A DNA stretch of 64,000 nucleotides from Roseovarius halotolerans (GTDB taxonomy: Bacteria > Pseudomonadota > Alphaproteobacteria > Rhodobacterales > Rhodobacteraceae): the NCBI RefSeq assembly GCF_900172255.1, contig NZ_FWFU01000001.1, positions 186,001 through 250,000 of the forward strand, given 5' to 3'. Position numbers and translations under genes: made by a program. Of the stretch, positions 1-64,000 are shown in pieces. Below the pieces are notes generated by a model. The model did no database searches and was not told where the DNA came from. It was given only the letters and a program-made list of their open reading frames with translations. The stretch's first letter is position 1. Every line of letters starts with the position of its first letter.

Positions 1-641
1 GCGAGGTCGCGGCGCGCGGTTTCGTGCCCTCGATCACCTTTCACCCCGGCACGCAATGCGCTGACCCCGCGGCCTGGGGAAGCTATATCGCGGTCGCGGC
101 GGATGTCGCGCGGGCGGCTGGCGTGCGCCTGGCACGCCTGAATGTGGGTGGCGGTTTTGCCTCGCACAGGGGCGGGGCGGCGCCCGATCTCGAGGCGATA
201 TTTGACCATATCCGCGCCGAGACAACGCGCTGTTTTGGCGCCGATGCACCCGATCTGGTATGCGAGCCGGGCCGCGCAATGGTGGCGGATGCCTTTTCGC
301 TGGCGGCGCGCGTCAAGGCGCTGCGCGAGAACGGATCGGTTTTCCTGAACGATGGAATCTATGGCGGGTTGACCGAGATTCGCGATATCGGCGCGCCAGG
401 GCGGGTCCGGGTTTTGTCGCCCGAAGGCGCGGTGCGCCGTGCGCCGCCCGTGGCGCGCGTGGTTTTTGGCCCGACCTGTGACAGTATCGACCGCCTGCCC
501 GATGCGTTGCCGCTGCCCGGTGATATGGAAGAGGGCGATTATGTGCTGTTTGACGGCATGGGTGCCTATTCACGCAGCCTGACCACCCGGTTCAACGGTT
601 ACGGTTTGGGCGGATCGGTCACGGTGGCGTCTCTGACCTGA
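1..641 (+). CDS. Ornithine/diaminopimelate-type PLP decarboxylase, C-terminal part (cut by window start)
   Basis: This is the C-terminal part of a fold-type III, alanine-racemase-like PLP decarboxylase of the Orn/DAP/Arg decarboxylase 2 family. These enzymes decarboxylate basic amino acids to polyamines or to lysine. Visible motifs are FHPGTQ, the phosphate-binding GGGF, EPGR, the GPTCDSID segment carrying the Cys and Asp of the dimer active site, and a C-terminal GAYS. The frame is open to base 3, so the start and the PLP-lysine half lie upstream; the first in-frame GTG at 24 is not a credible start. The GPTCDS form favours ornithine or lysine decarboxylase over LysA, but substrate is inferred from motifs only. 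Confidence 0.85.
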   Translation, partial: EVAARGFVPSITFHPGTQCADPAAWGSYIAVAADVARAAGVRLARLNVGGGFASHRGGAAPDLEAIFDHIRAETTRCFGADAPDLVCEPGRAMVADAFSLAARVKALRENGSVFLNDGIYGGLTEIRDIGAPGRVRVLSPEGAVRRAPPVARVVFGPTCDSIDRLPDALPLPGDMEEGDYVLFDGMGAYSRSLTTRFNGYGLGGSVTVASLT

Positions 642-659
642 CGGGCTCTGGACATGCGC

Positions 660-688
660 GTCTCGCCCGTTAGGGTCCGGGGCGAGAC
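660..688 (+). terminator. Stem-loop between the decarboxylase and the CoxL-like gene
   Basis: GTCTCGCCC and GGGCGAGAC form a perfect 9-bp stem around an 11-nt loop, 18 nt before the next start codon. No T-tract follows, so it may be a weak terminator for the upstream gene or a leader hairpin of the downstream one. Confidence 0.45.
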
Positions 689-706
689 CGCGCGAAAGGG
701 CAGAGC

Positions 707-3004
707 ATGGAAAAATTCGGGAAAAGTCAGCCGGTCAGGCGCCTGGAAGACGGGCGGTTTCTGACCGGGCAGGGACGCTACGTCGACGATATCGCACCCA
801 AGGGCGCGCTGGTCGCGCATGTGCTGCGTGCGCCGGTGGCGCATGCACGCATCAGCGGGCTGGATGTCGAGGAGGCCCGCGCCGCGCCCGGCGTGCGCCT
901 TGTGCTGACGGCGGCGGATCTGGCCGCGGGCGGGATCACCGAAGCGATGGCCTTCAACACCGTGAAGAACCAGGACGGCACCCCGGCGGCAGCCCCGCGC
1001 CGCCCGATCCTGGCCGAAGACCGCGTGCGTTTCGTGGGCGAGCCGGTGGCGATGATCGTCGCCGACACGTTGGCAGCGGCCCGCGATGCGGCCGAGATGA
1101 TCGCGTTCGATTACGACGACCTGACCGCCCATATGGAGATCGGGCCGGGAGGCGAGCCCCTGCATGAAGAGGCGCCCGAGAACCGCGCCTTTGACTGGGG
1201 CATGGGCGATGAGGCGGCCGTGGAGGCGGCGATCGGCAAGGCCAAGCATGTGGTGCGGATGACGGTGCATGACAACCGGATCATCGCCAACCCGATGGAG
1301 CCGCGCGGCTGCTATGCCGAAATCCAGGGCAACCGCCTGCACCTTGCGGTGAACGGTCAGGGCGTCTGGGGCACCAAGCGCAATCTTGCACGGGTGCTGA
1401 ACATGGATGCCGAGGATATCCGCGTGACCAACCCCGATGTCGGCGGCGGTTTCGGCACCAAGGCGATGGATTACCCCGAAACCTACCTGGTGGCCCACGC
1501 CGCCCGCCAATTGGGCCAGCCGGTGCGCTGGATGGCGGATCGGGGCGAAACCATGCTGAGCGACAATGCGGGCCGGGGTCTCGATCACGATCTGACGCTG
1601 GCGTTTGACGGGGATCTGAGGATCACCGCCTACCGTGTCGACAGCCGGGTGGATCTGGGCGCCTATTGCAGCACGATGGGGCAGGGCATCCAGACGGATC
1701 TCTTTTCCAAGGTCTTGATGGGGGTCTATGACGTGCAGGATGCGTTCCTGCATGTGGAAGGATTCTTTACCAACACCACGCAGGTCGATGCCTATCGCGG
1801 GGCCGGACGACCCGAGGCGATCTATGCGCTGGAACGCATCATGGACCGCGCCGCGCGCGAACTGGGCGTCGACACATGGGATCTGCACCGGCGTAATTTC
1901 ATCGCCAGCGAAGCCTTTCCCTATGTCTCGGCCACGGGGGAGACCTATGATGTGGGGGATTTCCATCGCGTGCTGGACCGCGCCGAAGCGGAATGCGATC
2001 GCGCCGGGTTCGCGGCGCGCAAGGCCGAAAGCGTCGCACGCGGGCGGCTGAGGGGCTTGGGCCTCTGTTACTATATCGAAAGCATTCTGGGGAATCCTTC
2101 GGAGACGGCGAAAGTCGAGTTCAACGAGGATGGCAGTGTGTCGATCTATGTGGGCACTCAATCGAACGGGCAGGGGCATGAGACCGTCTATGCGCAGTTC
2201 CTGTCGGATCAGACCGGCATCCCGGTTGAACAGATCCGCGTGGTGCAGGGCGACAGCGACCGCATCAGGACCGGCGGCGGTACCGGGGGGTCGCGCTCGG
2301 TCACGACGCAGAATAACGCGACATTGGCGACGGTTACCAGTATGATCGCGGCCTTCGCATCCTTCCTGGCAGAAAAGACCGGGGTCGCGGAAAGCGAGAT
2401 CGATTTTGACGACGAACGCTTCCGCGTGCCGGGGTCGAACCTGACGCCGACCCTGACCGAGATTGCCGCGATGGCGCGGGCCGAAGGGCGCAGCGATTTG
2501 CTGGTGCATGAGGAAACTGCAACGCTTCCGGCGCGCTCATACCCCAATGGCGCGCATGTGGCCGAGGTCGAGGTCGACCCGGAGACCGGCAAGGTTACAT
2601 TGGAGCGATACACGGTGGTCGATGATTTCGGCAATCTGATTAACCCGATGCTGGTGGAAGGGCAGATCCATGGCGGGGTGGTGCAGGGTGTCGGGCAGGC
2701 CCTGTGCGAGCATGTGGTGCATGACGAGGACGGGCAGCTGCTCACGGCAAGTTTCATGGACTATGCCATGCCGCGCGCCGACGATGTGCCGATGTTCGGT
2801 TTCGCGACCGAGCCGGTGCCATCGACTGCGAATGTCATGGGCATGAAGGGCTGTGGCGAGGCGGGCACGGTCGGGGCGATGGCGGCGACGGCCAATGCAG
2901 TGGCCGATGCGCTGTGGGACAAGGGAGTGCGGCAGGCGGACATGCCATTCACGCCGCATCGCGTGTGGAAGATGCTGAACGATGTCATGGCGCCAGTGGA
3001 CTAA
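707..3004 (+). CDS. CoxL form II-type molybdenum hydroxylase large subunit (xanthine dehydrogenase family)
   Basis: A 765-aa molybdopterin-cytosine-dinucleotide-binding subunit of the xanthine oxidase/CO dehydrogenase family. It has the VGGGFGTK cofactor loop, the AYRGAGR signature of form II CoxL-like proteins instead of the AYxCSFR loop of true CO dehydrogenase, and the C-terminal GCGEAG segment with the base-catalyst glutamate. It is therefore probably an aldehyde or N-heterocycle hydroxylase, not a CO dehydrogenase. These enzymes normally need a 2Fe-2S subunit and an FAD subunit, usually encoded next to them; neither is present downstream, where a DUF2235 gene overlaps its end. The start is supported by AAGGG 9-10 nt upstream of ATG. 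Confidence 0.93.
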   Translation: MEKFGKSQPVRRLEDGRFLTGQGRYVDDIAPKGALVAHVLRAPVAHARISGLDVEEARAAPGVRLVLTAADLAAGGITEAMAFNTVKNQDGTPAAAPRRPILAEDRVRFVGEPVAMIVADTLAAARDAAEMIAFDYDDLTAHMEIGPGGEPLHEEAPENRAFDWGMGDEAAVEAAIGKAKHVVRMTVHDNRIIANPMEPRGCYAEIQGNRLHLAVNGQGVWGTKRNLARVLNMDAEDIRVTNPDVGGGFGTKAMDYPETYLVAHAARQLGQPVRWMADRGETMLSDNAGRGLDHDLTLAFDGDLRITAYRVDSRVDLGAYCSTMGQGIQTDLFSKVLMGVYDVQDAFLHVEGFFTNTTQVDAYRGAGRPEAIYALERIMDRAARELGVDTWDLHRRNFIASEAFPYVSATGETYDVGDFHRVLDRAEAECDRAGFAARKAESVARGRLRGLGLCYYIESILGNPSETAKVEFNEDGSVSIYVGTQSNGQGHETVYAQFLSDQTGIPVEQIRVVQGDSDRIRTGGGTGGSRSVTTQNNATLATVTSMIAAFASFLAEKTGVAESEIDFDDERFRVPGSNLTPTLTEIAAMARAEGRSDLLVHEETATLPARSYPNGAHVAEVEVDPETGKVTLERYTVVDDFGNLINPMLVEGQIHGGVVQGVGQALCEHVVHDEDGQLLTASFMDYAMPRADDVPMFGFATEPVPSTANVMGMKGCGEAGTVGAMAATANAVADALWDKGVRQADMPFTPHRVWKMLNDVMAPVD

Positions 3005-4043
3005 ACGCCTATACGCACTGCTGCGCCCCGGCCTGCGCCATGGGCAAAGCGGACTGGCGCGCTCGCGCGGGCAGGTCACGCATGTGCTGATCCTCGATGG
3101 CACCATGTCGTCGCTGGTCGAGGGCGACGAAAGCAATGCGGGTCTTACCTATAAGCTGCTTTCCGAAATGAGTGGCCCGTCGCTGTCGGTCTATTACGAG
3201 GCCGGGTTGCAATGGCAGGACTGGCGCACGACGCCGGATGTGATGATGGGGCGTGGCATCAACCGGCAGATCCGGCGCGCCTATGGCTATCTTGCCAGCC
3301 GGTATCGCGCGGGTGACCGGATCTTCCTGTTCGGCTATTCGCGGGGTGCCTATGCGGTGCGTTCGCTGGCCGGGGTGATCGACCGGGTGGGCCTCTTGAA
3401 GGCCGAGAACGCGACCGTGCGCAATATCGTCACCGCCTATCGCCACTACCAGTCGGCACCGGGCGGCCCGGTGGCCGCGGATTTCAAGGCCTCGCTTTGT
3501 CACGAGGCCGCGCCGGTCGAGATGGTCGGGGTGTGGGATACCGTCAAGGCGCTTGGCCTGCGCCTGCCGATGCTGTGGCGCTGGAGCGCCGAGGCGCATG
3601 CGTTTCACAATCACCGTCTTGGCCCGACAATCCTGCATGGCTTTCATGCGCTGGCGCTGGACGAGACGCGAACGGTCTTCGAGCCGGTGCTGTGGTCATC
3701 GCCCCCCGAGTGGAACGGCCGCGTCGAACAGGTGTGGTTTCGCGGCACGCATGGCGATGTGGGCGGGCAACTGGGCGGGTTTCACGCGGCGCGGCCGCTC
3801 TCGAACATCCCGCTGGTCTGGATGCTGGAGCGCGCCGAAAGCTGCGCGTTGCCGCTGCCGGAAGGCTGGCGCACGCGTTTTCCGACCGACCCGGAGGCGC
3901 CTTCGGTCGGCACATGGCGGGGATGGGGCAAGGTGTTCCTGCTCAGGGGGCGGCGGCGCGTCGGGCAGCATCCCAGCGAGCGCCTGCACGAAACCGTCGG
4001 GCCACGCGACATCGAAGTGCCGGTGGCCGGACAGAATGCATGA
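2982..4043 (+). CDS. DUF2235 alpha/beta-hydrolase family protein
   Basis: A 353-aa protein with the DUF2235 pattern: an N-terminal strand ending LILDGTM, and the nucleophile elbow FGYSRGAYAVRSLAG (GxSxG with Ser) near residues 112-126. Related proteins include Tle1-type phospholipase effectors, but no VgrG, PAAR or immunity gene is nearby and the protein is short, so an effector role is not supported. It overlaps the 3' end of the CoxL-like gene by 23 bp, which suggests co-transcription. The start is uncertain: no good ribosome-binding site is visible, but it must lie upstream of the conserved LILDGT strand. Confidence 0.75.
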   Translation: MSWRQWTKRLYALLRPGLRHGQSGLARSRGQVTHVLILDGTMSSLVEGDESNAGLTYKLLSEMSGPSLSVYYEAGLQWQDWRTTPDVMMGRGINRQIRRAYGYLASRYRAGDRIFLFGYSRGAYAVRSLAGVIDRVGLLKAENATVRNIVTAYRHYQSAPGGPVAADFKASLCHEAAPVEMVGVWDTVKALGLRLPMLWRWSAEAHAFHNHRLGPTILHGFHALALDETRTVFEPVLWSSPPEWNGRVEQVWFRGTHGDVGGQLGGFHAARPLSNIPLVWMLERAESCALPLPEGWRTRFPTDPEAPSVGTWRGWGKVFLLRGRRRVGQHPSERLHETVGPRDIEVPVAGQNA

Positions 4044-4064
4044 TGCGGCCTGGCGCGGCTTGGC

Positions 4065-4931
4065 TCAAGCCACGTCGCGCAGGCTGACCTTCGGCGAGAC
4101 GCCAAGTGCGTGGCACACGTCGCGCGTCAGTTCCGGGCGGTTCAGCGTGTAGAAATGCAGATCCTCGACCCCGCCCTCGATCAGTTCACTGCAGAGCTCG
4201 GTGGCCAGCGCTGTGGCCAGCAGATCCTGACGGTTGTCGCGCAGCGCCTTGTCGAAGGTATCGTCCAGCCAGGCGGGAATGCCGGTGCCGCAGGCAGTGG
4301 CGAACTTGCGCACGCCGGTCCAGTTCTCGATCGGCAGCACACCGGGGATGATCGGCGCGTCGATGCCCGCCTTGACGCAGGCGTCGCGGAAACGGAAGAA
4401 CGTTTCGGCCTCGAAGAAGAACTGCGTGATCGCCTCGCTGGCGCCCGCGTCTATCTTGCGTTTGAGCCATTCGATATCGGCCTTGGTGTCAGCCGCTTCG
4501 GGGTGCTTCTCGGGATAGGCGCCGACCCGGATAGTGAAATTGCCGGTATCGGCCAGCGCCTCGATCAGCTCGCAGGAATTGGCGAAGCCGTCGGCATGCG
4601 GGGTGAAGCCGTCCGAACCCTTTGGAGGGTCGCCGCGCAGGGCGACGATCTCGGTGACGCCAGCCTGGTGAAAGCCATCGGCAATCGCGAGGGTCTCTTC
4701 GCGGGTCGCCTCGACGCAGGTCAGGTGCGCCGCAACATTGAGGCCGGTGGCCTTGTGCAGGGTGCCGACCGCCTCGCGGGTCAGTTCGCGCGTGGTGCCG
4801 CCAGCGCCGTACGTGACCGAAACGAAACGCGGATCGAGCGGCGCGAGCGTGTGGATCGTATCCCAGAGACGGAACGACGCCTCGAGCGATTTCGGGGGGA
4901 AGAATTCAAAGGAGACGCGGGGCGTGGGCAT
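4065..4931 (-). CDS. metF: 5,10-methylenetetrahydrofolate reductase
   Basis: MetF (288 aa) reduces 5,10-methylene-THF to 5-methyl-THF using FAD, feeding methionine synthase. The N-terminal VSFEFFPPKS motif and the TIM-barrel sequence (TYGAGGT, ALRGDPP, TQFFF) are typical. I place the start at the ATG at 4931, directly before the conserved PTPRVSFEFF. A longer frame to 5012 would run through the putative MetR box, which argues against it. It is divergent from metR, the usual arrangement for MetR-activated one-carbon genes. Confidence 0.95.
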   Translation of the reverse strand: MPTPRVSFEFFPPKSLEASFRLWDTIHTLAPLDPRFVSVTYGAGGTTRELTREAVGTLHKATGLNVAAHLTCVEATREETLAIADGFHQAGVTEIVALRGDPPKGSDGFTPHADGFANSCELIEALADTGNFTIRVGAYPEKHPEAADTKADIEWLKRKIDAGASEAITQFFFEAETFFRFRDACVKAGIDAPIIPGVLPIENWTGVRKFATACGTGIPAWLDDTFDKALRDNRQDLLATALATELCSELIEGGVEDLHFYTLNRPELTRDVCHALGVSPKVSLRDVA

Positions 4932-4989
4932 CGGCTGGATCCATCTTGCATGCTTTACAGGTTGTCCTCTTGTTGCAGGCGCAGCATTG

Positions 4990-5002
4990 TGAGACAACTT
5001 CA
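4990..5002. promoter_or_regulatory. Candidate MetR box between metF and metR
   Basis: TGAGACAACTTCA matches the classical MetR consensus TGAA-N5-TTCA with one mismatch. It lies 35 bp before the metR start and 59 bp before the chosen metF start, where a LysR-type activator of both genes would bind. Confidence 0.55.
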
Positions 5003-5036
5003 TAATATTCATGGTCTATGTGAGGCGCGCTAATAT

Positions 5037-5966
5037 ATGCATATCGAGTTGCGGCATCTTAGGACGATCCGGGCGATCCATCAGGCGGGCGGGATCGCGC
5101 GCGCGGCGGACCTGCTGCACATCACCCAATCGGCGCTGAGCCATCAGATAAAGGGGCTTGAGGATCAGGCCGGGGTGGAGCTGTTCGTGCGCCGCTCCAA
5201 GCCGCTCAAGCTGTCGGCGGCGGGGCAGCGGTTGCTGCGCGTGGCCGAGAAGGTGCTGCCTGAGGTCGAGGCGCTGGAGGGCGAGTTCGGCGGGTTGAGG
5301 CAGGGATCGGCGGGGCGGATGCATATCGCGATCGAATGTCATGCCTGTTTCGAGTGGCTGTTTCCGGTGCTCGAGCAGTTCCGCAAGGCATGGCCCGACG
5401 TGGATGTGGATATCCGCCCCGGCCTTGCCTTCGATGCGCTGCCTGCGCTTCGCAAGGAGGAAGTCGATCTGGTGGTGTCTTCCGATCCCGAGGACCTGCC
5501 CGGCGTCACCTTCAAGCCGCTCTTTGATTACGAGCCTGTTTTCGTGGCCTCGAGCCAGCATCCACTGGCGCAGAAGCCCTTTGTCGTCGCCGAGGATTTT
5601 CGCGACGAAACGCTGATAACCTACCCGGTGGACCGCGCCCGGCTGGATGTGTTCACCTCCCTGCTGACCCCTGCCAAGGTCGAGCCGCGCGCCATCCGGC
5701 AGGTCGAGCTGACGGCGGTGATCCTGCTGCTGGTCGCCTCGAACCGGGGCGTGGCGGTGCTGCCGGACTGGGTGGTGCGCGAGCTGCGCACGAGCCGCGA
5801 TTACGTGACCCGGCCTTTGACGCAGAAGGGTGTCACCAAAAGGCTCTATGCGGCGATACGGGAAGAAGACGGTGACAAGCCCTATGTCGCCCACCTGATC
5901 CGGCTGGCGCGCGAGATTCCGGTCAGGATGCAGCGCGGCGAGGCCGAGCAGCGAGACCACTTGTAA
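5037..5966 (+). CDS. metR: LysR-family regulator MetR
   Basis: A 309-aa LysR-type regulator. The N-terminal winged helix (ELRHLRTIRAIHQAGGIARA, then LLHITQSALSHQIKGLE) is followed by a co-inducer domain starting IAIECHACFEWLFPVL, the characteristic segment of MetR. MetR responds to homocysteine and activates methionine and C1 genes. It is divergent from metF with a candidate MetR box between them. The ATG start fits the family, where the HTH begins within a few residues of the N terminus. Confidence 0.92.
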   Translation: MHIELRHLRTIRAIHQAGGIARAADLLHITQSALSHQIKGLEDQAGVELFVRRSKPLKLSAAGQRLLRVAEKVLPEVEALEGEFGGLRQGSAGRMHIAIECHACFEWLFPVLEQFRKAWPDVDVDIRPGLAFDALPALRKEEVDLVVSSDPEDLPGVTFKPLFDYEPVFVASSQHPLAQKPFVVAEDFRDETLITYPVDRARLDVFTSLLTPAKVEPRAIRQVELTAVILLLVASNRGVAVLPDWVVRELRTSRDYVTRPLTQKGVTKRLYAAIREEDGDKPYVAHLIRLAREIPVRMQRGEAEQRDHL

Positions 5967-6017
5967 GCAAGGCGCGGGCGGCGTATACGCGCGGCCTGAA
6001 CGCAAGGGAGCCATGCG

Positions 6018-6806
6018 ATGCCGGGCAGTGCCAACCTCAATGTCATGATCAAGGCCGCGCGCAAGGCGGGGCGGTCGCTGGTCAAGGATTTCCGCGAGGT
6101 CGAGCAGTTGCAGGTCTCGATGAAGGGCGCGGGCGATTTCGTGAGCCGCGCCGACCTCGCTGCCGAGAAGATCATCAAGGACGAGCTGATGGAGGCGCGC
6201 CCCACCTATGGCTGGCTGGCCGAGGAAGGTGGCGCCGAGGATGGCAAGGACCCGACCCGCCGCTGGATCGTCGACCCGCTGGACGGAACGTCGAATTTCC
6301 TGCACGGGCTGCCCCATTGGGCGATCTCCATCGCGTTGGAACACAAGGGAAAAATCGTGGCCGGTGTCATTTTCGACGCGGCCAAGGACGAGATGTTCTT
6401 CGCCGAGAAAGGCGAGGGCGCCTGGCTGAACGAGAGCCGCCTGCGGGTATCGGGACGCAGCAAGATGATCGAGTCGCTCTTTGCGACGGGCGTGCCGTTC
6501 GGGGGGCGCGCGGACCTGCCGGCGACCTTGCAGGACCTGGCGCGCCTGATGCCGGCCTGCGCGGGTGTGCGGCGCTGGGGATCGGCGGCGCTGGACATGG
6601 CCTATGTGGCCGCCGGACGTTACGAGGGTTTCTGGGAGCGCGGGCTCAATGCCTGGGACCTGGCGGCGGGAATCGTGATCCTTCAGGAGGCGGGCGGCTT
6701 TGTCGAGCCGCTGACCGAGGGGGGGAATATCCTCGAGGATGGCGAGGTTGTCTGCGCCAACGAGGTGATCTTTGAGAAGTTCGCAAAGGTGATCCGCGGC
6801 CGTTGA
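6018..6806 (+). CDS. suhB: Inositol monophosphatase family protein
   Basis: A 262-aa Mg2+-dependent phosphatase of the IMPase/SuhB family. Metal ligands are visible in LAEEGG, in DPLDGTSNF (the DPxDGT motif), and in the C-terminal WERGLNAWDLAAG. It probably dephosphorylates inositol-1-phosphate or a related sugar phosphate; SuhB orthologues also act as rRNA antitermination factors in enterobacteria, which cannot be judged here. It starts 51 bp after metR, and its stop codon lies inside the left arm of a stem-loop. Confidence 0.9.
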   Translation: MPGSANLNVMIKAARKAGRSLVKDFREVEQLQVSMKGAGDFVSRADLAAEKIIKDELMEARPTYGWLAEEGGAEDGKDPTRRWIVDPLDGTSNFLHGLPHWAISIALEHKGKIVAGVIFDAAKDEMFFAEKGEGAWLNESRLRVSGRSKMIESLFATGVPFGGRADLPATLQDLARLMPACAGVRRWGSAALDMAYVAAGRYEGFWERGLNAWDLAAGIVILQEAGGFVEPLTEGGNILEDGEVVCANEVIFEKFAKVIRGR

Positions 6807-6823
6807 TCCCGAATCGGGATCAA
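6803..6823 (+). terminator. Stem-loop at the suhB stop codon
   Basis: TTGATCCCG and CGGGATCAA form a perfect 9-bp stem with a 3-nt loop (AAT). The suhB stop codon is in the left arm. No T-run follows, so termination is plausible but unproven. Confidence 0.5.
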
Positions 6824-6854
6824 GCCATTGGTTAACATGAGAAAATGACGATCT

Positions 6855-6892
6855 GTATCGCGTCGGCGTGGCGTCGGTATCGCGTCGGTATG
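6855..6892. repeat. 11-bp tandem repeat, copy 1
   Basis: Three consecutive 11-bp units, GTATCGCGTCG, GCGTGGCGTCG and GTATCGCGTCG, followed by a partial GTATG. A second array with the same unit is at 53671-53703, sharing a 19-base identical stretch with this copy. The 6807-7499 gap otherwise holds the dispersed repeat at 6976-7014 and the palindromic operator at 7339-7352; I see no credible gene in it. Confidence 0.7.
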
Positions 6893-6975
6893 CGCCACTG
6901 CATCTGCGCGGGTTAACACGGCGAACGGCAATAACCGCGTGTCATTGCGTACAAACCGTGCGGGGCAGGCATTGG

Positions 6976-7014
6976 GTGCCTCCGGCGGGAGTATTTCAAG
7001 CAAGATGAAGCCGG
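6976..7014 (+). repeat. Dispersed intergenic repeat, copy A
   Basis: The element reads GGTGCCTCCGGCGGGAGTAT and continues into TTTCAAGCAAGATGAAGC. Similar copies are at 29297-29337 (+) and 53701-53740 (-). The core CAAGATGAAGCC is shared by all three. Elements of this general kind are common between genes in Rhodobacteraceae. Confidence 0.65.
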
Positions 7015-7338
7015 GGCGAGCCCGACGAGCGGCATTCGAGCGCTGCGGCGCGTGATCCCGCAATGGTCCGGCGAGGCGATCCTGAAGCTCACATGTGTCA
7101 TCGGTGCGGGCGACCTGACATCGCGGGCGGGGCGGATCGGCCACAAGGCGTCGCAGCCCCGCGCGGTTTTCCTGCCGGTGGCGTTTGGGTCGTGGCGCAG
7201 TTGGAGCGAAAACCGCGATCTATGGCGTGAACAGGTGACGTTGCACAAGAGCGGCGCCGTCCCGGCGAAGCGCGCCCGAACGCGGGCGATTTTCCGGGGA
7301 TTTTCCCGAAAATATGTGCAAATTCAGAGCCTCGGTTC

Positions 7339-7352
7339 TGAAAGATCTTTCA
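7339..7352. promoter_or_regulatory. Palindromic operator upstream of the TRAP transporter
   Basis: TGAAAGATCTTTCA is a perfect 14-bp palindrome in an AT-rich stretch 148 bp before the dctP start. It differs only in the two central bases from TGAAAGCGCTTTCA in the lacI/ThDP-enzyme promoter at 22816. LacI-family regulators typically bind palindromes of this size, so it is inferred to be a site for the regulator encoded at 21681-22706. Confidence 0.6.
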
Positions 7353-7499
7353 TGAGAAATGAATCGACACATGAATATTTTTAAAATAACGTTTCAAAAG
7401 CGGCAAATTGTTCCATGCCGCTGGACCTGGTCACGCCAGTGGCGCGCATGCTCGGTGGCCATCCGTTTCGGAGGAGTGAATGGAACAGGGAGGATTAAA

Positions 7500-8540
7500 A
7501 TGAATAAATTCGCAGCTTTCGCGTTGGGCGTGACGCTGGCCTTCGGGTCGACGGTTACCACGGCGCTTGCAGAGCCAATCGTCATGAAGATCGGCTTCAG
7601 TTCCGAGGGCGATATCCGCATGCCCGGCGCTGGCCGCTCGGCCGGCGCATTGGCGATGAAGAACTACCTGGAGGTCGCTTCGGGTGGTGAACTTCAGCTG
7701 GAAATTCACCCCGATGGGGCATTGGGCAATGCCCGCACGATGGTGGAATCGGCGCAGACCGGCGTGATCGAGATGGTCGGTGCCTACACGTCGATCATGG
7801 TGCCCTTCGCGCCCGAGATCGCGGTCACGCAGATCCCTTACGTGTTTCGCGACAACCTGACCGCGTGGAAGGTGATGGAGGGGCCGGTTGGCGACGAGCT
7901 GGCGGCATCCTTCCTTGAGAAGACCGGACTGCGCGTGCTGGGCTGGGCCGATGGCGCCGGTTTCCGCCATATCTATGCGGAAAAGCCGATCAAGAACGTG
8001 GCCGACCTGCAAGGCACCAAGATGCGCGTGCCCGAGAACCCCGGCCTTCTGGCGATGTTCCGGGCCTGGGGGGCGAACACGGTGACCATCACCTGGAGCG
8101 AGCTTTACACCGCGCTGCAATCGGGCATGGCCGAAGGGCACGATACCGAGCTTTACTCGATGTATTCCAAGAAGCTCTACGAGGTGAACCCTTACGTCAC
8201 CATGACGCGGCACAGCTATAACCTGCACCCGATCATGATCAACGAAGAGTTCTTCCAGTCGCTCTCGCCCGAGCATCAGACGCTGGTTCTTCAGGCGGGC
8301 GACCTTTATACGCGCGTCGGCAATGCGCATTCCTTCGTCAGTTCGCTGGTGGTGAAACAGGCGATGGAGGCCGAGGGCGCGACCTTCTATTACCCGACCG
8401 ATGAAGAGATTGCAGAGTTCCGCGATCTTGGACAGCAGCCCTATATCGACACGATCACCCGCAAGATCGGTGACGAGGGCCAGGAATGGGTGGACAAGAT
8501 CATGGCGGCGGCGAAGGAAGCCGAGCAAACGGCCAGGTAG
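7500..8540 (+). CDS. dctP: TRAP transporter substrate-binding protein (DctP family)
   Basis: A 346-aa periplasmic binding protein of a tripartite ATP-independent transporter. The first 25 or so residues are a Sec signal peptide ending ALAEP. The mature part has the DctP pattern, including FRHIYAEKPIKNVADLQGTK with the conserved arginines of the carboxylate-binding region. Substrates are usually organic acids. The ATG at 7500 is chosen because of the signal peptide and the GGGAGGA 7-13 nt upstream; the longer frame from 7359 has no signal peptide. It is followed after 278 bp by dctQ and dctM. A palindrome shared with a LacI-type control region lies upstream. Confidence 0.92.
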   Translation: MNKFAAFALGVTLAFGSTVTTALAEPIVMKIGFSSEGDIRMPGAGRSAGALAMKNYLEVASGGELQLEIHPDGALGNARTMVESAQTGVIEMVGAYTSIMVPFAPEIAVTQIPYVFRDNLTAWKVMEGPVGDELAASFLEKTGLRVLGWADGAGFRHIYAEKPIKNVADLQGTKMRVPENPGLLAMFRAWGANTVTITWSELYTALQSGMAEGHDTELYSMYSKKLYEVNPYVTMTRHSYNLHPIMINEEFFQSLSPEHQTLVLQAGDLYTRVGNAHSFVSSLVVKQAMEAEGATFYYPTDEEIAEFRDLGQQPYIDTITRKIGDEGQEWVDKIMAAAKEAEQTAR

Positions 8541-8708
8541 ATCGCACACCACGTTCAAAGCAGCCGACCGGAGGCGGAGAGGGGCGACCCACACCGCGAT
8601 CCGGCCGGCAGGCGCCGGTCCGGCATGACCTGGCAGGATCGGCGCCAGTTCTGCAATTCTCTCTGGACGATCCAGCCCGGACCGGTGCGTTATGGTCTGA
8701 ACGGATGA

Positions 8709-8744
8709 AGGGGCGTCGCTCCGCCTGACTGGCGCCGCGCCCCT
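8709..8744 (+). terminator. Stem-loop with T-run between dctP and dctQ
   Basis: AGGGGCG pairs with CGCCCCT (7 bp); an inner CGCC/GGCG can also pair. CTCTTTT follows. Its position suggests partial termination or 3'-end protection, giving more binding protein than membrane subunits. The rest of the 278-bp gap shows no gene. Confidence 0.45.
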
Positions 8745-8818
8745 CTTTTGCAAGGCACGGATCAAAGAGCGGGCGGTGAAGGCCGTCAGTGATGCAAGGC
8801 GGCAAGGAGAGTGTCGAC

Positions 8819-9334
8819 ATGAAGACGTTTCTGATCGGGTATCATACCTTCCTTGACTGGCTGGAGCGGGCCAGTCTGATTTTCGCGATGGTGTTGACCG
8901 CGCTGCTGTTCCTGAACACGGCGTCGGGCATCGTCGCCGACAGGATCACCGGCAATTCGCTGGTCTGGGTCGAGGAGTTGAACAATCTTTTCTTCGCCTG
9001 GGCCGTGTTTGTCGGCGCCGGCGTGATTGCCCGGCATGGCGGCCATATCGGGGTCGACATGGTCTACGAGCTTCTGGGGCCACGCATGAAGACCGTGTTC
9101 CGGATCATCTACATGGTCATGGCGCTCATCATCGTCTGGGTGATGGTGTTCTACGGGGTCAAGATGGCGCTGTTCGTGGGCAAGTACCAGACCTCTCTCT
9201 ATCTCGATATCAGCTTGTTCTATTACTACTTCTCGATCCCGGTCGGCGGTGCGCTGCTTGGGTTCTTCAGCATCGGCGCAGCGCTCCCCGATCCGCGCAA
9301 CGCCCCCCCTGTCATGCAATTTTCCGGAGGCTGA
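8819..9334 (+). CDS. dctQ: TRAP transporter small permease subunit (DctQ family)
   Basis: A 171-aa inner-membrane protein with four predicted helices. The pattern around residues 43-62 (SLVWVEELNNLFFAWAVFVG) is the conserved WxEE region of DctQ. It forms the membrane complex with DctM. The ATG at 8819 is chosen because AAGGAG lies 9 nt upstream; an ATG 30 bp earlier is less likely. Only 4 bp separate it from dctM. Confidence 0.9.
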   Translation: MKTFLIGYHTFLDWLERASLIFAMVLTALLFLNTASGIVADRITGNSLVWVEELNNLFFAWAVFVGAGVIARHGGHIGVDMVYELLGPRMKTVFRIIYMVMALIIVWVMVFYGVKMALFVGKYQTSLYLDISLFYYYFSIPVGGALLGFFSIGAALPDPRNAPPVMQFSGG

Positions 9335-9338
9335 ACCC

Positions 9339-10625
9339 GTGGTTGGAATTATCTTTGGCACTTTCGTTCCGATGCTCCTGCTGGGGGTGCCGATCGCATT
9401 CTGCCTCGTCCTGATGACGATCTTCGTCTACGTGGATATCGGCGATCCGCGCCTGTTCACGCAGATTCCGCAGCGGATGTTCTCGAGCACCGAGAACCTT
9501 CTGCTGCTGGCGATCCCGTTCTTCATCATGGCGGGCGAAATCATGAACCGGGCGGGCATCACCGACAAGCTGATGACGCTGGCCGGGTCGCTCGTGGGCT
9601 GGGTCCGTGGCGGGCTGGCACATACCAATATCGTCTCGAGCATGTTCTTTGCCGGGATTACCGGCTCGGCCGTGTCGGACACGGTGGCCGTGGGCAAGAT
9701 CATGATCCCGGCGATGAAGAAGAACGGCTATAGCGAGGAATACGCGGCCGCCGTCACCGCCGCCAGTTCGGTGATCGGCCCGATCATTCCGCCCAGTATT
9801 CCGATGCTGATCTATGCGTCGGTGATGAATGTCTCGATCGCGGGCATGTTCCTGGCGGGGATGCTGCCCGGCGTGCTGGTTGCAATCGCGCTGATCGTGA
9901 CGGCCTATATCGTGGCGGTGCGCAAGGGATATGGCGAGCGCGCGCCGTTCGTGGGCTTTGCGCGGCTGTCCATCGCGATCCTGCAGGGGATTCCGGCGCT
10001 GTTGCTGCCCGCGATCATCATGGGCGGCATCCTGTTCGGCTTTTTCAGCCCGACACAGGCGTCGGCGGTTGCGGTCATGTACGGGCTGCTGATCGGCTTT
10101 GTCTTTTACCGCACGCTCAAGCTGTCGGATATCGCGCCGATCCTGCTGCATACGGTGAAGGCCACGGCGATGATCATGTTCCTCCTGGCCTGCGCCAAGA
10201 GCTTCAGCTGGCTGGTGAGCTATTACAACCTGGTCGATGAAGTGACGGTGATGTTCGTTTCGCTGACCGAGAACAAGTATGTGTTTCTGCTGCTGGTGAA
10301 TATCCTGTTCCTGATCATCGGGATGTTCCTGGACATGGGGTTTGCGATCATCGTGCTTGGCCCGCTTCTGGCGCCGGTTGCCTATCAGTACGGGGTCGAT
10401 CCCATCCATTTCGCGCTGATCACCTGTACCAACCTGACGATCGGTCTGGCCTCGCCGCCATTCGGACTGGTGCTGTTCGCGGCCTGCGGGATCTCCAATG
10501 TGAAGCTGACGCGGCTGAGCTGGGCGATCCTGCCCTTCGTGGGGGCCGAGATACTGGTGCTGTTGCTCATCACCTACGTCCCCTTCTTCACGATGTATTT
10601 CCCGCGATTGTTTGGCTACGCCTGA
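9339..10625 (+). CDS. dctM: TRAP transporter large permease subunit (DctM family)
   Basis: A 428-aa hydrophobic protein with about 12 membrane segments, the Na+-coupled transport subunit. Characteristic stretches are PFFIMAGEIMNRAGIT, ITGSAVSDTVAVGKIMIPAM and IGPIIPPSIPMLIYA. The GTG start at 9339, with GGAGG 8 nt upstream, gives an N terminus that begins directly with the first membrane helix; the longer frame from 9249 adds 30 non-hydrophobic residues. A strong terminator lies 26 bp after the stop. Confidence 0.92.
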   Translation: MVGIIFGTFVPMLLLGVPIAFCLVLMTIFVYVDIGDPRLFTQIPQRMFSSTENLLLLAIPFFIMAGEIMNRAGITDKLMTLAGSLVGWVRGGLAHTNIVSSMFFAGITGSAVSDTVAVGKIMIPAMKKNGYSEEYAAAVTAASSVIGPIIPPSIPMLIYASVMNVSIAGMFLAGMLPGVLVAIALIVTAYIVAVRKGYGERAPFVGFARLSIAILQGIPALLLPAIIMGGILFGFFSPTQASAVAVMYGLLIGFVFYRTLKLSDIAPILLHTVKATAMIMFLLACAKSFSWLVSYYNLVDEVTVMFVSLTENKYVFLLLVNILFLIIGMFLDMGFAIIVLGPLLAPVAYQYGVDPIHFALITCTNLTIGLASPPFGLVLFAACGISNVKLTRLSWAILPFVGAEILVLLLITYVPFFTMYFPRLFGYA

Positions 10626-10651
10626 CACTGGAAGGCCAAGCGGGACACAAG

Positions 10652-10680
10652 AAAACGGCCACCGGAAAGGTGGCCGTTTT
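10652..10680 (+). terminator. Bidirectional Rho-independent terminator after dctM
   Basis: AAAACGGCCACC and GGTGGCCGTTTT form a perfect 12-bp stem with a GGAAA loop. The A-run on the left arm and T-run on the right let it act on both strands, between dctM and the convergent FadB-like gene. Confidence 0.9.
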
Positions 10681-10703
10681 GCGTTTACCGGGCGCTGGGC
10701 GTG

Positions 10704-12761
10704 TCAGGCGGGGGGTGCTTTCCCGGCTTCTCTCAGCAGCATCGCCGAAGGCGCCCAATGCGCGCCATGGGCGTCGTGATAGCGGCTTACATCGGCGGCA
10801 ACGCGGTCAAGCCCGACCTCCTGGGCGTGGAACATCGGGCCGCCGCGGCTGCGCGGAAAACCATAGCCGTTGACGAAGATCACATCGAGATCGCTGGCGC
10901 GCTGCGCGATGCCTTCTTCAAGGATCTGGTAGCCGGTGTTGACCAGTTGCCAGAGGCAGCGATGCAGGATCTCATCGTCGCTGACCGGGCGCCGGGTGAT
11001 ACCCTTTTCGCGTGACACCTGTTCGATCAGCGCCTCGACCTCGGGGTCGGGTTCACCGCGCCGCGCGCCTTCGGGATAGCGATACCAGCCCGCGCCGGTC
11101 TTCTGGCCCAGCCGTCCGGCTTCGGCCAGCCGGTCGGCGGTGGTGAAGGGGTAGGGGGTTTGCGCACCACGGGCCTTGCGGATCCGATAGCCCACGTCGA
11201 GCCCGGCCAGGTCCATCACCGAGAGCGGCCCCATCGCGAGCCCCCAATCGGTCAGCACCTTGTCGATCTGCCAGGGCAATGCGCCCTCTTCGATCAGGAT
11301 CTGCGCCTCGCGGTTGAAATTGATGAACATGCGGTTGCCCGCGAAGCCGTTGCAGACGCCGACCAGCACCGCGATCTTGCCGAGCCTGCGGCCGAGGTCC
11401 ATCGCCGTCGCGACAACGTCCTTCGCGGTCTTTTCGGCGCGCACCACTTCGAGCAGCTTCATGATATGGGCGGGGCTGAAGAAATGCAGCCCGATGACAT
11501 CCTCGGGCCGTCCGGTGGCCGCGGCGATTTCGTTCACATCGAGCGTCGAGGTGTTGGTGGCCAGGATTGCGCCCGGCTTGCAGATCGCGTCGAGCTGCGC
11601 AAAGACCTCGCGTTTCACGTCCATCGCCTCGAACACGGCTTCGACGACGACGTCCGCCGCGCCCAGATCGCGCATCGCGACCGAGCCGGTGATAGATGCG
11701 AGGCGCGCCTCGGCGGTCTCGGGGGCGAGGCGGCCCTTGTCGCGCATCGCCTCGTAGCTGCGCCTGATATTCGCCAGCCCGGCATCGAGCCGTTCGCGAT
11801 CCTGTTCCACGATTGTCACGGGGATGCCCGCATCGGCGAAGCACATGGCGATGCCCGCCCCCATCGTTCCGGCGCCGATCACGCCCGCGGTTTCAACCGG
11901 GCGCTTGGTGGTATCGGCGGGAATATCGGCGATCTTGGCGGCCTGTCTTTCGGCGAAGAACACATGCCGCATGGCGCGCGATTCCGGCGAGGCATTGAGC
12001 GCGGTGAAGGTCTCGCGTTCCCATGCCAGCCCCTCGTCAAGCGGGGTGGTATAGGCCATGCGGACCCCTTCGAGCGCCTTGGCGGGGGCCGGTGCGCCGC
12101 GCGCGCGCCTGAGAAAGGGCGCGGCGACCTCGTCAAGATCGCTGACTGCGCCGGGCACGGTCAGCGTGTGCATGTCGCGGCGGGGCAGGCCGTCTTCGGC
12201 GGCGCGCGCGATAAGGTCGAGGGCGGCGTCTTCGTCGGGCGCGATTGCACGGGCAAGGCCAAGTGCACAGGCCTTGTCGGCATTGATGGGATCGCCCTTG
12301 AGGATGAAGGCCAAGGCCTCGGGGCCGCCGATGACGCGGGGCAGTTTCTGGGTGCCGCCCGCGCCGGGAATGATGCCGAGCTTGATCTCGGGCAAGGCCA
12401 GCTTTGCCTTTGGCAGAAGGTAGATATCGTCGCAGCCGAGCGACAGTTCGAGACCGCCGCCAAAGGCGATGCCGTTGATCAGCGCGACGACGGGCGTCCC
12501 GCCCTGTTCAAGCTGATCGATCAGGTCCGTCAGGTAAGGCGGTTTGCGCCCGCTGTCGAACTCGGTGATGTCGGCCCCGGCGGAAAAGAACCGCCCCGAG
12601 CCGGTGAGCACGATGGCGGCGATGGCGGGGTCGGCATCGAAATCGCGATGCGCCTCGGATATGGCGCAGCGCAGGGCATGGCCCAGGGCGTTCACCGGCT
12701 GTCGCGTCATGCGGATGATCCCGAGCGGGCCGCGCGTGAATCGTTCGATGAGATCGGTCAT
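10704..12761 (-). CDS. FadB/FadJ-like enoyl-CoA hydratase / 3-hydroxyacyl-CoA dehydrogenase
   Basis: A 685-aa fusion. Residues 1 to about 190 are a crotonase domain (oxyanion-hole segment NGIAFGGGLELSLGCD, then LPEIKLGIIPGAGGTQKLPR with the catalytic Glu). From about residue 294 there is an NAD-binding fold (VIGAGTMGAGIAM), then the HADH C-terminal domains. It would hydrate an enoyl-CoA and oxidise the 3-hydroxyacyl-CoA. It is last in a three-gene unit (DUF35, thiolase-like, this gene). At about 700 aa it matches standalone multifunctional enzymes. Confidence 0.9.
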   Translation of the reverse strand: MTDLIERFTRGPLGIIRMTRQPVNALGHALRCAISEAHRDFDADPAIAAIVLTGSGRFFSAGADITEFDSGRKPPYLTDLIDQLEQGGTPVVALINGIAFGGGLELSLGCDDIYLLPKAKLALPEIKLGIIPGAGGTQKLPRVIGGPEALAFILKGDPINADKACALGLARAIAPDEDAALDLIARAAEDGLPRRDMHTLTVPGAVSDLDEVAAPFLRRARGAPAPAKALEGVRMAYTTPLDEGLAWERETFTALNASPESRAMRHVFFAERQAAKIADIPADTTKRPVETAGVIGAGTMGAGIAMCFADAGIPVTIVEQDRERLDAGLANIRRSYEAMRDKGRLAPETAEARLASITGSVAMRDLGAADVVVEAVFEAMDVKREVFAQLDAICKPGAILATNTSTLDVNEIAAATGRPEDVIGLHFFSPAHIMKLLEVVRAEKTAKDVVATAMDLGRRLGKIAVLVGVCNGFAGNRMFINFNREAQILIEEGALPWQIDKVLTDWGLAMGPLSVMDLAGLDVGYRIRKARGAQTPYPFTTADRLAEAGRLGQKTGAGWYRYPEGARRGEPDPEVEALIEQVSREKGITRRPVSDDEILHRCLWQLVNTGYQILEEGIAQRASDLDVIFVNGYGFPRSRGGPMFHAQEVGLDRVAADVSRYHDAHGAHWAPSAMLLREAGKAPPA

Positions 12762-12782
12762 GATAGGGTCGCTTCCCTGCGG

Positions 12783-13934
12783 TTAGAGTGTGTTTTCGCT
12801 GCCCAGGATGGCGGTAGCCTGGTGCGACAGCGTGATGCCGTTACCGTGGCACAGAACGGTTTCTGCATCCGGTATCTGCCGCGCGCCCGCCTCGCCGCGC
12901 AGCTGTCGGGTGGCTTCGATCAGGGTGAAGATCCCATACATGCCGGGATGGGTGAACGAGAGCCCGCCGCCATTGGTATTGACCGGCAGCCCGCCGCCCG
13001 GTGCGATATGCCCGCCCGAGACGAAGGCGCCGCCCTCGCCCTTGGGGCAAAAGCCCAGATCCTCGAGAAACAGGATCACGTTGATGGTGAAGGCGTCGTA
13101 AAGCTGAAGCACATTCATGTCCGCCGGGCCGAGACCGGCCATCGCATAGGCGCGCGCGCCGGAGTCCTTTGCGGCGGTGGTGGTGAGGTCGGGCATTTCG
13201 GAGATCGCCCGGTTATAGGATGCCACGCCGCCGCCAAGGAAATAGGCCGGTTTCTGTGCGAGGTCGCGGGCGCGGTCGGGGCGGGTCATCACCACCGCAC
13301 CCGCGCCATCGGTCAACAGGCAGCAATCGCGCAGCGTCAGGGGTTCGAGCACCATGCGCGACGACAGGACATCTTCCATCGTGAGGTCGCCGCGCTCGAA
13401 GGCGTCGGGGTTGAGCTGTGCCCAGGCACGGGCGGCAAGCGCCACCTCGGCCAGGTGTTCGCGCGTGGTGCCGAATTGCGCCATGTGCCGCGCCGCCGCC
13501 ATCGCATAGGCGGTCATCGGATAGCGCGGCTGATGGGGGATTTCGTAGGTGGGCTGCTCGGCGGCGGGGACCATGCGCCCCGCGCCGGTCCGCATGGTCG
13601 CGCCGTAACAGATCAGCGCAACGTCGCAGAGCCCCGCCTGAAGCGCCATCGCCGCCGACATCGCGTGCGCCACGAAGCTGGAGCCGCCGGTATTGGTGCC
13701 GTCGATCCAGCGCGGCGCGATGCCGAGATATTCGATGGTCGAGATGGCGGGAAAGGTATGGCTCATGTTGGCGCAGAAAAGCCCGTCGACATCCGCCAGG
13801 GACAAGCCGGCATCTTCAAGCGCCGCGCGCACTGCAAGTGCCTGAATATCCATCGCGTTGAAGCCGGGGGCTTCGCCGAGGCCTGCGGTGCCGACGCCCA
13901 CGATGGCGGCGGCGCCTTTCAGCGTGTTGCTCAT
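12783..13934 (-). CDS. Thiolase-superfamily protein lacking the nucleophilic cysteine (DitF/Ltp2-like)
   Basis: A 383-aa SCP-x/lipid-transfer type thiolase-fold protein. The segment that normally holds the nucleophilic Cys (NNCATG in SCP-x thiolases) reads TNTGGSS, so the Cys position, about residue 83, is Gly. The later GGGLSFTHPGMYG motif retains a His. Family members without this Cys, such as Ltp2, are retro-aldolases that work with a DUF35 partner rather than true thiolases. The DUF35 gene sits immediately upstream with a 4-bp overlap, which supports such a pair. The start at 13934 is preferred over a longer frame that reads through the DUF35 gene. Confidence 0.85.
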   Translation of the reverse strand: MSNTLKGAAAIVGVGTAGLGEAPGFNAMDIQALAVRAALEDAGLSLADVDGLFCANMSHTFPAISTIEYLGIAPRWIDGTNTGGSSFVAHAMSAAMALQAGLCDVALICYGATMRTGAGRMVPAAEQPTYEIPHQPRYPMTAYAMAAARHMAQFGTTREHLAEVALAARAWAQLNPDAFERGDLTMEDVLSSRMVLEPLTLRDCCLLTDGAGAVVMTRPDRARDLAQKPAYFLGGGVASYNRAISEMPDLTTTAAKDSGARAYAMAGLGPADMNVLQLYDAFTINVILFLEDLGFCPKGEGGAFVSGGHIAPGGGLPVNTNGGGLSFTHPGMYGIFTLIEATRQLRGEAGARQIPDAETVLCHGNGITLSHQATAILGSENTL

Positions 13935-14350
13935 GTCTTGCTCTCCTCGGGATCGAACAGCACGACGCGCGCGCCGTCCTCGCCTGCGATGCGGGCGCGC
14001 ACGCGCATCCCGATGCGGATATCGGCGGCGGGCGTGTCGGGCAGGCGGCTCATGATGCGGGGGCCTTCGTCGAGATCGACGAGAATGATGGCGTGTTCGG
14101 TCGGGCGATCGTCGCCGGGTTTGGGGCGGCGGTGCAGGACCGAGCGGGTATAGACCGTTCCAAGCCCCGATGCCGGTGCCCATTGCAGCGAAAGCGAGTG
14201 GCAGTGCGGGCACAGAATGCGCGGCATGAAGATGGCGCTGCCGCAATCCTGGCAGGTCTGAAGCCAGAGCCGCCCATCGGCCACATGCGCTTGAAACTGC
14301 TGGTCGGGGCCGGTCGGGGGCGGGCCGGGGCGATCCGGGCTGGCTGTCAT
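13931..14350 (-). CDS. DUF35 zinc-ribbon/OB-fold protein
   Basis: A 139-aa protein with a rubredoxin-like zinc ribbon (CQDCG about residues 34-38 and CPHC about residues 48-51) followed by an OB-fold, the arrangement of DUF35 acyl-CoA-associated proteins. Such proteins partner with thiolase-fold enzymes or MaoC-like hydratases. Its stop overlaps the start of the thiolase-like gene (ATGA), indicating translational coupling. GAGGAGGGAAAC immediately before the ATG at 14350 supports this start over a longer frame. Confidence 0.88.
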   Translation of the reverse strand: MTASPDRPGPPPTGPDQQFQAHVADGRLWLQTCQDCGSAIFMPRILCPHCHSLSLQWAPASGLGTVYTRSVLHRRPKPGDDRPTEHAIILVDLDEGPRIMSRLPDTPAADIRIGMRVRARIAGEDGARVVLFDPEESKT

Positions 14351-14548
14351 GTTTCCCTCCTCTGCGTGGCGCGGGTGATTTCGGGGTGATAAATCCGAAT
14401 GCGTCCGCTTTGCAAAATTGTATTTCAATAATGTCTAGCACCCGCTATCCTGGGTGACAAGCCCGCGATCTGTGGATGAAGGGTGGCTTGCGCGGGGCGG
14501 TGATGTTGCCTATCAACGCGTGCTTTGCCAGCAAAAGGAGGGCGGGTC

Positions 14549-15346
14549 ATGAGCGAGGACGAGCAGGGCCAGGCGACGGACCGTCAGTTTGTCACCTCGC
14601 TGGCGCGCGGGCTGCGGATCATCGCCGCGTTTCGCCCCGACGAGCGGGCGCTGAGCAACCAGGAGCTTGCCGCGCGCACCGGGCTGCCGCGACCCACGGT
14701 GTCGCGCTTTACCCATACGCTGCGCAAGCTCAACTACCTTGCCTATCACGAGCGCGCGGGGCGCTATAGCCTGACGCCACGGGTAATAGAGCTGGGCCAT
14801 GCCGCGCATGTCAGCACTGGTATCCGCGATATCGCCCGCCCGGCGATGGAGGCGCTGTCGGAGATCGGGGCGTTTTCCGTGGCGCTGGGCGTGCCGAGCG
14901 GCCTTGAAATAAGGTATATCGAGTTGGCGCGGCGGCCTGAGGCGATTGTTCTGAACCTTGAGGTCGGGGCGCTGGTGCCGATGCTTCAGACGGCGATCGG
15001 GCGGGCCTATCTGGCGGGGCTTTCGCAGGAGAGGCGCGCGGAGATCCTGAGCGATCTGGCCCGCGCCGACCCGGCGCTTTTCGCCGCCCAGGAGGAGGCC
15101 GTGAACGCTGCCGTCGCCGGATTCGAGGCGCGCGGATACGCGGCGTCGATGGGCGGCTGGTGGCCCGAACTTCATGCGGTGGCGACAACGATCAGCGTTG
15201 TCGATGGCGCCGATCCGCTGTTGCTGTCGGTGTCGGGCCTGTCTTCGGTCATGACGGCTGAGCGCATCCGGGAGGAATACGCCCCGGCGCTGATGAACAG
15301 CGCACAGATCATTCAGAGCCGTATGCGGCGGCTGTATCCTGACTAG
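14549..15346 (+). CDS. IclR-family transcriptional regulator
   Basis: A 265-aa IclR regulator: N-terminal winged helix (LSNQELAARTGLPRPTVSRF) and a C-terminal effector domain with the typical GLEIRYIE and IGRAYLAGLS patterns. It is divergent from the DUF35/thiolase/FadB unit and precedes the acyl-CoA synthetase/ACAD operon, so it probably controls one or both. The ATG at 14549 has AAAAGGAGG about 8 nt upstream. The 198-bp divergent spacer contains ATTG-N5-CAAT at 14417-14429 as a possible half-site pair, which I would not call an operator on its own. Confidence 0.9.
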   Translation: MSEDEQGQATDRQFVTSLARGLRIIAAFRPDERALSNQELAARTGLPRPTVSRFTHTLRKLNYLAYHERAGRYSLTPRVIELGHAAHVSTGIRDIARPAMEALSEIGAFSVALGVPSGLEIRYIELARRPEAIVLNLEVGALVPMLQTAIGRAYLAGLSQERRAEILSDLARADPALFAAQEEAVNAAVAGFEARGYAASMGGWWPELHAVATTISVVDGADPLLLSVSGLSSVMTAERIREEYAPALMNSAQIIQSRMRRLYPD

Positions 15347-15386
15347 GTGTTGCGGAGCGAGATGAGGGGGTTCAAGCTCCCGTAAT

Positions 15387-15399
15387 TTCGCATAGCGAA
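15387..15399. promoter_or_regulatory. Inverted repeat, candidate IclR-type operator
   Basis: TTCGC-ATA-GCGAA is a perfect 5+5 inverted repeat 18 bp upstream of the promoter elements of the acyl-CoA synthetase operon. The short spacing is in the range bound by IclR-family dimers, and iclR is the upstream neighbour. Assignment is inferred. Confidence 0.45.
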
Positions 15400-15416
15400 C
15401 TAACATTCCGAAAATA

Positions 15417-15445
15417 TTGACTCGTTCATCACCTTGGCGGATAAG
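15417..15445 (+). promoter_or_regulatory. Candidate sigma-70 promoter of the acyl-CoA synthetase operon
   Basis: TTGACT and GATAAG are separated by 17 bp, 34 bp before the start codon at 15479. The -35 hexamer matches the consensus at five positions and the -10 at four. Confidence 0.5.
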
Positions 15446-15478
15446 CGGCTGAACAGAGCTTTCCGGGGAGGAACAACG

Positions 15479-17671
15479 ATGCCATCCGATACAGTCACCG
15501 CGGCCCCGCCCGCCGCAGGCGCGACCGCGGATTTCGGGCTTTCCGACCAGCTTTCCGGCCTGATGAACCCGCAAAGCGTGGCCGTGGTGGGGGCAAGCGC
15601 GAACGCCGAGGGCTGGAGCGGCATGGCGGTGCCGGTGCTGCGCCGCCTTGGCTATACGGGCAAGATATTCCCGGTGAATCCGAAATACGAAGAGCTGAAC
15701 GGGCTGCCCTGCTATCCGTCGGTTTCGGCCATACCCGAAGAGGTGGACGCCGCGCTGATGTTCGTGCCGCAAAAGGTGCTGCCGGACATTCTGGAAGATT
15801 GCGGACGCAAGGGCGTGCGCGGAGCGGTCATCCTGGCCTCGGGGTTCTCGGAGACCGGCGAGGAGGGCCGCGCGCTGGAAGAGCGCCTGCGCGAGGTCGC
15901 CAACCGCAACCGGATCGCGATCTGTGGCCCCAACTGCCTTGGGCTGGCCAATTTGGACAGCGGATTCATGGGGCTGACCGCCGCGACGTTTCCCGAGGAT
16001 ATGTCGGCGGGCCGAACCGCGCTGATATCGCAAAGCGGCCAGTTGCTGATGGTGCTGCTGGCGCGGGCGCATGACCAGGGGGTGCATATGCGCTACCTCG
16101 TGTCGACCGGGAACGAACTGAATGTCGAGGCGGCGGATTACGCGGGCTGGGCGCTGAACGATCCGCAGATCGCGTCGGTGGCGATGGCGCTGGAAGGGCT
16201 GCGCACGCCGTCGCGTTTCCTTGAACTGGCGAGACGCGCGCGCGAGGCAGAGAAGCCGCTGATCGTTCTGAAGCTGGGCCGCAGCCAGCGCGCGGCGCGC
16301 ACGGCGCTGGCCCATACCGGCAAGATGGCCGGCGCGTTTCGCACCTACGAGGCGGTGTTCCGGCAGAACAATGTCGTTTCGGTCGACGATCCGCTGGAGC
16401 TGGCGGAGGTGGCGGCGCTGTTCGAGAAATGCCCCGCGCCGCGCGGTGAGCGGATATCGGTCGTCACCTTCTCGGGCGGGTGGAGCGGGGTCGTTGCGGA
16501 CCAGGCCGAGGCACTGGGCCTGCCGATGGCGGATTTCACGGAAAAGACCGAGGCGGCGCTGCGGCCGCTGCTGGATTTCACGCCGCCGGTGAACCCGCTG
16601 GATTTGTCGGGGAACGTCAACAACCATCCCGAACGCTGGGGTCAGAGCCTTGAGGCGGTGCTGGCGGACGAGAACACGGATATCGTGGTGGTGTTCATTC
16701 ATCAGGTGCGCGAGGCATGGCGCGGGCGCCTAATTTCGCCGGTGCTGGAGCTGGCGCGGCGCTCGGACAAACCGATCCTTGTGGTCTATGACGGCGGCAA
16801 GGTGGTCGAGGCTGGCTTTGACCAGCTGGCGAAGGATCGCAGCCTGCCGATCTATCGCGGCAGCCAGCCCGCGCTGAAGGCGCTAAAGCGGTTCGTGGAT
16901 TACCACAGGCGTGCGAATGTCACCGCGGATGACACGCCGCGGCCTGATCTGCCCGACGGGGCGGCCGCGACCATGAAGGCGCAGCTTGCCGGGAACGGGC
17001 GCAGCCTGTCGGAACATGCCGCAAAGGCGGCGCTGCGTGCCTATGGCCTGCCGATGGTGGGTGAGCGACTGGTCATGAGCGAGGCCGAGGCGCTGACCGC
17101 CGCCGAGGAAATCGGTTTCCCGGTGGTCATGAAGGGGCTTGCCGACGGACTGGAGCACAAGAGCGATGCAGGTCTGGTGCATCTGAACCTGAAGGATGCA
17201 GGCGGCGCGCGTGCGGCCTATGGCGATCTTGCCGAAAAGCTGGCGGGCCAGACATTGAACGGGCAGCCTGCGCCTTGTGTCGTCCAGCAGATGGTGACGG
17301 GCGGGGTCGAGGTGATCCTCGGTATGCAGAACGATCCTGATTTCGGGCCGATGATCCTTGTCGGCGTGGGGGGCGTGATGACCGAGCTGCTGGACGATGT
17401 GGCGCTGCGCCGTGCGCCGCTGAGCCGGCGAGACGTGAAGGACATGATCGGCGAAACCCGGCTGGGGATGTTGCTGCAAGGATACCGGGGCGCGCCGCGC
17501 GCGGACCGTGCAGCCCTTGAGGATGCCATTCTGAGATTGTCGGATCTGGCGGTGGAGCATGCGCAGGAGATCGAGAGCATCGACATCAACCCGCTGCTGG
17601 TGCTGCCCGAGGGCGAAGGCTGTGTCGCGGTGGATGCCCTGATCGTAAAACCGGAGGAGGCCACCCAATGA
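15479..17671 (+). CDS. ADP-forming acyl-CoA synthetase, fused alpha-beta type
   Basis: A 730-aa acyl-CoA synthetase (NDP-forming) family protein. It has an N-terminal CoA-binding Rossmann domain (VAVVGASANAEGW), a succinyl-CoA-ligase-like flavodoxin domain (ISQSGQLLMV), and a C-terminal ATP-grasp domain (VMKGLADGLEHKSDAGLVHL). It activates a carboxylic acid to its CoA thioester with ATP giving ADP and phosphate; relatives act on acetate, aryl and hydroxycinnamic acids, so the substrate is open. GGGGAGGAAC precedes the ATG at 15479. Its stop overlaps the next start (ATGA). Confidence 0.88.
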   Translation: MPSDTVTAAPPAAGATADFGLSDQLSGLMNPQSVAVVGASANAEGWSGMAVPVLRRLGYTGKIFPVNPKYEELNGLPCYPSVSAIPEEVDAALMFVPQKVLPDILEDCGRKGVRGAVILASGFSETGEEGRALEERLREVANRNRIAICGPNCLGLANLDSGFMGLTAATFPEDMSAGRTALISQSGQLLMVLLARAHDQGVHMRYLVSTGNELNVEAADYAGWALNDPQIASVAMALEGLRTPSRFLELARRAREAEKPLIVLKLGRSQRAARTALAHTGKMAGAFRTYEAVFRQNNVVSVDDPLELAEVAALFEKCPAPRGERISVVTFSGGWSGVVADQAEALGLPMADFTEKTEAALRPLLDFTPPVNPLDLSGNVNNHPERWGQSLEAVLADENTDIVVVFIHQVREAWRGRLISPVLELARRSDKPILVVYDGGKVVEAGFDQLAKDRSLPIYRGSQPALKALKRFVDYHRRANVTADDTPRPDLPDGAAATMKAQLAGNGRSLSEHAAKAALRAYGLPMVGERLVMSEAEALTAAEEIGFPVVMKGLADGLEHKSDAGLVHLNLKDAGGARAAYGDLAEKLAGQTLNGQPAPCVVQQMVTGGVEVILGMQNDPDFGPMILVGVGGVMTELLDDVALRRAPLSRRDVKDMIGETRLGMLLQGYRGAPRADRAALEDAILRLSDLAVEHAQEIESIDINPLLVLPEGEGCVAVDALIVKPEEATQ

Positions 17672-18825
17672 CCGATCTGTTGAACAGCCCCGAAGACATG
17701 GCGTTTCGCAAGGAGATCCGCGATTTCGTCGCCGCAGAGCTGGACCCGGATACGCGTGCGAAGGTGGTGCGGGGCGCGCCGCTGGTGCGGGACGATTTCA
17801 TGATGTGGCACCGCAGTCTCTATCAGAAGGGCTGGGCCGCGCCGGGCTGGCCCAAGGAACATGGCGGGCCGGGATGGAGCGCCCGCCAGCGCCTGATCGC
17901 GGATGAAGAGCTGTTCCGCCTGCACACGCCGCCCTTGCCGGGTTTCGGCTTCAAGATGATCGGACCTATCCTGATGCGCTTTGGCTCGACCGCGCAGCAG
18001 CAGCGGTTCTTGCCGCGCATCCTGTCGGGTGAGGATTGGTGGTGCCAGGGGTTCAGCGAAACCGGCGCGGGGTCCGACCTTGCCGCCCTGCGCACCCGCG
18101 CCGAGCGCACGAAAGGTGGCTGGCTGATCTCGGGATCGAAGACCTGGACCACCTATGCGCAATACGCGAACTGGATCTTCTGCCTGGTGCGGACCGACCC
18201 GGATGTAAAGAAGCAAGAGGGCATCTCGATGATGCTGGTGGATATGTCGGCGCCGGGCCTGACGCGCCGCGGAATCCGGTTGATGGACGGCACCGAGGAG
18301 GTGAACGAGATTTTCCTGGACCAGGTCTTTGTCCCGGATGACATGGTGGTCGGCGAGATCAACATGGGCTGGACCTATGCCAAGGCGCTGCTGGAACACG
18401 AGCGCCTTGGGATCGGCGGGATCGGCCGTTCCAAGCATCTGCTGGAAAGGGCGCGGGAGATGGCGCGCGCGGCCGGATGCGAGGCCGAGCCCGAGATCGC
18501 CGATGCGCTGGCTGAGTTCGAGATCGACATCATGGCGATCGAGGCGACCACGCTGCGGTTGATGGCGGCGGCGGAGGCTGGGGTCAGAATCGGGGCTGAA
18601 ACATCGCTGTTGAAGATTCGGGGCACCGAGACGCAACAGGGGCTGACGGAGCTGATGCTGGATATCGCCGGACCATCGGCCTTGCCCGCGCGCGACAGCG
18701 GCGCGACCGAGGAACCGTTCGAGAACGTGGCGTTCCAGTTCATGAACTGGCGCAAGCTGTCGATCTATGGCGGCAGCAACGAGATTCAGCGCAGCATCCT
18801 TGCCAGCCAGGTGCTGGGACTTTGA
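17668..18825 (+). CDS. Acyl-CoA dehydrogenase, subunit 1 of an adjacent pair
   Basis: A 385-aa FAD-dependent acyl-CoA dehydrogenase. Visible are the flavin-loop segment WCQGFSETGAGSDLA, LLEHERLGIGG, and the C-terminal YGGSNEIQRSILA. In that last motif the position of the MCAD catalytic Glu is Gly, so catalysis must rely on another Glu or on the partner subunit. It overlaps the synthetase stop by 4 bp and is followed 11 bp later by a second, shorter ACAD, an arrangement seen for heteromeric FadE pairs in steroid and side-chain catabolism. Confidence 0.9.
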   Translation: MTDLLNSPEDMAFRKEIRDFVAAELDPDTRAKVVRGAPLVRDDFMMWHRSLYQKGWAAPGWPKEHGGPGWSARQRLIADEELFRLHTPPLPGFGFKMIGPILMRFGSTAQQQRFLPRILSGEDWWCQGFSETGAGSDLAALRTRAERTKGGWLISGSKTWTTYAQYANWIFCLVRTDPDVKKQEGISMMLVDMSAPGLTRRGIRLMDGTEEVNEIFLDQVFVPDDMVVGEINMGWTYAKALLEHERLGIGGIGRSKHLLERAREMARAAGCEAEPEIADALAEFEIDIMAIEATTLRLMAAAEAGVRIGAETSLLKIRGTETQQGLTELMLDIAGPSALPARDSGATEEPFENVAFQFMNWRKLSIYGGSNEIQRSILASQVLGL

Positions 18826-18836
18826 AAGAGACATCC

Positions 18837-19922
18837 ATGATACGTTTCGACATTCCAGATGATGAGACCCTCTTGCTGCGCGATACCGCCGAACGGTTCG
18901 TTGCAGATCATTACGGCCTTGCGCAGCGCAATGTGATGCTGGAGCAGCCGCCGGAGCAGGTGCCGCCCCATTGGGGCGAGATGGCTGAACTGGGCTGGCT
19001 GGCGGCGGCGGTGCCCGAGGCAGCGGGCGGTCTGGGGCTGAGCGCGGCGCAGCTTGTTCCGATGCTCGAGGTGCTGGGACGTGGGCTGGTGCTGGAGCCG
19101 GTGGGGCCGGTCGCCATGAAATGCGCCGCGACGCTGGCGCGGGCCTTGCCCGATGCTGGGGCCGAGCTGGAGCCGATCCTGTCGGGTGAGCGTATCGCGC
19201 TTGTGGCCGAGGGTGCGCCGGGCGCGCCGGTCAGCGCGGTGAAGACGGGCGGAGCGCTGGTCTTGTCGGGCGTGGCCCCGTTGGTGATGGCCGGGCCCTG
19301 GGCTCAGGTCTTCTGGGTGGTGGCCGAGCTTGATGGCGCGCCCGTCCTGATGCGGATACCCGCCGAGGCCGCGGATGTGACGCCCGTGCGCCTGGTTGAC
19401 GGGCAGGTGGCGGCGCGGGTCTGTTTTGACGGTGTGCGCTGCGCGCAGGAGGATGTCGTGACCGGCTGCGCCGAGGCGCTGGCTTACGGACGGGACATGG
19501 CGCTTGTCGGGGTGCTGGCCGAGATGTCGGGGCTGGTCGATGCGCTGCATGGCGCGACGCTGGATTACGTGAAGCTGCGCGAGCAGTTCGGTCGCGCGAT
19601 CGGGCGGTTTCAGGTGGTTCAGCACCGCATGTCCGAGATGTTCATCCGCCGCGAGGAGGTGCATTCGATGGCACGGCTGGCGGCAGAGGCCATGGAGGGC
19701 GACGATGCCGCATTTCGCGGCAAGCTGGTATCGGCGGCGCGCGTGAAGATCGCGAAGGACGCGCGCGTGGTGATGCGCGATGCGGTTCAACTGCATGGCG
19801 GGATCGGTGTGACCGACGAACTGGCCGTCGGTCACATGCTGAAACGGCTGCTGGTGCTCTCGCAGGTCGAGGGCGGGCGCGCCAGCCACCTGAAACGGTT
19901 TCGCGCGCTGATAGGCCTCTAG
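18837..19922 (+). CDS. Acyl-CoA dehydrogenase, subunit 2 of an adjacent pair
   Basis: A 361-aa acyl-CoA dehydrogenase-like protein, more diverged and shorter than its neighbour. The C-terminal QLHGGIGVTDEL motif and REQFGRAIGRFQVVQHRM helix are conserved, while the middle beta domain is loosely conserved. It probably forms a heteromer with the preceding ACAD. The ATG at 18837 is chosen; a TTG 15 bp earlier would place the start inside the previous stop region. Its stop overlaps the convergent SDR gene by 4 bp. Confidence 0.88.
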   Translation: MIRFDIPDDETLLLRDTAERFVADHYGLAQRNVMLEQPPEQVPPHWGEMAELGWLAAAVPEAAGGLGLSAAQLVPMLEVLGRGLVLEPVGPVAMKCAATLARALPDAGAELEPILSGERIALVAEGAPGAPVSAVKTGGALVLSGVAPLVMAGPWAQVFWVVAELDGAPVLMRIPAEAADVTPVRLVDGQVAARVCFDGVRCAQEDVVTGCAEALAYGRDMALVGVLAEMSGLVDALHGATLDYVKLREQFGRAIGRFQVVQHRMSEMFIRREEVHSMARLAAEAMEGDDAAFRGKLVSAARVKIAKDARVVMRDAVQLHGGIGVTDELAVGHMLKRLLVLSQVEGGRASHLKRFRALIGL

Positions 19923-20680
19923 AGCGTCATCCCGCCATCGACCACCAGCACATGCCCGGTGACCATGCTGGCCCCGGCGCAGAGGAAAAGGACCGCCTCG
20001 GCGATGTCCTCGGGCGACGAGCGGCGCTTGAGCACCGATTGGTCGCGCGCCCATTGCTTGCGCTCTTCGGGCCAGTTCTCGGTCCAGGGGGTCTTGGTCT
20101 GGCCGGGCGCGACGGCGTTGACGCGCACTTCGGGCGCCAGCCCGCGCGCAAGGCTTCGGGTCAGGCTGACCAGCCCGGACTTGCTGGCGGCATAGGCGAT
20201 CGAGCTGCCCTGCTGGCCGATCCCGGCAATCGAGGTCATGTTGACGATCGCCCCGCGGCTGGCCTTCAGCGCGTCGGCGGCCGCATGGGCGCAGCGGAAC
20301 GCGCCGATCAGGTTGGTGTTCAGCAGGAGCTGCCAGAATTCCTCGGTCATCTTGTCGAGCTGCGAGGGCGGAATCTTGTCCGGGGTGCCCGAGGTTCCGG
20401 CGTTGTTGACGAGGTAGTCAAGCCCGCCAAGGGCCTCGATGGCGGCGGCGGTCATGGCCTCGGCATTGCCGGGGACCGAGACATTGCCGGGCGCGGAGAT
20501 CACGTCCAGTCCTTCGGCGCGCAACTCGGACAGCCTGGCCGGGCCGGTCGGGTCATCCTCGAGATGGTTGATCGCCACTTTTGCCCCCATCCGGGCCAGC
20601 ATCGTCGAGGTCGCAAGCCCGATTCCCGATGCGCCCCCTGTCACCAAGGCGGTCTTGCCCGCGAGGTCGGCGGTAATCAT
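19919..20680 (-). CDS. Short-chain dehydrogenase/reductase
   Basis: A 253-aa classical SDR. It has the TGGASGIG nucleotide-binding motif, NNAGTSG, the catalytic Ser in NMTSIAGIG and YAASK (Tyr-x-x-x-Lys), and the C-terminal VDGGM. It probably oxidises a secondary alcohol with NAD(P)+. It follows the HADH-like gene with a 4-bp overlap and probably forms an operon lacI-HADH-SDR. Confidence 0.9.
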   Translation of the reverse strand: MITADLAGKTALVTGGASGIGLATSTMLARMGAKVAINHLEDDPTGPARLSELRAEGLDVISAPGNVSVPGNAEAMTAAAIEALGGLDYLVNNAGTSGTPDKIPPSQLDKMTEEFWQLLLNTNLIGAFRCAHAAADALKASRGAIVNMTSIAGIGQQGSSIAYAASKSGLVSLTRSLARGLAPEVRVNAVAPGQTKTPWTENWPEERKQWARDQSVLKRRSSPEDIAEAVLFLCAGASMVTGHVLVVDGGMTL

Positions 20681-21627
20681 GTGTCTTCTCCTTCGAGGTC
20701 TTTCAATTGTGCCTTGAGCCTGAGCAATTTCAGGTCGCGTTCGCGAAACAGCGCGTCGGCGGATGCATCGCCATAATCGTAGAAGCCGGCCCCGGCGCGC
20801 ACGCCGGTGCGCCCGGCGGCGATCAGCCGGTCGAGCGTGGGGCTTTGCAGCATGTTCGCGGGCGGCTCATACGTGCCGCCCTCAATGCCGAGGCGCGCCA
20901 TTTCCAGCCCGGTGAAATCCAGCTTTTTCATATGGCCCAGCACGGCGAGGCGATGGACCAGACCGTGGCGGATGGACTGGTCTATGTCCTCGGCGCTTAC
21001 CCAGCCCTCGTCGATCATGCGCAGGCATTCGAGGTTCAGCGCCTGTTGCAGCCGGTTGGCGATATAGCCCGGCACGAGGCGGTCGAAGACCAGCGGTGCC
21101 TTGCCGAACCCCTTGTAGAGGGCGTGCAGGGTTTCGATCACCTCGGGCGCGGTCTCGGGCCCCGGCGCCAGATCGACCAGATCGATGATATAGGGCGGCG
21201 TATACCAATGGGCGATGGCGGCGCGCGACTGACGCGCCGCGGGGATCAGCGGGAAGGGATCCAGATAGGACGTATTGCTGGCTATGACCGCGTATCCCGG
21301 GGCATAGCGGTCGATCTCGTCATAAACGATTCGCTTCACATCGGCTTTCTCGACCACGGCTTCGACCACGAGATCGGCGTCGCGGACCGCGTCCGGCAAA
21401 GACTCGGTATAGGTGATCCGCTCAAGCGCTGTCCGGGCATCGGAAGCCGAGACCGCGCCCGCATCGACAAGGGTGGCGCTGGCGGCTTCGATGAGTGCGG
21501 GCGCGGACCTGAGCACCTCGGGGCTGCTGTCATGCAGGCTGACCCGCTGCCCGCCAAGCGCATGAACCAGTGCCAAAGCGTGGCCCATCGTGCCTGCGCC
21601 GATCACGGCGGTCTGTTCGATTCTCAT
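20677..21627 (-). CDS. 3-hydroxyacyl-CoA dehydrogenase family protein (single-domain, lambda-crystallin-like size)
   Basis: A 316-aa NAD-dependent dehydrogenase of the HADH/L-gulonate/carnitine dehydrogenase family. The Rossmann motif AVIGAGTMGHALA is at the N terminus, VVEAVVEK and ASNTSYL follow, and the catalytic His is in IAHWYTPPYI. The WYTPP form differs from the HFFNPP of fatty-acid enzymes and suggests a polar hydroxyacid or quaternary-amine substrate. The ATG at 21627, right before RIEQTAVIGAG, is the natural start. It lies 53 bp downstream of the LacI-type regulator. Confidence 0.85.
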   Translation of the reverse strand: MRIEQTAVIGAGTMGHALALVHALGGQRVSLHDSSPEVLRSAPALIEAASATLVDAGAVSASDARTALERITYTESLPDAVRDADLVVEAVVEKADVKRIVYDEIDRYAPGYAVIASNTSYLDPFPLIPAARQSRAAIAHWYTPPYIIDLVDLAPGPETAPEVIETLHALYKGFGKAPLVFDRLVPGYIANRLQQALNLECLRMIDEGWVSAEDIDQSIRHGLVHRLAVLGHMKKLDFTGLEMARLGIEGGTYEPPANMLQSPTLDRLIAAGRTGVRAGAGFYDYGDASADALFRERDLKLLRLKAQLKDLEGEDT

Positions 21628-21680
21628 GGCCTGTCCTTTCGGGTTGGGTTGTTCGGGTGGGAGGCCCTTGATCCGTGCGC

Positions 21681-22706
21681 TCACGTCGTGGCGCGCCGGA
21701 TCAGTTCGACCCCGAGATCGAGATTCTGCTTGGGCGCCGAAGGATCCGCGAGCCGGGCAAGAATATGGTCCGCGACGGCCTCGCCGATCTCGTTGCGGGG
21801 TGGGCGAATGGTGCTGAGCGCCGGGTTCATATGCGCGGCGATATCAAGATCGCCATAACCCAGAATGGCCAGATCCTGAGGAATGCGCAGCCCCGCCCTT
21901 TCGGCGGCGAACATGGCGCCAGCGGCCAGCATGTCGCCGGAAAAGGCGATGGCGCGTGTCTCGGGCTGGGTTGCCAGAACCCGCGCGAGTGCCTTGCAGC
22001 CTTCGCCAAGATCGCGGCTGCTGACATCCAGGATCTGGGCCTGCCTGCCGGTGGCCGCGAGGAACTCGGCGGCGAAACCCCCGGCGCGGGCACGGGCGCG
22101 GGTGTCCTGCTCGAGCAGGGCGCCGACATAGGCCACGTGCTCAAAGCCCTGCGATGCGAAATGCTGCCCTGCCAGTCGGCCCGCAGCGCGGTTGCTGAAG
22201 CCGATGCCGGAATCGATCGGGCGCTCATCGTGATCCCACATCTCGATCACGGGGCAGGCGGTGGCCGAAAGGATGCTGACCGTGCCGCGCGTGTGGTCGC
22301 GCCCGGTCACCACGAGCGCGGAGGGATTCCAGCTTGAAAAGGCGGTGACGATGCGCTCCTCGCGGTCGGAGTCGTAATCGTGCTGGCCGATCATGAGTTG
22401 ATAGCCCTTGGCATCGAGCAGGGCGCTCATCCGGTCCAGCGTGGCCGCGAAAAAGGAGTTGGTGAGGCTGGGCACCACCACCCCGATCAGTGGCGTGCGC
22501 GCGCCCGCCAGACTGCCGGCGATGCGATTGGGCGCATAGCCGAGGCGCGTGGCGGCCTCCTGCACGCGCAGGCGCAGTTTCTCGGACACGGTTTCCGGCG
22601 ATTTGAGCGCGCGCGACACCGTTGCGGGCGAGACGCCTGCGACGCGGGCGACTTCTTCCATGCGCACGCGGCGAGGTCCGTTATCTGTCTGGTTTGTCCG
22701 GGTCAC
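21681..22706 (-). CDS. LacI-family transcriptional regulator
   Basis: A LacI/GalR repressor-type protein of about 341 aa: N-terminal HTH and hinge helix (ARVAGVSPATVSRALKSPET, then RLGYAPNRIAGSLA) and a periplasmic-binding-protein-like effector domain. The start is uncertain. I favour the GTG at 22706, which leaves about 15 residues before the HTH, as is common in related regulators; the ATG at 22661 would cut into that lead. It is divergent from a ThDP enzyme, with a perfect operator-like palindrome between them, and is followed by a dehydrogenase and an SDR. Confidence 0.9.
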   Translation of the reverse strand: MTRTNQTDNGPRRVRMEEVARVAGVSPATVSRALKSPETVSEKLRLRVQEAATRLGYAPNRIAGSLAGARTPLIGVVVPSLTNSFFAATLDRMSALLDAKGYQLMIGQHDYDSDREERIVTAFSSWNPSALVVTGRDHTRGTVSILSATACPVIEMWDHDERPIDSGIGFSNRAAGRLAGQHFASQGFEHVAYVGALLEQDTRARARAGGFAAEFLAATGRQAQILDVSSRDLGEGCKALARVLATQPETRAIAFSGDMLAAGAMFAAERAGLRIPQDLAILGYGDLDIAAHMNPALSTIRPPRNEIGEAVADHILARLADPSAPKQNLDLGVELIRRATT

Positions 22707-22726
22707 GAGGCATCCACTGCAAGATA

Positions 22727-22740
22727 TGAAAGCGAAATCA
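22727..22740. promoter_or_regulatory. Degenerate second copy of the lacI-region operator
   Basis: TGAAAGCGAAATCA matches 11 of 14 positions of the perfect palindrome at 22816. It is 21 bp before the proposed lacI start and 89 bp from the main site, compatible with autoregulation or a DNA loop. Confidence 0.4.
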
Positions 22741-22815
22741 TTATTGCGCATTTTATTGGAATAGCAATTCAAAATATATGTTGAAAATATAAGTGCAATT
22801 TGTGAATGTTCATTT

Positions 22816-22829
22816 TGAAAGCGCTTTCA
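22816..22829. promoter_or_regulatory. LacI-type operator in the divergent lacI/ThDP-enzyme promoter
   Basis: TGAAAGCGCTTTCA is a perfect 14-bp palindrome with a central CG, the classic form of LacI/GalR-family operators. It lies 40 bp before the ThDP-enzyme start, in an AT-rich spacer. Confidence 0.75.
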
Positions 22830-22869
22830 CGAATCGCGCATGAACGAGATTTGACAAGGATTTGACGCC

Positions 22870-24564
22870 ATGCCTGCCAAGACTTCCGCACCCATGAACG
22901 GAGCCCGCTACATCGCCGAATCCTTTGACGCGCTCGGGGTCACACATGTGTTCTTCATGGACGCGATCCTGCGGCCCACATTGGTGGAAATGGAATCTCT
23001 CGGGATCACCCGGATACTGGCCCATTCCGAGAAATCCGCGGCCTACATGGCGGATGGATATGCCCGCGTCAGCGGCCATGTCGGGGTCTGCATGGCGCAG
23101 TCGGTGGGGGCGGCCAATCTGGCCGCGGGCTTGCAGGACGCCTATCTGCACCGCGCACCGGTGGTGGCGCTGACCGGGCGCAAGGAGCCGATGCTGCGAT
23201 ATCGCAACGCCTATCAGGAGGTGGATCATACCCCGCTTTATCAATCGGTGACCAAGGCCAGCATGGATGTGGCCGAGGCGCGAGAGCTGCCGCATCTGCT
23301 GGCGCAGGCTTTCCGCATGGCGGTAGACGGGTCGCCCCGCCCGGTGCATCTGGATGTGAACGGCCTCGGGGGCGAAGTGATCGAACGCGGCGAGGTGCCG
23401 GATGCGGTCTTGCCCGAGCCGGTGCTGGGGCGTCTTCCGGTGCATCGACCGATTGCCGCGCGCGACGCGATCGCCGCCGCCGCCGAGCGCCTGATGCGCG
23501 CGGAGCGGCCGATCATGGTGATCGGGGCCGGCGCGATACAGGTCGATGCCAATGCCGCGATCCTGAGCTTGGCCGAGCGCTGCAACATCCCTGTCGCCAC
23601 GTCCCTGGGCGGGCGCACGATCATTCCGACGACCCATCCCCTGCATGTCGGCACGGTCGGCACCTATTCGGCGCCCCCGGCCAACAGGCTGGTGCATGAG
23701 GCGGATCTGGTGATCTTCGTGGGCTGTCATGCGGGCGACCAGCCGACCAACAACTACACCGTTCCCGCGCAGGGCACGGCGATCATTCAGATCGATCTCG
23801 ACGGACAGGAGATCGGCCGCAACTATCCCGGTGTGACGCCGGTCTGGGGATGCCCGCGCCAGGCGGTGACCGATCTGGACGCGGCGACAACCGCGCGCAG
23901 CGATTGGGAGGCCTGGGCCGCGCATGTGGGCAAGGTGGTGAAAGACTGGCGCGCCGACATGGAGCCGCTGGCCACGTCCGACGTCGCCCCGATCCGGGTC
24001 GAGCGCCTGTGCCGCGCGATTTCCGATGCCCTGCCCGAGAATGGCGTGCTGGTAGCCGATACCGGCTATTCCGGCATCTGGACGGCGACGATGCTTGACC
24101 TGCCGCATCCGGGGCAAAGCTATCTGCGCGCGGCGGGCTCTCTGGGCTGGGCCTATCCTGCGGCGCTTGGGGCGCAATGCGGGGCGCCGGAGCGGCCCGT
24201 GGTCTGTTTCTCGGGGGACGGGGCGTTCTACTACCACCTGTCCGAACTGGAAACGCAGCGGCGCTGGAACATCCCGGTGGTGACGGTCATCAACAACAAT
24301 TCGGGGTTCGGGCAGGGAACGCCCAAGGTGGCGTCATTCTACGAGGGGCGCACCGGGTCACCCGAGGAGATCAACCGTTTCGGCCCCACGGATTTTGCCG
24401 CCATCGCGCGGGATTTCGGGGTCGAGGGCATCCGGGTCGAAGATCCTGCCGAACTTGGTCCGGTTCTGGAGCGCGCCATCGCCGCGCGCAAGCCGGTGCT
24501 GATTGACGTGGTGACGGATATCGACCCGCGCGCGCCGGAAGCCTGGAACCCGCCCGCCATCTGA
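22870..24564 (+). CDS. Thiamin-diphosphate enzyme, acetolactate synthase-like (paralogue 1)
   Basis: A 564-aa three-domain ThDP enzyme of the IlvB superfamily. The cofactor-activating Glu is in AHSEKSAAYMADGYAR (about residue 58). The C-terminal ThDP/Mg2+ motif starts FSGDGAFYYH and ends INNN. There is no adjacent small regulatory subunit and the protein is not a canonical acetolactate synthase, so it is more likely a 2-oxoacid decarboxylase, lyase or carboligase of a catabolic route. AAGGA lies upstream of ATG. It is controlled from a promoter carrying a LacI-type operator. Confidence 0.88.
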   Translation: MPAKTSAPMNGARYIAESFDALGVTHVFFMDAILRPTLVEMESLGITRILAHSEKSAAYMADGYARVSGHVGVCMAQSVGAANLAAGLQDAYLHRAPVVALTGRKEPMLRYRNAYQEVDHTPLYQSVTKASMDVAEARELPHLLAQAFRMAVDGSPRPVHLDVNGLGGEVIERGEVPDAVLPEPVLGRLPVHRPIAARDAIAAAAERLMRAERPIMVIGAGAIQVDANAAILSLAERCNIPVATSLGGRTIIPTTHPLHVGTVGTYSAPPANRLVHEADLVIFVGCHAGDQPTNNYTVPAQGTAIIQIDLDGQEIGRNYPGVTPVWGCPRQAVTDLDAATTARSDWEAWAAHVGKVVKDWRADMEPLATSDVAPIRVERLCRAISDALPENGVLVADTGYSGIWTATMLDLPHPGQSYLRAAGSLGWAYPAALGAQCGAPERPVVCFSGDGAFYYHLSELETQRRWNIPVVTVINNNSGFGQGTPKVASFYEGRTGSPEEINRFGPTDFAAIARDFGVEGIRVEDPAELGPVLERAIAARKPVLIDVVTDIDPRAPEAWNPPAI

Positions 24565-24588
24565 TCGAAAGGGGCGGAAAGCACGAAA

Positions 24589-24614
24589 GCGGCGCGGGAG
24601 GTCTCCCGCGCCGC
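24589..24614. terminator. GC-rich stem-loop between convergent genes
   Basis: GCGGCGCGGGAG and CTCCCGCGCCGC form a perfect 12-bp stem around a 2-nt GT centre. It lies between the ends of the ThDP-enzyme gene and the convergent SDR. No T-run is present. Confidence 0.55.
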
Positions 24615-24621
24615 GCGGCCA

Positions 24622-25395
24622 TCAGATGACCATTGCCTGACCGCCGTTGATGTCGAGCGAGGCGCCATTGACGAAACCGGCTTCCTCTGACGCGAGGTAA
24701 GCGACGGCGGCGGCGATGTCCTCGACCGTGCCGTGTCGGCGGACCGGGATGGATTGCAGAACCTTGGCGCGCTCCTCCTCGGACTGGCGTTCCGACAGCA
24801 GGCGTTCGACGCGCGGTGTCAGGATCGCGCCGGGGCACAGCGTGTTGCAGGTGATGCCCGCCGGGCCGAATTCCTGCGCGATCTGAAGGGTGAAGGCCTG
24901 CATCGCACCTTTCGAGGCGGCGTAGTTGGCGCCCGCGAACAGGCTGCCGAAGCGGCCCGCCTTGGAGCCCATGTTGATCACGCGCCCATAGCCTGCGGCC
25001 ACCATATGCGGCAGAACCGCCCGCGTGGTGCGCACGCAGGCGGTGACATTCACCGACATCACCCTGTCCCAATCCTCTTCGCTTTGTTCGAGAAAGCGGA
25101 AGGGCGTGTGGAGTGAGCCGCCGATATTGTTGACCAGGATGTCGATCTGCCCGCTTGCGTCGAGCATCCGGGCAACGGCGGCGTCGATCGCCGCTGCGTC
25201 GGTCATGTCGAGTGCCATGCCGGTCACGTCGAGGCCTGCATCGCGGGCCTCCTGTTCGGCCTCGGCGAGGGCGTCGGCGTCACGATCCCAGATCGTGACG
25301 ACGGCCCCTTCCTGCGCCAGCCGGAACGCCATGGCGCGGCCAAGGCCGCTGCCGGCGGCGGTGATCAGGGCGCTGCGGTTTTCAAAGCGGCGCAT
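24622..25395 (-). CDS. Short-chain dehydrogenase/reductase
   Basis: A 257-aa classical SDR: TAAGSGLG in place of TGxxxGxG, NNIGGS for NNAG, NMGSKAGRF with the catalytic Ser, YAASK, and the C-terminal DINGGQ. It follows the second ThDP-enzyme gene with a 14-bp overlap, so the two are probably co-translated and act on the same metabolite, for instance reducing or oxidising an acyloin or 2-hydroxyketone. The ATG at 25395 is the first start directly before the Rossmann strand. Confidence 0.9.
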   Translation of the reverse strand: MRRFENRSALITAAGSGLGRAMAFRLAQEGAVVTIWDRDADALAEAEQEARDAGLDVTGMALDMTDAAAIDAAVARMLDASGQIDILVNNIGGSLHTPFRFLEQSEEDWDRVMSVNVTACVRTTRAVLPHMVAAGYGRVINMGSKAGRFGSLFAGANYAASKGAMQAFTLQIAQEFGPAGITCNTLCPGAILTPRVERLLSERQSEEERAKVLQSIPVRRHGTVEDIAAAVAYLASEEAGFVNGASLDINGGQAMVI

Positions 25396-27073
25396 TGTCC
25401 ACCGCCTCGTGATGGCTGGCTGCGGGGTCGACCTTGACGTCGATGACGACCGGCCCGCCCATCTTGTGGGCCTCTTCCAGCGCATCGCGGATTTCGCCGG
25501 GGTGATAGACGCTCATCCCCTTGGCGCCCATGCCTTCGGAGACCTTGGCGAAATCGACATCGTTGAAATCGACCGCGATCTGCTTGTCGCCGAGGTTGTC
25601 GCGCACCATGCCAAGACCGGCATTGTTGGACACCAGGAAGACGACGTCCAGGTTCTGCTGAACGGCAGTCGGCAGAACCTGCACGGTCATCATGAAGCCG
25701 CCATCGCCAGACAGGCAGGTCACGCGCTTTTCGGGGCGCACGATCTTGGCGGCCGCTGCGGCAGGGCCGCCCCAGCCCATCACGCCGGTGCCGCCCGGCA
25801 CCAGAAGCTGCCCCGGATAGGGCGTGCGCAGGCCGAAGGTCGCCCAGATCCGCTGTGCACCGGCATCGAGGGTGACCAGATCGTCCGGCCCGAGGAAATC
25901 CTGCAAGCCGCGCACGACATCGGTGTGATGCACCGTGCCCTGTGCCGACGGCAGGTCGGGCAGATCGAAATAGCCGCAGCGCTTCTTCATATCCATCCCG
26001 TGACCGATGCGCGGCGTGGCGCGTTCCTCGGAAAGGCCGAATTCCTCGAGCATGGCCAGCACATCGGCGACATCGCCGGTGATCGCGTGATCCACCGGGT
26101 AGACCCAGCCGGAATTGCGCGGGTCGATATCGACCTGAACGAGCTTCTGATCGCCGGGGCGGATCAGGCCGGGGTCGCGGAAGCGGGTGTAATCCGGTCC
26201 CATCGACGCGCCCAGCATGATCACGAGGTCCGATTGCGCCACGACGCGATTCGCGGTCGGGTGTCCCCATGTGCCCAGCATGCCCGCGCAGACCGGCGAG
26301 GTCTCGGCGATGACGCCCTTGCCGTTGTAGCTGGTGGCGACCATGATGCCGGTCTTTTCGGCCAGCGCCTGCAGGGCCTCGCCCGCCTCGGCGGCGTTCA
26401 CGCCGTTGCCCGCAACGATCACCGGCCGCTCGGCGGCGTCGATCATCCGCGCGAGTTCCGCGACCGCCGCCTTGTCGGGGCGTGCGGGCGTGTAGCTGAG
26501 GTAGCCGCCCGTGGGATAGATCGCCGGCTTGGCGTCCTCGGGAAATTCCTGACGGATGATCGAGGTCTTCATGATCACCGCCGCCGGGCCCATCCGGGGC
26601 AGGGATGCATGTTTCACGGCCATCTGCGTTCCGAACACCGCCTCTTCGGGCGAGGTGGCATATGTGCTGTACTTGGTGATCGGCTTGAGCGAGGCCAGCG
26701 CATTCGCGCCGCCGTAATCGCCGGTCATGGTCTGGTAGCAGCCCATCTGCCCGTAACCGTCGTAATCGGACGTCTCGGTCAGAACCACCATAGGCGAACC
26801 GGCGAAATGTGCCTCGAGAATGCCGAGTCCGCCCATCGTGGTGATCCACGGGCCTTGCCCCATCAGGACCGAAGGCTTGCCGGTCAGGCGGCCTGCGGCC
26901 TGCGCCATGATCGACGCGATCCACTCGTTGCGGCACAGGACGACGTCGAAATCGTCCTTGGCGTCGTAGAAGGCGGGCAGCGACCAGGTCACGCCCAGTC
27001 CGGGCAGCGTAAAGGCGCGTTCGACACCGCTTTCGATCAGCGTGCGCACCACCATTTCATTCGTCTTCGGCAT
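25382..27073 (-). CDS. Thiamin-diphosphate enzyme, acetolactate synthase-like (paralogue 2)
   Basis: A 563-aa ThDP enzyme with the same three-domain plan as the neighbour at 22870 but clearly diverged. The Glu motif reads CRNEWIASIMAQAAGRLTG, with Asn where paralogue 1 has Ser. The cofactor motif is LSGDGGFMM, ending SNN. GGGAGGAG about 10 nt before the ATG at 27073 fixes the start; a longer frame to 27175 lacks support. It forms an operon with the SDR at 24622. Function is unassigned; a lyase or decarboxylase of 2-hydroxy or 2-oxo acids fits the fold. Confidence 0.87.
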   Translation of the reverse strand: MPKTNEMVVRTLIESGVERAFTLPGLGVTWSLPAFYDAKDDFDVVLCRNEWIASIMAQAAGRLTGKPSVLMGQGPWITTMGGLGILEAHFAGSPMVVLTETSDYDGYGQMGCYQTMTGDYGGANALASLKPITKYSTYATSPEEAVFGTQMAVKHASLPRMGPAAVIMKTSIIRQEFPEDAKPAIYPTGGYLSYTPARPDKAAVAELARMIDAAERPVIVAGNGVNAAEAGEALQALAEKTGIMVATSYNGKGVIAETSPVCAGMLGTWGHPTANRVVAQSDLVIMLGASMGPDYTRFRDPGLIRPGDQKLVQVDIDPRNSGWVYPVDHAITGDVADVLAMLEEFGLSEERATPRIGHGMDMKKRCGYFDLPDLPSAQGTVHHTDVVRGLQDFLGPDDLVTLDAGAQRIWATFGLRTPYPGQLLVPGGTGVMGWGGPAAAAAKIVRPEKRVTCLSGDGGFMMTVQVLPTAVQQNLDVVFLVSNNAGLGMVRDNLGDKQIAVDFNDVDFAKVSEGMGAKGMSVYHPGEIRDALEEAHKMGGPVVIDVKVDPAASHHEAVDNAPL

Positions 27074-27161
27074 GGGTTTTCCGTCTCCTCCCGGATTGGG
27101 GCCAGCCGCGCATAAAGGCCCGGCAGACCAATTGTTTCCGTGCCAAAGGCTATCGGGTTGG

Positions 27162-27189
27162 AATTTCACTTGCAATCAAAATTGAAATT
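27162..27189. promoter_or_regulatory. Inverted repeat upstream of the second ThDP-enzyme gene
   Basis: AATTTCA and TGAAATT are inverted repeats separated by 14 bp (centres 21 bp apart, two helical turns), 89 bp upstream of the ThDP-enzyme start. The remaining 27190-27372 stretch shows no gene. A regulator site is possible, unassigned. Confidence 0.3.
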
Positions 27190-27372
27190 GTGTTTTAAAA
27201 ATAGTCAGAGCGATGTTCGGGCAGCGGCAGAGGAGGCCGCATTCCTGGGGCAGCGCGGTGAAAGAGCGGAGGAGGCAGGCCACATGCAACGGGCAATCCG
27301 CGCCGCGTGCGCAGACGTGATGACGATGCGCATGTCACTGGCTGCCGTGACAAAGATCATACAGGGGGGGCG

Positions 27373-28311
27373 ATGACGCCATCGCGAGAGCTCATTTTCA
27401 TCACCGGCGCGACCGGGTTCCTTGGGTCCTGGATCATTTCCCGGCTGGTCGACCGCGGGATCGGCGTGGTTGCGACCGATATCAGCGACGATCACAGCCG
27501 GTTGGCCCTGCTGAAGCCCGACCTTCCCGAGGGGTTGGTGGATTTCAAGGTCTGCGATGTGACCGACGGTGCCGCGCTTGGGGCGATGATTGCCGAGACG
27601 CGCCCGACCGGCATCATCCATCTTGCGGCACTTCAGATCCCGCAATGCCGCGATATGCCGGGGCGTGGCGCGGCGATCAATATCGGTGGCCATATCAACG
27701 TCTTCGAGGCCGCGCGCCAGAATGGTATCGAGCGGATCATCTACACCAGCTCGATCGCCGCGAAACCGCGCGGCCCGGCGAACGCGCCGTCGAACCTCTA
27801 TGGTGTGTTCAAGAAAACCGGCGAGGAGATTTCCCGCATCTATTGGCAGGATTACCAGCTGGCGAGCCTCGGTCTGCGGCCCTATGTGGTCTATGGCGTG
27901 GGGCGCGATGACGGTGAGACATCGGCGATCACCCGTGCGATCGAGGCCGCGGCGCTGGGGCGGCCTTATGAAATTCCTTTCACCATGCGCAGCTGCTTTC
28001 AATATGCCGGGGATGTGGCCGATGTGTTCGTCAAGGCCGTGACCGGCCGCTGGGGCGGGGCGCTGTTGTCGGATGTCACGAAGACGGTTCACACCACGGC
28101 CGACGTCTTGCGCGCGATCCAGGAGGTGGTGCCCTCTGCGCGCATCACCTGTGCGGGGGACGAGCGGATATCGCCCTGCGAAGGATTCGACACATCCGAG
28201 CTCAGGAACGTGATCGGCGATATCGGGGAAACGCCCCTGTCCGAGGGTATCCGCGAGACCGTCGCGCTCTACCGGTCGATCGCGGAACGGAATGCTGCCG
28301 GGTCCGGCTAA
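27373..28311 (+). CDS. NAD-dependent epimerase/dehydratase family protein
   Basis: A 312-aa extended SDR. It has the N-terminal TGATGFLG nucleotide motif, the DISDD strand end that selects NAD, YTSSIA with the catalytic Ser, and YGVFK as the Tyr-x-x-x-Lys pair. Members act on nucleotide sugars or on uronates and lactones; without sugar-biosynthesis neighbours a catabolic oxidation or epimerisation is more likely. GGGGGG precedes ATG 27373. It is divergent from the ThDP/SDR operon. Confidence 0.85.
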   Translation: MTPSRELIFITGATGFLGSWIISRLVDRGIGVVATDISDDHSRLALLKPDLPEGLVDFKVCDVTDGAALGAMIAETRPTGIIHLAALQIPQCRDMPGRGAAINIGGHINVFEAARQNGIERIIYTSSIAAKPRGPANAPSNLYGVFKKTGEEISRIYWQDYQLASLGLRPYVVYGVGRDDGETSAITRAIEAAALGRPYEIPFTMRSCFQYAGDVADVFVKAVTGRWGGALLSDVTKTVHTTADVLRAIQEVVPSARITCAGDERISPCEGFDTSELRNVIGDIGETPLSEGIRETVALYRSIAERNAAGSG

Positions 28312-28395
28312 CGGCGTGTTTGCCTTCGGCCTGCCTTATGGGCTATGTGTGCTTGCCATCATGGTGCATAGCATAACGGTACATGGGACACGGAC

Positions 28396-29202
28396 TTGGT
28401 CAGACGAAAAGAAGCCCCGTCCGCCGAGAGCGGGCAAAAGGACTACAGGATCAATTCCGGGCTCGCGCGGGGTCTTGCGGTTCTCAAGGCGTTCGGGCCG
28501 GATAACCGGCCCATCGGCAATGCCGAGATCGCGGCGCGGGTGGATCTGCCCAAGGCGACGGTGTCGCGGCTGACCTTCACGCTGACGGAGCTTGGTTATC
28601 TCGATCATGACGAGGAAACCGGCCGTTATTCGCTGGGGCCGGCGGTTCTGACCTTGGGCTATGATGTGATGGCGCAGATGGAGATCCGCGATATCGCGCG
28701 CCCCTACATGCAGGAACTGGCCGAATATGCTGATGCCAGCGTCTACCTCGGAACGCCGAGCGGTTCGGAGATCATCTATGTCGAAGCCTGCCGCACGCCT
28801 GCGTCGATGGCGATCCGGCTTGGCGTCGGCTCGCGCATTCCGATGATCAGCACCGGCATGGGGCGTGCCTTTCTGGCCGCGCTGCCCGAGGCCGAGCGCG
28901 AAGCGCATATGGCGTCGATCGCGTCGCAATTCGGGGATGACTGGCCCCAGGTCGAGGCGCGCGCCCGCGCCGCAATCGCACATGCGGATGCGCATGGATA
29001 TGCGCTGAGCGACGGTGACTGGATCGCCGAGGCGAATTCGGCGGGCGCGGTGATCCGGCGGCGTGACGGATACCCGGTCTATGCGGTCAATGTGGGCGGT
29101 TTGCGCTCGATCATCACGACAGAGCGACTGGAGCAGGATCTAGCCCCCCGCCTTGTGGCGGTGGCGCGCAAGATCGAGCACATCGCGCGCGGGATGCTCT
29201 AG
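28396..29202 (+). CDS. IclR-family transcriptional regulator
   Basis: A regulator of about 268 aa with the IclR plan: winged helix (NAEIAARVDLPKATVSRLT) and effector domain (SEIIYVEACRTPASMAIRLG, STGMGRAFLAALP). The upstream frame has no ATG, so the start is probably the TTG at 28396. A short core TGC-ATA-GCA (28365-28373) lies upstream and shares the GCATAGC centre with the inverted repeat at 15387. It ends the 7-29 kb catabolic region and probably regulates the epimerase or the ThDP enzymes. Confidence 0.88.
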   Translation: MVRRKEAPSAESGQKDYRINSGLARGLAVLKAFGPDNRPIGNAEIAARVDLPKATVSRLTFTLTELGYLDHDEETGRYSLGPAVLTLGYDVMAQMEIRDIARPYMQELAEYADASVYLGTPSGSEIIYVEACRTPASMAIRLGVGSRIPMISTGMGRAFLAALPEAEREAHMASIASQFGDDWPQVEARARAAIAHADAHGYALSDGDWIAEANSAGAVIRRRDGYPVYAVNVGGLRSIITTERLEQDLAPRLVAVARKIEHIARGML

Positions 29203-29296
29203 AGGGCATCGTGACCGGTGGCTGGGTCGAGCGCGGATGCGCATCGGGTTGCCGTTTTCACGCGATCTGAATCCCTGCGGGTCCCGATGGGGAAAT

Positions 29297-29337
29297 CCGC
29301 CTTCGGCGGGCGTATTTAAGGCAAGATGAAGCCGGGC
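29297..29337 (+). repeat. Dispersed intergenic repeat, copy B
   Basis: CCGCCTTCGGCGGGCGTATT followed by TAAGGCAAGATGAAGCCGGG, about 80% like copy A at 6976-7014. A small CCGCC/GGCGG hairpin is at its left end. Confidence 0.6.
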
Positions 29338-29354
29338 GCGCGAACGGTGTGCGA

Positions 29355-29723
29355 TCAGGTATCGGAGGGGTGGTTCACGCCATCTACCCAGGGAATCGGC
29401 TCGTGGTCGCGCGGGTTGATGCCTTCAAGGCAGCCAAGGTTGATGCCGTATTCATTCGGGTTCGAGCGGCGGCGGTGATGGGTGTAGATGCCGCAGACCG
29501 AGCAGAAGTAATGCTGCGCTGTGCCGGTGCCCCATTGATAGAGCGTGAGCTTGTCGGCGCCGCGCAGGATTTCGACACCGTCGAGCGGGGCAGAGACCGC
29601 GGCGGCGCCGCGGCGCCGGCAAAAGGAGCAGTCGCAGCGCCGGGCCGTGGCAAGACCATCGGAAAGCGTCACGCGAAGTTCGACCGCGCCGCAATGACAG
29701 GCGGCTTTGAGAGGGTTGCTCAT
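29355..29723 (-). CDS. GFA-family (glutathione-dependent formaldehyde-activating enzyme-like) protein
   Basis: A 122-aa zinc-binding GFA/CENP-V-fold protein. The cysteine pattern ACHCGAVE, CDCSFC and FCSVCGIY is visible at the expected spacings. Activity on glutathione and formaldehyde was shown for one member only, so function is uncertain. The ATG at 29723 overlaps the end of the rhomboid gene (ATGA), so the two are translated together. Confidence 0.88.
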   Translation of the reverse strand: MSNPLKAACHCGAVELRVTLSDGLATARRCDCSFCRRRGAAAVSAPLDGVEILRGADKLTLYQWGTGTAQHYFCSVCGIYTHHRRRSNPNEYGINLGCLEGINPRDHEPIPWVDGVNHPSDT

Positions 29724-30466
29724 TTGCGCCGCCTCACGCGGGGGATGGGCGTGCGCCGGTAGGTGTAGCGCGCCTCGGGATGTGGCGGATGGCCATCGGT
29801 GCGCCGCCAGTATCGGGTGCCGCCAAGACGCAGGAAGATTGGCAGGGTCAGGACCAGCCCGACAATGAACCCACCGGCATGCGCCCAATAGGCGACGCCG
29901 CCGCCCGTGGGGTCGGCTCCAAAACCGTTGAAGAGTTGCAGCCCGAACCAGAGCCCCAGCATGACCCAGGCAGGAACCGGGATGATCTTGACGATGAAGA
30001 TGATGATCAGGAGAACATCGACGCGGGCCTTGGGATAAAGCAGGAGGTAGCCGCCCATGACCCCGGCAATCGCACCCGAAGCGCCCACGGTCGGCACCTG
30101 CGAATAGGGCGCCGAGATCAAATGCGCTGCCGCGGCCCCGAGGCCGGATGCGAAATAGAAGGCGAGATAGCCGAGATGGCCCATCTCGTCTTCGAGATTG
30201 TCGCCGAAGATCCAGAGGAACAGCATGTTGCCGAGAAGATGCATCCAGCCGCCATGCAGGAACATCGAGGTGAACATGGTCGGCCAGGTGCCCTCGCTGC
30301 TGACCAGAACCGGTGTCATTGCCCAGTCGTAAAAGAAAAGGTTCAACTGGCGGGGATCGGTGAAGAGGGGCCAGTAACTGACGAACACCACCACGTTGAT
30401 CGCGATCAGCGCGTAGGTGACATAGGGTGTGCCCCCCGAGGGGTTGTGATCGCGGATCGGGAACAT
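29720..30466 (-). CDS. Rhomboid family intramembrane serine protease
   Basis: A 248-aa membrane protein with about six helices. The catalytic Ser is in GASGAIAGVMGGY and the His in WAHAGGFIVGL, the GxSG...H dyad of active rhomboids, with the HxxxN-type LHGGWMHLLGNML earlier. It cuts single-pass membrane proteins. The C-terminal 30-40 residues are basic and rich in Arg. It precedes the GFA gene in the same transcript. Confidence 0.92.
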   Translation of the reverse strand: MFPIRDHNPSGGTPYVTYALIAINVVVFVSYWPLFTDPRQLNLFFYDWAMTPVLVSSEGTWPTMFTSMFLHGGWMHLLGNMLFLWIFGDNLEDEMGHLGYLAFYFASGLGAAAAHLISAPYSQVPTVGASGAIAGVMGGYLLLYPKARVDVLLIIIFIVKIIPVPAWVMLGLWFGLQLFNGFGADPTGGGVAYWAHAGGFIVGLVLTLPIFLRLGGTRYWRRTDGHPPHPEARYTYRRTPIPRVRRRK

Positions 30467-30553
30467 GCCGGAGTGTTGGCGCGCCGCCGCCGGATGGTCA
30501 AGCGAAACCGCGTGCGCCCGCCGGGGGGGACCGGAGGGCGCGGATCAGTGCGG

Positions 30554-33500
30554 TCACGCCATACCGCCCAGCAGTGCCGCGTTGCCGCCCGCTGCCGTGG
30601 TATCGACGCAGACATGGCGTTCATGAAGCACATGGCCGGTATCGGGCAAGCCGCTGATCAGCGGCAGGATCGGTCCGCTGCGCCGGCTGAGGGCCTGGGC
30701 ATAGGCGCGCGCCGCGCTGGCGTCGCCCCAATGCAGCGCGCCCGCGATCCCGTCGAGATCGCGCAGCGTTTCGGGCGCGATATGGCCGGTTGCCGCCACC
30801 GCGATACCGCCAAGGTCACGGACCGCGCGGGCCTGTGTCTCTGCCGTCGCCTGGCCCGGCCCGAGGCAGAGCAGCGCGGGACGGGTATGGGTCGTCAGGC
30901 GGTTCGATTCACCTGTCGGCCCCGGCAGCACGAGCGCTTCGCGCCGTTCGGCCTGCTGGCTGTTGGCGCGTTTAAGCGCGGCTTTCAGCTCGGTGATGGG
31001 CATGTCGCCGCTCCAATTCCCGTCGCCGCCCGAAGCGGGTGCGGTCTGACGCGTGAAGCGCGCAAGGTAATGCGGGCCGCCGGCCTTGGGGCCGGTCCCC
31101 GACATGCCCTCGCCGCCGAAGGGCTGCGAGCCGACGATGGCGCCGATCTGGTTGCGGTTCACATACATGTTGCCCGCGTGGATACGGTCGGTGACATGCT
31201 GCACGCGGTCGTCGATCCGGGTTTGAAGCCCGAAGGTCAGCCCGTAGCCGGTGGCATTGATCGCGTCGATCACGCTGTCCAGCTCATCGGCGCGGAAGGT
31301 TGCGAGATGCAGGACCGGACCGAAGATTTCGCGCTCCATATCGGCGATGCCGCCGACTCGGATCAGGCTGGGCGCGATGAAAGTGCCGGTATCGGGTGAT
31401 TTCAGCGTGTGGATCAGGCGCCCTTCGGCGCGGGCCTGCTGAATATGTGCGGCGATGGCGCTGCGGGCCTCGTCGTCGATGACCGGGCCGACATCAGTGG
31501 ACAGGTTCCAGGGCGCGCCGATGGAGAGCGCGTCCATCGCGCCGGTCAGCATCTCGATGAAGGGTTTAGCGATGTCTTCCTGCACATAGAGGCAGCGCAG
31601 CGCCGAGCAGCGCTGGCCGGCGGACTGGAAGGCGGATTCGACGATCGCCTGCACGGCCTGCTCAGGCAGGGCCGTGGAATCGACGATCATCGCGTTGAGT
31701 CCGCCGGTTTCCGCGATGAGCGGCGCACCGGGGGCGAGGTTTTCAGCCATTGCAGTGCGGATCTTGAGCGCGGTTTCGGTCGAGCCGGTGAAAGCGACGC
31801 CATCGACGCGGGGGTCCGAGGTGAGCGCCGCGCCGACATCACCCGCGCCTGGGAGCAATTGCAGTGCGGTTTTCGGCACGCCCGCCTTGTGCATGAGCTG
31901 CACTGCGAGATGCGAGATGATCGGGGTCTGCTCGGCGGGCTTGGATAGTACCGCGTTGCCTGCCGCAAGCGCCGCGCTGATCTGACCGGTGAAGATGGCC
32001 AGCGGAAAGTTCCACGGGCTGATGCAGGTAAAGGTCCCAACGGGCGAGCCCTCGGGCGCGTTGGCCGCGTAGTAGCGCAGGAAATCAACTGCCTCACGCA
32101 GTTCGGCCACCGCGTCCATCACCATCTTGCCGGCCTCGCGGTGGACGATGGCGAAGATCTCGCCGAAGTTTTCCTCGTAGAGGTCGGCCACCTTGTTGAG
32201 CACCGCCGCGCGCTCGCTGGCGGGCGCGTCCCAAGGGTGGGCCGCATCAAGGGCGGTGTTCACATCGGCCTCGCTGGCAAAGGCGACGGTGCCGGGGCTG
32301 TCGGCGGGATCGGCGGGGTTGTTGACTGGTTCAGGAGCCTGCGGCGCGCTCTTACCCGCCAGAAGCGGCGCAGCCTTCCATCGATGGGGCGCGGCGAAGG
32401 GGTCGCGCGCGGCGTCGATCGCATCGAGCGTGGGCCGATGCGAGAGGTCAAAGCCCATCGAGTTGCGGCGCTCGGGCTGAAAGAGGTTGGGGCCGGTGGT
32501 CAGCCTCGGGGTATCGTCATGGATCGCCTCGAAAGGGTCGCGGGCGACGGTTTCGGGGGCGACGTCCTCGTCGACGATCTGGTTGACGAAGCTGGAATTG
32601 GCGCCGTTTTCAAGCAGGCGGCGCACAAGGTAAGCGAGAAGGTCGCGATGGGCCCCGACCGGGGCGTAGATGCGGCAGCGGGTTCCTTCGCCGCGAAGGA
32701 TGATGCTGTGCAGCGCCTCACCCATGCCGTGAAGGCGCTGGAATTCAAAGGCAGACTTGTCCTTTGCCATATCGAGGATAACGGCAGCTGTATGGGCGTT
32801 ATGGGTGGCGAATTGCGGATAGATTCGATCCGTCATGTTCAGCAGTTTGCGCGCATTGGCGATATAGCTGATATCGGTCGCGGCCTTCGAGGTGAACACC
32901 GGAAAGCCGTCGATGCCTTCGACCTGCGCCAGCTTGATCTCTGTGTCCCAATAGGCGCCCTTGACCAGCCGCACCATGATGCGGCGGTCCAGCCGGGTGG
33001 CGAGGTCGTAGAGGAAGTCGAGCGTGGGCGCGGCGCGCTGGCCATAGGCTTGCACCACGACGCCGAACCCGTCCCAGCCCGCGAGCGAGGGTTCGGACAA
33101 CACAGTTTCGATCACGTCGAGCGAGAGCGACAGGCGGTCGGCCTCTTCAGCGTCGATATTGAGCCCCATGCCTGCCGATCTGGCCAGAAGCGCGAGGGAG
33201 CGCAGGCGCGGCACCAGCACGTCCATCACCTGTTCGCGCTGGGCGACCTCGTAGCGGGGGTGCAGCGCCGAAAGTTTGACCGAGATGCCGGGGTTGTCGC
33301 GGATGTCGGCATTGGTGCAGGCGTTGGCGATGGCCGAAATCGCGCGCGAATAGCTGAGATGATAGCGCTTCGCGTCGGCATCGGTGCGTGCGGCTTCGCC
33401 CAGCATGTCATAGGAATAGGAGTAGCCTTTCTTCTCCATGCCGGCGGCGCGTTTCATCGCGGACTGGATGGTTTCGCCCAGCACGAACTGTCGGCCCATT

Positions 33501-33994
33501 TCCTTCATTGCGCGCCCGACGGCGGTGCGGATCACCGGCTCTCCGAGACGGCGGATGGCGCCGCGCAGGTGGCCGACGACGCCGGGATCCTCATCCTTGA
33601 GCACCTTGCCGGTGAGCATCAACGCCCAGGTCGAGGCATTGACCAGTGGCGAGGCAGAATGGCCCATGTGCTTGCCCCAGTCGGAAGGCGCAATCTTGTC
33701 CTCGATCAGGGTGTCGATGGTTTCGGCGTCGGGCACGCGCAGCAATGCCTCGGCCAGGCACATGAGGGCGATGCCTTCGTCCGTGGAAAGGCCGTATTCC
33801 GCGAGGAACACTTCCATCAGGCCGGGGCTGGATTCTCCGCGGATTTCGCGCACGAGATCGGCGGCACGCGCGACGATGCGGGCGCGGTCGGCTTCGGACA
33901 GCGCGGCCAGCTCTGTCAGCCGGTCTATGGTCGCGGCTTCATCGGCATAGGTGGCAAGGTCGATGGCGCGGCGGATATCGCTGTCATATGGCAT
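30554..33994 (-). CDS. putA: Bifunctional proline dehydrogenase / glutamate semialdehyde dehydrogenase
   Basis: A 1146-aa PutA that converts proline to glutamate. The FAD-binding PRODH barrel is at about residues 130-440 (HNAHTAA, GEGTRCRIYAPVG), and the ALDH domain at about residues 550-1000, with the catalytic Cys in GQRCSALR near residue 798 and the Glu in IAETGG. There is no N-terminal ribbon-helix-helix domain, so unlike enterobacterial PutA it cannot repress its own gene. The divergent Lrp-type gene supplies regulation. Spacing to that gene is 108 bp. Confidence 0.96.
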   Translation of the reverse strand: MPYDSDIRRAIDLATYADEAATIDRLTELAALSEADRARIVARAADLVREIRGESSPGLMEVFLAEYGLSTDEGIALMCLAEALLRVPDAETIDTLIEDKIAPSDWGKHMGHSASPLVNASTWALMLTGKVLKDEDPGVVGHLRGAIRRLGEPVIRTAVGRAMKEMGRQFVLGETIQSAMKRAAGMEKKGYSYSYDMLGEAARTDADAKRYHLSYSRAISAIANACTNADIRDNPGISVKLSALHPRYEVAQREQVMDVLVPRLRSLALLARSAGMGLNIDAEEADRLSLSLDVIETVLSEPSLAGWDGFGVVVQAYGQRAAPTLDFLYDLATRLDRRIMVRLVKGAYWDTEIKLAQVEGIDGFPVFTSKAATDISYIANARKLLNMTDRIYPQFATHNAHTAAVILDMAKDKSAFEFQRLHGMGEALHSIILRGEGTRCRIYAPVGAHRDLLAYLVRRLLENGANSSFVNQIVDEDVAPETVARDPFEAIHDDTPRLTTGPNLFQPERRNSMGFDLSHRPTLDAIDAARDPFAAPHRWKAAPLLAGKSAPQAPEPVNNPADPADSPGTVAFASEADVNTALDAAHPWDAPASERAAVLNKVADLYEENFGEIFAIVHREAGKMVMDAVAELREAVDFLRYYAANAPEGSPVGTFTCISPWNFPLAIFTGQISAALAAGNAVLSKPAEQTPIISHLAVQLMHKAGVPKTALQLLPGAGDVGAALTSDPRVDGVAFTGSTETALKIRTAMAENLAPGAPLIAETGGLNAMIVDSTALPEQAVQAIVESAFQSAGQRCSALRCLYVQEDIAKPFIEMLTGAMDALSIGAPWNLSTDVGPVIDDEARSAIAAHIQQARAEGRLIHTLKSPDTGTFIAPSLIRVGGIADMEREIFGPVLHLATFRADELDSVIDAINATGYGLTFGLQTRIDDRVQHVTDRIHAGNMYVNRNQIGAIVGSQPFGGEGMSGTGPKAGGPHYLARFTRQTAPASGGDGNWSGDMPITELKAALKRANSQQAERREALVLPGPTGESNRLTTHTRPALLCLGPGQATAETQARAVRDLGGIAVAATGHIAPETLRDLDGIAGALHWGDASAARAYAQALSRRSGPILPLISGLPDTGHVLHERHVCVDTTAAGGNAALLGGMA

Positions 33995-34102
33995 GGGATT
34001 CCCTCAAGGTGGATTGACCCATCATATCACCGCGCGGTAAGTCATTTTTCCTGAATGCACTGTTTTCGCGATCCATTGCGATACAAAATCAGAGGGCCGC
34101 CG

Positions 34103-34579
34103 ATGAATAACGACTATCCAGAGCTGGACCGCTTCGACCGGGCGATTCTCAGGGTGCTTGCGGGTGATGGCCGGATCAGCATCACCGATCTGGCGCGCGA
34201 GATCGGGCTGTCGAAATCCCCGACACAGGCGCGGCTGCGCCGCCTTGAAAAGGACGGGGTGATTACCGGCTACAGGGCGCTGTTCGATCCGATCCGTCTG
34301 GGTCTGGATCACGTCAGTTTCGTCGAGGTGCGGCTGCACGATACGCGCGAAGCGGCATTGGCCGAGTTCAACGCCGCGGTCACCCGGATCGCCGAGATCG
34401 AGCAAGTGCACCTGATCGCGGGAAACTTCGACTACCTGATGAAGGTGCGCACGCAGGATATGACCGATTACCGCCGGGTGCTGGCAGAAAAGATATCGAC
34501 CCTGCCGCATGTCGCGAACACGTCAACCTACGTGGCGATGCAGGCGGTGAAGGAGAATGCTCTCTCGGATGTTATTTGA
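34103..34579 (+). CDS. putR: Lrp/AsnC-family regulator, proline responsive (PutR)
   Basis: A 158-aa Lrp-type regulator: HTH (ITDLAREIGLSKSPTQARLR) and RAM ligand-binding domain (YLMKVRTQDMTDYRRVL). Divergence from putA is the conserved arrangement of PutR, which activates putA when proline is present in alphaproteobacteria. The ATG at 34103 is the start just before the DRFDRAILR helix; the longer frame from 34055 is not needed. Confidence 0.9.
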   Translation: MNNDYPELDRFDRAILRVLAGDGRISITDLAREIGLSKSPTQARLRRLEKDGVITGYRALFDPIRLGLDHVSFVEVRLHDTREAALAEFNAAVTRIAEIEQVHLIAGNFDYLMKVRTQDMTDYRRVLAEKISTLPHVANTSTYVAMQAVKENALSDVI

Positions 34580-34611
34580 CCGGGGCGGCATCGCGGTGCT
34601 TTGCTGTAATA

Positions 34612-35187
34612 ATGAGAGTCTTGCCTGTCATCCCGTTGCTGTGCGGCCTTGTCGCGGTCGACGCGGCGCTGCCCGGCATGGCGCGGGCCGGGGCCTGCCC
34701 GCCGCCGCCTGATCATTCGGAGGCGTTGACGCGCCTGATCGGCGAAATCCGCGCCGCGCCCGATGAAGGCAGTGGCCAGGCGCTGTCCGATCAGATGTGG
34801 GCCTTGTGGACCGATGCGCCCGACGCTTACGCCCAGGAGCTTCTCGACGAGGGAATAACTCGGCGCGGCGCCTATGATTTCGAAGGCGCAATCAAGGCCT
34901 TCGACGCGTTGGTCGCCTATTGCCCGGATTACGCCGAGGGTTACAACCAGCGCGCTTTCATCAATTTCATCCGCGAGGATTACGACGCCGCGCTGCCGGA
35001 TCTGGAACGCGCCATCGAATTGTCGCCGCGCCATGTGGCGGCGCTCAGCGGGCAGGCGCTGACGTTCTTTGCGCTGGAGCGCATGCCTGAGGCGGCGCTG
35101 GCGCTGCGCCGCGCGCTGGACCTGAACCCGTGGCTGAGTGAGCGCCACCTTTTGCCCGCCCTGGAAGCGGGCGAGGACGAACTCTGA
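34612..35187 (+). CDS. Exported tetratricopeptide-repeat protein
   Basis: A 191-aa protein with a signal peptide (LPVIPLLCGLVAVDAALPGMARAG). Two to three TPR units follow (ITRRGAYDFEGAIKAFDALV, then FIREDYDAALPDLERAIELS and RMPEAALALRRALDLNP). It is probably periplasmic and mediates protein contacts. The ATG at 34612 gives a clean signal peptide; a TTG at 34576 overlapping the previous stop is a possible alternative. Confidence 0.8.
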   Translation: MRVLPVIPLLCGLVAVDAALPGMARAGACPPPPDHSEALTRLIGEIRAAPDEGSGQALSDQMWALWTDAPDAYAQELLDEGITRRGAYDFEGAIKAFDALVAYCPDYAEGYNQRAFINFIREDYDAALPDLERAIELSPRHVAALSGQALTFFALERMPEAALALRRALDLNPWLSERHLLPALEAGEDEL

Positions 35188-35251
35188 GGCCGCTTTTCGT
35201 GGATTTGCACGGGTTTACACCGCAAGCGGAACGGATATTGTCCGCCCCACT

Positions 35252-35338
35252 GGCCCGCGTGGTGGAATGGTAGACACAGGAGACTTAAAATCTCCAGGCC
35301 GAAAGGCCGTGCCGGTTCGAGTCCGGCCGCGGGTACCA
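35252..35338 (+). tRNA. tRNA-Leu (anticodon UAA)
   Basis: An 87-nt class II tRNA. The acceptor arm is GCCCGCG/CGCGGGT (first pair G-U). The anticodon stem GGAGA/TCTCC holds loop CTTAAAA with anticodon TAA at 35286-35288. A long variable arm (GGCC GAAA GGCC), the T-arm GCCGG TTCGAGT CCGGC, and an encoded CCA end are present. It decodes UUA, a rare codon in a genome of this GC content. Confidence 0.97.
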
Positions 35339-35361
35339 GAGTTGGTGCGTCAGCCTTGGCG

Positions 35362-37080
35362 TCAGTCCTGAACGCCGGAAAACTGCGCCTGCCATTCATC
35401 GCGTTGATCGTCGGTGATCTTGTTGAACAGCACTTCGGGCACCATGAAGCCATGCCCTGCCGGCAGATGTGCCAACGCGTTTGCGACGTCATCGGGCCAG
35501 GCGTCGTCGCTGGTCTGCATGGCCTTGAGCATCGAAGCCGAGGCATCGGGGATGAAGGGCGAAGAGAGCACCGCGTAGAGACGGATCAGGTTGAGCGCCA
35601 GGCGGATCTGGGCGGCGGCCTGCTCGGGGGCTTCCTTGTAGGTGGCCCAGGGCGCGGCCTCTTGCAGGTATTCGTTGCCCTCGACCCAGATCGCCCGCAG
35701 CGCCTGAGCGGCCTTGCGCACCTCCATTGCCTCCATATGGCCCTCATAGGCGCGGACCCGGTCGGTGATGTCATCGATCAGAGCGCGTTCACGGGCGCCC
35801 ATCTCACCGCCATCGGGCACGGCCTCGCCGAATTTGGAGCGGCAGAACTTGGTCACGCGCGAGACGAAATTGCCCAGAACGTCGGCCAGGTCCTTGTTCA
35901 CCGATTGCTGGAAATTGTCCCAGGTGAATTCGGCATCCGAGCTTTCGGGTGCATGGCTCAGCAGCCACCAGCGCCAGTAATCCGAAGGCAGGATTTCAAG
36001 CGCGCGGTCCATGAACACGCCTCGTCCCTGCGAGGTGCTGAACTGGCCGCCATCGTAATTGAGATAATTGAACGACTTGATGAAATCGACAAGTTTCCAA
36101 TCCTCGCCCGAGCCTATCAGGGTGGCGGGGAAGCTGAGCGTGTGGAACGGCACGTTATCCTTGCCCATGAACTGCGTGTAGCGCACATCGGATGCGCCCT
36201 TTTTGGTGCGCCACCAGCGTTCCCAGGCGCTGTCGTCAAGGCTGTGGGCCTCGGCCCATTCGGCGGCGCAGGCGATGTATTCGATGGGGGCGTCGAACCA
36301 GACATAGAAGACCTTGCCCTCCATGCCGGGCCAGGGTTCGTCGCCGCGCTTGACGGGGATGCCCCAGTCGAGGTCGCGTGTGATGCCGCGATCCTGGAGC
36401 CCGTCGCCGTCATTGAGCCATTTGCGCGCGATCGAGGTGGTGAGGATCGGCCAGTCCTCCTTGGAGTCGATCCAGGCATTCAACTGGTTGCGCATGTTAC
36501 TCTGGCGCAGGAACAGGTGCTTGGTCTCGCGCACTTCAAGGTCGGTCGAACCGGAAATGGCGCTGCGCGGATCGATCAGGTCGGTCGGGTCGAGCTGCTT
36601 GGTGCAGTTCTCGCACTGGTCGCCGCGGGCCTTGTCATAGCCGCAATTGGGGCAGGTGCCTTCGATGTAGCGATCCGGAAGGAAGCGGCCATCGGCATTG
36701 GAATAGACCTGTTTTTCGGTCACTTCCTCGATCAGGCCAGACTCGTAGAGTTTGCCGGCGAGATGTTGTGTCAGGCGACGATTCTGGGGGCTGGAGGAGC
36801 GGCCGAAATGGTCGAAGCTGAGCCGGAAGCCGCGCGCGAGATCAGCCTGCACCTTGTGCATCCGCGCGCAATAATCGGCCACCGGTTCGCCCGTCTTGGC
36901 CGCGGCCAGTTCGGCGGGTGTGCCGTGCTCGTCGGTGGCGCAGAGGAACAGCACCTCGTGACCGCGCCCGCGCTGGTAGCGGGCATAGAGGTCGGCGGGA
37001 AGCTGAGAGCCGATCAGCGTGCCCAGGTGCTTGATCCCGTTGATATAGGGAAGTGCCGATGTGATCAGGTGCCTTGCCAT
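35362..37080 (-). CDS. metG: Methionyl-tRNA synthetase
   Basis: A 572-aa class I aminoacyl-tRNA synthetase charging tRNA-Met. The HIGH-type motif is in [13 protein letters not shown], a four-cysteine zinc knuckle ([17 protein letters not shown]) is near residues 140-160, and the KMSKS-equivalent reads FSTSQGRG near residue 345. The anticodon-binding helical domain follows. The C-terminal tRNA-binding extension of dimeric MetG is absent. It converges on the tRNA-Leu gene. Confidence 0.96.
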
Positions 37081-37307
37081 CGAGTCCGTCCTGCGTTTAG
37101 CGCATATGCGTCAAATTTCCTCCCGTGTAATGCTCAGAGAGGCGAAGGGCCAGAGCCCGCGCGCTACGGGGGCGGCAAAAATCCGACAAACCTGTCGCTT
37201 TCGGGATCGACGGCGGCTTCGACCGGCTGTTAGCCCGGCAAGGGAACGATGTGCCCGCGGCCGCGCCGAAACGCGCGATGACTGCGCCGAGGACAAGGTA
37301 GAAGCGA

Positions 37308-38594
37308 ATGTTTCAGGTGATCGCCTCGGTCTGGGCGCTGCTGCTGGGCATGACGTTGATCATGATCGGCAACGGCATGCAGGCGACTCTGATGGGTGTG
37401 CGCGGCGCGATCGAGGGGTTCGGCACGCTGGAGCTGTCGATCATCACGTCGGGTTATTTCCTGGGCTTCCTGGTGGGCAGCCGATTGGCGCCCGAATTGA
37501 TCCGCAGGGTCGGGCATGTGCGGGTCTTCGCTGCGCTGGGGTCGTTCCTCTCAGCCGGGCTGATCGCGTTTCCGGTGCTGACCGACCCGATCAGCTGGAC
37601 GGTGATCCGCGTGGTCATCGGTTTCTGTCTTTCCGGGGTCTACGTGACGGCCGAAAGCTGGCTCAACAATGCCGCGACCAACCAGACGCGGGGCAAGGTG
37701 CTGTCGCTTTACATGGTGGCGCAGATGGCCGGGTTGATCGTGGCGCAGGGCATGATGAACCTTGGCGAGGCGGCGGGGTATTTCCTGTTCGTGATCCCGT
37801 CGATCCTGGTTTCGCTGAGCTTTGCGCCGATCCTGCTGTCGGTGACGCCGACCCCGGCCTTTGAATCGACCAAGCCGATGAGCCTGCGCCAGCTATACGA
37901 CCATTCGCCGCTGGCCAGTGTGGGGATCCTGCTTCTGGGCGGCGTTTTCGCGGCACAGTTCGGCATGGCGTCGGTTTATGGCGCTGCTGCGGGGCTGAGC
38001 GTGCCGCAGATTACCGGCTTCGTTGCGGCGATCTTTGTCGGGTCGATGGTTTGGCAGTTTCCGGTGGGGTGGCTCTCGGACCGGATGGACCGGCGGTTGC
38101 TGATCCTTGGCATGGCTGCGATCGGCGCCGTGTCGACGGTGATCGGTCTGTTCGCGGGTGTGCAGTTCGAGACGCTGCTGGTGCTGGCCTTTGTCATGGG
38201 CGGCGTGGCCAACCCGCTGTATGCGCTGTTCATCGCCTATACCAATGACTCGCTCGAGGCCGAGGACATGGCGGCGGCGTCGGGTGGTTTGATCTTTGCC
38301 TATGGCGTCGGGGCGATCGCGGGGCCGATCATCATGGGGCAGGTGATGGAACTGGTCGGCCCGGAGGGGTTCTGGCTGTTCTCGGCCGTCATCTTCGTGG
38401 CGATCACGCTGTATGCAACCTGGCGGATGACGCGCCGCCCCGCCGTGCCGGTGGACGAGACCGGCAGTTACCTGGGCGTTCTGCCGACTTCCTCGCCCGT
38501 GGCCGTTGAGGCGGCGCAGGAATGGTATGTGGAGCAGGCCGAGGATGCAGCCGAGGCGGCGGAGGCCGCAGCGGATCACTCGGCGCGGCGCTGA
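37308..38594 (+). CDS. MFS transporter (paralogue 1)
   Basis: A 428-aa major facilitator with 12 predicted helices. The MFS loop is present as GWLSDRMDRR between helices 8 and 9, and EEVTN-like ESWLNNAATNQTRGK precedes helix 5. Substrate unknown. It converges with a related MFS gene and their 3' ends overlap by 19 bp. The C-terminal tail is acidic and Ala-rich. Confidence 0.88.
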   Translation: MFQVIASVWALLLGMTLIMIGNGMQATLMGVRGAIEGFGTLELSIITSGYFLGFLVGSRLAPELIRRVGHVRVFAALGSFLSAGLIAFPVLTDPISWTVIRVVIGFCLSGVYVTAESWLNNAATNQTRGKVLSLYMVAQMAGLIVAQGMMNLGEAAGYFLFVIPSILVSLSFAPILLSVTPTPAFESTKPMSLRQLYDHSPLASVGILLLGGVFAAQFGMASVYGAAAGLSVPQITGFVAAIFVGSMVWQFPVGWLSDRMDRRLLILGMAAIGAVSTVIGLFAGVQFETLLVLAFVMGGVANPLYALFIAYTNDSLEAEDMAAASGGLIFAYGVGAIAGPIIMGQVMELVGPEGFWLFSAVIFVAITLYATWRMTRRPAVPVDETGSYLGVLPTSSPVAVEAAQEWYVEQAEDAAEAAEAAADHSARR

Positions 38595-39814
38595 TCGCGC
38601 TCGCGGCTGCGCCCGGTCAGGCGGCCGATCACGAAAGAGGTGCGCGGCGCCCAGACATAGGAGGTGCGCGCGCCCGAGGTGGGACGCGCCCGCATTCGTG
38701 CCAGGCCGAACACGATCAGCGCCAGATGGCCGACGGCGATCATGACGAACATCGCCTGTGGGCCGTAACGGGTAATCAGCGTGGAGGCGAGAACCGGCGC
38801 GGCGATGGCCCCGATCGCATAGAAAAACATCAGCGCCGCCGACAGCTCGACCCGCTGCGACGACCTGGCGAAGTCATGCGCGTGTGCCACCGAGACCGAG
38901 AAGATCGGAAAGCTGGTCAGCCCGAAGAAAAATGCGGTCAGGAAGACGCCGTTGGTGGTCAGTTCATGCGTTATGGCTGTTACGATGCAACTGACGATCG
39001 TGGCCACTGAGAGGCCCAAGAGCACCCAACGACGGTCATAGCGATCCGCGAGCCAGCCAACCGGGTATTGTGCCAGTGCGCCGCCAAGCACGAAGGCGGC
39101 CAGGAACCACGCGATCTGGTCGATCGCCAATCCGACCTGCTGTCCATAGACCGGCCCGATCATGCGGAACGTGGCGCTGGATAGCGCCGCAACCACCACC
39201 CCCATCGCCGCCAGAGGCGAGCATTCGATGGCGAGCCTCGGGCGCAGGCGCGGGGCATCGGGTGTCACCGGCTCGCGGATGCGCGTCATCGCCAGCGGCA
39301 GAAGCGACGCGCAGCACAGCAGCGCCAGCAGGTTGTAGGACACGTAAGAGGCCGGTTCGAGCACCGAGATCATCATTTGGGCCAGAAGTGACGCCCCCAT
39401 GTCGGCCATCCGGTAGGCGGCCATCGAGCGGCCCCGCGTCTCGTTGGTGACTTCGGCCTGGAGCCAGGCCTCGATGATCGTGTAGCAGCCCGCGACACAG
39501 ATTCCCGAGGCCACCCGCAAGAGCGCCCAGGCATAGGGGTCGACAACCATCATGTGCAGCAGGAGCCCGATCGCGCCCATCGCGGTGAATGCGGCGAAGG
39601 CGCGTGAATGGCCGACACTGCCCATCAGCCGGGGCGACCACCAGCAGCCGATGAAGAAGCCCACGAAATGCGCCGACCCCAGGAAGCCGATCTGGGCGGT
39701 CGTGAAATCGAGCGCCAGCCCTGAGATTGCATCGAGAGGGGCGACGCCTCCGGTCGAAAGTTGGAGCAGGATGACGGAGAGAAAGAGAGCGGCGAAGGAA
39801 ATGAGGATGCGCAT
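38576..39814 (-). CDS. MFS transporter (paralogue 2)
   Basis: A 412-aa MFS protein. It aligns with the convergent neighbour over the first half (GHxRxFAA, VxDPxxW, TNxTRG at equivalent positions), so the two are paralogues. The GWLADRYDRR loop is conserved. The tail is basic (RSRERDQRRAE), unlike the acidic tail of paralogue 1. Substrate unknown. Confidence 0.88.
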   Translation of the reverse strand: MRILISFAALFLSVILLQLSTGGVAPLDAISGLALDFTTAQIGFLGSAHFVGFFIGCWWSPRLMGSVGHSRAFAAFTAMGAIGLLLHMMVVDPYAWALLRVASGICVAGCYTIIEAWLQAEVTNETRGRSMAAYRMADMGASLLAQMMISVLEPASYVSYNLLALLCCASLLPLAMTRIREPVTPDAPRLRPRLAIECSPLAAMGVVVAALSSATFRMIGPVYGQQVGLAIDQIAWFLAAFVLGGALAQYPVGWLADRYDRRWVLLGLSVATIVSCIVTAITHELTTNGVFLTAFFFGLTSFPIFSVSVAHAHDFARSSQRVELSAALMFFYAIGAIAAPVLASTLITRYGPQAMFVMIAVGHLALIVFGLARMRARPTSGARTSYVWAPRTSFVIGRLTGRSRERDQRRAE

Positions 39815-39998
39815 GATCGGTCCAGAGTGTCAGCTTGGCGCGTAAACGCCAGCAGCTAATCGACAAAGCCATGTCGTTTTTCGCCTATCGGTCTGCTTTT
39901 TGATGCACAGGCGACGCGACACAAATCCGGGGGTGACGCGGCGCGCCAAAGCGGTAAGTTCGACGCGAGTTAAGAAAAATCGACGGGAAGGGACAGAC

Positions 39999-41042
39999 AT
40001 GAAGATGAATCCGCTGGGCCGCACCGGCCTTGAGGTCAGTGCGCTATGTCTTGGTTCGATGAGCTGGGGGTCGCAGAACAGCGCGTCCGAGGGCCATGCG
40101 CAGATCGACCGGGCGCTGGCGCGCGGCGTGAACTTCATCGACACAGCGGAAATGTACCCGGTCAATCCGACGCTGAAGGAAACCACCGGGCGCAGCGAAG
40201 AGATCATCGGCGAATGGTTCGCCAAGAGCGGGCGGCGCGGTGACGTGATCCTTGCGACCAAGCATTCCGGCGAGGGGTTCATGAACGCGCGCGACGGCGC
40301 GCCGATCAGTTCCGCCACCATCCCCGAAACGGTCGAGGGTTCGCTCAGGCGGCTCAGAACGGACCATATCGACCTTTATCAGTTCCACTGGCCCAACCGG
40401 GGCAGCTACATGTTCCGGAAGAACTGGCAGTTCGATCCCTCGTCGCAGGACCGCGACGCGACCATCGCGCATATGGAAGACGCGCTTGAGGCGCTTCAAA
40501 AGCAGGTGGACAAGGGCAACCTCCGTCATTTCGGCCTGTCCAACGAGAGCGCGTGGGGCACGGCACAATGGCTGCGCATTGCCGAGGCGCGGGGTTGGCC
40601 GAGGGTCGCGTCCGTGCAGAACGAATATTCGCTGATGTGCCGGCTGTTCGATACCGACATGGCGGAACTCTGCGTCAACGAGGATGTCGGGCTGTTGGCC
40701 TTCTCGCCACTGGCGGCGGGGCTGTTAAGTGGCAAATACCAGGGCGACACCGTGCCTGAGGGTTCGCGGCGAAGCCTGAACGAGACCCTCGGGGGGCGTA
40801 TCACCGAGCGCGCCTTCGGGGCGGTCGATGCCTATCTGGACGTCGCGCGAAAGCACGGGCTGGAGCCGGTGCAGATGGCGCTGGCATGGTGCCTTTCGCG
40901 GCCCTTCATGTGTTCGGCTATCTTTGGAGCGACCAGTCTTGAACAGCTCGATCATGCCCTGGATGCGGGGGATATGGAACTGTCCCCGGAGGTGCTGGAG
41001 GATATCGACGCCGCGCACAGGGCGCATCCGATGCCGTTCTGA
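39999..41042 (+). CDS. Tas-like aldo/keto reductase
   Basis: A 347-aa NADPH-dependent TIM-barrel reductase. The catalytic Asp and Tyr are in DTAEMYP, the Lys in LATKHS, and the His in YQFHWPNR. Length and the DTAEMYPVNP region match Tas/YajO-type AKRs. GGGAAGGG lies upstream of the ATG at 39999; the longer frame from 39900 is unsupported. Physiological substrate unknown. Confidence 0.9.
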   Translation: MKMNPLGRTGLEVSALCLGSMSWGSQNSASEGHAQIDRALARGVNFIDTAEMYPVNPTLKETTGRSEEIIGEWFAKSGRRGDVILATKHSGEGFMNARDGAPISSATIPETVEGSLRRLRTDHIDLYQFHWPNRGSYMFRKNWQFDPSSQDRDATIAHMEDALEALQKQVDKGNLRHFGLSNESAWGTAQWLRIAEARGWPRVASVQNEYSLMCRLFDTDMAELCVNEDVGLLAFSPLAAGLLSGKYQGDTVPEGSRRSLNETLGGRITERAFGAVDAYLDVARKHGLEPVQMALAWCLSRPFMCSAIFGATSLEQLDHALDAGDMELSPEVLEDIDAAHRAHPMPF

Positions 41043-41059
41043 CGTCCGGCCTTGCGCGG

Positions 41060-41461
41060 CTACCAGAACTTGAACACGTATGGCGTGATGCGGTCGTGCT
41101 TGTCATGCGAGGTGTTGGTGATGATGCGCACAAGGCCTGCATAAAAAATCAGCACCAGCGCGAGCGACAGCAGTGAGTCGATCTTGAGCATGTCGCCGAC
41201 CAGCAGCAACTTGCCGATGATCATTCCGAGCGCCATCGCCGCCGGGATACGCACGAAAGCGCCCAGGGTCAGCCAGAAACCGAGCACCGAGAGGAACCCG
41301 AGGTATAGCTGGTCCAGCACCGGGCTGAACCCCATCGGTTTCAGCAATTCGGTGACGACATGCAGCTTTGTGTAGTCGTTGCCCAGCAACCCGTAGACCC
41401 CGAGTCCGAATAGGATCAGGCCGGACGTGATGCTAAGGAAACTGGCGATATAAAAGAGCAA
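41060..41461 (-). CDS. Small integral membrane protein of unknown function
   Basis: A 133-aa protein with about four hydrophobic segments (starting IASFLSITSGLILFGLGVYG) and a short soluble C-terminal tail rich in His and Lys. The start is probably the TTG at 41461, with GGAGGGC 6-12 nt upstream. I do not recognise a named family. It is convergent with the aldo/keto reductase. Confidence 0.7.
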   Translation of the reverse strand: MLFYIASFLSITSGLILFGLGVYGLLGNDYTKLHVVTELLKPMGFSPVLDQLYLGFLSVLGFWLTLGAFVRIPAAMALGMIIGKLLLVGDMLKIDSLLSLALVLIFYAGLVRIITNTSHDKHDRITPYVFKFW

Positions 41462-41602
41462 TTTGCCCTCCGGAAGGTTTCAAAATGCACCCAACCAGAT
41501 CATCATCAACATGTGGAACGAAAGCCCGGCGATAACGCGGCCGGGAACGCTACGCGTCTCGTGAAAGAGACGAACCATCGTGGCACGGGGAAACCGAATT
41601 CA

Positions 41603-41738
41603 ACTCAACGTCAGAGTTGAGTCATCATATGCCTGCCTTTTGTCTGCTCGTGGGCCTTTTGCGACCCTTGGTTGTGCGTTAACGTTAATGCAGTGGCAGG
41701 TGAGATCAACCCTAAATTTAGTGAAACAGAAATTTAGG
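41603..41738. repeat. Cluster of three inverted repeats in an AT-rich gap
   Basis: Three separate inverted repeats occur within 136 bp: ACTCAAC-N6-GTTGAGT (41603-41622), TTAACGTTAA (41679-41688), and CCTAAATTT-N10-AAATTTAGG (41711-41738, perfect 9-bp arms). The surrounding 41560-41760 stretch is markedly more AT-rich than the rest of the window. I see no convincing gene in it. Confidence 0.6.
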
Positions 41739-41816
41739 TATTTATGCGTAGGTTTTTCGACTCGTGTCTTCATGGGTTTGACCAAGGCAAGCGCCGGACG
41801 GCGAAGCCGTGTCTGT

Positions 41817-41954
41817 TCAGCGGGAGTCGTTTGCGTCTGACGGGCTTTCGTTCGGAAAGAACCTGGCCACATGGCGGGACCGCCGCGCGACGTTTGCCAA
41901 CGGGCGGCAGAACACGAGCAGACCCAAGGCAAGGATCAGAAAATAGTCGATCAT
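41817..41954 (-). CDS. Possible 45-aa membrane peptide
   Basis: A short frame that encodes an N-terminal hydrophobic helix (IDYFLILALGLLVFCRPLA) followed by a basic, then acidic tail. GGGAGA lies 7-12 nt before the ATG. It could be a genuine small membrane protein; a chance frame is not excluded. The flanking 41955-42129 shows nothing else. Confidence 0.35.
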   Translation of the reverse strand: MIDYFLILALGLLVFCRPLANVARRSRHVARFFPNESPSDANDSR

Positions 41955-42129
41955 CGGGTGTCTCCCGTCGCCCCGTCCAGATGTTTCAGCCCATGCCATG
42001 CACCTGCATGGGAACTGTGGTGGGGGCATGGCGAGGATGTGTCGACATGATGGAGATCACCCCGAAAGGCTACGGTTGCGCAGGATGTATGCGGGTGTGC
42101 AGGTACGGGAGCTGCTGCGCGGCACCCGG

Positions 42130-42993
42130 TTATTCCAGAAGCTCCTGGCGCAGCGCGCGCAGGTGGCCGGGCAGTTCGCGCGCCGATACCTGTGCCTCGC
42201 GCACGAGGTGGTCGAAATGCTGCGTCAGCGCCTGAACGCGCTCGGTGTCGCGAAATGCCAGGTAGTTCTGGCCGATGTAGATCACCGCTAGAAGCGGGCC
42301 GAAAATCGTGACCGGCGCCGAATAGAGCCGCCGCGCATCGAACAGGTAGACCCGCAGCCGGGGGTAGAGTTGCTCGGTCGTTTCGATCAGGCGATCAACC
42401 TGCGCCTCGCGAATGTCGCGGGGCAGGCCGGCATAGTATCCGTCGCCGCGCATCAGGCTATGGACCTCGAATATCGGCATGGCGATTTCATAGTCGGATT
42501 GTGCGCCACGCATCCAGTCCATCCGGTCCTCGGAGGCGCCGATCACTTGTTGCGTGCTGCGGCCAAGATGCGGTGCATATTCCCATTCCAGCATCTCGCG
42601 GGTCTTGAGCATGTCCGACAGCCCCGCCGGGACGTGGCGGATCTTGTAGCCCGCGGCCTCCTTGTGCCACTGGAATATCTGTTCGTCGACAAGTGCACGG
42701 GGCGCTTCGGTCAGTGACATGGTATTGGCGAGAATGTCGGCGGCGGTTTCGGGCCGGTCGGTCAGCCCCAACAACCAGTCGGCCGATACCCCGAGCGCGC
42801 GGGCGCATTCCCCCACCACCTGCGCATTGGGCAGCCGCGCACCCGTCCCCTTGAGAAGCTGCGAAATGGTCGAGCGATCAACCCCCACCGCGCGGGCAAG
42901 GGCGCTTTGGTTGGTGCCGCGCTCGCGCAGGGCTTCGGCAAGGCGGGTGCGAAACAGGTCGGCCCGCAGGCGTTTGTCGGTTTTTTGCGACAT
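42130..42993 (-). CDS. XRE-family transcriptional regulator with C-terminal effector domain
   Basis: A 287-aa protein. The N-terminal HTH reads NQSALARAVGVDRSTISQLL, a lambda-Cro-like fold. The remaining 200 residues form a separate domain with no protease Ser-Lys dyad that I can recognise. The ATG at 42993 is immediately preceded by the inverted repeat TGGTGA-N6-TCACCA, a candidate autoregulatory site. It is divergent from the DUF2061/desaturase unit and may control it. Confidence 0.87.
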   Translation of the reverse strand: MSQKTDKRLRADLFRTRLAEALRERGTNQSALARAVGVDRSTISQLLKGTGARLPNAQVVGECARALGVSADWLLGLTDRPETAADILANTMSLTEAPRALVDEQIFQWHKEAAGYKIRHVPAGLSDMLKTREMLEWEYAPHLGRSTQQVIGASEDRMDWMRGAQSDYEIAMPIFEVHSLMRGDGYYAGLPRDIREAQVDRLIETTEQLYPRLRVYLFDARRLYSAPVTIFGPLLAVIYIGQNYLAFRDTERVQALTQHFDHLVREAQVSARELPGHLRALRQELLE

Positions 42994-42994
42994 G

Positions 42995-43012
42995 TGGTGA
43001 CAAATATCACCA
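42995..43012. promoter_or_regulatory. Candidate autoregulatory operator of the XRE regulator
   Basis: TGGTGA-CAAATA-TCACCA is an 18-bp inverted repeat with perfect 6-bp arms. It abuts the XRE start codon and overlaps the divergent promoter region. Confidence 0.55.
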
Positions 43013-43098
43013 TTGCAGAAAAATGTTAACCGTTTTTGGAATGCCCAGCCATGGCCTCGAAGCGTATCGGTAGTGCCAAACACAACATCGGAGGATTC

Positions 43099-43305
43099 AT
43101 GGAAACGCGGCAGCGCACGCTGGTGAAAGCGATTGTCTGGAATATGATCGGGCTGACGGTCATGGCCATTGTCGGGCTGTTGATGACGGGATCGGCGGCA
43201 GTGGGCGGCGCCATGGCGGCAATCAACACGATGCTCGGCCTGAGTATGTATTTCATCTACGAGCGCATCTGGGCGCATATCGGCTGGGGGCGCAAGCATG
43301 GCTAA
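43099..43305 (+). CDS. DUF2061 membrane protein
   Basis: A 68-aa protein with two membrane segments and the conserved basic N-terminal TRQRTLVKAIVWN of DUF2061. GGAGGATTC precedes the ATG at 43099. It overlaps the desaturase start by 8 bp, so the two are co-translated. Function unknown. Confidence 0.85.
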   Translation: METRQRTLVKAIVWNMIGLTVMAIVGLLMTGSAAVGGAMAAINTMLGLSMYFIYERIWAHIGWGRKHG

Positions 43306-44206
43306 GGCGCTGCGCGCGCGGGCGGTCGCCGAATGGCCGACATTGCTGCTCCTGGTGGCGTGCTATGGCGGCTGGTTGCTGGGCACGACATGGGCGGCAG
43401 CGCTCTGGTTGCCGCTGGGGATGGTGGTGGTGACACTTTGCGTGGCGCTGCATTCCTCGCTTTGCCACGAGGCGCTGCACGGACATCCGATGCGGGATGC
43501 GCGGCTCAACGAGGCGCTGGTTTTTCCCGCCCTCAGCCTTGTCGTGCCGTACCGGCGGTTCCGCGATACGCATCTGGCGCATCACCGCGACGAGCACCTG
43601 ACCGACCCCTATGACGATCCAGAGAGCAATTACCTTGATCCAGCCGTCTGGGCGCGGCTGCCGGGGTGGCTGCGTTGGGTCCTGGCGCTGAACAACACGC
43701 TGGCGGGGCGCCTTCTGGTGGGGCCGCTCGTTGGGCAGGTGGCGTTCATGCGCGACGACCTGCGCGCGATCCGTGCCGGTGTGCCGGGGGTCTTGTCGGC
43801 CTGGCTCTGGCATGTGCCCGCGGTGCTGCTGGTATCCTGGTGGCTTGTCGCCGTGGCGCAGATGCCGATCTGGGCCTATCTGTTGTCGGTCTATGCGGCC
43901 CTGTCGATCCTGAAGATCCGAACCTTCCTCGAGCACCGCGCCCATGACAAGGCGCGCGGGCGCACCGTCATCATCGAGGACCGCGGGCCGCTGGCGCTGA
44001 TTTTCCTCAACAACAACCTTCACGTGGTTCACCACATGCACCCCAAGGTGCCTTGGTACCGTTTGCCCGCGCTCTATGCTGCGCACCGGGCGCATTACCT
44101 TGGGCGCAACGATGGCTATCTCTATCGCTCCTATGGCGAGATCTTCCGGCGGCATTTCCTGCGTGCCAAGGACCCTGTGCCGCATCCGCTCTGGCCCAGA
44201 CGGTAA
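43298..44206 (+). CDS. Membrane fatty acid desaturase family protein
   Basis: A 302-aa di-iron membrane oxygenase. Three histidine boxes are visible: HSSLCHEALHGH, HLAHHRDEH and HVVHHMHP, typical of acyl-lipid desaturases and carotenoid ketolase/hydroxylase relatives. It contains about four membrane helices. It follows a DUF2061 gene with overlap. Product (lipid or carotenoid) cannot be fixed from sequence. Confidence 0.9.
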   Translation: MAKALRARAVAEWPTLLLLVACYGGWLLGTTWAAALWLPLGMVVVTLCVALHSSLCHEALHGHPMRDARLNEALVFPALSLVVPYRRFRDTHLAHHRDEHLTDPYDDPESNYLDPAVWARLPGWLRWVLALNNTLAGRLLVGPLVGQVAFMRDDLRAIRAGVPGVLSAWLWHVPAVLLVSWWLVAVAQMPIWAYLLSVYAALSILKIRTFLEHRAHDKARGRTVIIEDRGPLALIFLNNNLHVVHHMHPKVPWYRLPALYAAHRAHYLGRNDGYLYRSYGEIFRRHFLRAKDPVPHPLWPRR

Positions 44207-44227
44207 ATTCGGGGCATATCGCATCGC

Positions 44228-45130
44228 ATGGAGCCGTGGATCATCCTTTCCGTGGCCGCGGCGGCGTTTCAGACACTGCGGTTCATGCTGCAAAAGCAGC
44301 TCAGCCTTGGCGCCTTGTCCGCCGGGGGCGCAACCTTCGCGCGCTTCGCCTATTCCGCGCCATTGGTGGTCACGGGTGTGGCGGCCTATCTGGGAACAAC
44401 CGGCACGCCGCTGCCGGCATTGGCACCGGGGTTCTGGGCCTATGCGCTGACCGGGGGGCTGACGCAGGTTCTGGCGACATGGTGCGTGGTGGCGCTGTTT
44501 GCTGCGCGCAACTTTGCCGTGGGAATCACCTTCAAGAAAACCGAAGTCATCCTGACCGCATTGGTCGGGCTGGTGGTTCTGGGAGACCGGATTGGACTGC
44601 TGGCTCTCTGTGCCATCGTTCTCGGCCTGATTGGTGTGCTCGTGCTGTCGGATAATGCCGGGATGCCGGGGCTCAGCCTGCGACGGGTCGCGAATCGGGC
44701 GGCGGGTTTGGGACTCGCCTCTGGAGCATTCTTTGCGGTGTCGGCGGTGTGTTATCGTGGCGCGACGCTGGCGGTCGGCAGCGAGGATGCGCTGTTGCGG
44801 GCGGGCGTCGCGCTGGCGGCGGTGACCACGAGCCAGGTGATCGGCATGGCGATCTGGCTTGCATACCGCGAGAGCGGGCAACTTGCTGCGGTCTGGCGCG
44901 CGCGCCGCGTGGCGCTGTGGATGGGGGTCAGCAGCATGGGCGGCAGCCTGTGCTGGTTTACCGCCTTCACCTTGCAGAATGCCGCGCTTGTCTTTGCGGT
45001 CGGGCAGATCGAGGTGATCTTTTCGCTGGCGGTGTCGTTGCTGGTCTTTCGTGAACGCCTGACCGGACGCGAAGGTCTGGGCATCGCGCTCTTGACCGGT
45101 TCGATTCTCGCGCTGGTCGTCCTGGCTTAA
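44228..45130 (+). CDS. EamA-family (DMT) transporter
   Basis: A 300-aa protein with ten predicted helices in two EamA repeats, including KKTEVILTALVGLVVLGDRI and QIEVIFSLAVSLLVFRERLT at the equivalent end of each half. These carriers export metabolites. It overlaps the convergent NUDIX gene by 4 bp. Confidence 0.88.
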   Translation: MEPWIILSVAAAAFQTLRFMLQKQLSLGALSAGGATFARFAYSAPLVVTGVAAYLGTTGTPLPALAPGFWAYALTGGLTQVLATWCVVALFAARNFAVGITFKKTEVILTALVGLVVLGDRIGLLALCAIVLGLIGVLVLSDNAGMPGLSLRRVANRAAGLGLASGAFFAVSAVCYRGATLAVGSEDALLRAGVALAAVTTSQVIGMAIWLAYRESGQLAAVWRARRVALWMGVSSMGGSLCWFTAFTLQNAALVFAVGQIEVIFSLAVSLLVFRERLTGREGLGIALLTGSILALVVLA

Positions 45131-45834
45131 GGGCGCGCCGCAAGCGGACTGTGGCCCTGAAGGCGCAGGAACAGGCTTTCCTCGTCATCGTTGCGAAAAA
45201 ACGGCACCGAAGCGGGCGGCTCGGGATCATGTACGCGCGCGGCAATTTCGGCCAGAACGACTTCGGTAATGAAGGGCAGGTCGAATTCGCGCGCCCGCGC
45301 AAGCGGCACCCATTGCAGGTGCGAAAGCTCTTCGCAGGCGGCGGAAAAGTCATCGAGATCGCCCTGGATCGCTCCGGCATCCACCAGGAAGAAACGGGCA
45401 TCGAAGCGGCGCGGGCGGCCCGGCGGGGTGATGGCGCGAAACACGAATTGCAGCCCATGGGCCGAAGGCAGCAGCCCGCGCGCAGCGAATTGCGCCCAAT
45501 CAGCAGGCGCAGTGCCGGGCCATTCACCTGGATCGCCCAGCATCAGGCCGGTTTCCTCCCAGAGTTCGCGGATCGCCGCCGCCGCGAGCGCATTCGACAA
45601 AGCGCCCGGCGCATCTTCGGTCAGGCGCTCGGCACAGAGTGCGGGCAGCGGGCGTGAAAACGGCACGTCGGCGTCCGCGGGATCGACAGCGCCGCCGGGA
45701 AAGACGAACTTGCTCGGCATGAAGGCCGCGGTCGCGCCGCGTTGACCCATCAGAACATGCGGGTCACTGTGTCGGTCGCGCAGTGCGATCACCGTTGCGG
45801 CGTCGCGCAGGGCGGACTTGTCGCTCGTGTTCAT
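45127..45834 (-). CDS. NUDIX hydrolase
   Basis: A 235-aa Mg2+-dependent hydrolase. The NUDIX motif is present as FPGGAVD followed, after an insertion of about 35 residues, by AAAIRELWEETGLML (REx2EExG). The insertion and length resemble CoA-pyrophosphohydrolase/YfcD-like members with an N-terminal RDAATVIALRD strand. It probably cleaves a nucleoside diphosphate derivative. Confidence 0.88.
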   Translation of the reverse strand: MNTSDKSALRDAATVIALRDRHSDPHVLMGQRGATAAFMPSKFVFPGGAVDPADADVPFSRPLPALCAERLTEDAPGALSNALAAAAIRELWEETGLMLGDPGEWPGTAPADWAQFAARGLLPSAHGLQFVFRAITPPGRPRRFDARFFLVDAGAIQGDLDDFSAACEELSHLQWVPLARAREFDLPFITEVVLAEIAARVHDPEPPASVPFFRNDDEESLFLRLQGHSPLAARP

Positions 45835-45859
45835 CTTGGCCCTTCCGCTTCAGAAAGGG

Positions 45860-46249
45860 TCAGGTCGCGTCCCCGAACCCGTGCATGTGACGGGCCCACT
45901 GGAACGCCACTATCATCCCCTTCAATCGTGGCAGAAGATATAGTGAGAGCGTGACACATCCAACCGCGAAAATCGTGAACAGCACAAGCGGCTCGGGCCG
46001 CCATGTGACAAAGGCAATATGCAGGAGAGGCGCCATCAGGTGCCCGACGATCAGAATCGTAAGGTAGGCCGGGCCGTCATCGGCCCGGTGGTGGCTGAGA
46101 TCCTCGCGGCAGACCGGGCAAGTGTCTCGCACTCCCAGGTAGCTCTTGAGCATCGGCCCGCTTCCGCAGTTGGGGCACTTGCGCCGGAAGCCCTTGCGCA
46201 GGGCAGGCCAGAGTTCGCGCTCGGCCATCGTGTTATCAATCTGTGTCAT
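45860..46249 (-). CDS. DUF983 family membrane protein
   Basis: A 129-aa protein. The N-terminal zinc-ribbon pattern CPNCGSG and CPVC is followed by two membrane helices, as in DUF983. It lies 25 bp downstream in the same direction as the NUDIX gene. Function unknown; in alphaproteobacteria it often accompanies NUDIX or cytochrome oxidase genes. Confidence 0.88.
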   Translation of the reverse strand: MTQIDNTMAERELWPALRKGFRRKCPNCGSGPMLKSYLGVRDTCPVCREDLSHHRADDGPAYLTILIVGHLMAPLLHIAFVTWRPEPLVLFTIFAVGCVTLSLYLLPRLKGMIVAFQWARHMHGFGDAT

Positions 46250-46479
46250 CGCGTTTCCTGCCGTTCGGAACCCGGAAAATGGGCCATTCGGCGCCCGATA
46301 TGAAGGTGTTGCGGTGTGCTTGCGTCGTGATGTCGCAAATCAGGCCGCGGTTTTCACGCAAGCGTGATGAGAAAATGTGTGGGCCGCGCGACGGAATTGC
46401 AAGCCCCGCCCGTTTGACCATTTGAAACGGTCGACGCGACCGGTTTCGTAATGATCTGTCGAGCCAAGGAGAGAACGAC

Positions 46480-47058
46480 ATGAAACCTGCATATTATATC
46501 ACCGGGGTCGCCGCCGCCCTTGTCATCGCAACCTCGGGCGCGCTCTATGCGCAGCAGGGACAGGGTGGCGGCATGGCGCGTGGCCAGGGGCCGATGTTCG
46601 ATTTCGAGGAGCTCGACGCGAATGGCGATGGTGCAATCACCGCCGAAGAAATGACCGCCCGTGCAGAATCGCGTTTCAATGCCGCCGATGCGAATGGCGA
46701 CGGCAAGCTGACGTCCGATGAAATGGCTGACCAGATGCGCGCGATGATGGCGGATCGCATGACCGCCCGTGCCCAGGCGATGATCGAGAGCCGGGACAGC
46801 GACGGCGACGGCATGCTGAGCGCTGATGAGATGCGCGCGGGCGGCATGGATCGCATGTTCGCGCGGCTGGACAGTGATGGTGACGGCAAGGTGTCCGCCG
46901 AAGAATTCGATGCTATCGGCGACCGGCGTGGTGGCCGCATGGGCAAGTCGGACAAGGGCTGGGGACACGCCCGGCACGGCGCGATGGACTGCGGAGGGTG
47001 CAGCCAGGGTGACATGCCCTGCGGGAAGTCCGGTGCGAAGTCCAAGTCGCAGAACTGA
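46480..47058 (+). CDS. Exported EF-hand calcium-binding protein
   Basis: A 192-aa protein with a signal peptide (YYITGVAAALVIATSGALYA) and four EF-hand loops: DANGDGAITAEE, DANGDGKLTSDE, DSDGDGMLSADE and DSDGDGKVSAEE. The C-terminal CGGCSQGDMPCG segment is cysteine-rich. It would bind Ca2+ in the periplasm. AAGGAGAG precedes the ATG. It lies just upstream of an ECF sigma-factor operon. Confidence 0.92.
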   Translation: MKPAYYITGVAAALVIATSGALYAQQGQGGGMARGQGPMFDFEELDANGDGAITAEEMTARAESRFNAADANGDGKLTSDEMADQMRAMMADRMTARAQAMIESRDSDGDGMLSADEMRAGGMDRMFARLDSDGDGKVSAEEFDAIGDRRGGRMGKSDKGWGHARHGAMDCGGCSQGDMPCGKSGAKSKSQN

Positions 47059-47075
47059 GCGGCTGTCAGTACACG

Positions 47076-47101
47076 GGGCCAGGGCCGGATTGGCCCGGCC
47101 C
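47076..47101 (+). terminator. GC-rich stem-loop after the EF-hand gene
   Basis: GGGCC-A-GGGCC and GGCCC-GGCCC form a 10-bp stem with one bulged A around a GGATT loop. No T-run follows. Confidence 0.5.
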
Positions 47102-47159
47102 GAAGGCCCATTGCCGCGCCGCCCAGGGCGGTGCATCCTGAACCGCCGGGACAGGGAAG

Positions 47160-47744
47160 ATGCCGCTGGATGCGATGAAGGACATATCGGACGACGCCTT
47201 GCTGGTTCTGTTTGCCAATGGCGACCGGGCGGCGGCGCGGGCGCTGACGCTGCGGCTGACGCCGCGTGTTCTGGCGCATGCGCAGCGCCTGCTGGGAAAT
47301 GCCGCCGAGGCCGAGGATGTCGCCCAGGAAGCGATGCTGCGCCTGTGGAAGGTCGCACCCGACTGGCGTCAGGGCGATGCCAAGGTCACCACATGGCTCT
47401 ACCGGGTGGTTGCGAACCTGTGCACCGACCGGCTGCGCAAGGCGCGTCCGCTGCCGTTAGACGCGGCGCCCGAGCCGCTCGATACCGCGCAGGGCGCGGA
47501 TGCGGCATTGCAGGGCGCGGCGCGGGTGGATGCGCTGCAAAAGGCGCTTGTCAGGTTGCCCCGGCGCCAGAGACAGGCGGTGGTACTGCGCCACCTCGAG
47601 GATCTGGGCAATCCCGAGATTGCCGGGATCATGGAAATCAGCGTCGAAGCAGTGGAAAGCCTGCTCACGCGTGGACGAAGGGCTCTGGCGGCGGAACTGG
47701 CCGGCCGGCGCGCGGAATTGGGGTTTGCGGATGAGCATGAATGA
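47160..47744 (+). CDS. ECF-type RNA polymerase sigma factor
   Basis: A 194-aa sigma-70 family protein with regions 2 (AEDVAQEAMLRLWKV, WLYRVVANLCTDRLRK) and 4 (LPRRQRQAVVLRHLEDL, NPEIAGIMEISVEAVESLLT). It would direct a specific envelope or metal-stress regulon. It is first in an operon with a putative membrane anti-sigma protein and a Spy/CpxP-like protein. Confidence 0.92.
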   Translation: MPLDAMKDISDDALLVLFANGDRAAARALTLRLTPRVLAHAQRLLGNAAEAEDVAQEAMLRLWKVAPDWRQGDAKVTTWLYRVVANLCTDRLRKARPLPLDAAPEPLDTAQGADAALQGAARVDALQKALVRLPRRQRQAVVLRHLEDLGNPEIAGIMEISVEAVESLLTRGRRALAAELAGRRAELGFADEHE

Positions 47745-48114
47745 CGATGACATCACGGCGCTGAAGGCGCATTTCGAGGCCGCTCGCAGCCACGCCGCAC
47801 GGCCCTCCGAAGCGTTGCTGGCGCGGGTTCTGGCCGACGCGATGCAAATTCAGGAAGAACAGGCCGAGACGCCCGCGCCGCAGGGCAGGGCGCCTGCCCA
47901 TGAGGCCGGTTTCTGGCGGCAGGTGTTTCAAGGTCTGGGTGGTTGGCCCGCGTTGACCGGTCTCGCGACGGCAACGGTTGTGGGAATATGGATCGGGGCG
48001 AGCCCGCCCAGCGGACTCGAAGGATATCTTGCCGAGGGTGAAGCCGCTTTTGTGGTCGATCTGGATCCTTGGGATGCCTTCGACCTGGCAAGCGTGATGG
48101 AAGGAGCCATGTGA
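47731..48114 (+). CDS. Putative membrane anti-sigma factor
   Basis: A 127-aa protein, soluble N-terminal 70 residues then one membrane helix (PALTGLATATVVGIWIG) and a short periplasmic tail. Its position directly after an ECF sigma gene, with a 14-bp overlap, is the main evidence for an anti-sigma role; there is no zinc-type HxxxCxxC motif. Starts at 47731 or 47737 are equivalent. Confidence 0.65.
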   Translation: MSMNDDDITALKAHFEAARSHAARPSEALLARVLADAMQIQEEQAETPAPQGRAPAHEAGFWRQVFQGLGGWPALTGLATATVVGIWIGASPPSGLEGYLAEGEAAFVVDLDPWDAFDLASVMEGAM

Positions 48115-48611
48115 TGGCGCAGGATGAAAAAAGGGGCGCGCGTGCGCCAAGGCGCTGGATGCGCGTGGCGTTGATCGTCTCGCTGGCGTTGAACCTTCTG
48201 GTGCTCGGGGTGATTGGCGGTGCGCTGTTTTCGTCAGGTTGGCGTCACATGGGGCACATGCCACATATTTCCGGAGCGGCGGGGCCGATGACCCGTGCCC
48301 TGGCCGAGGAGGATCGGCACGCGATCGCGCAGCAGATGCGCCAGGCCTATCGCGACGGGCGGCCGGGGCGCACGGCACAGCATGCGGCGTTCAAGTCGCT
48401 GATTTCAGACCTGCGCGCCGAACCGTTCGATCGCAGCGCGATCGAGGCACATATGGCGGGAATCCGTGGCATGATCAGCGCGCGGGTGGAGCTGGGACAG
48501 CGCCTGCTGCTCGACCGGCTGTCGGACATGGATCCCGCCGCGCGAAAGGCCTATGCAGACCGGCTTGAGGCGGGGTGGCGCCATCACGCAGGGCGCGGCA
48601 GGGATGAATGA
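48114..48611 (+). CDS. Periplasmic Spy/CpxP-like (heavy-metal resistance) protein
   Basis: A 165-aa protein with an N-terminal signal-anchor (VALIVSLALNLLVLGVIGGA) and a helical periplasmic domain, of the Spy/CpxP/CnrX type sensor-chaperone size. His- and Met-containing residues follow the anchor (WRHMGHMPHI), which could bind metal. It overlaps the anti-sigma gene by 1 bp and is probably the sensory third component. Confidence 0.75.
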   Translation: MAQDEKRGARAPRRWMRVALIVSLALNLLVLGVIGGALFSSGWRHMGHMPHISGAAGPMTRALAEEDRHAIAQQMRQAYRDGRPGRTAQHAAFKSLISDLRAEPFDRSAIEAHMAGIRGMISARVELGQRLLLDRLSDMDPAARKAYADRLEAGWRHHAGRGRDE

Positions 48612-48641
48612 GCGGCTGTACCGGTCGAGTCCTGTCCGGGA

Positions 48642-50018
48642 TCAGGCCGCCGGATGACGGCTTAGCGTGACGGTGTTGCGCCCGCCCGATTTCGAGCCGT
48701 AGAGCGCGCGGTCGGCCTCGTCCAGCAGGTTGGCCGCATTGCCGCCCGCATGACCGATCGTGACACCTATGCTGACGGTGACATGGACCGGGGCCTCGCT
48801 TGAGGCGATCGGCACCGGAGCGTCGCGCACCGCTGCGCAGAGCCGGCTGGCCATGCGGCGCGCCTCGCTTCGCGTGGTTTCGGGCATCACGATCATGAAT
48901 TCCTCGCCGCCGATCCGGGCGATCATGTCCTCGCAGCGCAGGTTGGATTTCAGCAACCGCGCCACCTTGCGCAGCACGGTGTCGCCCGCCGCGTGTCCGT
49001 ATTGGTCATTGACCAGTTTGAAATGATCGAGATCCGCCACCATCACTGCAAAGCCGCGCCCGTCATGCGAAGCCGTGTCGACCAGGCGGTTCAGGAATGG
49101 CAGGGCATACCTGCGGTTATACAGCCCTGTCAGCGGGTCAACCACCGCGGCTCTGAGCCCGGACTGAAGCTGTTCTCGCATGGCCTCTGCGCGGCGCGCG
49201 AAGGTGAGTTGGCGCCCGATCCGCAGCGCCAATTCATCGGGGGCGCTCGATTCGGCGATCACATCTGCGACGCCCATGTCCAAGAGGTTGGCCGTCTGCC
49301 CCTGCGCGTCAGGTGCGAGAAGCACGACGATTGGCCTTGAGCGGCTATGGGGCTTGGCGTTCAGGTTGGCGATCAGGTCTGTGGCCGCGTTGCGGTTGCC
49401 TGCGCAGACCCGGAGCACATAGATTTCGGGTGCTGTGCCCGAGCGCGGCTTCACAAGCGCGGCTTCGGGGTCGAGCGGCTTCACCTTGTGCCCGCTGCAT
49501 CTCTGAAGCCGCTGAGCAAGCATCGCCGCGCCGCCCCTGTCGGGCGCGATCAGGCCGATACGACCGGGACGGTCAAAGCCCGGTGCAGCTTCGGAAAGCC
49601 CGAGCGCCGAGACGGCACCGGCATGCATCCTCAGATCGCGCGTCACCTGATGCTGCCGCAGAAGGCTGCGCAACCGGGCCAGCAAGGCGGGGTCGTCGAC
49701 CGGCTTGACCAGCACTTCGTCAGCGCCAGCACGCAGCGCATCGAGCCGCAAGTCGAGCGTGTGATCGCATAGAAACAGAAGCACCGGAGGCGCATCGCCC
49801 TCCTGTTGTTTCTTGAGTCTGCGGACGAATTCGGGGCCGGACATATCGACCATGGTCGGAGCGCAGATCACGAGGTCGGGTGACTCAAGAGCAGCCAGCG
49901 CCAGAGCCTCGGCCGCCGTGCCAGCCGGAATCACGTCGTAATAGGCCGCCGACAGCTTGACTTTCATCACGATCCTGTTGGTCGCCAAACCATCAACGAT
50001 GAGAACCTTGCCTGACAT
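48642..50018 (-). CDS. PleD-like diguanylate cyclase with two degenerate receiver domains
   Basis: A 458-aa REC-REC-GGDEF protein. The GGDEF domain looks active: RIGGEEF at the active site, RCED as an intact I-site, DLDHFKLVND upstream. In receiver 1 the phospho-acceptor Asp is replaced by Ala (residue 53, DLVICAPTM) and the acidic pocket VDD reads VDG. Receiver 2 also lacks the acceptor. It would make c-di-GMP but is unlikely to be switched by phosphorylation as PleD is. Confidence 0.88.
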   Translation of the reverse strand: MSGKVLIVDGLATNRIVMKVKLSAAYYDVIPAGTAAEALALAALESPDLVICAPTMVDMSGPEFVRRLKKQQEGDAPPVLLFLCDHTLDLRLDALRAGADEVLVKPVDDPALLARLRSLLRQHQVTRDLRMHAGAVSALGLSEAAPGFDRPGRIGLIAPDRGGAAMLAQRLQRCSGHKVKPLDPEAALVKPRSGTAPEIYVLRVCAGNRNAATDLIANLNAKPHSRSRPIVVLLAPDAQGQTANLLDMGVADVIAESSAPDELALRIGRQLTFARRAEAMREQLQSGLRAAVVDPLTGLYNRRYALPFLNRLVDTASHDGRGFAVMVADLDHFKLVNDQYGHAAGDTVLRKVARLLKSNLRCEDMIARIGGEEFMIVMPETTRSEARRMASRLCAAVRDAPVPIASSEAPVHVTVSIGVTIGHAGGNAANLLDEADRALYGSKSGGRNTVTLSRHPAA

Positions 50019-50104
50019 GCACTGCCGCCTTTCGGACTTGCTCTTTCTTCAGTCATGACTATCCCTGTGAGAGGTTAAGAAAACCTTTCCGGGAATTAAT
50101 CATT

Positions 50105-50389
50105 TTGACTTTGACGCAAGAGTCCGCCGAAACGATCGCGCTGAAATGCCTGGTCTGGCTGATGAGTGATGACGAGTTGATCGGGGTCTTCATGGGCACC
50201 ACCGGGGCCTCGCAAGAGGCCCTGCGCGATGCGGTCCAAGACCCTGATTTCCTAGGTTCAGTTCTGGATTTCATCCTGATGGACGACGCCTGGGTGCTCG
50301 CTTGTTGCGAGGCGCAGGGGCTGAGCACCGACTTGCCGATGCGCGCCCGCGCGGCCCTTCCGGGGGGTGAACAGGTGAACTGGACATGA
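50105..50389 (+). CDS. DUF3572 family protein
   Basis: A 94-aa soluble protein matching DUF3572 (LTQESAETIALKCLVWLMSD, AVQDPDFLGSVLDFILMDDA). It is widespread in alphaproteobacteria. The start is probably TTG (50105 or 50111). It overlaps the HAD phosphatase by 4 bp. Function unknown. Confidence 0.8.
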   Translation: MTLTQESAETIALKCLVWLMSDDELIGVFMGTTGASQEALRDAVQDPDFLGSVLDFILMDDAWVLACCEAQGLSTDLPMRARAALPGGEQVNWT

Positions 50390-51102
50390 CCGCGATCCGC
50401 AAGAGTATGGCAAGAAAGGTTGATGCGATCCTCTTCGACAAGGATGGCACCCTGTTCGATTTCCACGCCACCTGGAGCGGCTGGGCCGCCGACATCATCC
50501 GCGATCTGTCCGGCGGCGAGGCCGCGACGATGGCGCGGATTGCCAGCGAAATCGGCTTTGATCTGGCCGTCGGTCAGTTCCGGCCCGAAAGCCCGATGAT
50601 CGCAGGCACCAACCGCGAAGGGGCCGAGTGTGTCGCCCGCGCCCTGCCCGGACGGGACGTCGACGAGATCGAGCACCTGCTGATGCTCAGTGCCGCCGAA
50701 GCCGCGCCCGCCCCGGCAGTGCCGCTGGCAGAACTGTTGGGTGATTTCATGGCCGATGGGTTGGCGCTTGGTGTGATGACCAACGATACCGAGTACGGTG
50801 CGCGCCGCCATCTGGAGCATGCGGGCATCGAGACCTGTTTCACCTTCGTCGCAGGGTTCGATTCCGGCCATGGCGCCAAGCCCCAGCCCGGCCCGCTGCT
50901 GGCCTTTGCGCGCCAGACCGGCCTTGCCCCGGAGCGGATCGTCATGGTGGGCGACAGCACCCATGACCTACGGGCCGGGCGTGCCGCCGGGATGCAGACC
51001 GTGGGAGTGTTGACCGGCACCAGTCTTGCGGATGAGCTGTGGCCGCTCGCCGATGCGGTTTTGCCTGATATCGGGCATCTTCCCGCCTGGGTGGCCGCAT
51101 GA
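50386..51102 (+). CDS. HAD-superfamily phosphatase (phosphoglycolate-phosphatase-like)
   Basis: A 238-aa HAD hydrolase. Motif I reads LFDKDGTLFDF (DxDGT), motif II GVMTNDT, motif III KP followed by motif IV VMVGDSTHDL. The size and helical cap match Gph-type phosphatases. It sits in a DUF3572-HAD-EamA transcript with ATGA overlaps on both sides. Confidence 0.9.
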   Translation: MTAIRKSMARKVDAILFDKDGTLFDFHATWSGWAADIIRDLSGGEAATMARIASEIGFDLAVGQFRPESPMIAGTNREGAECVARALPGRDVDEIEHLLMLSAAEAAPAPAVPLAELLGDFMADGLALGVMTNDTEYGARRHLEHAGIETCFTFVAGFDSGHGAKPQPGPLLAFARQTGLAPERIVMVGDSTHDLRAGRAAGMQTVGVLTGTSLADELWPLADAVLPDIGHLPAWVAA

Positions 51103-51992
51103 CGCGTCACCCGCTTTTCGGCATCCTGCTGGCTGCGTTCGGCACACTTGTCCTGACTCCGGACACGATGTTCATGCGCTGGTCCGAGATGAACGGATTC
51201 GAGATGGTCGCGTGGCGCGGTCTCTTGATGGGGACGGCGATGCTGACCGCCTGGGCCATCCTGAGCCGCAACAGGCGCGGCGATTTGCGGGTGCTGGTCT
51301 CGGGGTTCGGGCTGACCATCGTGGCCTGTCAGTTCGCCAACGCCAGCCTGTTCGCACTTGGCATCTCGCTGGCGCCCGTGGCGGTGGTGCTGTTCGGGCT
51401 GGCCACTGTGCCGGTATTCTCGGCGGTGCTCGCCTGGATGATCCTGGGTGAGCCTACGCGCATCGCGACCTGGCTCACCATCTTCGCTGTGATGACAGGG
51501 ATCGGCATCGCGGTGCTGAGTGGTGACAAGGGCGAGGTCGGTCTGAACCCGGCCTCTTTGCTGGGGGCGTTGTTCGGCTTGGGCACCGCGATTGCTTTGG
51601 CGCTCAATTTCGTGGTGATCCGCCGCCGCCCGCAACTGCCCATCCTCCTGGTTATCGGGACCGGCGCTGTTCTGGCGGGGCTGAGCGGACTGAGCATTGC
51701 GGGACCGGCGGCGATGACGGACGGCAATGTCTGGGCGATCGCGGTAACGGGTCTGGTGATCCTGCCGGTGTCGTTTTTCACGCTGTCGCTCGCATCGCGG
51801 TTCACTCATGCCTCCAATGTCAGCCTGCTCTTGCTGCTTGAAACCGTGCTGGGGCCGGCCTGGGTATGGCTGGGCACCGGCGAGGCGCCGACGCCGATGA
51901 TGATTCTGGGCGGTGCGCTGGTGGTCGGCAGCCTTGCGCTCTACATCCTCTGGACTGGGCAACGCGCAAGCAGGGCGCGCCGCGCGCGCTGA
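51099..51992 (+). CDS. EamA-family (DMT) transporter
   Basis: A 297-aa protein with ten membrane helices in two EamA repeats. It overlaps the HAD gene by 4 bp. The repeat boundary (LGEPTRIATWLTIF) and the C-terminal LLLETVLGPAWVWLGTGEAP are typical. Substrate unknown. Confidence 0.87.
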   Translation: MTRHPLFGILLAAFGTLVLTPDTMFMRWSEMNGFEMVAWRGLLMGTAMLTAWAILSRNRRGDLRVLVSGFGLTIVACQFANASLFALGISLAPVAVVLFGLATVPVFSAVLAWMILGEPTRIATWLTIFAVMTGIGIAVLSGDKGEVGLNPASLLGALFGLGTAIALALNFVVIRRRPQLPILLVIGTGAVLAGLSGLSIAGPAAMTDGNVWAIAVTGLVILPVSFFTLSLASRFTHASNVSLLLLLETVLGPAWVWLGTGEAPTPMMILGGALVVGSLALYILWTGQRASRARRAR

Positions 51993-52092
51993 CGTTCGGA
52001 GTTATCCAAAAACGACAGGATCAGTCGCAAAGTGGCAAACGCTGCGTCTTGCCCGGTGCTCTCATGGGGCCAGCAGCAGCGGAGGCCCCGAC

Positions 52093-53655
52093 ATGGCAGA
52101 GCCGGTGAAACGCAGAAAACGCAGCGGCGGGCGCGCTGGCAACGCACAGCGCCGTGGCGTCGCCGTGATCGAGCAGATGCCCTGGAACCCGCCGGTCAAT
52201 ACCGACCGGCCGGTCGAACCGCTCGACGCGGACGGGATCGCGGCCATCCATGACGGCGCGATGCGTATCCTCGAAGAGATCGGTATCGCGTTTCTCAATC
52301 CCGAGGCGCTCGAGATCCTGCGCGCTTCGGGGGGCTGCGACATCGAGGGTGAGACGGTCCGCATGGGGCGCGATTTCGTGATGGAGATGATTGCCAAGGC
52401 GCCGCGCCAGTGGACGATCACGCCGCGCAATCCCGAAAGGCAACTCACCATCGGCGGGCGCAACATGGTGTTCGGCAATGTCTCCTCGCCGCCCAATTAC
52501 TGGGACATGTCGCTTGGGCGCAAGGTGCCGGGCAATCGCGAGATGTGCCAAACACTGCTGAAGCTCAGCCAGTATTTCAACTGCATCCATTTCATCGGCG
52601 GCTACCCTGTCGAGCCTCAGGACATCCATGCCAGCGTGCGGCATCTCGATGTGCTCTATGACAAACTGACGCTGACCGACAAGGTCGCCCATGCCTATTG
52701 CCTCGGGCCCGAGAGGGTCGAGGACGTGATGGAAATGGTGCGCATCGCGGGCGGGCTCAGTCATGAGGCGTTCGAGGCATCGCCGCATATGTATACCAAC
52801 ATCAATTCGACCTCGCCGCTCAAGCATGACTACCCGATGCTGGACGGCTGGATGCGCGTCGCGCGGCGCAACCAGGGGCTGGTGGTCACCCCCTTCACGC
52901 TGGCCGGGGCGATGGCGCCGGTGACGATGGCGGGGGCGGTGGCGCAGAGCCTGGCGGAGGGGCTTTGCGCGGTGGTGCTGGCGCAGTTGATCCGCCCCGG
53001 CGCGGCCTGCGCGATCGGGACCTTCACCTCGAATGTCGACATGAAATCGGGCGCGCCCGCCTTTGGCACGCCGGAATACATGCGCGCCACGCAGATGACC
53101 GGGCAACTGGCCCGCTTCTATGGCCTGCCGATGCGCGCGAGCGGCGTCTGTGCGGCGAACGTGCCTGACGGGCAGGCCATGTGGGAGACCTCGAACAGCC
53201 TCTGGTCAGGGGTGCAGGCGGGCGCCAACATGATCTATCACGCCGCTGGCTGGCTGGAGGGCGGGCTGATCGCGAGCCCAGAGAAATTCATCATGGATTG
53301 CGAAATAATACAGCATATTCAAAGATATATGGATCCGGCCCTCACCGCGACCGGACCCGACGAGATTGCCTTTGATGCAGTGCGCGAGGTGGGCGATCAG
53401 GGGCATTTCTTCGGCATCCAGCATACCCAGGACCGCTACACCACCGCCTTCTACCAGCCCTTCCTGAGCGACTGGCGCAACTACGAGGCCTGGGAGGCCG
53501 CGGGCGGTGTCTGGACGGCTCAGAGGGCGCATCAGATCGGCCAGGACATCATCGAGAGCTATGAACCGCCGCCGATGGATGAGAGCCTGCGCGAGGAACT
53601 TGCGGGTTTTGTCGAGCGGCGCAAATCCGAGGGCGGCGCGCCGACCGATTTCTGA
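52093..53655 (+). CDS. Trimethylamine methyltransferase (MttB) superfamily protein, non-pyrrolysine
   Basis: A 520-aa corrinoid methyltransferase-like protein. The family features are an N-terminal helix LDADGIAAIHDGAMRILEEI, the PFTLAGAMAPVTMAGAVAQS strand and a TIM-barrel body. There is no in-frame TAG codon, so it belongs to the non-pyrrolysine MttB group, which includes MtgB demethylating glycine betaine. No corrinoid protein or reactivase gene is near. GGAGG precedes the ATG at 52093. Confidence 0.88.
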   Translation: MAEPVKRRKRSGGRAGNAQRRGVAVIEQMPWNPPVNTDRPVEPLDADGIAAIHDGAMRILEEIGIAFLNPEALEILRASGGCDIEGETVRMGRDFVMEMIAKAPRQWTITPRNPERQLTIGGRNMVFGNVSSPPNYWDMSLGRKVPGNREMCQTLLKLSQYFNCIHFIGGYPVEPQDIHASVRHLDVLYDKLTLTDKVAHAYCLGPERVEDVMEMVRIAGGLSHEAFEASPHMYTNINSTSPLKHDYPMLDGWMRVARRNQGLVVTPFTLAGAMAPVTMAGAVAQSLAEGLCAVVLAQLIRPGAACAIGTFTSNVDMKSGAPAFGTPEYMRATQMTGQLARFYGLPMRASGVCAANVPDGQAMWETSNSLWSGVQAGANMIYHAAGWLEGGLIASPEKFIMDCEIIQHIQRYMDPALTATGPDEIAFDAVREVGDQGHFFGIQHTQDRYTTAFYQPFLSDWRNYEAWEAAGGVWTAQRAHQIGQDIIESYEPPPMDESLREELAGFVERRKSEGGAPTDF

Positions 53656-53670
53656 GGCAGCATCACTTCG

Positions 53671-53703
53671 GTATCGCGTCGGTATGACGTCGGTATCGTG
53701 TCG
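53671..53703. repeat. 11-bp tandem repeat, copy 2
   Basis: Three 11-bp units: GTATCGCGTCG, GTATGACGTCG and GTATCGTGTCG, directly after the methyltransferase stop codon. Related to the array at 6855. Confidence 0.7.
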
Positions 53704-53740
53704 GGCTTCATCTTGCCGGAAGTACTCCAGAGGAGTCGCC
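53701..53740 (-). repeat. Dispersed intergenic repeat, copy C
   Basis: Read on the minus strand it gives GGCGACTCCTCTGGAGTACT then TCCGGCAAGATGAAGCCCG, similar to copies A and B. As at 6855-7014, it adjoins an 11-bp tandem array, here in reverse orientation. Confidence 0.6.
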
Positions 53741-53779
53741 GCTTGCGGCGACGGGGGCAGCGCCCCCGCCGTTCACTTT

Positions 53780-54523
53780 TCAGTCGTCCGGCGCGTCCAG
53801 CCAGCGGCGGCAGATCTGGTCGATGGCGGCGTAGAGCAGCAGGGTGAAGACCGCCAGCGCGATGGTGGTGGCGAACATAAGGTCCACCTTCACCCGGCCA
53901 AGCGCCAGCAGGATGAGATAGCCAAGCCCGCGCGATGCGCCGACCCATTCGCTGATGATGACCCCGATGGGCGCATAGACCGCCGCCAGCCGCAGCCCCG
54001 AGGCCAGCCCCGGCAATGCGGCGGGAATGCGGATATGCCACATCACCCGCGCCGGGCGCGCGCCCATGACGCGGGCAAGGTCGAGCCACGCGCCCGGCGT
54101 GCGCATCAGCGCATCGAAGAAAGCCGACGTGACCGGGAAGTAGATGATGAGCAGCGCCATCATCACCTTGGGCCAGATCCCGTAGCCCAGCCACAGCGTC
54201 AGGATCGGCGCCAGAACGAAAACCGGGATCGCCTGGCTGAATACCATCATTGGGCGCAGCAGTGCCTGCGCCAGTGGCGACGCCGCAAGCCCGATTGCGG
54301 AAACCGCCCCGAGCACCGCGCCAAGGGCAAGCCCGATCAGGATCTCGCCAATCGTGTAGATCGAGTGATGCGCGATCTGTTCGCGCGCCGACCAGAGCGT
54401 CGCCGCCACATCCAGCGGCGGGGGCAGGATATAGGATGGCGGTGCCGCCAGCATCACCACGCCTTGCCAGAGCAGGATGCCCAGACAGGCCGAGGCCAGG
54501 ATCGAGGGCCAGCCCTTCATCAT
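53780..54523 (-). CDS. thiX: ABC transporter permease for thiamin precursor (ThiX-type)
   Basis: A 247-aa membrane subunit of the SsuC/TauC/ThiX type with about six helices. The EAA loop appears as ARVMGARPARVMWHIRIPAALPGL (split: ARVMGARPARVMWH, then IRIPAALPGL). It pairs with the ATPase and the ThiY-like binding protein of the same operon. Its start overlaps the preceding gene by 4 bp (ATGA). It is the last gene of a five-gene unit behind a TPP riboswitch. Confidence 0.88.
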   Translation of the reverse strand: MMKGWPSILASACLGILLWQGVVMLAAPPSYILPPPLDVAATLWSAREQIAHHSIYTIGEILIGLALGAVLGAVSAIGLAASPLAQALLRPMMVFSQAIPVFVLAPILTLWLGYGIWPKVMMALLIIYFPVTSAFFDALMRTPGAWLDLARVMGARPARVMWHIRIPAALPGLASGLRLAAVYAPIGVIISEWVGASRGLGYLILLALGRVKVDLMFATTIALAVFTLLLYAAIDQICRRWLDAPDD

Positions 54524-55191
54524 CCGCTGAACCCGTCCTGCGCGGCGTCAAAGAAGCGTCGCTCGAGCGCGACGGCATGGGTAAAGGTGGCTTCGACCGC
54601 GCGGTGCGCGTCATCGTCGAGTCCCTGCCATGCGCTGTCGAGCTGATCGCGCAGATACGCCACCACGCCTTCAAAGCCCGCGCCGGTATGCAGTTCGATC
54701 CACTCGCCGAACCAGAAGGGCAGAGTCTGCGGATGGTCCGCGAAAGGCGAGGCCCAGTCGAGATAGCTCCATTCCGCCACGACCAGAACCGCCAGCATCT
54801 GTTCATAGCGCCCCGATGCGGCGGCGCGGGCCATCAGTTCCTGAAATTCCGCCGTGACGGGCGCCGCCTTGGCCGGGGTTTCCGGATCGCCGCCAAGCGC
54901 CTTGATCGCGCGCAGGAAATAGGTGTTCTCGGGGCCTGAGATGAGGCCGAGGAACTGTGCCGCCGGGATCGCGTCGGGGAGGCTCGGGGCGTGGACGACC
55001 GCCGAGGCCAGAAGGCGCACGAAACCATCGATGAAAAGATGGTCCTGTCGCAGATAGGCCAGCATCCGGTCATGGCCAAGCGTGCCATCGGCCAGCGCCG
55101 TGGTGAAGGGGTGGCGCGTGGCCGCCTGCCAGTCCTGAAGGGCCAGCGATTTCAGGTGTTCCGTCGGGCGCATCGGTGGCTCCTTCGTCAT
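54520..55191 (-). CDS. TenA-family protein, Glu type (TenA_E)
   Basis: A 223-aa TenA-fold protein. Aligned with classical TenA, the catalytic Cys is replaced: VVAEWSYLDWA has Ala at the Cys position and Glu at the next residue (about 140), the signature of the TenA_E group. Plant TenA_E proteins hydrolyse formyl-amino-HMP and amino-HMP during pyrimidine salvage. Its operon context, with a Cys-type TenA and a precursor transporter, supports the same role. The start at 55191 overlaps the ATPase stop (ATGA). Confidence 0.85.
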   Translation of the reverse strand: MTKEPPMRPTEHLKSLALQDWQAATRHPFTTALADGTLGHDRMLAYLRQDHLFIDGFVRLLASAVVHAPSLPDAIPAAQFLGLISGPENTYFLRAIKALGGDPETPAKAAPVTAEFQELMARAAASGRYEQMLAVLVVAEWSYLDWASPFADHPQTLPFWFGEWIELHTGAGFEGVVAYLRDQLDSAWQGLDDDAHRAVEATFTHAVALERRFFDAAQDGFSG

Positions 55192-55913
55192 GTCTGGCTG
55201 TCGCGCAGGCGGATCAGAAGATCGGCCTGCGCGCGTAATGTGTCTGGGTCGTTCTCGGGGCGCGGTGCAGGGCCAGGCGGGGGCGTCACCGGCGTCAGCC
55301 CGTCGGGTTCCATGATCAGGATCGCATCGCCCAGCCGCGCGGCTTCGGCCGGGTCGTGTGTGACCATCAGCACGGTGCGCCCGCACAGGAGTTCGCAGGC
55401 AAGATCCTGCATCTGCGAGCGCGTGCGCGCATCGAGCGCCGAGAAGGGTTCATCAAGCAGCACGAAGGCGCGGTCTTCCATCAGCGTGCGCGCCAGCGCG
55501 ACTCGCTGGCGTTGCCCGCCCGACAGCGCATGGGGGCGTTTATGCACGTGATCGGAGAGCCCGACACGATCCAGAACATCACGGGCGCGGGCGCGGTCAG
55601 GGTTTTCTCCGCGCAGGCGCGCGCCAAGCAGCGTGTTGTCCATCACATCGAGCCAGGGCATCAGCAGGTCGGTCTGCGCCATCAGGGCGATGCGCCCCTC
55701 GAGCGCCAGACCGTCACTGGCCGCGATGGTGCCGTCAAAGCTCGTCACCTCGTCAACGCCGGTGATGAGGCGCAAGAGCGTCGTCTTGCCCACGCCTGAC
55801 GGTCCCAGGAGGCAGGTCCACTGGCCAGCCCCCACCCTGAGGGACAGCGGCCCGAACACGGGCGTCGCACCGATCCGGGCCGCGCCCGAAATATGCAGCG
55901 CCGGGGCGTTCAC
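55188..55913 (-). CDS. thiZ: ABC transporter ATP-binding protein (ThiZ-type)
   Basis: A 241-aa ATPase. Walker A GPSGVGKTTL, signature HALSGGQRQR, Walker B AFVLLDEPFSALD and the switch His in LMVTHDPAEA are all present. It energises uptake of a thiamin pyrimidine precursor with ThiX and ThiY. It overlaps both neighbours by 4 bp. Confidence 0.92.
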   Translation of the reverse strand: MNAPALHISGAARIGATPVFGPLSLRVGAGQWTCLLGPSGVGKTTLLRLITGVDEVTSFDGTIAASDGLALEGRIALMAQTDLLMPWLDVMDNTLLGARLRGENPDRARARDVLDRVGLSDHVHKRPHALSGGQRQRVALARTLMEDRAFVLLDEPFSALDARTRSQMQDLACELLCGRTVLMVTHDPAEAARLGDAILIMEPDGLTPVTPPPGPAPRPENDPDTLRAQADLLIRLRDSQT

Positions 55914-56584
55914 CCCTCGAACCCCATGTCCCAGAACCCCACCTCGAGCCGGGTCGCGGTGGTGAAGCGGGCCGACAGATGCGCCCAGCGGGGGCTGTCC
56001 TGGGCTGCGGGGCCAAGGCGGCGGGCAATCGCGGAGTCGATCAGCCCGCCGACATCGTGGCAGACCTGCTGGTAATCTTCGCCCGCATAGGTGGCGATCC
56101 AGTCGGCATAGGTGTCGGAGGTGGCCTCATGCGAGAGGCGCGCGCCGATCTCGCCATAGCCCAGCACGCAGGGCGCCAGTGCCGCGAGCAGATCGAGAAA
56201 ATCGCCCGAATGGCCGGCATCCAGGACATAGCGCGTATAGGCGATGTTCTGGGTCTTTTCCTCGGCCTCGGAAAGCGCGTCCTCGCTTATGCCCGCTTCG
56301 GCGCAGATGCGGATATGGAGCGCCATTTCGTCGTTGATCAGCGCGTTCACCGTGCCTGCCGCAAGGCGCATTTCATCCACCGTGTCGGCCTTGGTGACCG
56401 CCAGCGCCCAGGCGCGCGAGAAGTGGATCAGGAAAATGTAATCCTGCACCAGGTAATCCAGGAAGGCTGCGCGCGGCAGGCTGCCGTCGCGCAGACCCTC
56501 GACGAAGGCGTGGCGCGTATAGGCGTGCCAGTGATCGCCCGCCGCCGCGCGCCAGGCCGGGAAGGTTTCGCCATATCGGGTCAT
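55910..56584 (-). CDS. tenA: Aminopyrimidine aminohydrolase / thiaminase II, Cys type
   Basis: A 224-aa TenA with the catalytic Cys at residue 139 in ALAPCVLGYGEIG, plus the conserved DYLVQDY and the C-terminal E/Y region. It hydrolyses 4-amino-5-aminomethyl-2-methylpyrimidine to HMP for thiamin salvage. It starts the enzymatic part of the thi operon, after ThiY with a 4-bp overlap. Confidence 0.93.
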   Translation of the reverse strand: MTRYGETFPAWRAAAGDHWHAYTRHAFVEGLRDGSLPRAAFLDYLVQDYIFLIHFSRAWALAVTKADTVDEMRLAAGTVNALINDEMALHIRICAEAGISEDALSEAEEKTQNIAYTRYVLDAGHSGDFLDLLAALAPCVLGYGEIGARLSHEATSDTYADWIATYAGEDYQQVCHDVGGLIDSAIARRLGPAAQDSPRWAHLSARFTTATRLEVGFWDMGFEG

Positions 56585-57519
56585 TGCGCCGCCGGGTCGA
56601 TGGCCAGCGTCTCGACAGGCTGGGCCGCGTCGATCAGACCGGCCTGTTGAAGGAAGGTGCTGAAGGCGCGGTAACGGCCGTGATCGAGCGCCGAGGGGCG
56701 CAGCGCGAAGCGCGGGATCGTGTCGGCCCAGGCCATTTCATTTAGGTCGTCCTGAAGGTCCGCCGAGGTGGCCGAGAAGATTTCCCAGCTTTCCTGAGGG
56801 TGGTTCACGATGAATTGCGTGGCGCGTTCGGTGGCCCTCAGGAACCGCTGGATCAGCGCCATGTCGGCGGTTTCGGGATTGGCGACGTAGATCAGTTCGT
56901 CATAGGAGGGCACGCCCATTTCCTCGAGGAACATGCAGCGGCCTTCCACGCCTTCGATCTTCATCTGGTTGAGTTCAAAGTTGCGATAGGCCCCGAGCAC
57001 CGCGTCGACCTGCCCTGACATGAGCGAGGGTGAGAGCGACCAGTTGACGTTGACGAGATCGACATCGTCCAGCGCCAGCCCGGCATCCGAGAGGATGGCA
57101 CCAAGCAGCGCCTCTTCGACGCCCGCGACCGAGAAACCCACCTTGCGGCTCTTGAGGTCGGAGACGGATTTGATCGGGCCGTCCTCGAGCACGAGAAGGC
57201 AGTTGAGGGGGCTGGCGACCAGCGTGCCGACGCGCTTGAGGGGCAGGCCTTCGGCGACCTGAAGGTGCAATTGCGGCTGATAGGAAATGGCAAGGTCGGC
57301 CTTGCCCGCTGCGGCCATCTTGGGCGGTGCGGCAGGATCGGCGGGGGCGATCACCTCGACGTCGAGATTCTCGTCGGCGAAATAGCCCTGTTCCTGGGCC
57401 ACGATGACCGGGCCGTGATTGGGGTTCACGAACCAATCGAGGACAAGCGTCATCCTGTCCTGGGCGAGGGCAGGGGCGGCGATGAACATGGCGGCGGCAA
57501 GGGCGGCAAGGCGGGTCAT
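56581..57519 (-). CDS. thiY: Thiamin-precursor-binding protein (ThiY, NMT1/THI5-like)
   Basis: A 312-aa periplasmic protein with a signal peptide (RLAALAAAMFIAAPALA). The NMT1/THI5-like domain begins LVLDWFVNPNHGPVIVAQEQ; ThiY binds formyl-aminopyrimidine for transport. It is the first gene after the TPP riboswitch. GGAAGAG lies 7 nt before the ATG and can pair with an upstream CTCTTCC. Confidence 0.92.
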   Translation of the reverse strand: MTRLAALAAAMFIAAPALAQDRMTLVLDWFVNPNHGPVIVAQEQGYFADENLDVEVIAPADPAAPPKMAAAGKADLAISYQPQLHLQVAEGLPLKRVGTLVASPLNCLLVLEDGPIKSVSDLKSRKVGFSVAGVEEALLGAILSDAGLALDDVDLVNVNWSLSPSLMSGQVDAVLGAYRNFELNQMKIEGVEGRCMFLEEMGVPSYDELIYVANPETADMALIQRFLRATERATQFIVNHPQESWEIFSATSADLQDDLNEMAWADTIPRFALRPSALDHGRYRAFSTFLQQAGLIDAAQPVETLAIDPAAQ

Positions 57520-57526
57520 GGGCTCT

Positions 57527-57564
57527 CTCTTCCATTCTCGTTCCGGGTTGGGCAGAGGGAAGAG
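57527..57564 (-). promoter_or_regulatory. Putative SD-sequestering hairpin downstream of the TPP riboswitch
   Basis: On the minus strand, CTCTTCC (57564-57558) is complementary to GGAAGAG (57533-57527), the thiY Shine-Dalgarno sequence 7 nt from the ATG. It could be the translational expression platform of the riboswitch. Confidence 0.45.
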
Positions 57565-57591
57565 CGGGGCGCGCGATGCGTCTGCTGTGCT

Positions 57592-57678
57592 CCGTTCCCT
57601 CCGCCGGTATTGACCGGATCAGGTTCGATGGGTTGGTCACAGACCTCTCAGCCCTGGTTGTCCAGGGCACCCCAACGG
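57592..57678 (-). ncRNA. TPP riboswitch (THI element)
   Basis: The minus strand carries the conserved thi-box core: GGGCTGAGAGG in the pyrimidine-sensing arm, ACCCATCGAACCTGATCCGG and the GCGGAGGGAA closing segment. Outer helix P1 is CCGTT/AACGG. It lies 72 nt upstream of thiY and controls the thiY-tenA-thiZ-TenA_E-thiX operon: TPP binding shuts expression off. Confidence 0.95.
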
Positions 57679-57818
57679 ATGACCTTGGTGTATCAAGCCA
57701 GCCGCGACAGGGCAAGCGGTCGACGCGGCGGCGGGGAAAATCGCGACAATTGAAGGCGTTGAGGCCGTGTTAACGGGTTCTTCCGCATGCTGGGCGCGGT
57801 TGGAGAGTGGAGGCCGTG

Positions 57819-58418
57819 ATGCATTGGCTTGTCAACCGCTCGGTCGAGCGGTTCGTACGCGATACATATGGGCGCGAGACGTGGGTGGAGGTTGCGCGCC
57901 TGCTTGACCCCGATATCGATGCGTTCGACGCGATGCAGGGCTTTGACGCCAGCGTGACGCATCATCTGATGGCAGTGGTGGCGAAAATCCTTGAACGCCC
58001 CGCGCGCGCCATCGAGGAGGATATAGGCACCTACCTTGTGACCCATCCCCATAATGCACCAGTGCGCCGCCTGCTGCGCTTTGGCGGCGACAGTTTCGAG
58101 GACTTCCTGCATTCGCTGGAGGATCTGCCTGACCGGGCGCATCTGGCGCTGCCGGGGCTCGATCTGCCGCGTCTTGAGGTGATTGCCTGCCGGGGGAGCG
58201 TGTTCACCCTCGCGGTGACGCCGACCGGCCCCGATTCGGTGTGTTTCGGCAGCGCCTTCATGGGGCTGCTGCGGGCGATGGCGGATGATTACGGTGCGCT
58301 GGTCACGCTGGAGCACAAGGGACAGGACGGGGCGCGCGAGCTGATCGAGGTCGAGCTGCTGGCGCAGGACCACGGCGAGGCGCGCGCATTTGCGCTTGGC
58401 GCAGGGGCGGGGCAATGA
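57819..58418 (+). CDS. H-NOX (HNOB) domain protein with degenerate heme site
   Basis: A 199-aa protein, the size of a stand-alone H-NOX. The N-terminal HWLVNRSVERFVRDTYG is typical. At the position of the proximal heme His, the usual LDNLH motif reads LEDLP (Pro104), with a nearby His108; the YxSxR propionate-binding motif reads FxSxF (143-147). It may not bind heme in the canonical way. GGAGG is 5 nt before the ATG at 57819. It overlaps the cyclase gene by 4 bp. Confidence 0.85.
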   Translation: MHWLVNRSVERFVRDTYGRETWVEVARLLDPDIDAFDAMQGFDASVTHHLMAVVAKILERPARAIEEDIGTYLVTHPHNAPVRRLLRFGGDSFEDFLHSLEDLPDRAHLALPGLDLPRLEVIACRGSVFTLAVTPTGPDSVCFGSAFMGLLRAMADDYGALVTLEHKGQDGARELIEVELLAQDHGEARAFALGAGAGQ

Positions 58419-59461
58419 GCGCGATTTTCGACACGCTTTGCCCGATGCATGCCCGCCTTGGCGCCCATGGCCATATCGTCCATGCCGGGCCGACATTGCA
58501 GCGCATCCACCCGGAGGGCGACCTGCGCGGGCGCCGGTTTCTGGAGCTGTTCGAGATGCGTCGCCCGGTGACCGGACAATCGATGGAGGCATTGCGCGCG
58601 GCCGCGGGCCTGCCCCTGCGGCTGCGGCTGCGCCAGCCTCCGGGACTGGCGCTCAAGGGGGTCCTGGTGGCGCTCGGGCCGGATTCGGCGGTTGGCCCTG
58701 AGGGCGGGGCATTGGTGAACCTGTCCTTCGCGATCGCGTTGCCGGACGCGGTGCGCGCCTTCGATCTGACTCGTGCCGATTTCGCGGCGACCGATCTGGC
58801 GGTCGAGATGCTCTATCTGATCGAGGCCAAGACGATGACGATGGAGGCCCTGCACAAGGCGAACCTTCGCTTGCAGGGGGGCAAGACCGAGGCCGAGGCA
58901 AAGGCATTCACCGATACGCTGACGGGGCTGGGCAACCGGCGCCTGCTGGACCGCGTCACCAGCCGAATGATCGCGGGCGAGCGCGATTTCGCGCTGATGA
59001 GCCTCGATCTCGATTTCTTCAAGGCAGTCAATGACAGTCTGGGCCATGCAGCGGGCGATCATGTGCTGCGCGCCGCCGCTCAGGCGATGCTGGAGGAGAC
59101 CCGCAGCGACGACACCGTGCTGCGCTTTGGCGGGGATGAATTCATGCTGATCCTGGCCGGGATGACACGCCGTGCCGAGGTTGATGAATTCGCACGCCGC
59201 CTGATCGCCCGGCTGGAGGTGCCGATCGTCTATGAAGGCGAGACCTGCCGCATCTCGGCCAGTATCGGCGCGGTGTTGAGCAGGGATAGCGACGCGCCCG
59301 ATATAGACGCCATGATGGCCAAGGCCGACGCGGCGCTGTACGCCGCAAAGCAAAGCGGTCGTGGGCGTCATGTGCTTTATGATCCGAAGACTCCGCCGGT
59401 CATGCAAGCCAAAGCCACGCAGCGGCGCGCCGATACCAGCCCGGCCGGCCCGCCGCCTTGA
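58415..59461 (+). CDS. Diguanylate cyclase with HNOBA-like input domain
   Basis: A 348-aa protein. Residues 1 to about 150 resemble the H-NOX-associated (HNOBA) PAS-like domain; a helical linker follows (EMLYLIEAKTMTMEAL). The C-terminal GGDEF domain has RFGGDEF, DLDFFKAVND and an I-site RSDD, so it should synthesise c-di-GMP and be feedback-inhibited. It is translationally coupled to the H-NOX gene; the pair resembles known H-NOX/cyclase signalling units. Confidence 0.88.
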   Translation: MSAIFDTLCPMHARLGAHGHIVHAGPTLQRIHPEGDLRGRRFLELFEMRRPVTGQSMEALRAAAGLPLRLRLRQPPGLALKGVLVALGPDSAVGPEGGALVNLSFAIALPDAVRAFDLTRADFAATDLAVEMLYLIEAKTMTMEALHKANLRLQGGKTEAEAKAFTDTLTGLGNRRLLDRVTSRMIAGERDFALMSLDLDFFKAVNDSLGHAAGDHVLRAAAQAMLEETRSDDTVLRFGGDEFMLILAGMTRRAEVDEFARRLIARLEVPIVYEGETCRISASIGAVLSRDSDAPDIDAMMAKADAALYAAKQSGRGRHVLYDPKTPPVMQAKATQRRADTSPAGPPP

Positions 59462-59471
59462 GAGCGGTGGC

Positions 59472-60722
59472 TCAGCCCGGTTGCGCCGCGAGCGGGAAGC
59501 GCAGGTCAAGCGCGAGGCGGCCCGATCCGGCGCGCTGCGATACGGTGATGTCCATCGCCTTGGCCAACGCCTCGATGATCGACAGGCCAAGCCCCTGACC
59601 GGTCGACCCGGAGCCGCGCGCGAAGCGCGCTGCGGGAAGCGCGTGGGTATCGGTGGGGTTTTCGATGCTCAGCTGCCCATTGGCCGACAGACGCAAGCGC
59701 ACCTCGCCGGTGCCGTGCTCGACGGCGTTTTCCAGAATGTTGCGCAGCAGGATCGCCAGCGCATCGGCATCGGCGCAAATCATGAGGGATTCAACGTCGC
59801 CATCGTCAAAGCGGATCGGATGCGGGCTGAGGGGGCGGATTTCGTCGATCAGCAGGCGCAGCACGCGCACGAGGTCCGTCGGACCGCGCCCGATGGCTAC
59901 GCCCGCATCGAGGCGGGCAAGCTGCAGCAGCCGCTCGACCCGGCGGGTGAGCGCGTCGATCATCGGCAAGGTGGCGGTGGCGTCGGAATCGTCAGACACC
60001 TCCAGCCGCCCGCGGATGGCGGCCAGGGGCGTGCGCAGTTCATGGGCGGCATTGGCGACAAAATCGCGTTCGGCGCGGCGGACCGACTCGATCCGGGCAA
60101 GATAACCGTCAAAAGCGGAAGCCAGCGGTAGCAGTTCTTCAGGCAGGCCCTCTGCGCGGATCGGGGTGTCATCGTCGGGCCGCCGACCGCCCACTTGCCG
60201 CGCCAGCGCCGTAACGGGGGCCGTTGTTTCGGCCACGGTCCGGCCCAGCCCCCAGAGGAGCAGGCCCACCAGGGGAAGCGCCAGCACCAGGAGGGCCGAG
60301 GCGGCCTCGAGCATTTCCTCGCGCCGCCATGCCTTGGATTGGGCGGCCTCGATCGCGACTCCTTCGGTGGTCTTGCGCAGGATGCGCCAGCCTTGCAGAT
60401 CGTGAAAGCCATCGGCAGGCACCGGCGGCCAGGGGGCTGGGGTCATTGTGCCATCGGCGGGCATGATGCGCAGGATGCGTTCGCCGTCATTGGTTTCGAC
60501 GCCAATATTGCGGGCGATCACGGGGCGCTGCACCGCGTCTAGGTAGAGCGCCGTCGTCTCGACAAGCGCATGCAGTTCTTCATCGAACATTTCGTTGATT
60601 TCGTGGTCAAGCACCAGCGTCGCAAGCACGATGGTCAGAAGCCAGCCGCCGATCACGAGCCCAAGCACCCGCCCGGTCAGGCGCCGCTTGAGCGACCAGG
60701 AGGGCGTGCCGGGGCGGCTCAT
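59472..60722 (-). CDS. Two-component sensor histidine kinase
   Basis: A 416-aa membrane kinase: helices at about 21-43 and 150-175 flank a periplasmic domain of about 105 residues, then a HAMP-like linker, the H-box FVANAAHELRTPLA, the N-box LRNILENAVEHG, and the G-box GQGLGLSI. It overlaps the response regulator stop by 4 bp. The periplasmic acidic residues might sense cations, as in PmrB/QseC. Confidence 0.92.
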   Translation of the reverse strand: MSRPGTPSWSLKRRLTGRVLGLVIGGWLLTIVLATLVLDHEINEMFDEELHALVETTALYLDAVQRPVIARNIGVETNDGERILRIMPADGTMTPAPWPPVPADGFHDLQGWRILRKTTEGVAIEAAQSKAWRREEMLEAASALLVLALPLVGLLLWGLGRTVAETTAPVTALARQVGGRRPDDDTPIRAEGLPEELLPLASAFDGYLARIESVRRAERDFVANAAHELRTPLAAIRGRLEVSDDSDATATLPMIDALTRRVERLLQLARLDAGVAIGRGPTDLVRVLRLLIDEIRPLSPHPIRFDDGDVESLMICADADALAILLRNILENAVEHGTGEVRLRLSANGQLSIENPTDTHALPAARFARGSGSTGQGLGLSIIEALAKAMDITVSQRAGSGRLALDLRFPLAAQPG

Positions 60723-61372
60723 GGCACGATATACCCGAGGCCGCGCCGGGTCTCGATCACCTGGGCGCCGAGTTTCTGGCGCAGGCGAGAGACATAAACC
60801 TCGACGGCGTTGCCCTCGATCGCGTCGTCAAAAGCGAACAGCGCGTCCTCCAGCGCGGTTTTGCCCAGAACCCGGCCACGCGCGCCCAGAAGCGCGTCGA
60901 ACAGCGCCCATTCACGGGCAGTCAGGCGGATTTCGGTGCGGTCGCGCCAGACCCGCGCGGCGGCGCGGTCGATTTCCAGATCGGCGATGCGAAAGCGGGT
61001 CTCGGGCAGGCCCTGCGCGCGGCGGGCGTGGGCGCGGATGCGCGCCGAGAGCTCGTGCAGGTCGAAGGGTTTGACGACGTAGTCGTCGGCACCCGCGTCC
61101 AGCCCTGCTATCCGGTCGCTGATCTGGTCGCGTGCGGTGGCGATGATGACGGGTGTGCGGTCACCCGCACGGCGCCGGGCCTTGAGCACCTCGAGTCCCG
61201 ACCCGTCGGGCAGGCCCAGATCGAGGATCACACAGGCGTAATCGGCCACGGCCATCGCTTCGGTCGCGGTCTGGGCGTCGGGTGCAAGGTCGACGGCGTG
61301 TCCTTCTTCGCGAAGGGCCCGCAGAATCGAATGGGCAAGCTCGGATGTATCTTCGACAAGAAGCAGGCGCAT
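60719..61372 (-). CDS. OmpR-family response regulator
   Basis: A 217-aa regulator with phospho-acceptor Asp51 (CVILDLGLP), the conserved Lys (YVVKPFDL), and a winged-helix DNA-binding domain (VYVSRLRQKLG). The size matches QseB/PmrA-type regulators. The ATG at 61372 is the first start before the RLLLVED strand. It is divergent from eptA with 117 bp between starts and probably controls it. Confidence 0.93.
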   Translation of the reverse strand: MRLLLVEDTSELAHSILRALREEGHAVDLAPDAQTATEAMAVADYACVILDLGLPDGSGLEVLKARRRAGDRTPVIIATARDQISDRIAGLDAGADDYVVKPFDLHELSARIRAHARRAQGLPETRFRIADLEIDRAAARVWRDRTEIRLTAREWALFDALLGARGRVLGKTALEDALFAFDDAIEGNAVEVYVSRLRQKLGAQVIETRRGLGYIVP

Positions 61373-61489
61373 GTTGAATGTGCTAGCGCGTCCCGGCTCG
61401 GGTGGCGAGTGCAAAACGACGCCGCTGTAAGGTTGGCGCAAGCTGGGCGCGGCAAAGCCTGCATGAGGAAACCAACATGTAGGCAGGCT

Positions 61490-63136
61490 ATGCAGAACGA
61501 AACAACGAATTCACCCCGCGGATCACGGCGCCCGGTGCTGACTCATCTTACGCTGAACCTGTTGGTCGCGGGCTATATCTTTGTCGCGCTCAACCTTGGC
61601 TTCTGGTCGCGTGCGATCGAGGCGCTGTCGGGGGACGTGGTGCTGATCGGTTGTTTCGCGATCGGCATCTTCGGCCTGACGGTTCTGGCGCTGGAATTGC
61701 TGGGACCGGGGCGGATGCAGAAACCGGTGGCGGCGCTGTTGATCATGATCGCGGCCGGGGCAAGCTATTACGAGCGCAATTTCGGGGTTCTGATCGACCG
61801 CGACATGATGCGCAACATTTTCGAGACCACCGTGACCGAGTCGCGTCATCTGATAACGCCAGCGGCGTTGTGGCAGATGGCTCTGACGGGGGTGATCCCC
61901 GCCGCGATGGTGTTCTGGCCGAGGGTGCGGCGCGTGCGGCGCTGGCATCACCTGTGGCGATGGCCTGTGGGGGTGGCCCTGTCGGTGGCGCTGGTCCTGG
62001 GGAGTATCGCGTTCAACTACAAGGCCTATGCGGCGGCCTTGCGTGAACGGCGCGATGTGATGGCCTCGTATCAGCCGGTGGCCTTCATCCGCGCACTTGT
62101 CGCCTATGGCGAAGAGCAGATGATGGTTGTCGACTCCGTGCTGCAGGAGGTGGCGGGGGATGCCGCGCCGGGGCGGCATCTGGCGCAGGCCGAGAAGCCC
62201 GTGCTGATGGTGCTTTTCGTGGGCGAGACGCTGCGGGCGCAGAATTTCGGGCTGAACGGATATGAGCGCGACACGACGCCGGGGCTGGCCGCGCGGGACG
62301 TGATCAACTTCCCCGATGTGACCGCGTGCGGGACATCGACATCGGTGTCGCTGCCCTGCATGTTCTCGCCGCTCGCGACCAGTGATTATTCACGCGAGGC
62401 CGCGCTGTCGCGGGAGAACCTGCTGGATGTGCTGGTGCGCAGCGGGTTCGAGGTGAACTGGGTCGACAACAACACCGGCGACATGGGCGTGGCGATGCGC
62501 CAAGGTTGGCAGATCGTGGAAAAGACCCTTGCCCCCGATGCCTGCGTGACCGAATGCACCGACGAGGTCTTTCTGCCGCTCATCGAAAAGACGCTTGAAG
62601 AGGTCACTGAGGATACCGTGCTGGTCCTGCACATGATCGGGAACCACGGGCCGGCCTATTATCTGCGCTATCCGGAGGGGCAGGCGCCATTCAGCCCGGA
62701 CTGCCGCAGCGCGCAATTCTCGGACTGCCCGGTGCAGGAAATCGTGAACGCCTATGACAACGCCGTGGTCGAGACGGACCTGGTTCTTTCGCGCGCCATC
62801 GACATGCTCGATGCGTCAGACCGCGTCTTGCCGGCGATGGTCTTTCTGTCCGACCACGGTGAATCCCTTGGGGAGAGTGGCCTTTACCTGCATGCAGCGC
62901 CGCGTTTCATGGCGCCCAAGGAGCAGACCAAGGTGCCGATGGTGATGTGGCTGGGCGATGCATTCCGCGATGTCATGAGGCTGAAACCTGACTGCATGCG
63001 CGCCCATGCCGACGCTCCGGTAAGCCACGATCATCTGTTTCACACGATGCTGGGCCTTCTTGACATCAGGACCGCCGCGCGGGATCCATCTCTCGATCTC
63101 ACCGAAACCTGCCGCAGCGAGGACCGAGAGAGTTGA
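61490..63136 (+). CDS. eptA: Phosphoethanolamine transferase
   Basis: A 548-aa inner-membrane enzyme: five N-terminal helices, then a periplasmic sulfatase-fold domain. The nucleophile Thr lies in ACGTSTSVSLPC (residues 279-290), and metal ligands in VGETLRAQ, FLSDHGESLGE and the HDH cluster near the C terminus. It moves phosphoethanolamine from phosphatidylethanolamine to lipid A or core sugar, releasing diacylglycerol; this lowers negative surface charge. The ATG at 61490 is preferred, and 61463 is an in-frame alternative. Its stop overlaps the dgkA start (TTGA). Confidence 0.93.
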   Translation: MQNETTNSPRGSRRPVLTHLTLNLLVAGYIFVALNLGFWSRAIEALSGDVVLIGCFAIGIFGLTVLALELLGPGRMQKPVAALLIMIAAGASYYERNFGVLIDRDMMRNIFETTVTESRHLITPAALWQMALTGVIPAAMVFWPRVRRVRRWHHLWRWPVGVALSVALVLGSIAFNYKAYAAALRERRDVMASYQPVAFIRALVAYGEEQMMVVDSVLQEVAGDAAPGRHLAQAEKPVLMVLFVGETLRAQNFGLNGYERDTTPGLAARDVINFPDVTACGTSTSVSLPCMFSPLATSDYSREAALSRENLLDVLVRSGFEVNWVDNNTGDMGVAMRQGWQIVEKTLAPDACVTECTDEVFLPLIEKTLEEVTEDTVLVLHMIGNHGPAYYLRYPEGQAPFSPDCRSAQFSDCPVQEIVNAYDNAVVETDLVLSRAIDMLDASDRVLPAMVFLSDHGESLGESGLYLHAAPRFMAPKEQTKVPMVMWLGDAFRDVMRLKPDCMRAHADAPVSHDHLFHTMLGLLDIRTAARDPSLDLTETCRSEDRES

Positions 63137-63531
63137 AGAAAGCCACCCCCGGAGATCCCGAGCCGCTGGTCGTTCCCGCGCGGAGAGGGCTGTTTCATGT
63201 CATCGACGCCACGCGGTATTCGCTGGCCGGGATGCGTCGGCTGGCGCGCGAAAGTGCTGCGCGGCTGGAGTTTCTGGCGGCTGGCGGGGCGGCGCTCGGG
63301 TTCCTGTGGCGCGGAGCCGAGCCGTGGCACTGGGCGGCGCTGGTTGCCCTTGTCGCGCTGGTGCTGGCGATCGAGGCGATCAACACTGCGCTGGAGATCC
63401 TGGTTGACCGGGTGTCGCCGGAATGGTCGCTCATGGCGAAAGAGGCCAAGGACCTCGGATCGCTGGCGGTGGGCTTGATGCTGTTGGTCAGTGCCGGTTT
63501 CGTGGCATTGGTGATGACCGGCGTCATCTGA
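63133..63531 (+). CDS. dgkA: Diacylglycerol kinase
   Basis: A 132-aa DgkA with three helices and the signature AIEAINTALEILVD, KEAKDLGSLAVG. It phosphorylates diacylglycerol to phosphatidate. The TTG start overlaps the eptA stop (TTGA), so the enzyme that makes diacylglycerol and the one that recycles it are translationally coupled. Confidence 0.92.
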   Translation: MKKATPGDPEPLVVPARRGLFHVIDATRYSLAGMRRLARESAARLEFLAAGGAALGFLWRGAEPWHWAALVALVALVLAIEAINTALEILVDRVSPEWSLMAKEAKDLGSLAVGLMLLVSAGFVALVMTGVI

Positions 63532-63550
63532 GCGCGCAGCGGGCTGCCGC

Positions 63551-64000
63551 TCAGGTCACGAAGGGCAGATCATGCAGGCGCGCAGGGTATGCGGCCCCGT
63601 CGATCATGACCGCCAGTGCGCCGGACGCGTCGGCAAACTCCGCCCCGATCAGACCGACCGCGATGGTCGCGCCAATCCGCTTGGAATATGCCAGTTCGCT
63701 GACGAAGCCTGCATCCTGGCCATCGCATGTCAGCCGCACGGTATGGCCGGGCAGGGGTGGGTGTCCATCGACGATCAGCCCGGTGCGGCGCCGGGCAAGG
63801 GGCTTGGCCGCAAGCCGCTCCAGCGCGGCGCGACCGACGAAATCGTGATCCGCCGCAAGGTCGATCAGCCCGCCAAAGCCCATCTCGAACGGGTTGGCAC
63901 GGTAGTCCTGCCAGCGCATGTCGGCGCCATATGAAATCAGCCCGCCTTCGAGCCGCTCGATATCGTTGGGCGCACCAGGGCCGATGCCGAAGGGCGCGCC
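63551..64000 (-). CDS. GcvT/DmdA-like tetrahydrofolate-dependent protein, C-terminal part (cut by window end)
   Basis: The frame runs off the window at 64000 with no stop or start, so only the last 149 or so residues are seen. PNDIERLEGGLISYGADM and NPFEMGFGGLIDL followed by a barrel domain (PGHTVRLT, GFVSE, KRIGATIAVG) match the C-terminal half of the aminomethyltransferase (GcvT) superfamily. The IERxEGGLxSYGxD form is closest in my memory to DMSP demethylase (DmdA) and relatives, but DmdA cannot be assigned without the N-terminal part. Confidence 0.75.
   Translation of the reverse strand, partial: GAPFGIGPGAPNDIERLEGGLISYGADMRWQDYRANPFEMGFGGLIDLAADHDFVGRAALERLAAKPLARRRTGLIVDGHPPLPGHTVRLTCDGQDAGFVSELAYSKRIGATIAVGLIGAEFADASGALAVMIDGAAYPARLHDLPFVT

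Follow-up and report, generated by a model that had tools for sequence, protein, structure and literature searches.

In H-NOX proteins, NO normally displaces the proximal histidine that ligates the heme, and the histidine rotates out together with helix F (PMC7108781). What, then, does an H-NOX protein without this histidine sense, and can it still regulate the diguanylate cyclase (DGC) encoded next to it? The question is raised by a gene pair of the marine bacterium Roseovarius halotolerans that lies in the window analyzed here, a stretch of 64,000 nucleotides (contig NZ_FWFU01000001.1, positions 186,001 to 250,000). Loss of the histidine in "group 5" H-NOX proteins is already in print: Kumar and Spiro described a Paracoccus denitrificans H-NOX without it in 2017 (PMC5588039), and Lee-Lopez and Yukl reported in 2022 that fewer than 10% of group 5 members have it and left the mechanism open (PMC8738867). 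A search of the open-access literature by title and start of abstract found no paper announcing an experiment on how group 5 proteins sense a signal. As far as this search goes, the tallies with one gene per genus, the age of the proline, the observations on residue 135, the caveat about D. shibae, and the promoter box described below are new. The coding features of the locus are as follows.

57819 to 58418, plus strand: H-NOX (HNOB) protein of 199 amino acids without the proximal histidine (Pfam HNOB, 60.1 bits)
58128 to 58130, plus strand: codon of Pro104 (CCT), in the place of the proximal heme-ligand histidine (aligns with Nostoc H-NOX His105 without a gap)
58140 to 58142, plus strand: His108, earlier proposed as a substitute ligand and not conserved (orthologue counts)
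58215 to 58229, plus strand: V133-T-P-T-G137, with which the lost YxSxR heme-propionate motif aligns (alignment)
58245 to 58259, plus strand: F143-G-S-A-F147, start of the next helix, earlier taken for YxSxR (alignment, AF2 model)
58415 to 59461, plus strand: diguanylate cyclase with a PAS-like N-domain, a long helix at about residues 128 to 167, and a GGDEF domain with an RxxD I-site motif (Pfam, AF2 model, PDB matches)

An H-NOX fold that has lost both heme motifs

The H-NOX gene noted in an earlier reading of the DNA letters (hereafter the sequence-only reading) was borne out, with its start and stop. The product scores well over the Pfam HNOB gathering score of 25.5 and is the sole HNOB match in the R. 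halotolerans genome; an NCBIfam search with it gave no match. The nearest named relative that we found belongs to a Roseovarius strain and is 78% identical. The AF2 model (pLDDT 87, pTM 0.84) has the H-NOX fold, with a Z of 18.8 and an rmsd of 2.5 Å across 175 residues against 2o09, and its best structural matches are the beta1 subunit of soluble guanylate cyclase (sGC) and Nostoc H-NOX (Z 18 to 19.5). NO-activated human sGC (Z 19.1 to 19.5) and the unactivated enzyme (Z 18.1 to 18.5) are near ties; this fold search does not tell NO-bound from unliganded sGC and shows no NO-like state of the protein. Helix F (residues 93 to 110) stays unbroken through Pro104 in the model.

Neither hallmark of a classical heme-based H-NOX gas sensor is present. 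The proximal position is occupied by Pro104, the last residue of LEDLP (residues 100 to 104), and the alignment with Nostoc H-NOX has one single-residue gap over residues 1 to 121 and none around the histidine, confirming that the sequence-only reading had not misplaced the histidine when it reported LEDLP instead. That reading was also right that YxSxR is lost, although not about where, as the FxSxF it cited is FGSAF, where the next helix begins, whereas the motif aligns with VTPTG at 133 to 137. Its further suggestion of His108 as a heme ligand in a new geometry found no support: histidine occurs at 108 in 3 of 127 relatives with proline at the proximal position (Pro-types), in none of 14 with histidine there (His-types), and in 1 of 38 others. 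His108 is thus no class feature, and we rejected it as a substitute ligand. His2, a tyrosine in Nostoc H-NOX, is found in 114/127 Pro-types, 12/14 His-types, and 34/38 others. A redox zinc-cysteine site was likewise rejected, because the DGC-linked class has no conserved set of cysteines; position 133 is the only one with cysteine in more than 30% of class rows (53%).

The partner is a predicted diguanylate cyclase

The two genes overlap by 4 bp (ATGA, 58415 to 58418), and a start codon giving this overlap was found in 67 of 97 family operons by a script that preferred such a start. The GGDEF domain of the partner scores 136.8 bits with its GGDEF motif intact, predicting a diguanylate cyclase, and RSDD, as read from the sequence, sits five residues ahead of GGDEF. 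According to the AF2 model and PDB matches, its N-terminal part looks PAS-like and leads into the long helix. The sequence-only reading had called this an HNOBA-GGDEF gene; the overlap and the GGDEF part stand, but the HNOBA label is weaker, as the match (residues 2 to 61, 60 of 216 positions) reaches 20.3 bits, below the Pfam cut-off of 23.4.

The proximal histidine is missing from most of the class

The substitution was followed across orthologues in two sets of Rhodobacteraceae genomes. For the first, 140 genomes with a completeness of 90% or more were drawn evenly; 100 of them matched, and 97 genes, one per genus, were usable once G063 (a 68-bit match of the other type) and the fragments G089 and G120 had been left out. 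The second took the first 80 further genomes with an HNOB match in list order from G215 on, without G247, G254, G348, and G352, which had already been used; 75 matched and, after the fragment G279 was dropped, 75 genes from 74 genomes remained. The tallies include G095, G235, and G255 despite their in-frame stops. For L238, the piece from G095, and for rows with gaps, residue 104 was taken from the alignment alone.

Histidine is retained in 12 of 172 DGC-linked genes (8/97 and 4/75) and proline is found in 122, so the loss is class-wide (160/172). The first set comprises 70 Pro, 8 His, 4 Gln, 3 Asn, and 3 Ala, with Thr, Arg, and Gly twice each and Asp, Lys, and Glu once each; the second comprises 52 Pro, 6 Gln, 5 Arg, 4 His, 4 Ser, 2 Asn, 1 Glu, and 1 Ala. 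In the same genus, 29 of the best 30 of 36 listed matches, our own row included, have proline and one has alanine. A full YxSxR is present in none of 179 class rows, His-types included, and single letters of it remain in 35. As for other H-NOX proteins of the family, 26 of 27 have the histidine (by eye) and all 27 have YxSxR; these are the best Pfam scorers and therefore not a random sample. A draw of 387 genomes across the taxonomic class gave 10 matches, and the four from other families are all classical, with histidine and YxSxR. Some nine-tenths of the DGC-linked H-NOX genes covered here encode proteins that are unable to bind heme in the established manner.

Several individual cases were observed along the way. 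L059, an H-NOX of the family outside the DGC-linked class, has glutamine for the proximal histidine (ELQAEV) and retains YxSxR, a second, separate loss. Genome G305 has two DGC-linked copies (L247 and L276), and large plasmids of Paracoccus and Phaeobacter also bear class members. L325, on a Pseudorhodobacter turbinis plasmid, combines a proximal arginine with a CtrA-like box at -60.

The histidine-less gene is maintained

Compared with the 78%-identical relative (NG86), dN/dS is about 0.24 for the H-NOX gene and about 0.18 for the DGC gene. Across 103 rows, 34 of 199 H-NOX positions are at least 95% identical (37 listed minus three gap columns), and RRLLRF (83 to 88), P117, and ADDYG (155 to 159) are near-invariant in Pro-types and His-types alike. 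The codons of Pro104 are CCY in 29 of 70 cases against 211 of 489 for the other prolines of the same genes (p 0.80); being at the equilibrium of their own genes, they mark the proline as old and not as the product of a stream of recent His-to-Pro changes. Three class members, L317 (G255), L318 (G235), and L238 (G095), have an in-frame stop inside the matched stretch. Judged from these alignments, the H-NOX gene is under selection and not decaying.

Residue 135, regain of histidine, and denitrification

We also asked what accompanies the histidine where it is present. Residue 135, which aligns with the serine of YxSxR, was found as Trp or His in 11/14 His-types, 7/127 Pro-types, and 11/38 others, and was picked after scans rather than beforehand. 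In the single-residue scan (1952 tests), His at 135 ranked fourth (4/10 vs 2/94); when the two commonest residues were pooled, 135 ranked first of 591 columns (8/10 His-types vs 4/75 Pro-types). It was again enriched in the second set (3/4 His-types vs 3/52, p 0.003), but tree-aware tests did not confirm the link (2.3 vs 0.1 of 4 pairs; second set, 0.9 vs 0.5 of 3). The top of the single-residue scan was Tyr at DGC residue 185 (window positions 58967 to 58969), which occurs with the H-NOX histidine in 6/10 His-types vs 2/94 others.

A two-rate model favored regain of histidine over pure loss by 3.8 log units, with a class ancestor lacking histidine at 0.96, and a pure-loss history would need 14 losses. 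Since the tree is poorly supported at most of its inner branches (24 of 102 starred), we do not take this as proof. The proximal residue may be an evolutionary toggle, with one ancestral loss giving heme-free DGC regulators and some lineages later regaining the histidine together with Trp or His at 135 instead of the lost YxSxR serine, thereby re-arming a dead gas sensor; we hold this idea as tentative and rather doubtful.

A link between His-types and denitrification was rejected: nirK or nirS is present in 9/15 His-type and 26/65 other genomes (Fisher p 0.25). The 80 genomes were those of 15 His-types, among them 5 of the 6 from named genomes, and, going down the list, the first 65 without the histidine, nirK being counted over its curated cut-off and nirS at E below 1e-90. 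The sixth, L110, was left out; it shares its motif region with L159, and the genome of L159 was included. R. halotolerans itself encodes a copper nitrite reductase, nirK (G000:C3:100760-101731, 528 bits). NO is therefore probably made in a cell whose only H-NOX has no heme ligand, and a search for NosP as an alternative NO sensor found no FIST match in this genome.

A recurrent CtrA-like box precedes the operon

One further feature lies upstream of the gene pair.

57759 to 57773, plus strand: CtrA-like box TTGA-N7-TTAA, 60 bp ahead of the H-NOX start (degenerate pattern TTRR-N7-TTAA)

The degenerate pattern, which was written after looking at these promoters, occurs in 35/96, 42/79, and 17/30 orthologue promoters of three sets that overlap in species, against 0.3, 0.4, and 0.1 in mononucleotide shuffles. 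A spacer of 6 gave 6, 2, and 0 cases, and spacers of 5, 8, and 9 gave none. The box lies mostly at about -52 to -66 and is present in 4/8 His-type and 24/69 Pro-type promoters of the family; by this pattern it is absent from 43 to 64% of promoters, that of P. denitrificans included. With both orientations counted, the whole window holds two such sites, at 57759 and 41668. The strict form TTAA-N7-TTAA was found in only 1/96, 1/79, and 0/30 promoters and is absent from the hnox promoter of the window.

The degenerate box shares its geometry with the CtrA motif TTAAC-N5-GTTAAC given in PMC7232146, and mutants in the CtrA phosphorelay of P. inhibens and D. shibae have been reported to downregulate one dgc and its hnox (PMC11974857), suggesting that the pair probably receives its input via CtrA. 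A promoter and terminator scan found no sigma-70-type promoter, and its two terminator-like matches, both on the minus strand, are no more than shuffles give. The hnox promoter lies just past a TPP riboswitch (RF00059, 57579 to 57684, minus strand, 72.4 bits) that fronts divergent NMT1/THI5-like, TENA/THI-4 family, and ABC transporter genes.

DISCUSSION

Both heme motifs are lost from the window protein, its gene is under selection and linked to a DGC gene, and the promoter box recurs. As the histidine is lost here and in most relatives of the family, the protein probably controls its DGC without heme-based NO sensing, and in the cell it is most likely free of heme and unresponsive to NO. Our leading explanation, in which we place about even confidence, is that this probable group 5 member is retained by selection to regulate its DGC without heme or NO sensing, its input coming through expression. 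The H-NOX protein would act as a partner subunit of the overlapping DGC, docked on the PAS-like N-domain. There is no Fe-His bond for NO to break because the proximal histidine is absent; lacking that bond on helix F, the domain may rest in a conformation like the NO-bound, His-released one, which would lower DGC activity constitutively, and the signal would enter through expression of the hnox-dgc pair, probably via CtrA. Several observations speak against this explanation: the conserved His2 might ligate heme, nirK is present, the P. denitrificans biofilm responds to NO, three class genes carry in-frame stops, and the box is missing from 43 to 64% of promoters.

The sequence-only reading had also offered that the domain senses something else, which is compatible with our data, although the absence of gas sensing through an Fe-His bond, in a heme-free regulator, is the simpler reading. 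The empty pocket could hold another ligand, such as a lipid, a porphyrin, or a small metabolite, making the protein a sensor of it that acts on the DGC. Conservation of the fold and core fits this. So does the excess of proline, by far the commonest replacement, which looks more like a new use of the site than like random change. Among the weaker structural matches is a TRAPP subunit that binds palmitate covalently (Z 8.9), though that score may reflect a common arrangement only. We regard a pocket with another ligand as possible and give it a minor share of our confidence. That heme is still bound through another residue, with NO sensed in a new geometry, seems unlikely to us: a candidate, the conserved His2, is present in most Pro-types but is equally common in His-types and others, and so did not evolve as a substitute for the proximal histidine, while His108 is not conserved and YxSxR has been lost as well.

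The disappearance of both heme motifs and the stops in three class genes would also suit a relic of a former sensor, in an operon retained for the DGC only. Against this stand the dN/dS of 0.24, the 34 near-invariant positions, and the reported phenotype of a P. denitrificans hnoX mutant, whose orthologue has proline (PMC5588039), and we consider a relic very improbable. A one-base sequencing error (CAT read as CCT) would take a single transversion, but it is refuted by proline in 29 of the best 30 of 36 listed rows from the genus, and also in the relative at 78% identity, and its probability is negligible. If the leading explanation holds and these proteins are heme-free regulators, c-di-GMP control of motility and biofilm in these bacteria would depend on the expression of hnox and dgc rather than on a gas acting via H-NOX. 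The natural His/Pro pairs make the mode of signalling directly testable.

Comparison with known systems

The window protein resembles group 5 as described in PMC8738867 and PMC5588039, with no proximal histidine, mostly proline in its place, no conserved cysteines, and an adjacent or overlapping GGDEF gene, here the one at 58415 to 59461. Our tally of 12/172 agrees with the published share of less than 10%. H-NOX of P. denitrificans strain HAMBI_2443 has proline at the proximal place (ELPGR), consistent with Kumar and Spiro, and is 37.6% identical to the window protein; nothing sets the latter apart as a kind from HnoX/DgcA, and P. denitrificans lacks the CtrA-like box as defined by the degenerate pattern. 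In that species, the hnoX mutant was reported to be partly biofilm-deficient and a dgcAB mutant to overproduce biofilm; biofilm responds to NO partly without H-NOX, and the authors propose NO-driven inhibition of DgcA (PMC5588039). As the hnoX mutant of this proline-bearing species shows a phenotype, a histidine-less class member has a function in the cell.

The H-NOX of D. shibae has been reported to inhibit Dgc1 when NO-bound (PMC8846402, PMC7232146), and D. shibae has served as the model when related genes, such as those of R. capsulatus, were discussed as NO sensors (PMC7232146). The two systems share their class, an MHG start, a GGDEF partner with ATGA overlap, and the CtrA-like box (at -53 in D. 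shibae), but the D. shibae protein (L225) has the proximal histidine (DDLH) whereas the window protein has proline. As one of the few that keep the histidine, D. shibae is a poor model for the class.

Vibrio cholerae H-NOX has been described as a heme-free redox sensor that works via a zinc-cysteine site, but it and its relatives retain the proximal histidine, unlike the window protein (PMC7108781). Classical bacterial H-NOX proteins such as Nostoc Alr2278 and Shewanella oneidensis SO2144 share the fold and align nearly without gaps, but they have both the proximal histidine and YxSxR, and the window protein has neither. The H-NOX domain of the sGC alpha subunit is heme-free and a structural partner within a cyclase, similar to the role proposed here; sGC alpha is eukaryotic and fused to a guanylate cyclase, whereas the R. 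halotolerans H-NOX is a separate protein beside a diguanylate cyclase.
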